Assembly: GCA_017511465.1 (NCBI GenBank)
Contig: JAFWJU010000108.1
Location: 1 to 34,904 of the forward strand
From: Eggerthellaceae bacterium
GTDB taxonomy: Bacteria > Actinomycetota > Coriobacteriia > Coriobacteriales > Eggerthellaceae
DNA: 34,904 bases
Reading direction: 5' to 3'
The number at the start of each line of letters is the position of its first letter. The stretch's first letter is position 1. The notes beneath the pieces were generated by a model. It saw only the letters and a list, made by a program, of their open reading frames with translations, did no database searches and had not been told where the DNA came from. The translations under genes were made by a program, and so were the position numbers. Below are positions 1 through 34,904 of the stretch, piece after piece.

Positions 1-168
1 AAAAAGCCTCCTATGCGAAGCTGCCAGTCTAGCGCTTTACGCGAAAGGATTCCACCCTTGGTAGACAAGGTTTACAAATGCATCAAATTTCTCATTTGAA
101 ATGCGGTTATGCGTCAAACGCTGATTGTCGCGATATAGCCCGCCAACATGAAAGCCGCTACATGAGCT

Positions 169-420
169 TTATTGAATACCAACCCACTGAGAAATGTACA
201 TCACGAGGAACGGCGCGATGATAGCCATGACGATAAAGAGGAGAATGAAGGGAAGACCGACACCCGTCATTCTCTTCATCGACTCCTTGAAGCTTTTTGA
301 TTGGATTCCGTCAGTTTCCTTTTTCTTCCCTGAGGATTTGCCACTTGTTTTAGGCGGCTCCCAATCGTCAGGGCGTCGCGCTGCAGCAGCTTGTGCGGGT
401 GTCATCTTCTTCTTGGCCAT
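169..420 (-). CDS. small single-pass membrane protein, unknown function
   Basis: Predicted 83-residue protein of unknown function. The first half is basic and hydrophilic (starts MAKKKMTPAQ, rich in Lys/Ser/Gly). Residues from about 53 onward form one strong hydrophobic segment (GLPFILLFIVMAIIAPFLVM), so it is probably a single-pass membrane protein. An in-frame ATG exists 27 nt further upstream, but the ATG at 420 is preceded by an AGGCAGGAA-like ribosome site and gives the typical KKK start, so I prefer it. It lies downstream of the pts operon on the same strand but is separated from it by a strong hairpin (524-552) and its own upstream inverted repeat (454-476), so it is probably transcribed separately. 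No family recognised. Confidence 0.6.
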   Translation of the reverse strand: MAKKKMTPAQAAAARRPDDWEPPKTSGKSSGKKKETDGIQSKSFKESMKRMTGVGLPFILLFIVMAIIAPFLVMYISQWVGIQ

Positions 421-453
421 GCGTTCCTGCCTTTCGTACTGAATCAATGTAGC

Positions 454-476
454 ACGTCATGCGCAAACGATGACGT
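454..476. promoter_or_regulatory. perfect inverted repeat upstream of the small membrane protein gene
   Basis: ACGTCAT (454-460) and ATGACGT (470-476) are perfect 7-bp inverted arms separated by 9 nt. They lie 34-56 bp upstream of the start codon at 420, where an operator would sit. No T-run follows, so a terminator is less likely. The regulator is unknown. Confidence 0.35.
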
Positions 477-523
477 TCGGTTCTGACAAATGGGGAAATA
501 CGACACAAGGGCCATCCGACAAG

Positions 524-552
524 AAAGGCGCCGTGCATGGCACGGCGCCTTT
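524..552 (-). terminator. hairpin terminator of the fructose PTS operon
   Basis: A perfect 13-bp stem (524-536 with 540-552) and a 3-nt loop lie 25 bp past the ptsI stop codon. On the minus strand the stem ends in TTT followed by CTTGT, a short U-tract. The plus strand also has TTTT next to the stem, so it could act in both directions. It separates ptsI from the small membrane protein gene. Confidence 0.75.
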
Positions 553-577
553 TGCTGGTTGCGTTGTTCGACGCACG

Positions 578-2284
578 TTACCGAGCGGCCTCCTGAAGCG
601 CATCGTACACTTCCGTAGCTGTTTTCAGCTGCATGACCTTTTCTGCCAAGGCGCAAGCCTCGTCTTTCGTCCACAACGAGATGGCCTTGCGCGTGGCAAG
701 GACGCTCGTGGCCGAAACCGAGTACTCGCCCAGGCCGAACGCGATCCACAGCGGAACGAGCATGGGATCGGCTGCAGACTCGCCGCACATGCCCACTTGG
801 ATGCCCGCGGCATTGCCGGCGGAGATGACGTTGCGGATGCTGCGCAGCACGGCAGGATTGCACGTCGAGTACAGGTAGCGGACCTTGTCGTTACCGCGGT
901 CGGCGCACATCGTGTAACCGGTGAGGTCGTTGGTTCCGATGCTGAAGAAGTCGGCTTCCTCGGCCAGCAAGTCGGCAATGACCGCCGCTGCCGGGGTTTC
1001 GACCATGACGCCGATCTGGATGTCGGGATTGTACGCGACGCCCTCTTGGTCGAACTCCTGCATGTAGCGCTTGACGAGCGCCTTCACGGCCGTCAGCTCG
1101 TCGACGCACGTGACGAGCGGCACCATGATGCGGATTTCGCCGAACGCGCTCGCGCGAAGCAGGGCACGCAACTGGGTGCGGTACACGTCTTCGCGGGCCA
1201 GGCAATAGCGGATGGCGCGGAAGCCCATGAACGGGTTGTCCTCGCGCTCGAGGCCCATGTACTCGATTTCCTTGTCGCCGCCGATGTCGAGCGTGCGGAT
1301 GATGAGCGGCTTGTTCTTGCAGATGAGCGCTGCTTTCTTGTAAGCCTCGAACTGCTGGTCCTCCGTCGGCATCGACGTGGAGTCCATGAACAGGAACTCG
1401 GTGCGGAACAAGCCGATGCCCTCGGCATCGCGTTCCATCGCCTGCGCGGCGTCTTCGGGCTTGCCGATGTTGGCGAACAGCTCGACCTGCTCGCCCGATG
1501 CGGTGACCGAACGGCAGCCGATGAACTTCACGAGCTCGGCGCGCTCGGCGATGAACGCGGCTTGCGCCTCGCGGGCGGCCTCAAGCTGCTCTTCGGTCGG
1601 GTCGACCGTGACAACGCCCGTGCTGCCGTCGACGATGACCTGGTCGCCATCGGCCAGCCGGTGGCAAACGCCCGCAATCGACAACACAGCCGGGATTTCC
1701 ATGGCGCGCGCGAGAATGGCGGAATGGCTCGTGAGGCCACCCGTCTCGGTGATGACGGCCTCGACGGCGCCGGGGCGGATGCCCGCCGTCATCGACGGCG
1801 TCAGGTCGTGCGTGACGACGATGCTGCCAAGCGGCAACGTGCCCATGTCGACCGGGCGCTTGTTCAGCAACTCGGCGAGCACGCCCGTCTTCACGTCGCG
1901 CACGTCGGTGGCGCGTTGCATGGTCAGCTCGTCGCCCGTGGCCTCGAACATCGTGGCGAACATGTCGCAGATCTGGACAAGCGCGTCTTCGGCGCACATG
2001 CCGCCCTCGATGAGCTTGACCATTTCGCCTTTCATGTACGGGTCGCTGATCATTACGACGTGGCCGATGAGGATTTCGGCTTCCTTCTCGCCGACGGACT
2101 CGCGCATGACGGCAGCTTGCTCGTTGGTGTACTCGATGTAGTTTTCGATGGCAGCACCCAAACGCTCAGCTTCGGCAGCTGTGTCCTCGACGGTGCTGCT
2201 GACGTACTCGAGCACCGGCTCCTCGACGACAACGACGCTCCCGATGCCGATGCCGGCACTGGCAGCGGTTCCCTTGAATTCCAT
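578..2284 (-). CDS. ptsI: phosphoenolpyruvate-protein phosphotransferase (PTS Enzyme I)
   Basis: Cytoplasmic Enzyme I, which takes phosphate from PEP onto a histidine and passes it to HPr. It has 568 residues, normal for the family. The phosphohistidine motif GGLTSHSAILAR is present (His at about 187), preceded by the N-terminal HPr-binding domain. The C-terminal PEP-binding TIM barrel has FRTEFLFMD, a FSIGTNDLTGY segment and the conserved GMCGES cysteine motif. The ATG overlaps the ptsH stop codon by one base (TAATG), indicating translational coupling. It is the last gene of fruK-fruAB-ptsH-ptsI. Carrying EI and HPr inside a fructose operon suggests that this may be the cell's main or only PTS, which I infer and cannot test here. 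Confidence 0.97.
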   Translation of the reverse strand: MEFKGTAASAGIGIGSVVVVEEPVLEYVSSTVEDTAAEAERLGAAIENYIEYTNEQAAVMRESVGEKEAEILIGHVVMISDPYMKGEMVKLIEGGMCAEDALVQICDMFATMFEATGDELTMQRATDVRDVKTGVLAELLNKRPVDMGTLPLGSIVVTHDLTPSMTAGIRPGAVEAVITETGGLTSHSAILARAMEIPAVLSIAGVCHRLADGDQVIVDGSTGVVTVDPTEEQLEAAREAQAAFIAERAELVKFIGCRSVTASGEQVELFANIGKPEDAAQAMERDAEGIGLFRTEFLFMDSTSMPTEDQQFEAYKKAALICKNKPLIIRTLDIGGDKEIEYMGLEREDNPFMGFRAIRYCLAREDVYRTQLRALLRASAFGEIRIMVPLVTCVDELTAVKALVKRYMQEFDQEGVAYNPDIQIGVMVETPAAAVIADLLAEEADFFSIGTNDLTGYTMCADRGNDKVRYLYSTCNPAVLRSIRNVISAGNAAGIQVGMCGESAADPMLVPLWIAFGLGEYSVSATSVLATRKAISLWTKDEACALAEKVMQLKTATEVYDALQEAAR

Positions 2285-2547
2285 TAGTCACCCATTCCGG
2301 CTGCGATGAAGTCGACAACGGCACGGCCGGCTTCGGCTTCCTGTGCGCCTTCGGCGCGGATTTCGATTTCCTCGCCGCACTTGATGCCGGCGGCCATGAT
2401 GGCCATCAGCGAGTTGCCGGGAATCTCGGCGCCATTGCGCACGATGGTGACGGTGGCATCGTACTTGCCGACCTCACCCACGAGCAGGCTGGCAGGGCGC
2501 ATATGGAAGCCCTGCGGATTAACAAGCGTAACTTTCTCGGAGAACAT
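2284..2547 (-). CDS. ptsH: phosphocarrier protein HPr
   Basis: 87-residue HPr, the phosphate shuttle between Enzyme I and the fructose EIIA domain. The active-site His15 lies in GFHMRPAS, with Met where most HPr proteins have Ala. Ser46 is present in GNSLMAIMA, the position phosphorylated by HPr kinase in Firmicutes; no HPr kinase gene is in this window. The start at 2547 is chosen over an upstream ATG because it has a GAAAGGA ribosome site at good spacing and gives the canonical HPr N-terminus. It sits between fruAB and ptsI, whose ATG overlaps its stop codon. Confidence 0.96.
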   Translation of the reverse strand: MFSEKVTLVNPQGFHMRPASLLVGEVGKYDATVTIVRNGAEIPGNSLMAIMAAGIKCGEEIEIRAEGAQEAEAGRAVVDFIAAGMGD

Positions 2548-2571
2548 GGCGGATCCTTTCTCTTTCCTTGA

Positions 2572-2596
2572 GGGGAGGTCGCGCTGCGCCCTCCCC
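2572..2596 (-). other. hairpin between fruAB and ptsH
   Basis: GGGGAGG (2572-2578) and CCTCCCC (2590-2596) form a 7-bp GC-rich stem with an 11-nt loop in the 93-bp gap between the fruAB stop and the ptsH start. There is no T-run, so it may be an mRNA processing or stability element that sets ptsHI level relative to fruAB. Function is inferred only. Confidence 0.35.
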
Positions 2597-2640
2597 GATT
2601 TCCCAACAGCAGGCAAGTCGCCGAACTGGCTCGCTGCCCT

Positions 2641-4623
2641 TTACGCCTCGGCGGCGATTTCTTCGGAGATCTTCTCCTCTTCGGGGGTGACCTTCTTCTT
2701 CAGGATGCGCAGCATCAAGGCGCCCACGACAGCGCCGACGACCAAAGCGACGAGGTACATCGGCCAATTGCCGACCACGGCGAACACGAAGATGCCGCCG
2801 TGCGGGGCCATGAGCGTGCACCCGAAGAACATCGAGATGGCACCGGCGACGGCACTGCCGATGACGCATGCGGGGATGACGCGCAGCGGGTCGGCAGCGG
2901 CGTACGGGATGGCGCCTTCGGTGATGAACGACAGGCCCATGATGTAGTTGACGGGAGCACTCTTGAGCTCGGTCTCGGTCCAACGGTCCTTGAAGAACGT
3001 GCAGGCAAGGGCGATTGCCAGCGGCGGCACCATGCCGCCGATCATGACAGCTGCCATCATGTCGTAGTTGCCAAGCTCGATCGATGCCAAGCCGAACAGG
3101 TACGCTGCCTTGTTGATGGGACCGCCCATGTCGATGGCCATCATGCCACCCAGCAGCAAGCCGAGCAGGATCTTGGCGTCGCCCAAGCCGGTGAGGAACT
3201 CGCCGATGCCCACGTTGATAGCGATCATGATGGGGTTGATGGCGCACATGAACACGCCGATAAACGCCAAGCCGACCAGCGGGAAGATGAGCATGGGCTT
3301 CATGCCGTCAAGCGCCTGCGGAATGTGCTCGCAGACCTTTTCGAACCACAGCATGAAGTAGCCGCCCGCGAAGCCGGCGAGCAGGGCGCCCAGGAAGCCG
3401 GCGGAAACTGCCTGGCCGGACGGCTCGCCGAACGTGCAACCGGCAGCCGCCATGGCGCCGCCGACGAAACCGACGAGCAAGCCGGGACGGTCGGCAATCG
3501 AACGGCCGATGTAGCCGGCGAGGATGGCCAGCATGAAGCCGAAGCTGATGCCGCCAATGCCCTTGAACCAAGCGGCAACGGGCGTGTTGGAACCGAAGTT
3601 GCCGTCTTGCGGCGCACCCATGATGGTGTCGATGAGGAACGCCAACGCGATGAAGATGCCGCCTGCCACGACGAAGGGCAGCATGTGGCTGACGCCTTCC
3701 ATCAAGTGCTTGTAAACCTGGCGGCCGATGCTCTCGCCCTCGGCGGAGTCGCTTGCCGCCTCGGCGGCGCCTGTGTGATGGTACACGGGAGCCTCGCCCG
3801 ACAGGGCGCGGTTGATCAGCTCTTCGGGCTTGTTGATGCCGTCGGCGACCTTGGTGATGACCGTCTTCTTGCCGTCGAAGCGAGCCATCTCGACGTTCTT
3901 GTCGGCGGCCACGATGATGCCGTCGGCTGCTTCGATTTCCTCCTTGGTGAGGACGTTCTTCGCGCCGCCCGAGCCGTTGGTCTCGACCTTGATGGTCACG
4001 CCCATCTTCTCGGCTTGCTGGACGAGTGCCTCGGCGGCCATGTACGTGTGGGCGATGCCCGTGGGGCATGCCGTCACGCCGAGGACCTGGATGTGGTCGG
4101 CAGCAGCAGGCGCCGCAGCCGCTGCCGCTGCGGGAGCGGCTTCCTCTGCGGGCTCTTCCTCGGGGAACTTCTCGCGCTCCTTGTCGTCGATGAGCTTCAG
4201 GAACTCCTCGGGGCTCTGGGCGGCGAGCAGCTGGTTGCGCCAGTCGACGTCCATGAGCATGGTCATGAGGCGCGCGAGCACTTCGAGGTGCACTTCGCCG
4301 TCGCTCGGCGCGGCGATCATGAACAGCAGCATGCTCGGCTGTCCGTCGGGCGCCTCGTAGTCGACGCCGTCGGGTACGGTGATTGCCGCGAGCGCCGGCT
4401 TTGCGACGGCGTCGGTCTTGGCATGCGGAATGGCCATCCCCTCGCCGATTGCCGTGGTGCCGCCCGCCTCGCGGGCCAGGATGGCCTCGCGGTACGTTTC
4501 GACGTCATTCAGGTTTCCAGCTCCCTCGTGCAAGCTGATGAGCTTTTCGATGGCATCGGGTTTCGAAGCCACCGAAACGCCAAGCTCAATCGCCTCGGGA
4601 GCCAACAAATCGGTGATTCTCAT
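2641..4623 (-). CDS. fruA: fructose-specific PTS enzyme EIIABC
   Basis: 660-residue membrane permease that imports fructose and phosphorylates it to fructose-1-phosphate. Domain order is EIIA (about 1-150, phosphohistidine His67 in GMAIPHAKTD), an Ala/Glu-rich linker (about 153-176), EIIB (about 177-275, phosphocysteine Cys186 in ACPTGIAHT), and EIIC (about 310-645, multi-spanning, with the family motif APHGGIFVF near the end). All three phosphotransfer domains are therefore on one chain, as in many Gram-positive fructose/mannitol-class permeases. The start has a strong AGGAGGGG ribosome site. It follows fruK by 58 bp and precedes ptsH. The substrate is assigned from sequence type and the fruK neighbour; a mannose/tagatose relative is less likely. 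Confidence 0.95.
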   Translation of the reverse strand: MRITDLLAPEAIELGVSVASKPDAIEKLISLHEGAGNLNDVETYREAILAREAGGTTAIGEGMAIPHAKTDAVAKPALAAITVPDGVDYEAPDGQPSMLLFMIAAPSDGEVHLEVLARLMTMLMDVDWRNQLLAAQSPEEFLKLIDDKEREKFPEEEPAEEAAPAAAAAAAPAAADHIQVLGVTACPTGIAHTYMAAEALVQQAEKMGVTIKVETNGSGGAKNVLTKEEIEAADGIIVAADKNVEMARFDGKKTVITKVADGINKPEELINRALSGEAPVYHHTGAAEAASDSAEGESIGRQVYKHLMEGVSHMLPFVVAGGIFIALAFLIDTIMGAPQDGNFGSNTPVAAWFKGIGGISFGFMLAILAGYIGRSIADRPGLLVGFVGGAMAAAGCTFGEPSGQAVSAGFLGALLAGFAGGYFMLWFEKVCEHIPQALDGMKPMLIFPLVGLAFIGVFMCAINPIMIAINVGIGEFLTGLGDAKILLGLLLGGMMAIDMGGPINKAAYLFGLASIELGNYDMMAAVMIGGMVPPLAIALACTFFKDRWTETELKSAPVNYIMGLSFITEGAIPYAAADPLRVIPACVIGSAVAGAISMFFGCTLMAPHGGIFVFAVVGNWPMYLVALVVGAVVGALMLRILKKKVTPEEEKISEEIAAEA

Positions 4624-4681
4624 GGGATTCCCCTCCTATGTGGTCACCTTCACCGCGTCGTGCGCCGCGGCAGCGCTGTTG

Positions 4682-5635
4682 CTAAGAATCAAGCCGCTCG
4701 AGCAGCTCATTCACCAAATCTGCGGGGGCGAGCCCCGGTGAGAACGCCGTGGCGCTCCCACATGCCTGCGCCAACTTGTAGGCGCTCTCGTAAGCCTCTT
4801 CTTCGCCAAGGCCCTTCTCGATGGCGCGTACGTAACCCTCGACGAATCCGGCGACGGTACTGTCGCCCGCGCCGACGCTGTTGACGAGCGTGCCCTTGAT
4901 GACGGGCGCGCTTTGCAGCCTGCCCGTGGCGTCGAGCAGCAAGCTGCCCTTGCCGCCTCGGCTGACGAGCACGTTTTGCGCACCGCGTTCGCGCAACATG
5001 CGAGCACCCTCCTCGAGCGCCGCCTCGTCGTCGGGATCGCAGCCCGTGATTTCGGCGAGCTCCTCGTCGTTGGGCTTCACGAGGAACGGGTGGTATGGAA
5101 GCGACTGCATGAGCACTTCCTCGGTCGCGTCGACGACCACATGTATGCCCCGCCCGTCGAGCTTTGCCATGATGCGCGCATAGATGTCCTTCGGCGTTCC
5201 CTTGGGGACACCGCCCGAAAGGATGACGAAGTCGCCTTCCTGCACGTCGGCGAGCTTCTCGAAGAACTCGTTGAGAGACTTGTCGTCGATGGGAGCGCCG
5301 CCCGCGTTCACCGCGGTTTCGACGTCGTCATCGGAACCTGCCGTCGTGCCCTTCAGCTTGGCGTTGACGCGGGTGTTGCCCTGCGGCAGATGAACGAAAC
5401 CCGTGGGGATGCCGTCTTCCTGCAGTGCAGCCTCGAGCGCCGCGCCGGTCCATCCGGCCACGAAACCCCATGCGGTGCTGGTGCGGCCAAGGTTGCGTAG
5501 GACGTACGAGACGTTCACGCCCTTCCCGCCGAAATAGAACTCCTGCGTGAGCGATCGGTTGACTTTTCCAATCTCCAGGTTTTGAACCTGCATGACGCAG
5601 TCAATCGCGGGATTGAATGTGACGGTATAGATCAT
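4682..5635 (-). CDS. fruK: 1-phosphofructokinase
   Basis: 317-residue PfkB-family sugar kinase converting fructose-1-phosphate to fructose-1,6-bisphosphate, the step after the fructose PTS. Visible features are the N-terminal YTVTFNPAID, the GGKGVNVS glycine motif of the sugar site (about residues 37-44), and the C-terminal catalytic motif NSVGAGDSTVAGF with the Asp base. The start at 5635 has an AAGGGTGG ribosome site; an upstream in-frame ATG at 5674 has no such support. It is the first gene of the operon, with a candidate operator upstream (5676-5698). Confidence 0.95.
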   Translation of the reverse strand: MIYTVTFNPAIDCVMQVQNLEIGKVNRSLTQEFYFGGKGVNVSYVLRNLGRTSTAWGFVAGWTGAALEAALQEDGIPTGFVHLPQGNTRVNAKLKGTTAGSDDDVETAVNAGGAPIDDKSLNEFFEKLADVQEGDFVILSGGVPKGTPKDIYARIMAKLDGRGIHVVVDATEEVLMQSLPYHPFLVKPNDEELAEITGCDPDDEAALEEGARMLRERGAQNVLVSRGGKGSLLLDATGRLQSAPVIKGTLVNSVGAGDSTVAGFVEGYVRAIEKGLGEEEAYESAYKLAQACGSATAFSPGLAPADLVNELLERLDS

Positions 5636-5675
5636 GGAGCCACCCTTCCGCAGCTCGGGATACCGCTTCATCATA

Positions 5676-5698
5676 CGTTATAAACGCGCTGAATAACG
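5676..5698. promoter_or_regulatory. candidate operator of the fructose PTS operon
   Basis: CGTTAT (5676-5681) and ATAACG (5693-5698) are perfect 6-bp inverted arms separated by 11 bp, about 40-63 bp upstream of the fruK start. No FruR/DeoR-type regulator gene is in the window, so the binding protein is unknown. A TATGAT box lies next to it on the minus strand, but I could not pair it with a convincing -35. Confidence 0.4.
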
Positions 5699-5789
5699 CG
5701 GCGAATCTCATATTTTCAGCACGTTTTGAGCAGCTTCGTCCCAGCCATGCGAAATTGGAACAGGAGGCGGGGTGACAGGGGGCGGTTCG

Positions 5790-7157
5790 CTAATCGGCCC
5801 AGTAGTCGGTGGGCTCGTACTTCTTGACAAGCTCGAGGCGCAGCGCCTCGATGGTCGAGCAGTTGGCGATGACGGTGACAGGCTCATCCATTGCAGCGAT
5901 ATCGCGCACGATTGCGGCATAGTCGGTTTGCACGCGCATGTTCTCGTCGGGAACGCCTGCACGCGCCAAGCGGGCGCGCATGTCCTCGTAACACGGACCG
6001 CCCACGACGACCTTGGCCTGCGGGCCCATGAGCTTCTCCCAGCGCACGCCTTCGATCCATTCGGTGCTGATGCCGTCCATGATCTCGTTGCCCAGCATGC
6101 ACACGAAGTTCGTCGGCGGATGTTCCTCGGACACGAGCATGTTGACCAGCTGGTTGCAACCGGCGGTGTTCTTCATCAGCAGCAGTCGGGTCTGCGTGCC
6201 GTCGACATCGAAGATCTCGAAACGATGCGCCGCATGCGTGAAATGTGCGAGGGCGGCACCGGCTTGGTCGATGGGCACGCCCAGCGTGACGAGCCCCGCA
6301 AGCGCAGCGGCCGCGTTGTACAAATCGTAGCCTGCGCGCACGTTCACCGGGAAGCGAAGGGGCATGCCGTTGACGCGCACGGAGATTTCGCAGCTCTTCT
6401 CCTGCTTTGCGTCGACTCCCGTGATGGCGATATCCGCCGCATGGTGGGTGTACCCGCATGCAGGGCACGAGAAATCGCCCAGATGGGCGAACGTGCGATG
6501 CGAGAACTGCAACGGCTTGCCGCACTTGACGCAGGAGACTTCCTCGTCCTGGTCGGCCACGCCTTCCTCGTAAGGATCGCACTCGAGGCCGTACCACACC
6601 ACCTTGTTTGGCACGGCATCGGCTATGGACGCCGTCACCTGGCAGTCGGCATCGAGCACGAGCACCGTGTCGGGCACCTGCAATATGGCCTCGATGATGT
6701 AGTCGCGGGCCGTCGTCCACGTGGGATACCGGTCGACTTGGTCGCGGTAGAGGTTCGTCACGACGAGGACCTGCGGGTGCATGGCGGGCAGCAGCGTTTT
6801 CGTCGCGCCCTCGTCGCTTTCGATGACGGCCCAATCGCTCTTGCGCTGGCCGCCGAGCGTGCTGTCGAGGCACAGCGTCGTGGCTATGCCCTGTGTCATA
6901 TTCGTGCTCGACGGGTCGTACGCCGCCCCGCCGTACGTGTTGATGATGGCCTGCTGAATCATGTGCGTAGTGGTCGTCTTGCCGTTTGTACCCGTGATGA
7001 CGATGGTCTTGTGCCCTTCGCTGAGCTCGCGGACGATGTCGCCGTCAACCTTGAGCGCCAGCATTCCCGGCAGCGCGCGGGCGGTGCGGCCGAGCGCGCG
7101 CATCACCTTGTACGTCGCCTTGCACACAGCGATTGCGGCGGTTTTCTTAACAGACAT
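5790..7157 (-). CDS. murT: MurT-type Mur ligase (lipid II isoglutaminyl synthase catalytic subunit)
   Basis: 455-residue Mur-ligase-fold protein. Known MurT proteins amidate the D-glutamate of lipid II together with the glutaminase GatD. Seen here: the ATP-binding loop TGTNGKTTTT (about residues 55-64), a central zinc ribbon with CVKC and CPAC pairs about 19 residues apart, which is typical of MurT, and a C-terminal MurT domain (DUF1727 type). The start at 7157 is chosen over an ATG 18 nt upstream because it has an AAGGTGG ribosome site. GatD normally lies directly beside murT; here the neighbours are the fruK operon and a divergent UvrA-like gene, so GatD must be elsewhere or absent. Another Mur-ligase-like amide ligase activity is possible. 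Confidence 0.85.
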   Translation of the reverse strand: MSVKKTAAIAVCKATYKVMRALGRTARALPGMLALKVDGDIVRELSEGHKTIVITGTNGKTTTTHMIQQAIINTYGGAAYDPSSTNMTQGIATTLCLDSTLGGQRKSDWAVIESDEGATKTLLPAMHPQVLVVTNLYRDQVDRYPTWTTARDYIIEAILQVPDTVLVLDADCQVTASIADAVPNKVVWYGLECDPYEEGVADQDEEVSCVKCGKPLQFSHRTFAHLGDFSCPACGYTHHAADIAITGVDAKQEKSCEISVRVNGMPLRFPVNVRAGYDLYNAAAALAGLVTLGVPIDQAGAALAHFTHAAHRFEIFDVDGTQTRLLLMKNTAGCNQLVNMLVSEEHPPTNFVCMLGNEIMDGISTEWIEGVRWEKLMGPQAKVVVGGPCYEDMRARLARAGVPDENMRVQTDYAAIVRDIAAMDEPVTVIANCSTIEALRLELVKKYEPTDYWAD

Positions 7158-7278
7158 GGCATCCACCTTCAACATTATCGTTTACCGTTGCAAGTATAGT
7201 CGAAGGCCTGTGGGCATGCGCTTCGGTCATGCGAACGCTATACTGTGCACCTGTTCGATTCATCCCGAGAGGCGAGCG

Positions 7279-9786
7279 ATGCACCAACCCGACCACATAT
7301 CCGTGCGCGGCGCGCGTGTCCACAATTTGAAGGGCGTCGACGTCGACATTCCACTGGGAAAACTCGTCGGCATAGCGGGCGTGTCCGGCAGCGGGAAGAG
7401 CTCGCTTGCCCTGGGCGTGCTGTACGCCGAAGGGTCGCGGCGCTACCTGGACGCCCTTTCGACGTACACGCGGCGGCGCATCGCGCAGACTACGCGCGCG
7501 AGCGTCGATGTTGTCGAACATGTGCCCGCCGCGCTCGCCCTGCGCCAACGCCCCGGAATCCCCGATGTGCGCTCGACGTTCGGCACATCGACCGAATTGT
7601 TGAATTACCTGCGCTTGGCGTTTTCGCGTTTAGGCAGCCACACGTGCCCGAACGGGCATCATGTCGAACCGAGCATGAACGTGGCACTCGAACGCGAGAT
7701 GACGTGCCCCGTTTGCGGCGAGCGCTTTTTCGGTCCGGGTGCCGAGGCCATGGCGTTCAACAGCGAAGGCGCCTGCCCCACGTGCTCGGGCACGGGCGTC
7801 GTGCGCGAAGTCGATATTTCGAAGCTCGTGCCTGACGAAACCAAGACCATCGACGAGGGCGCCGTCGTCGTGTGGGGCAGCCTCATGTGGTCGCTCATGA
7901 AAGACGTCTGCCGCGAGATGGGCGTGCGCACCGACGTGCCGTTTTGCGAACTCACCGACGAAGAGCGCGACATCGTGTACCACGGCCCCGCCGAGAAGAA
8001 GCACCTGCTGTACCACAACGAGAACACGGGCGTGGCCGGCGAGATGGACTTCACGTACTTCAACGCCGTCTACACCGTCGAGAACGCGCTTTCCAAGGTG
8101 AAAGACGAAAAGGGCCTCAAGCGCGTGGCGAGGTTCCTAAAAGAAAGCCCATGCCCCGATTGCAAGGGCACCCGCCTGTCGGCGAAGGTGCGCTCCACGA
8201 CGCTCGCCGGCATGAACCTGGCGCAAGCGACGGCGCTGACGCTGGACGAGCTGGCAGCTTGGGTGCCCACCATCGTGCCGGCGCTTCCCGCCGAAATGCA
8301 ACCCATGGCCGAGAGCATCCTTGCGGGCATGGCCGAACCCACTGAAAGGCTGCAACAGCTGGGACTGGGATACTTGTCCCTCGACCGCGCATCCTCGACG
8401 CTTTCGACGGGCGAGCGGCAGCGCGTGCAACTGACCCGTGCCGTGCGCAACCGCACGACCGGCGTGTTGTACGTGCTCGACGAGCCGTCCATCGGCCTGC
8501 ATCCGTCTAACGTCGATGGCTTGCTCGGAGTCGTCGACGACTTGCTCGCCGATGGCAACTCCGTGCTCCTCGTGGACCATGACGTGCGCGTGTTGCGCCG
8601 ATGCGACCATCTCATCGAAATCGGTCCCGGATCGGGCGCCGAAGGCGGAAACATCATCGCGCAAGGCAGCGTCGACGAAATCGTGGCGACGCCCGGTTCG
8701 CGTATCGCAGGGTTCTTGACGGGCGACGAAACTGTCAAGCGCAGACGCACGGCGCCCGAATCGGAAACGCTCGCGCGCGACCCGTTCGCAAACGGGGCAG
8801 TTTACCTGCGCACAGGTGCCATTCACACCGTGAAACCGCTCGAGGTGCACATACCCCGCGGGTGCCTGACGGCCGTCACGGGCGTGTCGGGTTCGGGCAA
8901 GACGACGCTCGTATTGGAAAGCCTCGTGCCCGGCCTTAAGGCGGCCATCGGCAACACCCCGCTTCCCCCACATGTCATCGACGTGGGCGCAGAGGACTTG
9001 CGCCGCGTGAACCTGATCGACGCGACGCCCATCGGAGTGAACGTACGCTCGACCGTGGCGACGTATTCGGGCGTGCTCGACGACTTGCGTCGCGCATACG
9101 CTTTGATGCCGGCCGCAAAAGAGCGCAAGCTGAAGGCGGGCGATTTCTCGTACAACACGGGATCGTTGCGCTGCCCAACTTGCGACGGCACCGGCCAGAT
9201 ATCGCTGGACGTGCAGTTCTTGCCCGATGTTGACATCGAATGCCCCGATTGCCGCGGTTCGCGCTACGGTGAGGATGCATGGAAGCTTGCGAAGGACCTG
9301 GAAGGACCCGCAGGCATCACGAGCATGTCGCTTCCTGCGCTCATGGCGTTGACGGTCGACGAGGCGCTCGCAGTATGCGGGAGCATGAAGAAGGTCGCCT
9401 CGAAACTGCAGGTGCTACACGACCTGGGACTGGGGTACCTGACGCTCGGCGAGGCGACGCCGGCGCTTTCGGGCGGCGAGGCGCAGCGCCTGAAGCTCGC
9501 AAGCGAGATTGGCCGGGATCAACGCCAATCCCTCTTCGTGTTCGACGAGCCCACCATCGGCCTGCATCCACTCGACGTCGAAGTGTTGCTCGGTGTGCTG
9601 CAGGACTTGGTCGACCATGGGGCTACCGTCGTCGTCATCGAGCACGACCTGGACATGATAGCCAACGCCGACTACATCGTGGACATGGGCCCCGGCGGCG
9701 GCGAGGCGGGAGGACGCATCGTGGCAAGCGGCACCCCCGCGCAAGTGAAAGCCAACCCCGAAAGCATCACCGCACGATACCTGTAA
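7279..9786 (+). CDS. class II UvrA-like ABC ATPase (UvrA paralog without UvrB-binding domain)
   Basis: 835-residue soluble tandem ABC ATPase of the UvrA family; canonical UvrA is about 940 residues. First half: Walker A GVSGSGKSS (34-42), then a zinc module with CPVC and CPTC pairs, signature STGERQRVQL and Walker B VLYVLDEPSIGLH. Second half: Walker A GVSGSGKTT, a CPTC/CPDC zinc finger, signature LSGGEAQRLKL and VFDEPTIGLH. Between the first conserved DYLRL-like segment (NYLRLAF) and the first zinc finger only about 35 residues remain, so the UvrB-interaction domain is missing. Such class II proteins are linked to DNA-damage tolerance or resistance to DNA-binding drugs rather than ordinary excision repair. 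The ATG at 7279 has a GAGAGG ribosome site; a longer reading frame upstream overlaps murT and is not real. It ends against a hairpin shared with the marR gene. Confidence 0.9.
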   Translation: MHQPDHISVRGARVHNLKGVDVDIPLGKLVGIAGVSGSGKSSLALGVLYAEGSRRYLDALSTYTRRRIAQTTRASVDVVEHVPAALALRQRPGIPDVRSTFGTSTELLNYLRLAFSRLGSHTCPNGHHVEPSMNVALEREMTCPVCGERFFGPGAEAMAFNSEGACPTCSGTGVVREVDISKLVPDETKTIDEGAVVVWGSLMWSLMKDVCREMGVRTDVPFCELTDEERDIVYHGPAEKKHLLYHNENTGVAGEMDFTYFNAVYTVENALSKVKDEKGLKRVARFLKESPCPDCKGTRLSAKVRSTTLAGMNLAQATALTLDELAAWVPTIVPALPAEMQPMAESILAGMAEPTERLQQLGLGYLSLDRASSTLSTGERQRVQLTRAVRNRTTGVLYVLDEPSIGLHPSNVDGLLGVVDDLLADGNSVLLVDHDVRVLRRCDHLIEIGPGSGAEGGNIIAQGSVDEIVATPGSRIAGFLTGDETVKRRRTAPESETLARDPFANGAVYLRTGAIHTVKPLEVHIPRGCLTAVTGVSGSGKTTLVLESLVPGLKAAIGNTPLPPHVIDVGAEDLRRVNLIDATPIGVNVRSTVATYSGVLDDLRRAYALMPAAKERKLKAGDFSYNTGSLRCPTCDGTGQISLDVQFLPDVDIECPDCRGSRYGEDAWKLAKDLEGPAGITSMSLPALMALTVDEALAVCGSMKKVASKLQVLHDLGLGYLTLGEATPALSGGEAQRLKLASEIGRDQRQSLFVFDEPTIGLHPLDVEVLLGVLQDLVDHGATVVVIEHDLDMIANADYIVDMGPGGGEAGGRIVASGTPAQVKANPESITARYL

Positions 9787-9805
9787 CCGCTTCCTTGGAA
9801 AAGCA

Positions 9806-9837
9806 AATGCCCGCCCTGGCAGTCCAAGGCGGGCATT
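9806..9837 (-). terminator. terminator between convergent uvrA-like and marR-like genes
   Basis: A perfect 10-bp stem AATGCCCGCC/GGCGGGCATT (9806-9815 with 9828-9837) and a 12-nt loop lie between the two convergent stop codons. On the minus strand the stem is followed by TTTGCTTTT-type sequence, so it best terminates the marR-like gene. The plus strand has no T-run, but the stem could still serve the uvrA-like gene. Confidence 0.65.
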
Positions 9838-9861
9838 CGGCATGCATTGCACTGAGCCGAT

Positions 9862-10539
9862 TTATGCGATGACGGTTTTCTCGCTTTCGGCGTGCTTGCA
9901 GTGGCGCTTGGGACGATGCGCGTCAAGCTCATCGCCCAGCTTGTCCAAAATGGCGGACAGCTGCTCCTTTTCCTCGTCGGTCAACACTGCGAACATGTCG
10001 GCGGCGGCCAGGGCGCGGCGCTCTGCGATCTCGGCAGCGCGCGTGCGGCCCTCGTCAGTCAGCGTGACCTGGATGGCACGACCGTCTTCCTGCGACTTCT
10101 TGCGCTCGATCAGGCCGCGTTCCTCGAGGCGCTGCAGCATTTCGCCGAGCGTCTGCGGGCGGATGCCCAACAGGAAAGCCAAATCCTTCTGGTTGATGCC
10201 CTCTTGCATCGAAACCATCGTCAGCACGCGCGCCTGGCCGTGGCGCTTGTGGCCGTGGCCGTGACCCTTGCCGTGGCACTGGGGGCCGTCGAACGGGCGG
10301 CTCTGGGGGCCGTGACCGTGCGGGCCGTGCGGATGCTCGGCGTCGGCGCCCATTTCGAAGGGAGCAGGTTGCGCGCCGGGGCCACCCGGCTTGCACGGAG
10401 CGCCGAACGGGCCGGGGCCGCCGTGGCCGTGGCCGTGCGGGCCGTGCTTATGGCAACCGCGGTCTTCTCCCTCGATGTGACGCATGATCATGCCGGTGCG
10501 GACGAGTTTCTGCATGAGCTCTTCGTTGTTGATAGCCAT
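9862..10539 (-). CDS. MarR-family regulator with a long His/Gly-rich insertion
   Basis: 225-residue winged-helix repressor. Residues 1-25 form a first helix. About residues 26-100 are a His/Gly/Pro-rich segment with roughly 14 histidines and 3 cysteines (repeated HGHGHG-type runs). From about 103 the MarR core follows: helix-turn-helix INQKDLAFLLGIRPQTLGEM, then wing LIERKKSQEDGRAIQVTLT, then dimer helices. The C-terminus is again basic and His-rich (RPKRHCKH). The insertion suggests metal binding, so the protein may sense or buffer Ni, Zn, Cu or Co; this is inference. The gene stands alone. Its promoter carries three copies of an AGTAAG-N4-CTTACT-type palindrome, strongly suggesting autoregulation. 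Confidence 0.88.
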   Translation of the reverse strand: MAINNEELMQKLVRTGMIMRHIEGEDRGCHKHGPHGHGHGGPGPFGAPCKPGGPGAQPAPFEMGADAEHPHGPHGHGPQSRPFDGPQCHGKGHGHGHKRHGQARVLTMVSMQEGINQKDLAFLLGIRPQTLGEMLQRLEERGLIERKKSQEDGRAIQVTLTDEGRTRAAEIAERRALAAADMFAVLTDEEKEQLSAILDKLGDELDAHRPKRHCKHAESEKTVIA

Positions 10540-10568
10540 AACGTTGTTTCCTCTCTCTTGGCTGCTTG

Positions 10569-10658
10569 TTAGTAAGCTTTCTTAGCTTTCGTTGTATATA
10601 ATAATCAGGTTCCTTACTAATGCAAGGGTAGAGGGAGAAATTAGTAAGTTTCCTTACT
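10569..10658 (-). promoter_or_regulatory. marR-like promoter with three palindromic operators
   Basis: On the minus strand, -35 TTGCAT (10620-10625) and -10 TATTAT (10598-10603) are spaced 16 bp. Around them are three related sites. Operator A is a perfect palindrome AGTAAG-TTTC-CTTACT at 10643-10658. Operator B has the half site CTTACTAA (10613-10620) in the -35/-10 spacer, with a left arm matching at 4 of 6 positions. Operator C is AGTAAG-CTTT-CTTAGC at 10571-10586, downstream of the -10. Sites upstream of, inside and downstream of one promoter are the expected layout for a self-repressing MarR protein. Confidence 0.7.
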
Positions 10659-10685
10659 TTCTACATGCCTTGGAAAACGCGCTGT

Positions 10686-11900
10686 TTACTTTGCAGCTAC
10701 TTCGCGGTACAGCTCATCGAGCTCGCGGATGATGACAGCCTGGGAGTAGTGACCCACCGCATATGCCGCGATGTCTTCGCGCCAAGCCGGATTGGCCAGC
10801 GCGCGGCCCAACGTGTCGATAATGCCTCGTGCCAAATCGGCCGGGTCTTCGGGATTCACCAAAGCGCCTACCGATTCGTTCACGAAATCGGGCAAACCAC
10901 CCTGGTTCGTGGCGACGACGGGCGTACCGCATGCCATGGCTTCGACAGCCACGAGCCCGAACGGCTCGCGCCGCGACGGAACCAAGTCGACATCGGCGAT
11001 GTTGTACAAGCGGGCAAGTTCGTCCTGTGCCACGTTGCCCACGAAGAACACGCGCTTAAGACCGAGTTCGCGCGCTTGCGCTTCAAGATTGCCGCGCTCT
11101 TCCCCATCGCCTGCCAGCACCGTGATGGCGTTCGGGCACGCAACCTCGTACGTGGCCGCGGCGTCCATGAGGATGTCGATGCCCTTGAAGCGCGTCATCT
11201 TGCCGGCAAAGAGGATGATGTCCTGACCGGCGTACTCGAAACCATGAGCTGCAAGCACTTCGGTGCGATCGAGCTTCTGCGGATAGAAGATGTCGGGGTT
11301 GTAGCCGTTGCGCATGCGCACGATCTTGTCGGCATACTGGGGGAACCTGTCGCGCACGAGCTTCTCGTTGTCTGCCGAGATACAGATGACCTTTTCGCAC
11401 GCCTGCATGGCCGTCTCCGCGAAATAGCGCATCTCGGGCCACTTGTCATAACCCATGAGGTCGGTGCCATGCGCCGTCAGCACCAGCGGCACACCGCAAT
11501 CAACGGCAAGCGACGACAGCGCCCACACGTGCTGGCCGTGAATGACGTCTGGTGCGAAATCGCGCACTTCCTCTTGGATGGCCTGTTCGAATGCCGCGAG
11601 ATATGCCTGCATCTGAGCGTCGGTTAAAGCGGAAAAGGCCACAATGGAAACGGGATGCGTCGTGAAGCACGGGAAGTTGAACGGCAGCGCGCCCGCATCC
11701 GTTGCCAACGGGTCGTCGGGATTCGTGAAGAACACCGGATGCAACCGCACACCCTGATACTGGGGGATGTCGACCGTGTTGACGGGCAGGATGACGCACA
11801 CCTCATGCCCCAGCTTGACCAGCTGGGTCGCCAGGTTCTTCGTGTACGTACCCGAACCCGAGCCTTCGAGCGGGAAATGGTTGATCATGAGGATGCGCAT
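10686..11900 (-). CDS. GT4-family glycosyltransferase
   Basis: 404-residue GT-B-fold retaining glycosyltransferase, probably cytoplasmic. The N-terminus MRILMINHFPLEGSGSGTYT has the glycine-rich acceptor-side loop of GT4 enzymes. HGQHVWALSS and LVLTAHGTDLMGY follow. The donor-binding half has LFAGKMTRFKGIDIL and the EX7E-type motif REPFGLVAVEAMACGTPVVA. It uses a nucleotide sugar; donor and acceptor cannot be told from sequence. The ATG at 11900 has an AAGGAGG ribosome site, and the open frame upstream of it is fortuitous. No other cell-envelope glycan genes adjoin it, so its product (lipid glycan, glycolipid or small thiol precursor) is unknown. Confidence 0.88.
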   Translation of the reverse strand: MRILMINHFPLEGSGSGTYTKNLATQLVKLGHEVCVILPVNTVDIPQYQGVRLHPVFFTNPDDPLATDAGALPFNFPCFTTHPVSIVAFSALTDAQMQAYLAAFEQAIQEEVRDFAPDVIHGQHVWALSSLAVDCGVPLVLTAHGTDLMGYDKWPEMRYFAETAMQACEKVICISADNEKLVRDRFPQYADKIVRMRNGYNPDIFYPQKLDRTEVLAAHGFEYAGQDIILFAGKMTRFKGIDILMDAAATYEVACPNAITVLAGDGEERGNLEAQARELGLKRVFFVGNVAQDELARLYNIADVDLVPSRREPFGLVAVEAMACGTPVVATNQGGLPDFVNESVGALVNPEDPADLARGIIDTLGRALANPAWREDIAAYAVGHYSQAVIIRELDELYREVAAK

Positions 11901-12151
11901 GACGGCCTCCTTGCTGTCGTACCAGGTGATTCGTCCATGATACCGAAAAAGCGCGCCGTTAAGACCGAGGGCGTTGAGTTCGCCCGGCTTCGCATGCTGA
12001 GTCAAAACCGAGGACGGTTCCCGCAGAGTCGCCTGAGTGCCACCCGTGGCCTTTGGCGCATCGGCACCTGGTACCCAGATGCCGCCCATGTGGCATAATC
12101 ATCCTGTCTGGAGAAGAGTTCTTGTGAGGTTTTTGCAAGATCGGAGCACGT
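11901..12151. promoter_or_regulatory. divergent intergenic region with long-range inverted repeat
   Basis: This 251-bp gap lies between the divergent glycosyltransferase and winged-helix genes. It holds a perfect 10-bp inverted pair GTACCAGGTG (11919-11928) and CACCTGGTAC (12065-12074), about 136 bp apart, one near each gene. A CATAAT box near 12093-12098 is a weak -10 candidate for the plus-strand gene. Nothing else was recognised. Confidence 0.3.
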
Positions 12152-12712
12152 ATGTATCAAGGACAAGCGCAATTGGACACTGAAAAACAATGCCCCGGCT
12201 GCCGTTCCAAATGCGAGATTGACGACCTGCAATGCGCAAGGGGCATCACCTTGCACGTCAACCGTCAAGATAACGGCGAAAGCGAGCTAGAAGACGACAC
12301 CGCATCATATGATTACGGTCCGGTTATGTCGCCCGAAAAGCGACTCTCGAAGGTCATTCCCCTCATCGGAAAGAAGCTGAAAAGGGCTCTCTCCGAAAGC
12401 GATAGCCGCGTGGTAGGTGGAATACTGGACCGGCACGGCGGTTTCATGTCGTTGAAAATGCTCGCATACCATGCGGAACTGAGCCGAGACGAGCTTTTCG
12501 ACGCGCTTGACGACCTCAGCAAGAACGGGTTCGTCATCTGCGAACACATCCATCCGTGTGGCGAATCCGCCGAGTTGACGGAACTGGGCAGGCAGCAGGT
12601 CGCCATCTGGCGTGAAGAGTACAACGCCGCCTGCGTCGAGTTCGCCTCTCCCCTGACGACCGACGAATGTCAGCAGCTCGTGTCGCTCATACTCAAACTC
12701 GCTAATAACTAG
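12152..12712 (+). CDS. winged-helix protein with N-terminal four-cysteine motif
   Basis: 186-residue putative regulator. The N-terminus carries four cysteines (C14, C17, C21, C28: CPGCRSKCEIDDLQC), which could bind zinc or an iron-sulfur cluster. A linker follows, and from about residue 70 a MarR-like winged-helix region: helix DSRVVGGILDRHGGFMSLKM, recognition-type helix LSRDELFDALDDLSKNGFV, and wing HPCGESAELTELGRQQV. The last 35 residues look like a dimerisation helix. The ATG has a CGGAG ribosome site. It stands alone between a divergent glycosyltransferase and a convergent helicase gene. The targets and the nature of the signal are unknown; a redox or metal switch is a guess from the cysteines. 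Confidence 0.75.
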   Translation: MYQGQAQLDTEKQCPGCRSKCEIDDLQCARGITLHVNRQDNGESELEDDTASYDYGPVMSPEKRLSKVIPLIGKKLKRALSESDSRVVGGILDRHGGFMSLKMLAYHAELSRDELFDALDDLSKNGFVICEHIHPCGESAELTELGRQQVAIWREEYNAACVEFASPLTTDECQQLVSLILKLANN

Positions 12713-12803
12713 ATGCGACATGCCGCTCCTTGGGGGCGATGCGCCATTGCGCAGTCGCAACCACGTAAGGCTGTTGTATACCACGATCTCGTGCCTATTC
12801 GCC

Positions 12804-14900
12804 TTAGCGCAAGACACCCGTCAGCTTGCCGTTGGCGATGAGCGTGACGCGCTGCGTGGCGCGCGAGATGGCCGTGTACAGGCGATGGCGCCGCACGGGC
12901 TTGTCGGGGAAGGCCCCCTCTTGCACGTCGGGCACGATGACATGGTCGAATTCCAAGCCCTTCGCCAACTTGACGTCCATGAGCACGACACCCGAATTGG
13001 GCAGCTCGCCATCGGCGGGGACCGTCGCAATCGGCTCGTCTGCCAACAGTTTCGCCAGCTGCTTCGCACGCGTGCGGCTGTTGGCGATAAGCGCGGTCAG
13101 GCACTCCTCGCCCGCAGCGCGTTGCACGGCTTCGCGCAAGGCAGCCTCGTATGCGGCATCGTCGGAACACTCGATGATTTCGGGCAACGTGCCCGGGCGC
13201 TGGACCGACGACGCCTCCAAACGCTCGCTTTCGGGCAACAGCCTGGAAAACAGCTCGGTGATCTCGGGCGATGAGCGGTAGCTGATCATGAGGGCGCATT
13301 CGTCCACGCTGCCGCGCAGGTCGCTGAACAAGTCCCGCACCTGGGCAAACGTGGCGGTGCCTTCGTGCACTGCCTGGTTCTCGTCGCCGAGCAGCAGGAA
13401 ATGCGCGTTGGCGAAGTAGCGCGCCAGCACGGCCAGCTGCGTCGTCGTGTAGTCTTGCACCTCGTCGACCATGACGTAGCGCGCGTGACGTTCTCCCCCG
13501 CCCACGAGCGCCAGTTTCAGGTACAGCCATTCCACGGCGTCAAGCGTCTCGCGGCCGAGGATGCGCATGCCGATGCGGTCAAGGCGCAGCCAGTCGCCTT
13601 GCTCGATGGCATGCACGACCGGTTCGTAGCGCAGCGTCAGCCATTGGCGCGTGAGGGCCACCAGCTCCTCATCGTCGGCGGGTGCAAGCTGTTGGCCGAA
13701 CAGGCGGATCTGCTCGTCATCGGGCAGGTCGAGCACGCGCTCCTGCGTTTCGGCGTCTTTCGATAGGCGCATGATGCGCTGCTCGAGCTTGTCCTTGAGG
13801 TCTTCGATGGCGAGCGTGCAACGGTGCGTGCCCATCGGCAGGTAGGCGAACTTGTCCATCGAGGCGCGCACCGAATGGGCGGCTATGACGCGCTCGTCCT
13901 CGACGCGCAGGTCGCAATAATCGTTCGATGCCAGCTGAACCGTGGGAACGAGCTCATCGATAAGGCGCAACGTCGCCAAGTCCGCATCGCGCGCGATGCC
14001 GCGGCCCGCGAGGCCCAAGCGCTTCATCAGCCCATCCCACGTCATGATCTGCGGGTTCGACTCGCCCATATCGGGCAACACGCGGTCGATGTAGCGCCCG
14101 AACACCGAGTTGGGCGTCAGCAGGAACACTTGCGCTGGATTCAGCGTTTCGCGCTCGGTGTAGAACAGGTAGGCGATGCGCTGCAGCAAAACGGACGTCT
14201 TGCCCGAACCCGCAATGCCGTGGACAAGCAGCACGGGCACGTCGGCATGGCGGATGACGCGGTTCTGCTCTTTTTGGATTGTCGTCGTGATGGCCTGCAG
14301 CTGTGCCGTGCGGCGCTTTGACAGCGACGCCAGCAGCAATGGGTCCTCGATGGCCACGGTAGTGTCGAAATACGAGTTCAGGCGGTCGCGCACGATGTCG
14401 AATTGGCGGCGCAGCTGAAGGTCGACTTCGATGGTGCGCCCATTGGCCTCGTACGACGTGTTGCCGTTTTCCTGGTTGTAGTACACCTCCGCCACGGGGC
14501 TGCGCCAGTCCACGATGAAGTGGCGGCGCTTCTCGTCGGTCATGCCGGCGGCGCCGATGTAGATGTCCTTGGGCTCATCGGCATGCGGGAACTTGCACCG
14601 CACCTTCGCGAAATACGGCCTGCGCATGAGCAGCTGGGCACGGCGCAGCTTCTCCTCGTTGATGTCGGCGGTCAGGTTGTAGCTCTCGATGATGCGGTTC
14701 ATGGCCTCGAGTTCGGCAAGCGTCTCAAGCTGGATGTCGCGCGCGAAATCGCGGGTCATCTCGTCGAACATGTCCTCCTTATCGGCGAGGGCCTCGGCCA
14801 ACGTGCGTTCCATCTGGGCGCGCACGTCGCGCTCGATTTCGGCCAGCTTGCCGTAAGCCCATGTCAGGTGCTGTTGCTCCTCTTGGAAAACCGAGTCCAT
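12804..14900 (-). CDS. helD: HelD-type superfamily 1 helicase / RNA polymerase-recycling factor
   Basis: 698-residue SF1 (UvrD/Rep-like) ATPase. An N-terminal coiled-coil arm (about 1-100) precedes a HelD-specific region with IVDWRSPVAEVYY (about 129-141). Then come Walker A GIAGSGKTSVLLQR (about 228-241), the Walker B/motif II segment MVDEVQDYTTTQLAVLARY, motif III LLLGDENQAVH, and C-terminal motifs including AKGLEFDHVIVPD and LYTAISRATQRVTL. In Gram-positive bacteria HelD binds RNA polymerase and uses ATP to release it from stalled complexes or nucleic acid; it can also give rifamycin tolerance. The ATG at 14900 has a GAAAGG ribosome site. The gene is monocistronic and divergent from the LD-carboxypeptidase gene. 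Confidence 0.9.
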   Translation of the reverse strand: MDSVFQEEQQHLTWAYGKLAEIERDVRAQMERTLAEALADKEDMFDEMTRDFARDIQLETLAELEAMNRIIESYNLTADINEEKLRRAQLLMRRPYFAKVRCKFPHADEPKDIYIGAAGMTDEKRRHFIVDWRSPVAEVYYNQENGNTSYEANGRTIEVDLQLRRQFDIVRDRLNSYFDTTVAIEDPLLLASLSKRRTAQLQAITTTIQKEQNRVIRHADVPVLLVHGIAGSGKTSVLLQRIAYLFYTERETLNPAQVFLLTPNSVFGRYIDRVLPDMGESNPQIMTWDGLMKRLGLAGRGIARDADLATLRLIDELVPTVQLASNDYCDLRVEDERVIAAHSVRASMDKFAYLPMGTHRCTLAIEDLKDKLEQRIMRLSKDAETQERVLDLPDDEQIRLFGQQLAPADDEELVALTRQWLTLRYEPVVHAIEQGDWLRLDRIGMRILGRETLDAVEWLYLKLALVGGGERHARYVMVDEVQDYTTTQLAVLARYFANAHFLLLGDENQAVHEGTATFAQVRDLFSDLRGSVDECALMISYRSSPEITELFSRLLPESERLEASSVQRPGTLPEIIECSDDAAYEAALREAVQRAAGEECLTALIANSRTRAKQLAKLLADEPIATVPADGELPNSGVVLMDVKLAKGLEFDHVIVPDVQEGAFPDKPVRRHRLYTAISRATQRVTLIANGKLTGVLR

Positions 14901-15023
14901 GTCAGCCTTTCAAAACCTTGCCGATTGAAAAACGAGTTTATCTATTCTACGCTAACGTAACCCAAGAAGGCGCATCAGATGCAAAGTGCGCGATGAAGGC
15001 GGAATCTTTACGTGGAGGTGCGT

Positions 15024-16103
15024 ATGAAAGCCAAGATTGGACGAGCCCTGGGTATCTGCATGTTGGTGGGGTGCGCATTGCTGTGCGTTGCCTGCGGCCA
15101 AGCGCAAGAGGCCGATAAGACGACGTCGGAAGGCGTGGATACGCCGATTCAGGTGAGTTATGCGCAGTATTCCGGAAGCCATGGCTCGCTGTTCCTCGCC
15201 GAAGGGGACTCGGTCGCCGTCATATCGCCATCGGCGCTTCCCAGCCAGAAACAGGTGGATGCGACCGTCGAGGGCCTGAAGCAATGGGGCTACAATCCCG
15301 TGCAGGGCAAGCACGTATGCGAGGAGAACCGCACGCTCGATGACTGCATCGAGGATTTGACCTGGGCTCTCGAAGATCCTTCCATCAAGGCTATTTTCTG
15401 CGTCCGCGGAGGCTATGGAGTCTCGGAAGTCATGGACGCCATTCCGCTGGACCTCATCGCGTCTTCGGACAAGCTCATCATCGGCTACAGCGACATAACC
15501 GCATGCCATTCGGCTTGGACGGCAGCGGGATTGCCGTCGGTGTACGGATCCATGAGCGCGACGTTCATCGACCTTCCGAAGGAATGCGCTGAAGCCGAGA
15601 AGCGGATGCTTGGCGGCGAGATGCCCGTGTATACGTGCGAGGCAAACGGCCTCTGCATCCAGGGCGAGGCTGACGGTGTGCTGATCGGGGGTAACCTGTC
15701 CACGTTCACGGGCGTGCTCGGCACTGCCTATGACTGCACCAAGATAGACGAGCCCTACATCCTGTTCGTGGAAGACGTCGAAGAGGACATCCAGCATGTG
15801 CATCGCTACCTGACGATCCTCGATCACCTGGGCGTGTTGGACAATGCGGCGGGAATTGTCATCGGGGAATGGACCGACCTGCCGCCAATTGACGACGGTG
15901 ACTTCTCGGGCGATTCCCGAGGCGGCGAGTTCGCGTCGGTCAACGAGATGATCGTGAGGGAGTTCGCAGACGATTTGAAGGCTCCGGTGGCGTTCGGTTT
16001 CCCGACAGGCCATGGCGAGATCAATTACCCGCTACTGCTGGGTGAGCGCGTGCACCTGAGCGTATCCGACGGCTCTTACACGCTGGATTGGTCGCAGGGT
16101 TAA
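15024..16103 (+). CDS. S66-family LD-carboxypeptidase lipoprotein
   Basis: 359-residue secreted lipoprotein. A signal peptide ends in a lipobox-like VACGQ at about residue 24. The S66 peptidase fold follows, with the catalytic serine in GYSDIT, the catalytic glutamate in LFVEDVEEDIQH and the histidine in FPTGHGEINYP. FCVRGGYGV is the usual glycine-rich strand. S66 enzymes (LdcA, MccF) cleave LD bonds in muropeptide tetrapeptides or acyl-nucleotide antibiotics; most are cytoplasmic, so a lipid-anchored form outside the membrane is notable and points to wall turnover. Start: the ATG at 15024 has a GGAGG ribosome site 5-6 nt upstream; a GTG at 15012 would remove that spacing. Substrate is inferred. 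Confidence 0.88.
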   Translation: MKAKIGRALGICMLVGCALLCVACGQAQEADKTTSEGVDTPIQVSYAQYSGSHGSLFLAEGDSVAVISPSALPSQKQVDATVEGLKQWGYNPVQGKHVCEENRTLDDCIEDLTWALEDPSIKAIFCVRGGYGVSEVMDAIPLDLIASSDKLIIGYSDITACHSAWTAAGLPSVYGSMSATFIDLPKECAEAEKRMLGGEMPVYTCEANGLCIQGEADGVLIGGNLSTFTGVLGTAYDCTKIDEPYILFVEDVEEDIQHVHRYLTILDHLGVLDNAAGIVIGEWTDLPPIDDGDFSGDSRGGEFASVNEMIVREFADDLKAPVAFGFPTGHGEINYPLLLGERVHLSVSDGSYTLDWSQG

Positions 16104-16152
16104 ACCGAAATCCCGGAAGCCTGCTTACACCTGCAATACCGTGACAACATGA

Positions 16153-16179
16153 GCGCACGGCGGTTCAACCGCCGTGCGC
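16153..16179 (+). terminator. strong hairpin upstream of the MFS gene
   Basis: A perfect 11-bp GC-rich stem (16153-16163 with 16169-16179) with loop TTCAA lies 49 bp past the carboxypeptidase stop and 21 bp before the MFS start. There is no T-run, so it may be a Rho-independent-like stop of the first gene, or a structure or operator controlling the MFS gene. Confidence 0.5.
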
Positions 16180-16200
16180 CTGTGATAGCATGACCGATTT

Positions 16201-17583
16201 ATGGGACTGAATCGCCAAGACATAATCCAGGCAGCCGTGCTGCTTGCAGGTTGCCTGCTCGTGATACTGAACTACACGCTGCTGGCGCCGGCATTGCCGG
16301 TGATTATGCGCGAGATGGACGTGAACGAGACCACGGTGCAGTGGCTCACGTCGGTGTACGCCATGGTCGAGGCCATCATCATACCGATGAACGCGTTTTT
16401 GCTTGGCAGGTTCTCGGTGCGCAAGCTGTTCGCAGGGGCTTTCGCGCTATTCACAGTGGCGTCGTTGCTGGCATTCGAAGCGCCATCGTTTTCGCTGCTC
16501 ATCGTTGCCCGTGTGTTGCAAGCAGCGGCGACGGGCGTTGCCATGCCGATGGTGTGGACGCTATTGCTGCTCATGGCCCCACGCGAAAGCCGCGGCATGA
16601 TGATGGGACTCGTCGGTTTGGTCATCAGCTTCGCGCCCGCTATCGGGCCTCCCGTGTCGGGCGCGCTCATCGACGCGCTCGGATGGCGCTCGCTGTTCGC
16701 CATCGTTTCCGTCATCAGCGTGGGCATCATCGTTGTCACGCTCGCGTTCTTGAAGAACCGCGACGGATTCGAGCGCACAAGCTTCGACGTCCCCTCTATC
16801 GTGTTGTCATCGTTCGGCATGTTCGGCTTGCTGTACGGCCTTTCGACGTGCACGACGTCTGAAACGCCTTGGCTTTCCGTGCTGCTCATGGTTGCGGGCG
16901 GCGTCTTGCTCGGCGTGTTCGTGCGACGTCAGGGAACACTTCAGGTGCCCATGCTGCGCGTGGAGACGATGCTGACGCGCCAGTTCAGAAACGCCGTCAT
17001 CGTGTGCTGCCTGATGGAGGCGGCGCTCATCGCCATCGACGTGCTGCTGCCGCTGTTCCTGCAAAACTCGCTTGGCCAGTCGCCCACCGTGACGGGCATC
17101 GTCATGGCGCCTGCTGCCCTTGCGGGTGCTGTTGCGGGCATCGTCGCAGGGCGCATATTCGACAAGCATGGCGTGCGCGTCATCGTGCTCGTCGGAGCCG
17201 TCCTGCTCGAGTGCTCTGCCATCGCCCTGTGCTTCTGCAACGCAAGCACCCTTATCGTCGTCATCGCGGGAATCTACTTCGTCGAGGCCATTGGCTGGCA
17301 GTTCATTTCCACGCCATCGAACACATGGGGAATCAACTCGCTTCCGAACGAAATCATCCAGCACGGCAATGCCGTCCTGAGCACGCTCATGCAAGTGGGG
17401 GCTTCGTTCGGCACAGCTGCCATCGTCAGCTTGACGGCTTTCGGCCCGCTCGTCTCACCTGGTGGCGATGCGGCCGCCATTACGCTCGCCGGCTACCATG
17501 CGGCCTTCGTCGGCACAGCCATCCTGTTGGGCGTCGTCACGCTTGTCATCATCTTCGGCGTACGCGACAAAGCCGGTGAATGA
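16201..17583 (+). CDS. MFS multidrug-type transporter (DHA2/EmrB-like)
   Basis: 460-residue integral membrane protein, a proton-coupled drug/solute exporter of the major facilitator superfamily. The N-terminal half shows DHA2-type features: LAPALPVIMREMDVNETTVQ, LTSVYAMVEAIIIPMNAFL and the loop motif GRFSVRKLF. RVLQAAATGVAMPMVW and APAIGPPVSGALID follow, the latter being an antiporter motif C variant. Hydrophobicity suggests 12-14 transmembrane segments, with 14 likely. The start ATG has no clear ribosome site, only a hairpin 21 bp upstream. No regulator is adjacent. Its stop codon TGA forms the first three bases of a long palindromic element (17581-17762). The substrate is unknown. Confidence 0.85.
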   Translation: MGLNRQDIIQAAVLLAGCLLVILNYTLLAPALPVIMREMDVNETTVQWLTSVYAMVEAIIIPMNAFLLGRFSVRKLFAGAFALFTVASLLAFEAPSFSLLIVARVLQAAATGVAMPMVWTLLLLMAPRESRGMMMGLVGLVISFAPAIGPPVSGALIDALGWRSLFAIVSVISVGIIVVTLAFLKNRDGFERTSFDVPSIVLSSFGMFGLLYGLSTCTTSETPWLSVLLMVAGGVLLGVFVRRQGTLQVPMLRVETMLTRQFRNAVIVCCLMEAALIAIDVLLPLFLQNSLGQSPTVTGIVMAPAALAGAVAGIVAGRIFDKHGVRVIVLVGAVLLECSAIALCFCNASTLIVVIAGIYFVEAIGWQFISTPSNTWGINSLPNEIIQHGNAVLSTLMQVGASFGTAAIVSLTAFGPLVSPGGDAAAITLAGYHAAFVGTAILLGVVTLVIIFGVRDKAGE

Positions 17584-17762
17584 GCAGCAGAGCAGCCGCA
17601 GGCGCGCGCGAGTCTCTCTGAAGCTGCGAGGAAGTGAAGGCGAAGCGGGAGCGAGGACTGTTTGAGCCCGCGTAGCGGGCGAGTTCCACAGCTGCTTCGC
17701 CTGAACGACGAGCGTTTAGCTTCAGCGTGACTCGCGCGTGCCTGCGGCCGCTCTGCCGCTTA
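17581..17762. repeat. long palindromic element, copy A (between convergent genes)
   Basis: A 182-bp element with 45-bp imperfect terminal inverted arms (17581-17625 and 17718-17762, 39 of 45 positions pair). The inner core 17623-17720 matches the reverse complement of 22988-23085 in copy B at about 87 of 98 positions without gaps, whereas the arms of the two copies are unrelated. Inside the core is a smaller pair GGCGAAGC/GCTTCGCC. The left arm starts on the stop codon of the MFS gene and the right arm ends one base before the stop codon of the convergent sulfatase-like gene, so the element fills the gap exactly. It encodes no gene. It would form a very long stem in either transcript and could act as a two-way 3' end. 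Confidence 0.8.
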
Positions 17763-19943
17763 CTACTCAACGGGTTCGAGAGTGCGGCCCGTTTCGCTCC
17801 AGTTTTTCCAATCAAGCGCATTGCCATCGATGAGGTACTCGCGGAACTGCACGGCAGTGAGGTCTTCCAGGCTGTCGGTGGTCAGGTAGTAGCGCTTGCG
17901 GTCGGGGTCGATCTCGCCGAACATCGAATAGCCCGCCCACTCTTCGCGCGATGAGTACTCGCTGTAGTCGAGCCCCATGGCATCGAGGATCGTTGCTTGC
18001 AGATCGAGGTGGCTCACGGGTTTCTCGTCAGTGATCATGGGCTGCGCGTCGGCTTCAGCTGATTGTTCGGGCTTCACGAACATGATGGGCGTGCTCGTCT
18101 CCTCGATCGGGTCAAGCGTGATCGTCCAGTACCCGTGGTCTGCCGTGACGATGATCGTCGTGTTCTCGTACACGCCGAGTTCCTTCAGCTGGTCGATGTA
18201 CTCGTACACGATGTGAAGGGCTCCCTGCGACTGCCTGAACACGTTCGACTCGTCATCGCCGATGAAGTTCGCTTCTTCGTCGTAGCTGAACGGGTAATGC
18301 GAGCCCAGAAGGTGAATGAACCTGAACGCGCCGTCGTAGTCGCCGTCTTCGAGCGTCAACCCGAAATCGCACAAGCGGTTGTAGTAGCGCACGTCGTCGA
18401 TGAGGTAGACGGTTTCGTCAGGCGCCGTCGCCTCGTCGCCCAGCACGATTTGGCGGTTAATCTGGTCGGTGTAGTACCAGAACGCCCATTTGAACGGCCA
18501 CGCCACATCCCGGTACTGGCCCATCTGGTACAGCGAGTACACGCAACCCCAATAGTCCATCATGCTGTTGGGCAGCGAGTGGATGTTGACGGTCTTGTCG
18601 GTGATGGCACGCTGCTCGTCTTCCGGCAAGGAGGCGATGCGCATCGAGTCGGTGTACAAGCCGATGGAGTAGTTCGCATCGTATATGTCTTCGAGGAACG
18701 TGCTGCGCTCGTATCGCTCGGCAACCCACGTCTCGTACGACTCGTCATAACGGGGCATTTGACCCGTCAGCATCTCGGGAATGGCGAAACGCGTTGGAAT
18801 CATGGCCGAGGTGGCGTTCTCGTAATTCGTGAAACCCAGAAAGCCGTCGAGTATGTCGGGATTGAAATCCTTCTCGATGCGCTTGAGGTAAGCCGTGTCG
18901 TACGTGTCCAGGATGAACACGATCACGTTGTGGTTGGGGTTGACCGTGTACAACTGGTCCTCGGTCATGACGACTTTCGCATCGGCCGCTTCGGCCTGGC
19001 CGCTGGCCGCGGGCGTGAACATGAGGCTGACAAGGCCCACGCCCTGCACGATGACCAGGCACACCGCGACGATTGCCACGACGCCCTGGGCGCGTCGGCT
19101 ACGCAGGATGGCGAATACGAGCAGTCCGATTATGATGACCAGCCACACGATGGAAGAAATGATCTGCATGTCCATGTAGTCGGACCACACGATGGTATCG
19201 CCGTTGGCGGCAGGAAGGCCCACGTTAAGGAACAGCGCCTGGACATAGGCGCACAAGCCCACGGCGAACACGAGCGCGAGCCCAATGCTGAACGCACGTC
19301 CGCGCAGCAGCGTCAACACGAGCGTGATGCCGATGATGATGCCCAGGTCGGGTAGCAGCAGCGTCCACCATACGTCACCCATCGAATACACGAGGTCGTT
19401 CGACGCGCCGGCGACGATTTCGAGCGGGGCCACGAAGTAGATGGTGAACACGAAGAAGAAGGCGGCGATGAGCCCGTACACGAGCCGCTCTTTCCAAGGG
19501 GGCTTGTACGGGGCCTTGCGGTTCTTGGAAGGCTCCTTGGCCTGATCGTCGGTTTTGCCCGGTTCGGTTGATGCGGTTGGCTCGGCGGCCTCGGAGGTCT
19601 CTACGGTCTCTGTGGCCTCGGCGGCCTCGGAGACTTCGGCGGCTTCGGCGGCAACCGTCGCCACGGCGGTCTTCCCCACCCGGTGAACGTCGGGCTCGAA
19701 TTCCTTCTTCGCGTCTTCATCGATATCCAAGATGCGCATGAGCACCTTGCGGCCACGGCGCATCGCCACGCCGGCGACCGCCGACAACGCAACGGCCACG
19801 CCGGCAACAGCCTGGATGGTGTACGTCATGACCGACGGGTCGATATACGCGAACGCCGCTTGCGTGCCCGCAAATGACAGGATGAAGGCACACAAGACAA
19901 CGGTGGCCGCATCATACGCGCGTATGACCACCCGTTTTGTCAC
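17763..19943 (-). CDS. membrane-anchored sulfatase / LTA-synthase-like phosphotransferase
   Basis: 726-residue membrane protein. An N-terminal hydrophobic segment (about 10-33) and a second (about 40-61) precede an acidic Ala/Glu/Thr-rich linker (about 85-145). Four to five further membrane segments lie between about 150 and 310. The outer C-terminal half is an alkaline-phosphatase-superfamily domain: VIVFILDTYDT (metal-binding Asp), a probable nucleophile Thr/Ser near ATSAMIPTRFAIPEML, HLLGSHYPF and IIVTADHGYW. Such proteins transfer phosphoglycerol or phosphoethanolamine, or hydrolyse sulfate/phosphate esters, on surface glycans. Start: the GTG at 19943 has a GAAGGG ribosome site; an ATG at 19976 and a GTG at 19997 lack one. 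Its 3' end abuts palindromic element A. The substrate is unknown. Confidence 0.82.
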   Translation of the reverse strand: MTKRVVIRAYDAATVVLCAFILSFAGTQAAFAYIDPSVMTYTIQAVAGVAVALSAVAGVAMRRGRKVLMRILDIDEDAKKEFEPDVHRVGKTAVATVAAEAAEVSEAAEATETVETSEAAEPTASTEPGKTDDQAKEPSKNRKAPYKPPWKERLVYGLIAAFFFVFTIYFVAPLEIVAGASNDLVYSMGDVWWTLLLPDLGIIIGITLVLTLLRGRAFSIGLALVFAVGLCAYVQALFLNVGLPAANGDTIVWSDYMDMQIISSIVWLVIIIGLLVFAILRSRRAQGVVAIVAVCLVIVQGVGLVSLMFTPAASGQAEAADAKVVMTEDQLYTVNPNHNVIVFILDTYDTAYLKRIEKDFNPDILDGFLGFTNYENATSAMIPTRFAIPEMLTGQMPRYDESYETWVAERYERSTFLEDIYDANYSIGLYTDSMRIASLPEDEQRAITDKTVNIHSLPNSMMDYWGCVYSLYQMGQYRDVAWPFKWAFWYYTDQINRQIVLGDEATAPDETVYLIDDVRYYNRLCDFGLTLEDGDYDGAFRFIHLLGSHYPFSYDEEANFIGDDESNVFRQSQGALHIVYEYIDQLKELGVYENTTIIVTADHGYWTITLDPIEETSTPIMFVKPEQSAEADAQPMITDEKPVSHLDLQATILDAMGLDYSEYSSREEWAGYSMFGEIDPDRKRYYLTTDSLEDLTAVQFREYLIDGNALDWKNWSETGRTLEPVE

Positions 19944-20016
19944 ATAAGCCCTTCGCCCGAAGCCAATAATGCACATAGTGTACAACCCGCGCTTCACTTG
20001 GGCGTGATAAAGCGCG

Positions 20017-20056
20017 CAAAAACAAAAAGGGCTGCATCCATGCCGGACGCAGCCCT
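20017..20056 (-). terminator. terminator of the split lipoprotein gene
   Basis: An 8-bp stem AGGGCTGC/GCAGCCCT (20028-20035 with 20049-20056) has a 13-nt loop. On the minus strand it is followed by a run reading TTTTTGTTTTTG, a clear Rho-independent signal. It lies 19 bp after the stop at 20075. Confidence 0.85.
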
Positions 20057-20074
20057 CTCATGTGCGTTTGCATG

Positions 20075-20428
20075 CTACGCGGCGAACGCGTATTCCCCAA
20101 TGACCGCGGAAGTGCCGAAATCCTCGATGACGATTGCGCCCTCGACGTCTTCCAGAACGTCCAGCGAACTCGACCCGATGTTCCTGTGGTCAAACCACAT
20201 GAATTCCTCGACCGTCTGACCGGGGTCCACGGTCGTGCGGAGAACCGCATCGTCGACATCGGCGCCGTTCATGGTCCAACCGACATCCGAGTAGGCATAC
20301 ACCCTGTCCGACGTCCTGTTGGTTATGCTCACGATGTAACCGGGATCGCCTTGGGAATCGACCTTCATGGCGTCAACCGTAATGGCCACATTGCCGTCAT
20401 CGGCAATGACCAGCGGGGTTATGGCCAC
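20075..20428 (-). pseudogene. C-terminal part of a lipoprotein cut off by an in-frame TGA
   Basis: This 117-codon open segment is in exactly the same frame as the lipoprotein at 20462-20902. Only one TGA codon and 11 sense codons (Ser/Glu/Ala-rich linker) separate the two. It begins at a GTG, has no signal peptide, and reads as a beta-rich domain (VAITVDAMKV, YIVSITNRTSDRVYAY, VDPGQTVEEFMWF) resembling the extracellular Ig-like C-terminal domains of DUF4352-type lipoproteins. Most likely it was once, or still is by readthrough, the second domain of one protein of about 275 residues. A GAAGAGG sequence just before the GTG leaves re-initiation possible. It ends 19 bp before a strong terminator. 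Confidence 0.6.
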
Positions 20429-20461
20429 GACCTCTTCTTCAGCCGAACCGGCAGATTCGCT

Positions 20462-20902
20462 TCAAGCTCCTGAAGATGAGGCAGATGACGCAGCCGCGGA
20501 TGCCGCGCCGCTTGAAGCGGCGTCGGTCTTCTCGAAGACAATCGTGTCGTTGGCCAATTGCATGGTCAGCTTGCCGTCGGCGATCTTCATGTCGGCGCTT
20601 CCGTCTTCGAGCTTGAACGTGCCCTCAGTTGCGCTCTTGGCTTCCCACTCGCCGTTCACTGCCTCGCCGACAATCATCAGCTTGGCCGTTCCGTCGTCAT
20701 TGAGTTCGAGCGAGAACGTCAAGCCGAGGTCCTTCAGCATCTGCAAATCGTCGGAATTCCGAAGCTGGCCTTCTTCAGTCCATTCGATCGGATCCCATGT
20801 ACCGACCCATGCAGCCTTGACGTCTCCGCCGCCCGAACATCCGACGAGCGCCAGGCTAAGAGCGAACATGCACGCCAACAACGCGACAATGCCCTTCTTC
20901 AT
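20462..20902 (-). CDS. lipoprotein, unknown function (N-terminal part of a TGA-split gene)
   Basis: 146-residue lipoprotein. Signal peptide MKKGIVALLACMFALSLALV is followed by a lipobox GCSGGG with the lipidated Cys at about 22. The mature part reads VGTWDPIEW..., then LTFSLELNDDGTAKL, GEWEAKS, GTFKLEDGSADMKI and LTMQLAND, a small lipocalin-like/META-type beta domain common in actinobacterial lipoproteins. It ends in an Ala/Ser-rich linker interrupted by TGA at 20462-20464, after which the frame stays open through 20075. The start at 20902 is chosen because AGAGGG lies 6 nt upstream; ATGs at 20908 and 20929 are less well placed. The function is unknown; neighbours give no clue. Confidence 0.75.
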   Translation of the reverse strand: MKKGIVALLACMFALSLALVGCSGGGDVKAAWVGTWDPIEWTEEGQLRNSDDLQMLKDLGLTFSLELNDDGTAKLMIVGEAVNGEWEAKSATEGTFKLEDGSADMKIADGKLTMQLANDTIVFEKTDAASSGAASAAASSASSSGA

Positions 20903-21017
20903 ACCCATCCCTCTTCCTGTACCTGCCAAGGAATCGTTACGGCGTAATCATACTATGAATCGAAAAGCCCGCGATTTGCAAAACCGAGCGAATGAGAGCG
21001 AGGACGATGGCTGGCGT

Positions 21018-21923
21018 CTACCAACGGCCGATGGAAAGCACGTCGATGCCGGCGGAATCGCATGCAAGGCCAATGCGGTAGCCCTCGCAATTGCCCAAGA
21101 GCCATTCCCAGTACTTTTTGGACGAGTCGTGCCCGAATCGGCTGAGGAACGCCATCATCGTGCCCCCATGGGCCACGACGACGACCTGCCTTTCGCCTCG
21201 AGCCGCCGCCTGGCGAACGAGCGCTTCGAGCGCCGCGCACACGCGATCCGTGAATTCGTCTTGGGACTCGCCGCCAGGGCACTGCGCCGTGCATTCGCTG
21301 TCTACCCAAGCGCGGTACTGGGCATCGTCGGTCATCTCGTTTGCGGTGCGCCCGGCGAACGCGCCGAAATCCATCTCCTGGATTCCTTCGACGACGACTT
21401 GCTCGGCATTCGGGAACATGATGGCCGCCGTTTCGTGGGTGCGCACGAGCGGGGACACGTACACCCGCGTGATATCTTCACGTTGGCCGGCGGCCAGGGC
21501 CTGCTCGCGACCCTTGTCGCTCAGCGGCTGGTCAATTATGCCGACGTAGCGCCCCTCGCCGTTGCCCGGCGTTTGACCGTGGCGGATGAGCACGAGCTCG
21601 ACGGCGGGCAGGCTGCCCTTCAGCACGACGGGGATGCCGCACACCATGCGCACGACCGCAGAGGCACGCTGCGCCAGCGCTTCCGATAGGCGTCCAACGC
21701 GCTCGCGGAAAGCCCTCTCGCCGGCATCGAGCGGCACGATGCCGCTGCCGACCTCGGCGCATGTGACGACTGCCTTGCCCGCAAGCGCTTCGGCGAGATC
21801 CGCTTCGTTTTCCGCATCGCGCGCAAGCTCGTGAACGTCGAACGCGCACTCGCTTTCGGCGAACCCGAGGCCTCGGGCGAACGTGCGCTTGCCCGAGGCG
21901 ATGCCTCCCACGACGAATATCAC
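21018..21923 (-). CDS. cobC: degenerate CobU domain fused to alpha-ribazole phosphatase (CobC)
   Basis: 301-residue two-domain protein. Residues 1 to about 110 resemble CobU with the middle removed. The P-loop is altered to GGIASGKR, keeping Lys but losing the following Ser. The guanylylated-histidine region is missing. The C-terminal CobU motif survives as VVTCAEVGSGIVPLD and MVCGIPVVLKG. From about 110 on is a histidine phosphatase: LVLIRHGQTPGNGEG (phosphohistidine), YVSPLVRTHETA, QEMDFGAFAGR and VVVVAHGGTM (second His). CobC removes the phosphate from alpha-ribazole-5'-phosphate or adenosylcobalamin-5'-phosphate. The start GTG at 21923 overlaps the cobS stop by 4 nt (GTGA). It is the last gene of the cobalamin cluster. 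The CobU-like half is probably not catalytic and may be regulatory or structural. Confidence 0.85.
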   Translation of the reverse strand: MIFVVGGIASGKRTFARGLGFAESECAFDVHELARDAENEADLAEALAGKAVVTCAEVGSGIVPLDAGERAFRERVGRLSEALAQRASAVVRMVCGIPVVLKGSLPAVELVLIRHGQTPGNGEGRYVGIIDQPLSDKGREQALAAGQREDITRVYVSPLVRTHETAAIMFPNAEQVVVEGIQEMDFGAFAGRTANEMTDDAQYRAWVDSECTAQCPGGESQDEFTDRVCAALEALVRQAAARGERQVVVVAHGGTMMAFLSRFGHDSSKKYWEWLLGNCEGYRIGLACDSAGIDVLSIGRW

Positions 21924-22693
21924 AAGCCCACCGCCTTCGCGGCGATCATGATGCACGCAAGCAGCACGAGCTCGCACACCTGCAGGAAAAAGCCCGCCAC
22001 ATCGCCGCTCATTCCGCCGAAATTGCGGTCAGCGAACACGTTGAGCCACACAAGCAACAAAATCTCGGCGACGATCATGGCAATTCCGCACGCAGGGGAA
22101 ATGACAATCGCGACGATGCCCGCGATGACGAAGAACGCGATGACGACGCCCGCGTTGAAACGCACGTCGGAGCTATCGCGGAACGACGTCAGCATGCCGG
22201 CCGAGCCGTTGCCCCAAAACACCGACGACGCGAAACCCGAACCGCAACGCGACATGACGTGCAGGCACAGGAGGAGGGCCGCGATACGCCATCCTGCAGG
22301 AAGCTCGGTTGCGATGGCGAAGTACGCGATCAGGTATGCCGCAACGGCCATGGCAGCAAACGAGCCGATATGCGGGTCTTTCAGTATTTCGCGCTTCTTA
22401 GCGGGATCGGCGTGGCTTGACTGGGCATCTATGACATCAGAGTAGCCATCCAAGTGGAACCCGCCCGTAACAGCCAATGGGAGCAGCGCGATGCCCGCTG
22501 CTTTCAGCATTGTGCCAAGCCCCAACGCATCGGCAATGAGGCACCATGCCGCCACGATGCAGCCGACGGCTATGCCGACGACGGGCAAGCATGCCAACAT
22601 GAAGCGCATGTTCCTCGAGTCCCAGTCGACCTTGGGAACAGGCAAGCGCGTGAAGCAGGAGAACGCCAGCGCCAGCGATTTCAGCACATCCAC
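21920..22693 (-). CDS. cobS: adenosylcobinamide-GDP ribazoletransferase (cobalamin synthase)
   Basis: 257-residue integral membrane enzyme joining adenosylcobinamide-GDP with alpha-ribazole(-phosphate), the last condensing step of cobalamin synthesis. Seen: N-terminal LALAFSCFTRLPVP, the metal-binding motif GGFHLDGYSDVIDA (Asp pair), KDPHIGSFAAMA, and five to seven hydrophobic segments. The family more often has GLHLDGLADTADG; Phe and Tyr/Ser are substituted here, but the acidic residues are kept. The start GTG at 22693 overlaps the end of cobU by 13 nt and has a GGGGAG ribosome site 5 nt upstream; a second GTG at 22687 is the alternative. The phosphatase cobC overlaps its stop. Confidence 0.92.
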   Translation of the reverse strand: MDVLKSLALAFSCFTRLPVPKVDWDSRNMRFMLACLPVVGIAVGCIVAAWCLIADALGLGTMLKAAGIALLPLAVTGGFHLDGYSDVIDAQSSHADPAKKREILKDPHIGSFAAMAVAAYLIAYFAIATELPAGWRIAALLLCLHVMSRCGSGFASSVFWGNGSAGMLTSFRDSSDVRFNAGVVIAFFVIAGIVAIVISPACGIAMIVAEILLLVWLNVFADRNFGGMSGDVAGFFLQVCELVLLACIMIAAKAVGL

Positions 22694-23307
22694 TGCAGCT
22701 CCCCTTTCACTACGCTGGGAACGCCCGCGACGACCTCGACCATCACGTCGCTTCGCGCAGCGAGGCCACATGCCAGGCTTCCCATGTTTCGCACGTATTC
22801 CATGGTGTAGTCATCGTACCGCACACCGTCGCATCCGACCTCGTTCGCAACGATGACGACGTTATCGAATGCCAAGATGTCATCGAGCCGGTCTTCGAGC
22901 CCGTTGGCCACCAGGTTCCCCAAGTCCTCGAGAAGCGCCGTGCCGGGAATAGGCGATGGGGCGGAGTCCCCGAATAGCCAAGCGCGGGCTAACCGCTCCT
23001 CGTTTCGGCGAAGCAGCTGCGGAACTCGCTCGCTACGCTCACTCAAACAGTCCTCGCTCCCGCTTCGCCTGCACTTCGTCGCAGCCCGCGATAGGCTATT
23101 CGGGGACTCCGCCCCATCGCCTAGCTCAATCGTTTCGAATCCCTTGCCCTCGCGCATGGCGCGATGACGAGCTATGCGCGCCTCGGTTTCGGAATCGCCG
23201 TGGCGCATCGTGGCAACATAGGCGTGGGGTCCTGGCAACGAAAGCGCCACGCGCTCGGCAAACGCGCTTTTGCCTGACGACGCGCCTCCTGTCACCAACA
23301 CCATCAT
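22681..23307 (-). CDS. cobU: adenosylcobinamide kinase/guanylyltransferase with a translated palindromic insert
   Basis: 208-residue CobU, which phosphorylates adenosylcobinamide and then transfers GMP to it. N-terminal part: MMVLVTGGASSGKSAFAE (P-loop), YVATMRHGDSETEARIARH (with the His that carries GMP), then FETIEL at about 58-62. C-terminal part: GTALLEDLGNLVANGL, VVIVANEVGCDGV and VEVVAGVPSVVKG. Between them, residues about 62-120 are encoded by palindromic element B (22950-23123): low-complexity, Arg/Ser/Glu-rich sequence with no CobU similarity. Without it the protein would be about 150 residues, somewhat short of the usual 180 or so, so some native loop may have been lost. The frame is uninterrupted, and the catalytic halves look intact. 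The ATG at 23307 overlaps the cobT stop (ATGA). It may be active, or compensated by another enzyme. Confidence 0.85.
   Translation of the reverse strand: MMVLVTGGASSGKSAFAERVALSLPGPHAYVATMRHGDSETEARIARHRAMREGKGFETIELGDGAESPNSLSRAATKCRRSGSEDCLSERSERVPQLLRRNEERLARAWLFGDSAPSPIPGTALLEDLGNLVANGLEDRLDDILAFDNVVIVANEVGCDGVRYDDYTMEYVRNMGSLACGLAARSDVMVEVVAGVPSVVKGELQWMC
22950..23123. repeat. long palindromic element, copy B (inside cobU)
   Basis: A 174-bp element with 30-bp perfect terminal inverted repeats (22950-22979 and 23094-23123), extendable to about 42 bp with few mismatches (inner arms to 22991 and 23082). The ends read TA-GGCG...CGCC-TA, so a TA target duplication is possible but cannot be proved. 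The core 22988-23085 matches copy A (17623-17720, opposite orientation) at about 89%. The arms do not resemble those of copy A. Read in the cobU frame, the two arms give DGAESPNS and FGDSAPSP, and there is no stop codon in the whole element. Confidence 0.85.
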
Positions 23308-24719
23308 GTGGGGTCGACCTCGTATGCCTCGATGCCCTCTTGGTCGAACGTCGTGCCGTTGTACAGCGCCAACGCCGCATCGAGCAGCGGAATGAGACAA
23401 ATGGCGCCGGTGCCTTCGCCAAGGTGCATGCCGGCGTCGATGACCGGCTTGAAGCTGACGCCGACCCGATCGCAGTTGTCGGCGAGCGCGGATATGACCA
23501 ATTCGGCCGCGGGTTCGGAAGATATGTGCGAACCGACGATTGCCCATGCGCACGATGGGCAGAGCAACGTTGCCAGATAGGCGGCAACTGCCGAAATGAA
23601 ACCATCGACGACGACGGGCACGCGGTACAGCGCCCCGCCTATGAACAGGCCGACCATGCCCGCGATGTCGAACCCACCAAGGCCGGCAAGCACGCCGAGC
23701 GGATCGCCCGGGTCGCATGCGTTCACCTTGACAGCCTGATTGACAATGCGAATCTTGGTGGCCAATCCCGCATCTGAAAGTCCGGCACCGCGCCCGACGA
23801 CTTCGGCGGCTGGTTTACCGAACAAGCAAGATACGATGGACGAAGCAGTCGTAGTGTTTCCGATGCCCATCTCGCCCGTGGCTATGATCTGGTAGCCAGA
23901 CGCCTTCAAGCTGACCACGAGGTCGATGCCCGTCTGGATAGCGCGTTCGGCCTGTTCTCGCGTCATGGCAGGACCCTGGGAGATGTCGCTTGTTCCGCGG
24001 GCGATGCAACGGTCGAGCACACCGGGAATGGAATGACTGCCGGACACGGGAAGCGAAGCCGGGTCCACCATGCCCATGTCGACGGGAACCACATCGACGT
24101 TCATCGTATGCGCCATCGCGCATGCCGACGACGCGCCCTCGCCGAGCGCCGTTGCAACGGCATGCGTCACTTCGGGTCCGCATTGCGAAACGCCCTGTGC
24201 CACCACGCCGTTATCGGCGCACAGGACCACGAGCGCGCGTTTGTCGATTGCGACGTCCTCGGTGCCCGCAATGCCCGCCAGCTGTTCGACGGCGGTCTCG
24301 AGCGCACCGAGCGACCCGATGGGTTTGGCCACGGCGTTCCACTTGTCGCGCGCACGCTGGCAGGCAGCCGCATCGAACGGCTCGATGCTGTCAGCTAGGT
24401 CCTCGAGCGAAACAGATGGAACCAGAACAGGGAACGGGTTTCTGCTCCCCTGTTCCACCTGCTCCACAGAAGCCAACGCCCTCAAGGCGCCGAACTTACG
24501 CTTGACGATTTCGACACCTGCATCGCCTTCGTGAAGGAGCGAGCATCCCGTGCAATCCTTGGTGCCCGAATCGGTGTATCGGAAATCGCCACCGCAATCA
24601 GGGCCGAGCGCATACAGGGGGCAATAGCAGAACAGGCAATTGAACTCGTCGGGATTGACGCCCTCATGGCAGGGGAAATGGTCGCATGAGCGATTTTGGA
24701 AAAACGACGAGGGATTCAT
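23304..24719 (-). CDS. cobT: cysteine-rich domain fused to nicotinate-nucleotide:DMB phosphoribosyltransferase
   Basis: 471-residue fusion. Residues 1 to about 75 form a cysteine-rich metal-binding domain with about nine Cys and several His (CDHFPCHEGVN, FNCLFCYCPLY, CGGDFRY, DCTGCSLLH), like the small cysteine-rich domain (PF04071 type) known near cobamide genes. After a linker comes full CobT (about 115-471): KPIGSLGALE, ADNGVVAQGVSQC, the GEMGIGNTTTAS motif, and the catalytic-Glu segment HLGEGTGAIC near the end. CobT makes alpha-ribazole phosphate by activating the lower-ligand base. The metal-binding domain may tune activity or partner binding; this is inference. The ATG overlaps the preceding cobD stop by 4 nt and has an AGGAGG ribosome site about 10 nt upstream. 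The open frame upstream of this ATG is fortuitous. Confidence 0.93.
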   Translation of the reverse strand: MNPSSFFQNRSCDHFPCHEGVNPDEFNCLFCYCPLYALGPDCGGDFRYTDSGTKDCTGCSLLHEGDAGVEIVKRKFGALRALASVEQVEQGSRNPFPVLVPSVSLEDLADSIEPFDAAACQRARDKWNAVAKPIGSLGALETAVEQLAGIAGTEDVAIDKRALVVLCADNGVVAQGVSQCGPEVTHAVATALGEGASSACAMAHTMNVDVVPVDMGMVDPASLPVSGSHSIPGVLDRCIARGTSDISQGPAMTREQAERAIQTGIDLVVSLKASGYQIIATGEMGIGNTTTASSIVSCLFGKPAAEVVGRGAGLSDAGLATKIRIVNQAVKVNACDPGDPLGVLAGLGGFDIAGMVGLFIGGALYRVPVVVDGFISAVAAYLATLLCPSCAWAIVGSHISSEPAAELVISALADNCDRVGVSFKPVIDAGMHLGEGTGAICLIPLLDAALALYNGTTFDQEGIEAYEVDPT

Positions 24720-25753
24720 CGACCGAGAACCTCCTTCAGAGCTGAAACGAGCTTCTCGTTTTCCTGGGCCGTGCGCACGGCAACGCGGAACCACGTGCCA
24801 TCCAAGCCGCGGAAGTTGCCGCAGCGGCGGATGAGGATACCACGCTCCAACAGCGGCTCGTACAAGGGTTGTGGGCTTTGGAACAAGATGAAGTTCGCGT
24901 GCGAGGGCACGACCGTCATGCCCATGTCGGCAAGGGCCGATTGCAGGCGGTCGCGTTCCTGCTGAATGTATTCCCTCGACGTGTCGAGGTATTCGGGTAT
25001 GCCGAGCGCCGCAATGCCCGCCACCTGCGAAGGCGTCGACACGATCCAGGGCATGCCGGCTTCGCGCAGGGCCTTTGCCGTTCCCGGCAAGCCGCACACG
25101 CACCAACCGACGCGGATGCCCGCCATGGCGAACGACTTCGTGAACGATTTGACGACGATGAGCCTCGGGTACCTGTCCAAAAGCGATACGGCCGTGGCCT
25201 CGTTCGTGAAATCCAAATAGCATTCATCGAGCACGACCCATGCGCTTTGGCGACTGGCTGCATCAAGCACCTTGCACAGCAAATCGCGCGGGATAACACG
25301 CCCAGTCGGATTGTTCGGAGAGCATAGGAACACCATGTCGACGCCCGATTCGATGTAATCGATGACGCGCTCGGACAAGTCGAAATCCTCGCTCGCGACA
25401 AGGGTGTGGTGCACAACGCGCGTGCGGGCTTGGCGCAGCGCCTGCTCGTAACCCGAGTAACACGGCGAGCAGACAAGCGCTTTTTCCGGCGCGAGCGCCG
25501 TCACGATGCGGGCGAACGCGTCGGTGGAACCCGCCGTCGCCACGATGCGGTCGGCTTCGACGCCCTCGTAGGCGGCTAGCGCCTTCACCAGGTCGCGGCA
25601 TTGCGGATCGGGATATGGCGAGAAGCTGCTCGTTGCGAGTTTCAGGGCACGCGCGATCTGCAAGGGCATGCCAAGCGGATTCAGGCTGGCCGAGAAATCG
25701 ATCACGTCGCCGAGCCCGTATGTATCGCCCCCATGCTCGAAGCGCTCCATCAT
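24716..25753 (-). CDS. cobD: L-threonine-O-3-phosphate decarboxylase (CobD-type PLP enzyme)
   Basis: 345-residue fold-type I PLP enzyme of the HisC/CobD group. It would decarboxylate threonine phosphate to (R)-1-amino-2-propanol phosphate, the linker of the nucleotide loop. Seen: IDFSASLNPLGMP, ATAGSTDAF, CSPNNPTGRVIP, VVLDECYLDF (PLP Asp), and the lysine motif VKSFTKSFAMAGIRVGW. C-terminal GNFRGLDGTWFRVAVR supplies the substrate-carboxylate Arg. Histidinol-phosphate aminotransferase is the main alternative; the position between cbiB and cobT supports CobD. There are tandem ATGs at 25753 and 25750 with GGGGAG about 10 nt upstream. It overlaps cobT by 4 nt. Confidence 0.9.
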   Translation of the reverse strand: MMERFEHGGDTYGLGDVIDFSASLNPLGMPLQIARALKLATSSFSPYPDPQCRDLVKALAAYEGVEADRIVATAGSTDAFARIVTALAPEKALVCSPCYSGYEQALRQARTRVVHHTLVASEDFDLSERVIDYIESGVDMVFLCSPNNPTGRVIPRDLLCKVLDAASRQSAWVVLDECYLDFTNEATAVSLLDRYPRLIVVKSFTKSFAMAGIRVGWCVCGLPGTAKALREAGMPWIVSTPSQVAGIAALGIPEYLDTSREYIQQERDRLQSALADMGMTVVPSHANFILFQSPQPLYEPLLERGILIRRCGNFRGLDGTWFRVAVRTAQENEKLVSALKEVLGR

Positions 25754-25819
25754 AGTCGTGTACTCCCCATTTCTACAGAATGCGACGCGAAGCGCGAAGC
25801 CCGCATCGCATTCGCCAGC

Positions 25820-26821
25820 TTATTTCCTCTGCAGCAATCCCACGAGCACCGCAACGCCCAATCCGAGCACGGCGGTTGCGTACATCAGCTTGTTGGCTTG
25901 CACGATGTCCATCGCCTCGATCGGCCGAGTCGCATCGCCAATCGTGGGCTTTTCGACGAGCTCGCCGGAATACACGTTGCCGCCGCCGAGCTGAATGCCG
26001 AGCGCGCCGGCGCATGCCGCTTCGGTATGCGCCGAATTCGGCGACGTGTGATTCAGGCGATCGCGTTTGAACACGGACAAGGCGCGAGCCGAATCGAGGC
26101 CTACGAGTCCCGAAGCAGCGCACATGAGCAAGCCCGATACGCGCGCCGGAACGATGTTGACCACGTCATCGAGCTTCGCGGCTGCACGGCCCATATTGAC
26201 GTAGCGCTCGTTCTTGTAGCCGATCATGGAATCAAGCGTGTTCACGGCTTTGTAGAACATGGCGGCTGGCGCACCGCCCAACCCCATGAACAACATCGGG
26301 GCGACGACGCCGTCCGACGCGTTCTCGGCCACCGTCTCGACTGCCGCACGCGCCAATTCCCCTTCGTCGAGGTTGTCGGTGTCGCGGCCGACGATCATGC
26401 CGCACGCCTTGCGGGCTGCTGGCACGTCGTTCGCGGCAAGCGCATCGTATACGGCCATGCTCTCGTCCCGCAGCGAACGGGTTGCCAGCATCTGGTAGCA
26501 CACGACGCTTTCGGCGGCGAGCGCGAGCCATGGGCTGAACCGCTCGCATGCCCGCAGCAACGCCCAGGTGGCAATCGGCGCCAAAAGCGCCACGTCGGCG
26601 GTAAGCGCCACGCCACACATCTGCTCGGTCTTCGCGCGGTCAAGCGGCCATGCATCGCCTGCGTCATCGAGCTCGTCAAGGGCGTACTTGCGCACGAGCC
26701 CCTCTTCGAACTCGATCTGCTTTCCGATGAGGCGCACGGGATGCGGCCACCCCTTCGGGTCGCCCAGCACCATATCGAGCGCGAACCCGATACCCAAGGC
26801 TATGACATTGCGGTATTTCAT
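25820..26821 (-). CDS. cbiB: adenosylcobinamide-phosphate synthase
   Basis: 333-residue membrane protein attaching aminopropanol (phosphate) to adenosylcobyric acid. Visible: GIGFALDMVLGDPKGWPHPVRLIG at the start (given here as GFALDMVLGDPKGWPHP), ARKACGMIVGRDTDNLDEGEL, VETVAENASDGVVAPM, KAVNTLDSMIGYKNERY, and the C-terminal SPNSAHTEAACAGALG. These are all signature CbiB/CobD blocks, with four to five hydrophobic segments. The start at 26821 gives the canonical N-terminus; GGGAG is unusually close to the ATG. It is the first gene of the cobalamin cluster and is preceded by a short gap with a palindrome (26827-26840). No cobalamin riboswitch fits in the 56-bp gap. Confidence 0.94.
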   Translation of the reverse strand: MKYRNVIALGIGFALDMVLGDPKGWPHPVRLIGKQIEFEEGLVRKYALDELDDAGDAWPLDRAKTEQMCGVALTADVALLAPIATWALLRACERFSPWLALAAESVVCYQMLATRSLRDESMAVYDALAANDVPAARKACGMIVGRDTDNLDEGELARAAVETVAENASDGVVAPMLFMGLGGAPAAMFYKAVNTLDSMIGYKNERYVNMGRAAAKLDDVVNIVPARVSGLLMCAASGLVGLDSARALSVFKRDRLNHTSPNSAHTEAACAGALGIQLGGGNVYSGELVEKPTIGDATRPIEAMDIVQANKLMYATAVLGLGVAVLVGLLQRK

Positions 26822-26826
26822 ACTCC

Positions 26827-26840
26827 CATTGTAGACAATG
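26827..26840. promoter_or_regulatory. palindrome immediately upstream of cbiB
   Basis: CATTGT-AG-ACAATG is a perfect 6+6 bp palindrome 6 bp before the cbiB start codon, overlapping a TACAAT box on the minus strand. It could be an operator at the start of the cobalamin cluster. A -10 this near the ATG would imply a nearly leaderless transcript; alternatively the cluster is read from the galactose operon upstream. Confidence 0.35.
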
Positions 26841-26877
26841 AGTACTAGCGGTAGGTGCCAAAACTCATTTCTGCACG

Positions 26878-27939
26878 CTAGAGTACGCCGATAAAACGAC
26901 GGAAAGCCTCGCGGCCCTGTTCGTCCCATTTGAAGACGCCCGCGTGTTCGAGCACCTGGGCGAAGGCATGGCCCACGTCATCGCGGGTCATGGACCGCTC
27001 TTCCATCACCTGCTGCAACCGCGGCGGCAAGATGGCCAAGCCCATGACCTCGATGAGGCCGATGTTCTCCTTCTTCACATGGTGGAGTTCCTCGTGCGGG
27101 TGGAACACACCGAGGGGATGCTCCTCGCTCGTGATGTTGCAACGCAGCGCGAGGTCCATCTCGTAAGCGTCGCCGTTGCGACGCAAGATTGGCGTGATGG
27201 TGTTGTGGCGGACGTCTTGCGTGTGCGAGACGATTCCCACCGACTGGTCGTCGTAGTCGCGCCAGGCATCCAGGATAACGCAGGCGGCATCGGCCATCTC
27301 CTTGCGGTTGGCGCCGCGCAGGCGGATAACGCTGAGCGGCCACTTGACGATGCCCGCTTGTACACCCGGGAAACCGGGCATGTCGAACGACTCGGACAGC
27401 GGGGCGACCTCCATCGGAAACGTATGACGTCCACCCTGGTAATGGTCGTGGCTGAGGATGGACCCGCCGACAATGGGTAAATCAGCGTTGCTGCCGAAGA
27501 AGTAGTGCGGCAGCGCGTCGACTACGTCGAACAGCGATTCGAATGCCGCACGGTCGATGTGCATGGGACGATGCTCCCAGCTCATGGCGATGCAGTGCTC
27601 GTTGTAGTATGCGTACGGGCTGTACCACAGCGCCCAAGGGTCGCCTGCCAAATCGATTCGCTTGGCGTATCCGCAGTCAACATCCGCCTGCGTCACGCAC
27701 AACGGGCACGGACGGGCGCGCCCCGTCGCCGGATCGATGTAGTCGGCTTTTTCGGAAGGGCCGGCCTTGGCTGCCGCCGCAATGGCACGCGGGTCTTTCT
27801 CGGGCTTGGACAGGTTGATGGTTATCTGCAGCTTGCCCCATTCCGTCTGCGTCGTCCACGCTATGTTGCGCGCGATGTCGGCAACTTTGACGAAGTTGGC
27901 GTCGCAGCTGGCCTTGTAGAAAGCATCGGTATCGAACAT
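26878..27939 (-). CDS. galT: galactose-1-phosphate uridylyltransferase (type 2, short)
   Basis: 353-residue enzyme of the Firmicutes-type GalT family, exchanging UMP between UDP-glucose and galactose-1-phosphate. Family blocks present: TINLSKPEKDPRAIA, a CPLC pair, WYSPYAYYNEHCIAM, PHYFFGSNADLPIVGGS, and the catalytic SHDHYQGGRH histidines. Members of this type are usually about 490 residues; here about 115-120 N-terminal residues are missing, because the reading frame starts right at the galK stop and upstream DNA codes galK. The catalytic part is complete, so it may be active or need a partner. The start is placed at the ATG overlapping the galK stop (TGATG); an ATG at 27948 is an alternative. 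It is the last gene of the alpha-galactoside operon. Confidence 0.87.
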   Translation of the reverse strand: MFDTDAFYKASCDANFVKVADIARNIAWTTQTEWGKLQITINLSKPEKDPRAIAAAAKAGPSEKADYIDPATGRARPCPLCVTQADVDCGYAKRIDLAGDPWALWYSPYAYYNEHCIAMSWEHRPMHIDRAAFESLFDVVDALPHYFFGSNADLPIVGGSILSHDHYQGGRHTFPMEVAPLSESFDMPGFPGVQAGIVKWPLSVIRLRGANRKEMADAACVILDAWRDYDDQSVGIVSHTQDVRHNTITPILRRNGDAYEMDLALRCNITSEEHPLGVFHPHEELHHVKKENIGLIEVMGLAILPPRLQQVMEERSMTRDDVGHAFAQVLEHAGVFKWDEQGREAFRRFIGVL

Positions 27940-29069
27940 CACGCCCATTGCGCATGCGCCCCCTGCTGAACGATATCGTACGCATGGCACGAACCTTCGC
28001 CCAAACGGGCGTCGATGGCCTGCGTGAACGACTCGAGCCGTTCCTGCGGCACGAATGCTTGCACGGTGCCGCCAAACCCGCCGCCGTGAATGCGCGCAGC
28101 GCCCTGCCCTTGCAGCAGCATGTCGGCAAGCGCGAGCGCCACCATGGCAGGCTGCTCGGCACGGTCCGACGTCGCCACGTTTTGGAGGTACTGCGCCGAC
28201 GACGCACCCGATTGGCGCGTTGCCGCCAGGAACGCTTCGAAATCGCCACGCTTCAGCGCTTCGGCGCGATCATCGACGAGGTTCATTTCGTGATAGTAGT
28301 GCAAGCCGCGCAAGGCCGGCAGGTCGCCGAACTGCGCGCGCACGTCCTCGAATCGGTCAAGAAACGTTTCGCGCGGAACTTGCGAGAGCACGGGCGCACC
28401 CAGGAACTGGGCGACATCGCCCATGTCGCGGGCAACCAGCGCGTACTCGTCGTTATAGCGGCTATGGTCGCAGTGCGTGTCGATAAGGCAAAGCGCATGA
28501 CCGCTCTGCGAGAAGTCGAAGTCGATGCGCTCGATGGCTGGCGGCTGCTGCGAGAAATCGAACAGGTTGATGCCGCCACATGCGATGGCGGCCTGATCCA
28601 TGAGCCCGCACGGCTTGCCGTAATACGCGCTCTCTGCCTGTTGGCCGATTTGAGCGAGCATGATGGAATCTGGCGATTCTCCCTTTGCGAACAGCGTGCA
28701 CAAGCCGCAGGCAAGCGCAAGCTCGAAAGCCGCCGACGAAGACAATCCGCCCCCTGCGGGCACCGTGCTCGTAGCCTGTGCGTCGAAGCCGCCGACGGGC
28801 ACGCCGCTAGCGCGTAAGCCCGCGACGACGCCGCGGACGAGCGCGGCTGTCGTGTTGCGCTCGGCAGCGCGGGGAATGGCGTCGGTCACGTCAACGTCGA
28901 CTGGCGCAAACCCGGCGCTTTCCAAACGCGCGCGGTCGAGCCCGTTCGCTTGCAGGTTGATTTCGACGCCGCAGGAAACAGTCGCCGCTATGACACGGCC
29001 TCCCTGATGATCGGTATGATTGCCCGCCAGCTCGGTGCGGCCAGGAGCAAATGCGCAAACGGAGCTCAT
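27939..29069 (-). CDS. galK: galactokinase
   Basis: 376-residue GHMP-family kinase phosphorylating galactose to galactose-1-phosphate. Motifs: APGRTELAGNHTDHQGG at about residues 8-24 (the galactokinase signature with Asn in place of the usual Glu before His, a variant known in other Gram-positive galactokinases), PAGGGLSSSAAFE (ATP-binding GHMP motif), and C-terminal IHGGGFGGTVQAFV. The ATG overlaps the alpha-galactosidase stop (ATGA), with a GGAG/AGG ribosome region. It works between the upstream alpha-galactosidase and the downstream uridylyltransferase. Cytoplasmic. Confidence 0.93.
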   Translation of the reverse strand: MSSVCAFAPGRTELAGNHTDHQGGRVIAATVSCGVEINLQANGLDRARLESAGFAPVDVDVTDAIPRAAERNTTAALVRGVVAGLRASGVPVGGFDAQATSTVPAGGGLSSSAAFELALACGLCTLFAKGESPDSIMLAQIGQQAESAYYGKPCGLMDQAAIACGGINLFDFSQQPPAIERIDFDFSQSGHALCLIDTHCDHSRYNDEYALVARDMGDVAQFLGAPVLSQVPRETFLDRFEDVRAQFGDLPALRGLHYYHEMNLVDDRAEALKRGDFEAFLAATRQSGASSAQYLQNVATSDRAEQPAMVALALADMLLQGQGAARIHGGGFGGTVQAFVPQERLESFTQAIDARLGEGSCHAYDIVQQGAHAQWA

Positions 29070-30754
29070 TTCCTGTCCTCCACTCCATAGGTTGGCAAGG
29101 TGGCGTTGAGCTCTTCCATGAGCTGCGGAGAGAAGCGCCCGCACATGAGGCGCACTGCCTCGTTGTAGTGACGGCGCATCAGCCGCGTCCATTGGCCCTT
29201 GTCGTCGCTCGTCAAGAGCACGCTGCCCAAATCTGCATTGGCGAACAGCAGCTCGTCGCGTTGCGCATCGGTCAGCTTCACGTCCTTGCGCAGGAAGAAC
29301 ACGTCGGGATCGTTGCCGAACGCGCGACCATCCAATGGCGCGCGGCCGTACGTGTTGCCAAGGGAGTTCTTGGTGGACACGCGCTCGCGATGCAGCAAGC
29401 GCATGTGGGGCACGTCGTCCCAATCGAGGCCCACATCGCAACCGATTCGGCAGTAATCGACAACGCCGAACGCGCTTCCCAGCGGCACGCCGCAACCCAA
29501 GATGAGCGTGTCTTCGCCAGCGCCCGTGCGCAGCAGCTGCATGGCGTCGGCCATCAGCTCACCGCGGTTGAGACCGCCATGAGGCAGCATGCAGGCTGCA
29601 TACAGGAAATCGGCTTTCAGCAAGACGAAGCCCCATTCTTGCGTCATGGTTTGCAGCACCTCGAGCACGTAGCTGCGCACATCGACGTTCAGCGTGTCGA
29701 GCGCATAACCGCCCGACCATTGGCAACCCGTTGGCACGAGGTTGCCGGCATCGTCGCGGAGCAGCCAATCCTGGTGCTCTTCGAACAGGCGCGAGTCCTT
29801 TTCGCACACAAACGGCGCCAACCACAAGCCAGGCTTGAAACCCCGGTCCCAAATGGCGGCGACCAGCGGCGCGAAACCGCGGGGGAAATCCTGCTCATCG
29901 ACATCGAGCCAATCGCCCACCTTGCAGTAACCGTCATCGATTTGGAACATGCGCTCGGCCCATTTGCCGATCGAGGCGACGATGGGCGTCGCCTTGGCGT
30001 CCATGTCAGCCAGATCTGCCAGCAGCTTCTCCTCGGTGATGTCGCCGTAATGGCGGTACCAGCTGGTATAGCCGACGATTGGCTTGATGGGACGCGCCTT
30101 GATGCCGGCCAGCTCGAAATAGCGGTCATAGCATTGAGCCTCGTCGCCGCGTGTGATGGCGTAGCGCCCGAGCACCACGCGCACGTCCGGTTCTATAACC
30201 CGCTGCGGGCATTCTGTTTCGAGGAGAACCTCGCCTGCTGCCGCATCGGTGCGGATGAGCGTGAACCCCCGCGATTCGTCAAGCGAACCCACGAGCACCA
30301 TGCCCTCGCCACGGCGGAACGTGGCGTACGTGAAACCGTGTTGCCGACCGCGCTTGGCCGAGTAATCGACGATCGCGTAGTCTCCGCCGCCGTCGAGGTC
30401 CCAACGGCTCACAACGCTCTTCGGGATGCCACGCAAGCCCCTCATGCGGCTCCACGCGGGACGCTCGACCGTGTCGGTCCACGACTGGTAGCCGTTCAAA
30501 AGCACCATCTCGTCACTTGCGAACGCATGGCGCAACTTGACTTCCGCGAACTCGATGAAAACGGGAACCGCAGGCATAACGGAAAGCTCTAGCACTTCGC
30601 CGTCGAACGACGCCTCAACTGCCAGCGAGGCATCTTCAAATGACTCCGCGACATCACGCGACACTGCATGGGAAACCCCATCCAAGCCGGTGTAGCGCAA
30701 CGCGATGCCGGCAGGTTCCATCGAAACCCGCGCACCGTATAAAGAATCAGCCAT
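29066..30754 (-). CDS. GH36-type alpha-galactosidase
   Basis: 562-residue glycoside hydrolase releasing galactose from melibiose, raffinose or similar alpha-galactosides. It has no signal peptide, so it is cytoplasmic and acts on sugars imported by the adjacent GPH transporter. An N-terminal beta-sandwich (about 1-220, with LLNGYQSWTD) is followed by a TIM barrel: VGYTSWYRHYGDITEE, QIDDGYCKVGDW, KPGLWLAPFV, the nucleophile Asp in VLLKADFLYAA, and the probable acid/base Asp in RIGCDVGLDWDD. It is slightly shorter than the 700-residue clade of GH36 and lies closer to the bacterial short clade. The ATG has only a weak GAAAGCGG ribosome site. A possible own promoter lies at 30773-30800. Confidence 0.9.
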   Translation of the reverse strand: MADSLYGARVSMEPAGIALRYTGLDGVSHAVSRDVAESFEDASLAVEASFDGEVLELSVMPAVPVFIEFAEVKLRHAFASDEMVLLNGYQSWTDTVERPAWSRMRGLRGIPKSVVSRWDLDGGGDYAIVDYSAKRGRQHGFTYATFRRGEGMVLVGSLDESRGFTLIRTDAAAGEVLLETECPQRVIEPDVRVVLGRYAITRGDEAQCYDRYFELAGIKARPIKPIVGYTSWYRHYGDITEEKLLADLADMDAKATPIVASIGKWAERMFQIDDGYCKVGDWLDVDEQDFPRGFAPLVAAIWDRGFKPGLWLAPFVCEKDSRLFEEHQDWLLRDDAGNLVPTGCQWSGGYALDTLNVDVRSYVLEVLQTMTQEWGFVLLKADFLYAACMLPHGGLNRGELMADAMQLLRTGAGEDTLILGCGVPLGSAFGVVDYCRIGCDVGLDWDDVPHMRLLHRERVSTKNSLGNTYGRAPLDGRAFGNDPDVFFLRKDVKLTDAQRDELLFANADLGSVLLTSDDKGQWTRLMRRHYNEAVRLMCGRFSPQLMEELNATLPTYGVEDRK

Positions 30755-30772
30755 CGTAACCGCTTTCTCTAT

Positions 30773-30800
30773 CTGATAGACGGGCAGGTAGGCGGAGCAA
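30773..30800 (-). promoter_or_regulatory. possible internal promoter of the alpha-galactosidase gene
   Basis: On the minus strand, -35 TTGCTC (30795-30800) and -10 TATCAG (30773-30778) are spaced 16 bp. The 124-bp gap upstream of the alpha-galactosidase also holds CAAGGTC/GACCTTG (30798-30804 with 30823-30829), a near-palindrome at 30833-30850, and AACGGA/TCCGTT (30851-30856 with 30870-30875) next to the transporter stop. This clustering suggests regulation or partial termination inside the operon. Confidence 0.35.
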
Positions 30801-30878
30801 GGTCAAGTGGTTTTTGCCGAGAGACCTTGGCTCGAGCAAATTTTGCCTCGAACGGAGCCCCTTTGCCTATCCGTTTGC

Positions 30879-32261
30879 TTATTCAGCAGCGAACTCAGCT
30901 GCGGTGCCTGCCTCGTCGATGCGGGCGAGCACCTTCTTCTCATGATAGCGCGAGAACACGATGCAGCCGAGCAGACAGAACACGCATGCGACCACGGCGG
31001 TGATGCGGTACTTCATGTCGCCGATGTCCATGGCGATGATGCCCGTGAACACGAGCATCGACACGGCCTGACCCAGTTTCATCGCAAACGTGCGGGCAGC
31101 GTAGAACATGCCCTGACGGGCCTCGCCGGTGTCGATTGCGTCGACATCGGCGATATCGGCCACGACGGCCTGCGGCAGCACGCCCAGTATGGCCAGCGGG
31201 ATTGAAGCCAAGATGGAGATGAGGATGCCCCACGCCTCCTTCGGGATGCCGACCATGCCCGAAAGCGAGGTGATGCCGAACGTCACGGCGAAGAACCCGA
31301 ACGCGAACACGACGAGCTTCTTCTTGCCGATGCGCTTGGCCAGGAAGTTGACGGGAATGTACAGGATGAACGCGACGACCATCATCAACACGAGCAGGAT
31401 GGTCGACCATGCCACGTCGAGGCCCATCAGCTGCGTCACGTAGAACAGCAAGCCCGTCTGGAACATCGTGAACGCCACCCAATACAGGATGTCAGAAGCC
31501 ACGAACGTCTGGAACTCCTTGTTCTTGAACGTCTTGACCAAACTCGAAAGCGCCGGCGAATTGGAAGGCGTCGTGTCGGCATAGACGTGCTCGTCGATGC
31601 CGAACGCGGGGACGAGCATGCAGATGACGGCCACAACCGCCAAGCACGCCACGGCAATGCGGTAGCCGCCCGCCACGCCGAACGTCGGGAACAGCATGCT
31701 GGCGATGGTGGGCACCGTGTAGGCAAGCGCCGTGCCGATGAAGTACGTGGCGCTGATGTAAGTGGACACGTTGATGCGCAGCTTCTGCGTGCGGCCGAGC
31801 TCGGGGATAAGGGCGTTGTACGGGGTGCAGTAACACGTCATGCACAAGTAGAACAAAAGCATCATGACGCCCAGGAACAAGCTGTTGATGGGGCTTTGCT
31901 CCGGCACGGGCGACACGAACACGAGCACGGTGACCACGCCGAACGGGATTGCCGCATAGCGCAAGAACGGGATGCGGCGGCCCAAACGGTGCTTGCAGCG
32001 GTCCGAAAGCGAGGCGATCCACGGGTCGGTGACGGCGTCGAACAAGCGGCCCAGAGCCGTGATGGCGCCAATGACCGTGAGGAAGCCCAGGAACACGGCG
32101 GTCTGCGTTATGAACAGGGTGTGCCCTTGAGACAGCAAGTCTTCCTCGGGCATGTAGTAGTACACCAGGCAGTTCGATATGACGCCTGCCAGCGCCGCCC
32201 AACCCAGCTGGCCGATGGCGAACTTCCAGAGAATGCCGTTGCTTGCAAGCTTCTTTTCCAT
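30879..32261 (-). CDS. GPH-family (glycoside-pentoside-hexuronide) sugar:cation symporter
   Basis: 460-residue membrane transporter of the MelB-like GPH family with about 12 hydrophobic segments. The hallmark cation-site region GRLFDAVTDPWIASLSDR is at about residues 70-87, followed by RLGRRIPFLRYAAIP. Mid-protein CYCTPYNALIPELG and the C-terminal IDTGEARQGMFYAARTFAMKLG block are also typical. The substrate is probably an alpha-galactoside such as melibiose or raffinose, inferred from the alpha-galactosidase, galK and galT genes that follow on the same strand. The start has a GAAAGGGA ribosome site. It is the first gene of the operon and divergent from a GT-B-like gene. Confidence 0.9.
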   Translation of the reverse strand: MEKKLASNGILWKFAIGQLGWAALAGVISNCLVYYYMPEEDLLSQGHTLFITQTAVFLGFLTVIGAITALGRLFDAVTDPWIASLSDRCKHRLGRRIPFLRYAAIPFGVVTVLVFVSPVPEQSPINSLFLGVMMLLFYLCMTCYCTPYNALIPELGRTQKLRINVSTYISATYFIGTALAYTVPTIASMLFPTFGVAGGYRIAVACLAVVAVICMLVPAFGIDEHVYADTTPSNSPALSSLVKTFKNKEFQTFVASDILYWVAFTMFQTGLLFYVTQLMGLDVAWSTILLVLMMVVAFILYIPVNFLAKRIGKKKLVVFAFGFFAVTFGITSLSGMVGIPKEAWGILISILASIPLAILGVLPQAVVADIADVDAIDTGEARQGMFYAARTFAMKLGQAVSMLVFTGIIAMDIGDMKYRITAVVACVFCLLGCIVFSRYHEKKVLARIDEAGTAAEFAAE

Positions 32262-32317
32262 GCGATTCCCTTTCGCGAATATAATGTTTTGAGAATTATA
32301 ACAAGGGGGAGGCTTCC
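32262..32317. promoter_or_regulatory. AT-rich divergent promoter region
   Basis: A 56-bp gap between two divergent genes, much more AT-rich than its surroundings. It contains overlapping TATAAT-like boxes in both directions, with ATAAT and ATTAT inverted around GTTTTGAGA (about 32281-32300). Each gene has its own ribosome site at the edge. Shared control of the galactoside operon and the GT-B-like gene is likely. A single -35/-10 pair could not be fixed. Confidence 0.5.
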
Positions 32318-33772
32318 ATGGCAGACCGCGCCGCCGTCATCTTCGGAAACGAAATCGATGCCCGCACGTATGCGAAGGCATGCAAATCGAAGGCCAAGTA
32401 CGCACACAAGTTTGGATGCGATGGCAGCGAAACGTGCCATCTGCAAATTGACGACCTTCCCGTCGTGGGCGACCGCTTCGGCGGCAAGTGGCTACGCCCG
32501 GCTTTTGCCGATGCCAGCGCCGATTTCTCCACCATCAATAACCCCGTCGTCATAGGCAACATCCGCATGGGATTCGGCCATTACCGCATCGCCATGGCCA
32601 TGGCATCGGCTGCGGCGGCCATGGGATACACGCCTCTGTGGTTCGACCTCATGGGTTTCCCCGACACGGCAGCGACGAAGCTCATCGCACAGCAGAACGA
32701 GCTGTACTCTTTGGGCTCGCGCCTATCTCAGAAGGTGTGGCTGTTCAACAAGCTGGTGTGGGAACCGCTGAACTCGGAAGGTTTCCGCAAACTGACATAC
32801 AACGCCGCCGACCAGAAATCCGCCGAGCTCATGGTCGCGCCGTACGCCGACCTTCCACGAGACATCCCGTTCATCGGCACGCACGCCTGGCCTGCGCAAG
32901 CCGCCGTGCATGCGGGCCTGACCAACGTCGTCAACGCCATTCCCGACAACTGGCCCATGGCACTGCACCTTGCCGAAGGCTCCACGCATGCCGTGCAGAC
33001 TCCCTCGGCATATTTCGGCTACAAGGCGTTACGGGGCATGGACAAGAAACGCCAGCTTAAACCCATGCCTGACGGCTCCCTGTACTACACGGGCCATTTC
33101 ATCGACCACGAGCTGGTGCTGAACATTCCGTTCGACTGCTCCCGCCGCACAGACCGTGCCCAAGGCGCCGGCCCTATCCGCTACCTGCTGACCGTGGGCG
33201 GTGCGGGTGCGCAGCAAGACCTGTTCAGCGCCATCATCGAGCACGTTCTGCCCTATGTCGAACGCGACGAGGCGGCGCTGTTCGTCAACGTCGGCGACCA
33301 TGCCGACGTATGGGAATCGCTGCGCGCATCGATTCCCGCACTCTCCCAGGCAACGTGCCATTTCAACGACTTCGACGAGGTGTCGGCATTCGCCGAGGCG
33401 GCGCTCGACGGTCCCGTGACCGGCGTGCATGCATTCGGCGATAGCGACATCTTCGCAGCCGTGTACATGACCAACCTGCTCATGCGGGCATGCGATTTGC
33501 TCGTGACCAAGCCGAGCGAGCTGGCGTACTATCCCGTGCCGAAGCTGATGATCAAGCGTGTCGGCGGCCACGAAGCTTGGGGAGCCGTCCGCGCCGCTGA
33601 AATCGGCGACGGCACATACGAGCTCGAGACGGTGCCCGAGATTTGCGCATGGATCGACCTCGTGCAGGCGAACCCCGACGTCATCGCCGAGATGTGCGAC
33701 AACATCGAAGCTGCCGATGCCGTAGGCACATACGACGGCGCCTACCGTGTCGTGCGCCTGGCATGCGAGTAG
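32318..33772 (+). CDS. GT-B-like protein of unknown function
   Basis: 484-residue protein that I do not recognise as a named family. The N-terminal half has VVIGNIRMGFGHYRIAMAMA (about residues 76-95), like the glycine/histidine loop of GT28-type glycosyltransferases such as MGDG synthase. The C-terminal half begins with LLTVGGAGAQQDLFSAIIEH (about 290-309) and later has DLLVTKPSELAYYPVPKL, which resembles the donor-sugar site of the same group. It has no signal peptide or strong membrane helix. An excellent GGGGGAGG ribosome site precedes the ATG. It is divergent from, and probably co-regulated with, the alpha-galactoside operon, so a role in glycolipid or galactosyl transfer is a reasonable but unproven idea. 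Confidence 0.7.
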   Translation: MADRAAVIFGNEIDARTYAKACKSKAKYAHKFGCDGSETCHLQIDDLPVVGDRFGGKWLRPAFADASADFSTINNPVVIGNIRMGFGHYRIAMAMASAAAAMGYTPLWFDLMGFPDTAATKLIAQQNELYSLGSRLSQKVWLFNKLVWEPLNSEGFRKLTYNAADQKSAELMVAPYADLPRDIPFIGTHAWPAQAAVHAGLTNVVNAIPDNWPMALHLAEGSTHAVQTPSAYFGYKALRGMDKKRQLKPMPDGSLYYTGHFIDHELVLNIPFDCSRRTDRAQGAGPIRYLLTVGGAGAQQDLFSAIIEHVLPYVERDEAALFVNVGDHADVWESLRASIPALSQATCHFNDFDEVSAFAEAALDGPVTGVHAFGDSDIFAAVYMTNLLMRACDLLVTKPSELAYYPVPKLMIKRVGGHEAWGAVRAAEIGDGTYELETVPEICAWIDLVQANPDVIAEMCDNIEAADAVGTYDGAYRVVRLACE

Positions 33773-33835
33773 ACTCGGCGGGCATTGGCGACGCGCGACA
33801 GAGCGGTACGTGAAAGCCCACTTAGCGAAACGCAT

Positions 33836-33864
33836 GCGACAAGATGCGCTTGCTCCGCTATGAT
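33836..33864 (+). promoter_or_regulatory. candidate promoter of the MBOAT gene
   Basis: GCGACA (33836-33841, 4 of 6 matches to the -35 consensus) and TATGAT (33859-33864, 5 of 6 matches to the -10) are spaced 17 bp. This would give a leader of about 48 nt before the ATG at 33919. Confidence 0.5.
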
Positions 33865-33918
33865 GCAAAGGTTGTTATCCCCTATGTAGTAACGGATTTG
33901 CGCATCTAGATATCTGCC

Positions 33919-34904
33919 ATGGTCTTCTCGAGCTCGGTGTTCCTGTTCGCGTTCCTGCCCGTCTTCCTGGCGCTGTACTTCCTCATGCCCAAACGCGCCG
34001 CCAAGAACGCGTGGCTGCTGGCCGCGAGCCTGGTGTTCTACGCGTGGGGCGAGCCGGTCTACGTGCTGCTCATGGTGGCCTCCATCCTGGCCAACTGGCT
34101 GTTCGGGCTGGCGCTGGGCAAGTCCGGCGCGCCTGCCGGGAGGAAGGCGCTGCTCGCCTGCGCCGTGGCGTTCAACTGCCTGGTCATAGGCTTCTTCAAG
34201 TACGAGGGGTTCGTGGCGGCAAACATCAACGCCCTATTGGGCGCAGGCGTTGTTCCCGATTTGGAGCTGCCGCTGCCCATAGGCATCTCCTTCTACACGC
34301 TGCAGGCGCTCTCCTACGTCGTCGACGTGTACCGCCGCGAGGTCGATCCGCAGCGCAACGTCGCCTACCTGGGCATGTACGTCGCCTGCTTCCCGCAGCT
34401 GATCGCCGGGCCCATCGTGCGCTACCAGACCATCCAGGACCAGGTGGTCGGCAGGAAGGAGACGCTCGCCGGCTTCGCCGACGGCATGCGCCTGTTCGCG
34501 GTGGGCCTGGCCAAGAAGGCGCTCCTGGCCAACACCGTCGCCATGCTCGCCGACAAGATGGTCGCGATGGGCGGGCCCGGGATCGGCGCGGTTGGCGCCT
34601 GGGCGGGGCTTTTGGCCTACACGTTCCAGATCTTCTTCGACTTCTCGGGCTACTCCGACATGGCGATAGGCCTGGGGCGCATGATGGGCTTCAAGTACCT
34701 GCGCAACTTCAACTACCCCTACATATCCCGCTCGATCACCGAGTTCTGGAGGCGCTGGCACATATCGCTTTCCACCTTCTTCCGCGACTACGTCTACATC
34801 CCGCTGGGCGGCTCCCGCTGCTCCAGGGCCCGCAACGCCCTCAACATCGCCATCGTGTGGGCGATAACGGGCCTGTGGCACGGGGCGGCGTGGAACTACG
34901 TGGG
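33919..34904 (+). CDS. MBOAT-family O-acyltransferase (AlgI/PatA-like), cut by window end
   Basis: At least 328 residues, with no stop before the window ends. It is a polytopic membrane enzyme that moves acyl (often acetyl) groups onto exported polysaccharide or cell-wall sugars. Motifs: N-terminal FSSSVFLFAFLPVFLALYF, then PIGISFYTLQALSYVVDVYR, FPQLIAGPIVRY, FFDFSGYSDMAIGLGRMMGF, FWRRWHISLSTFFRDYVYIPLGG and the catalytic-His motif GLWHGAAWN near the end. These are the classical AlgI/DltB blocks. The start ATG has no clear ribosome site. Codon use is more uniformly G/C-ending than in neighbouring genes. A partner SGNH/AlgX-like protein would be expected downstream of the window. Confidence 0.92.
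   Translation, partial: MVFSSSVFLFAFLPVFLALYFLMPKRAAKNAWLLAASLVFYAWGEPVYVLLMVASILANWLFGLALGKSGAPAGRKALLACAVAFNCLVIGFFKYEGFVAANINALLGAGVVPDLELPLPIGISFYTLQALSYVVDVYRREVDPQRNVAYLGMYVACFPQLIAGPIVRYQTIQDQVVGRKETLAGFADGMRLFAVGLAKKALLANTVAMLADKMVAMGGPGIGAVGAWAGLLAYTFQIFFDFSGYSDMAIGLGRMMGFKYLRNFNYPYISRSITEFWRRWHISLSTFFRDYVYIPLGGSRCSRARNALNIAIVWAITGLWHGAAWNYV

Follow-up and report, generated by a model that had tools for sequence, protein, structure and literature searches.

A solitary MarR-family regulator gene with a histidine-rich insert and three putative operators in Eggerthellaceae

Metalloregulators, as commonly described, control separate genes for metal uptake, efflux or storage. In the MarR-family protein AdcR, histidines H108 and H112 of helix 5 are ligands, and the loop between helices 1 and 2 belongs to the zinc-site region, which changes on zinc binding (PMC6224198). 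The nickel/cobalt repressor InrS, of the RcnR/CsoR family, is a metal-responsive repressor with a histidine ligand in a flexible extension (PMC7055735). We analysed a 34,904-nucleotide stretch of DNA from an Eggerthellaceae bacterium of the gut or rumen (the window) carrying a gene for a MarR-family regulator (marR) with a histidine-rich insert and three putative operators at its own promoter. No description of a histidine-rich MarR protein of this type, or of an AGTAAG-N4-CTTACT-type operator, was found in the literature.

The window protein shares the MarR fold with AdcR and ZitR, and ZitR is among the Foldseek matches of its structural model. In contrast to these proteins, which have a short loop, the loop of the window protein is 72 residues long; its helix 162–182 has no histidine, so that the helix-5 ligands of AdcR are absent; it scores 26.4 bits against a cut-off of 175 with the NCBIfam AdcR model (NF038251); and no zinc-uptake genes lie near its gene. 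Because of the missing ligands and the low equivalog score, we do not file it as a member of the AdcR/ZitR group. The position of the insert is suggestive, since the loop between helices 1 and 2 is part of the zinc-responsive region in AdcR. InrS and its RcnR/CsoR relatives are comparable only in manner of working: their fold is unrelated, their metal site is defined and their target is a separate exporter gene.

MepR-type regulators of MATE efflux pumps are also repressors of the MarR type, and relatives of the window protein with similar recognition helices are encoded in MATE-MarR operons headed by the same operator core. The window gene differs in having no MATE gene in an operon with it, in its long histidine-rich insert and in its apparent control of itself only. 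A second group resembling the window gene comprises MarR proteins with a low-complexity His/Gly-rich segment, from Listeria (L149/L154) and from the same genus as the window (L014). These are solitary, and dyads lie both around and inside the core promoter (L149 and L014 have three each), but their histidine-rich part is a C-terminal tail and their dyads are centred on GGTACC. Solitary MarR paralogues whose C-terminal tail is rich in GHGHG and whose promoter is surrounded by ACAGGTACCTGT-type dyads were seen in other genomes of the genus (L013, and L014 with its three dyads).

The regulator gene and its promoter

The coordinates of the gene, its insert and the elements of its promoter are given in Table 1.

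Table 1. Features of the marR locus in window coordinates
Feature	Coordinates	Strand	Remarks
MarR-family regulator gene	9862..10539	-	225 aa, His-rich insert; Pfam MarR 4.4e-15; AF2 fold MarR-like
His-rich insert, residues 27-98	10246..10461	-	72 residues, of which 13 are His, 3 Cys and 20 Gly; predicted disordered; dN < dS, and every aligned His kept in near pairs
Operator 1 (putative), AGTAAG-N4-CTTACT	10642..10659		Upstream of -35; in 9/10 aligned promoters
Operator 2 (putative)	10602..10619		In -35/-10 spacer; in 10/10 aligned promoters
Operator 3 (putative)	10570..10587		Downstream of -10; in 10/10 aligned promoters
-35 element TTGCAT	10620..10625	-	TTGACT or TTGAAT in orthologues
-10 element TATTAT	10598..10603	-	16-bp spacer; TATAAT in L055/L056
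Inverted repeat between convergent marR and uvrA-like stop codons	9806..9837		14-nt arms, 93% complementary; probable shared terminator of the two genes

The protein matched the Pfam models PF01047 (55.8 bits, cut-off 24.6, residues 101–155) and PF12802 (52.1 bits, cut-off 27). An AF2 model built from 15 family members contains the elements of the MarR fold: helix 1 (residues 5–26), a winged helix-turn-helix (97–160) and two C-terminal helices (162–182 and 188–208). The best PDB matches of this model in Foldseek were ordinary MarR proteins, including MarR (3bpx), MexR, SlyA, MepR and ZitR. None of the 25 models listed for named MarR equivalogs passed its cut-off, the best being HpaR (48.8 against 121.2). 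PADLOC gave only weak winged-helix matches to CARF/Csa3, and Rfam gave no match in the window. The inverted repeat downstream of marR was not called by a scanner for T-run terminators. Long open frames lie antisense to marR (9892–10572, plus strand, 226 aa) and to a PTS enzyme I-like gene (470–2287, plus strand, 605 aa); both most likely exist only because codon use is rich in G+C.

In plus-strand coordinates, the dyad at 10643–10658 (AGTAAGTTTCCTTACT) matches AGTAAG-N4-CTTACT without mismatch, and those at 10603–10618 and 10571–10586 have two mismatches each. The window thus holds three dyads, compared with 0.17 ± 0.45 in shuffled sequences, and none of 100 shuffles contained three. One lies upstream of the -35 element, one between the two promoter elements and one downstream of the -10, as the preliminary description had placed them. 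The core promoter was too weak to be called by a generic promoter scanner; TTGACT-16-TATAAT is present at the same place in L055 and L056.

Clear orthologues of marR were found in seven further genomes in a genus search, and in eight genera in all in a family search, mostly in gut or rumen MAGs of Eggerthellaceae. The cultured relative Curtanaerobium respiraculi also has a member (L145). Nine of ten aligned promoters (that of the window included) have three operator sites in register with the promoter, and the tenth, that of L057, has sites 2 and 3 only. Site 2 occupies the -35/-10 spacer in these promoters. Measured from centre to centre, the spacing of sites 1 and 2 is well kept (39–41 bp) and that of sites 2 and 3 is looser (27–34 bp). 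In a more distant clade most members have either two sites close to the start codon or dyads that have diverged; the promoters of L063 and L064 carry the operator motif in weak forms only. In a tree of the MarR proteins, the two clades with histidine-rich inserts are distinct from both the tailed proteins and the MATE-linked pair described below; the branches are long and the deep order is unsure.

Conservation of the sites, their spacing and the promoter in relatives strongly supports the earlier suggestion of self-repression through three sites, and on these sequence grounds autorepression of marR through the three predicted operators is very probable. MarR dimers would bind the three TAAG-N4-CTTA operators, which flank and fill the core promoter. 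RNA polymerase would be blocked once sites 2 and 3 are occupied; site 1, lying roughly four helical turns off, probably contributes cooperativity.

Composition and selection of the insert

The elements of the AF2 model put the insert where it was first described, after helix 1 and ahead of the winged helix, and the original count of about 14 histidines and three cysteines was right to within one, another histidine lying just beyond the insert. Against a background of 2% histidine, the number in the insert has a P of about 2e-9. The insert is without predicted structure, with pLDDT below 50 at residues 28–43 and 45–96. A histidine-rich insert is present in nearly all relatives, in two separate Eggerthellaceae clades. 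It ranges from 33 to 77 residues among members, its arrangement is also variable, and no fixed pattern of His/Cys ligands is common to all. A near-fixed motif, HGYG(N/S)HKC(H/K)GGSGRHGQ, stands directly before helix 2 in one family clade (L061, L063–L067), where it is possibly an ordered His/Cys metal site.

The variation in length and arrangement, together with the repetitive coding DNA of the insert (GGC-CAC runs), would suit a neutral low-complexity linker, such as repeat slippage could create in a gene rich in G+C, with no function related to metal. However, dN in the insert is far lower than dS in the close pairs L050–L051 (dN/dS 0.019/0.868) and L052–L053 (0.016/1.50), and it is also below dS between the window and its nearest relative, L050 (0.24/1.28). 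In this last comparison the residue is changed at 23 of 67 aligned insert codons, yet all 13 histidines are kept, with a silent CAC/CAT change at eight. The probability that no change strikes a histidine is 0.002 for window–L050, 0.009 for L055–L056 and 0.21 for L063–L064; alignment with gaps may slightly favour histidine matches, and the inserts of L055 and L056 are of equal length with 58 of 58 codons aligned. Low dN and retention of histidines argue against neutral slippage and suggest that the histidines have a role, and the abundance of histidine in nearly all members also speaks against a neutral linker, which we consider improbable. Judged by these sequence comparisons, purifying selection acts on the insert, and its histidines have been kept more often than chance would predict.

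Such a loop might also tune the regulator without metal, for example through pH-sensing histidines, by forming condensates or by looping among the three sites. The predicted disorder of the insert and the presence of several spaced operators are compatible with tuning of this kind, but the cysteine kept beside histidine in one clade (HGYGNHKCHGG) is a better fit to metal, and we regard non-metal tuning as very unlikely. Metal binding by the histidine-rich loop, to which composition and histidine retention point, appears rather likely. Selection on the insert, and the place of the helix 1–helix 2 loop in the zinc-site region of AdcR, lend indirect support to the metal part of the earlier interpretation.

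Search for further targets and relation to MATE operons

The neighbours of marR in the window are a glycosyltransferase gene and a UvrA-like gene. Neighbouring genes are common to close relatives only, and no neighbour is conserved across genera. Neither a metal transporter nor a metalloenzyme gene was recognised among the neighbours by eye or with Pfam, and there is no MATE gene beside marR in the window. NiFe-hydrogenase genes are present in all 15 genomes of the genus, whether or not the regulator was found in them, so that nickel use does not discriminate between these genomes; CbiM was found in none of the 15.

Regulon scans were made with consensus patterns, exact or with few mismatches, and the genome to which the window belongs is a MAG of 1.89 Mb, 90% complete, in which weak operators would be missed. 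When this genome was scanned with TAGTAAGN4CTTACTA, the two best matches (one and two mismatches) were those in the marR promoter. The third site of that promoter has three mismatches, as do six other places in the genome. Seven other matches were inspected; five lie in or overlap open reading frames, and two (on C31 and C67) have no clear gene start nearby. No convincing second target was found by consensus scanning of this 90% complete MAG. In single-site scans of this genome and 18 relatives, counts were at or below those of a reversed-pattern control in most genomes. The initial observation that the gene has no target but itself can be extended from the window to the genome, within the range of a consensus scan.

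An NhaC-type antiporter gene was rejected as a target; the promoter-like site seen in G012 and G005 is missing in the other orthologues, including that of the window's own genome. The antiporter leaders of G005 and G012 have a TATGAG-N4-CTTATA dyad ahead of a TATAAT box. A different dyad, GGCCATGA-N(3-6)-TCATGGCC, lies upstream of the ribosome-binding site in the 5′ leaders of many NhaC-type orthologues from several genomes of the genus (L184–L191) and is missing from the G005 and G012 leaders. Sites in G008 (C30), G062 (C58) and the purE region of G105 and G106 were judged to be due to chance.

Close pairs of TAAG-N4-CTTA matched in six of 396 genomes of the class. Three of the matches are promoters of this marR, two precede a MATE gene each, in G082 and in G418, and one is chance-like; a reversed control also matched a handful of genomes, and the count alone proves nothing. 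In both G082 (L126:2875-4862) and G418 (L127:1448-3324) the paired sites precede a MATE efflux gene followed by a short, insert-less MarR gene, whose product is the best homologue of the window MarR in that genome. This arrangement is a candidate MepR-MepA-like operon in Coriobacteriia.

These operons bring in the possibility that the window protein is an ordinary efflux-type MarR regulator, released from its operators when the usual MarR pocket takes up a small molecule, be it a drug, a bile salt, a phenolic or another compound. The histidine loop would then be secondary, and a transporter would be run in trans through weak sites or from the missing part of the genome. The paired sites at both operons, the identity of the gene after MATE as the best-scoring homologue, and the Foldseek matches to MexR and MepR, both efflux regulators, are all in keeping with this. 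Against it, the G082 and G418 MarR proteins have no insert, the paired-site counts are near those of the reversed control, no MATE promoter of the window's own genome has a near-consensus site, and the histidines of the insert are kept above chance. We treat this explanation as possible but not the favoured one. On C72 (L128:3769-8908), about 1.2 kb separates the clearest MATE gene of the own genome from what appears to be a FeoA-FeoB iron transporter gene, and the own-genome scan found no TAAG-N4-CTTA site there.

The window marR is most likely an orphan autorepressor of an efflux-type MarR lineage, with a metal-binding loop, and the occurrence of TAAG-N4-CTTA at MATE-MarR operons suggests its origin.

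A possible metal-responsive circuit

As an explanation of the whole locus we favour a solitary, autogenously repressed MarR protein whose histidine loop binds metal and is derepressed by it, with a probability of roughly 0.45. The disordered His/Gly-rich loop, which follows the dimerisation helix and precedes the winged helix, would coordinate a transition metal, for instance Ni, Zn, Cu or Co. A metal-filled loop may loosen operator binding, with the result that more of the metal-binding protein is made, and sensor and buffer would then be joined in one polypeptide. The fold and operator core would be those of a MarR lineage found elsewhere in MATE efflux operons. Within this explanation, metal-gated derepression of marR is put forward tentatively.

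It is conceivable, though doubtful, that the gene forms a complete metal-homeostasis circuit by itself, in which the repressor targets its own gene only and the histidine-rich loop is the metal store. Metal would free the repressor from the triple operator until there was enough protein to buffer it. If this is true, the histidine-rich members of the two Eggerthellaceae clades and their histidine-tailed Listeria cousins would be versions of one device.

A conserved regulator that apparently controls mainly its own gene and carries a selected histidine-rich loop would unite the sensor and the buffer in a single protein. Proteins of this type would add a metal branch to the MarR family unlike AdcR and ZitR. 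Since all three operators keep their register with the promoter in different genera, the system can be tested directly.
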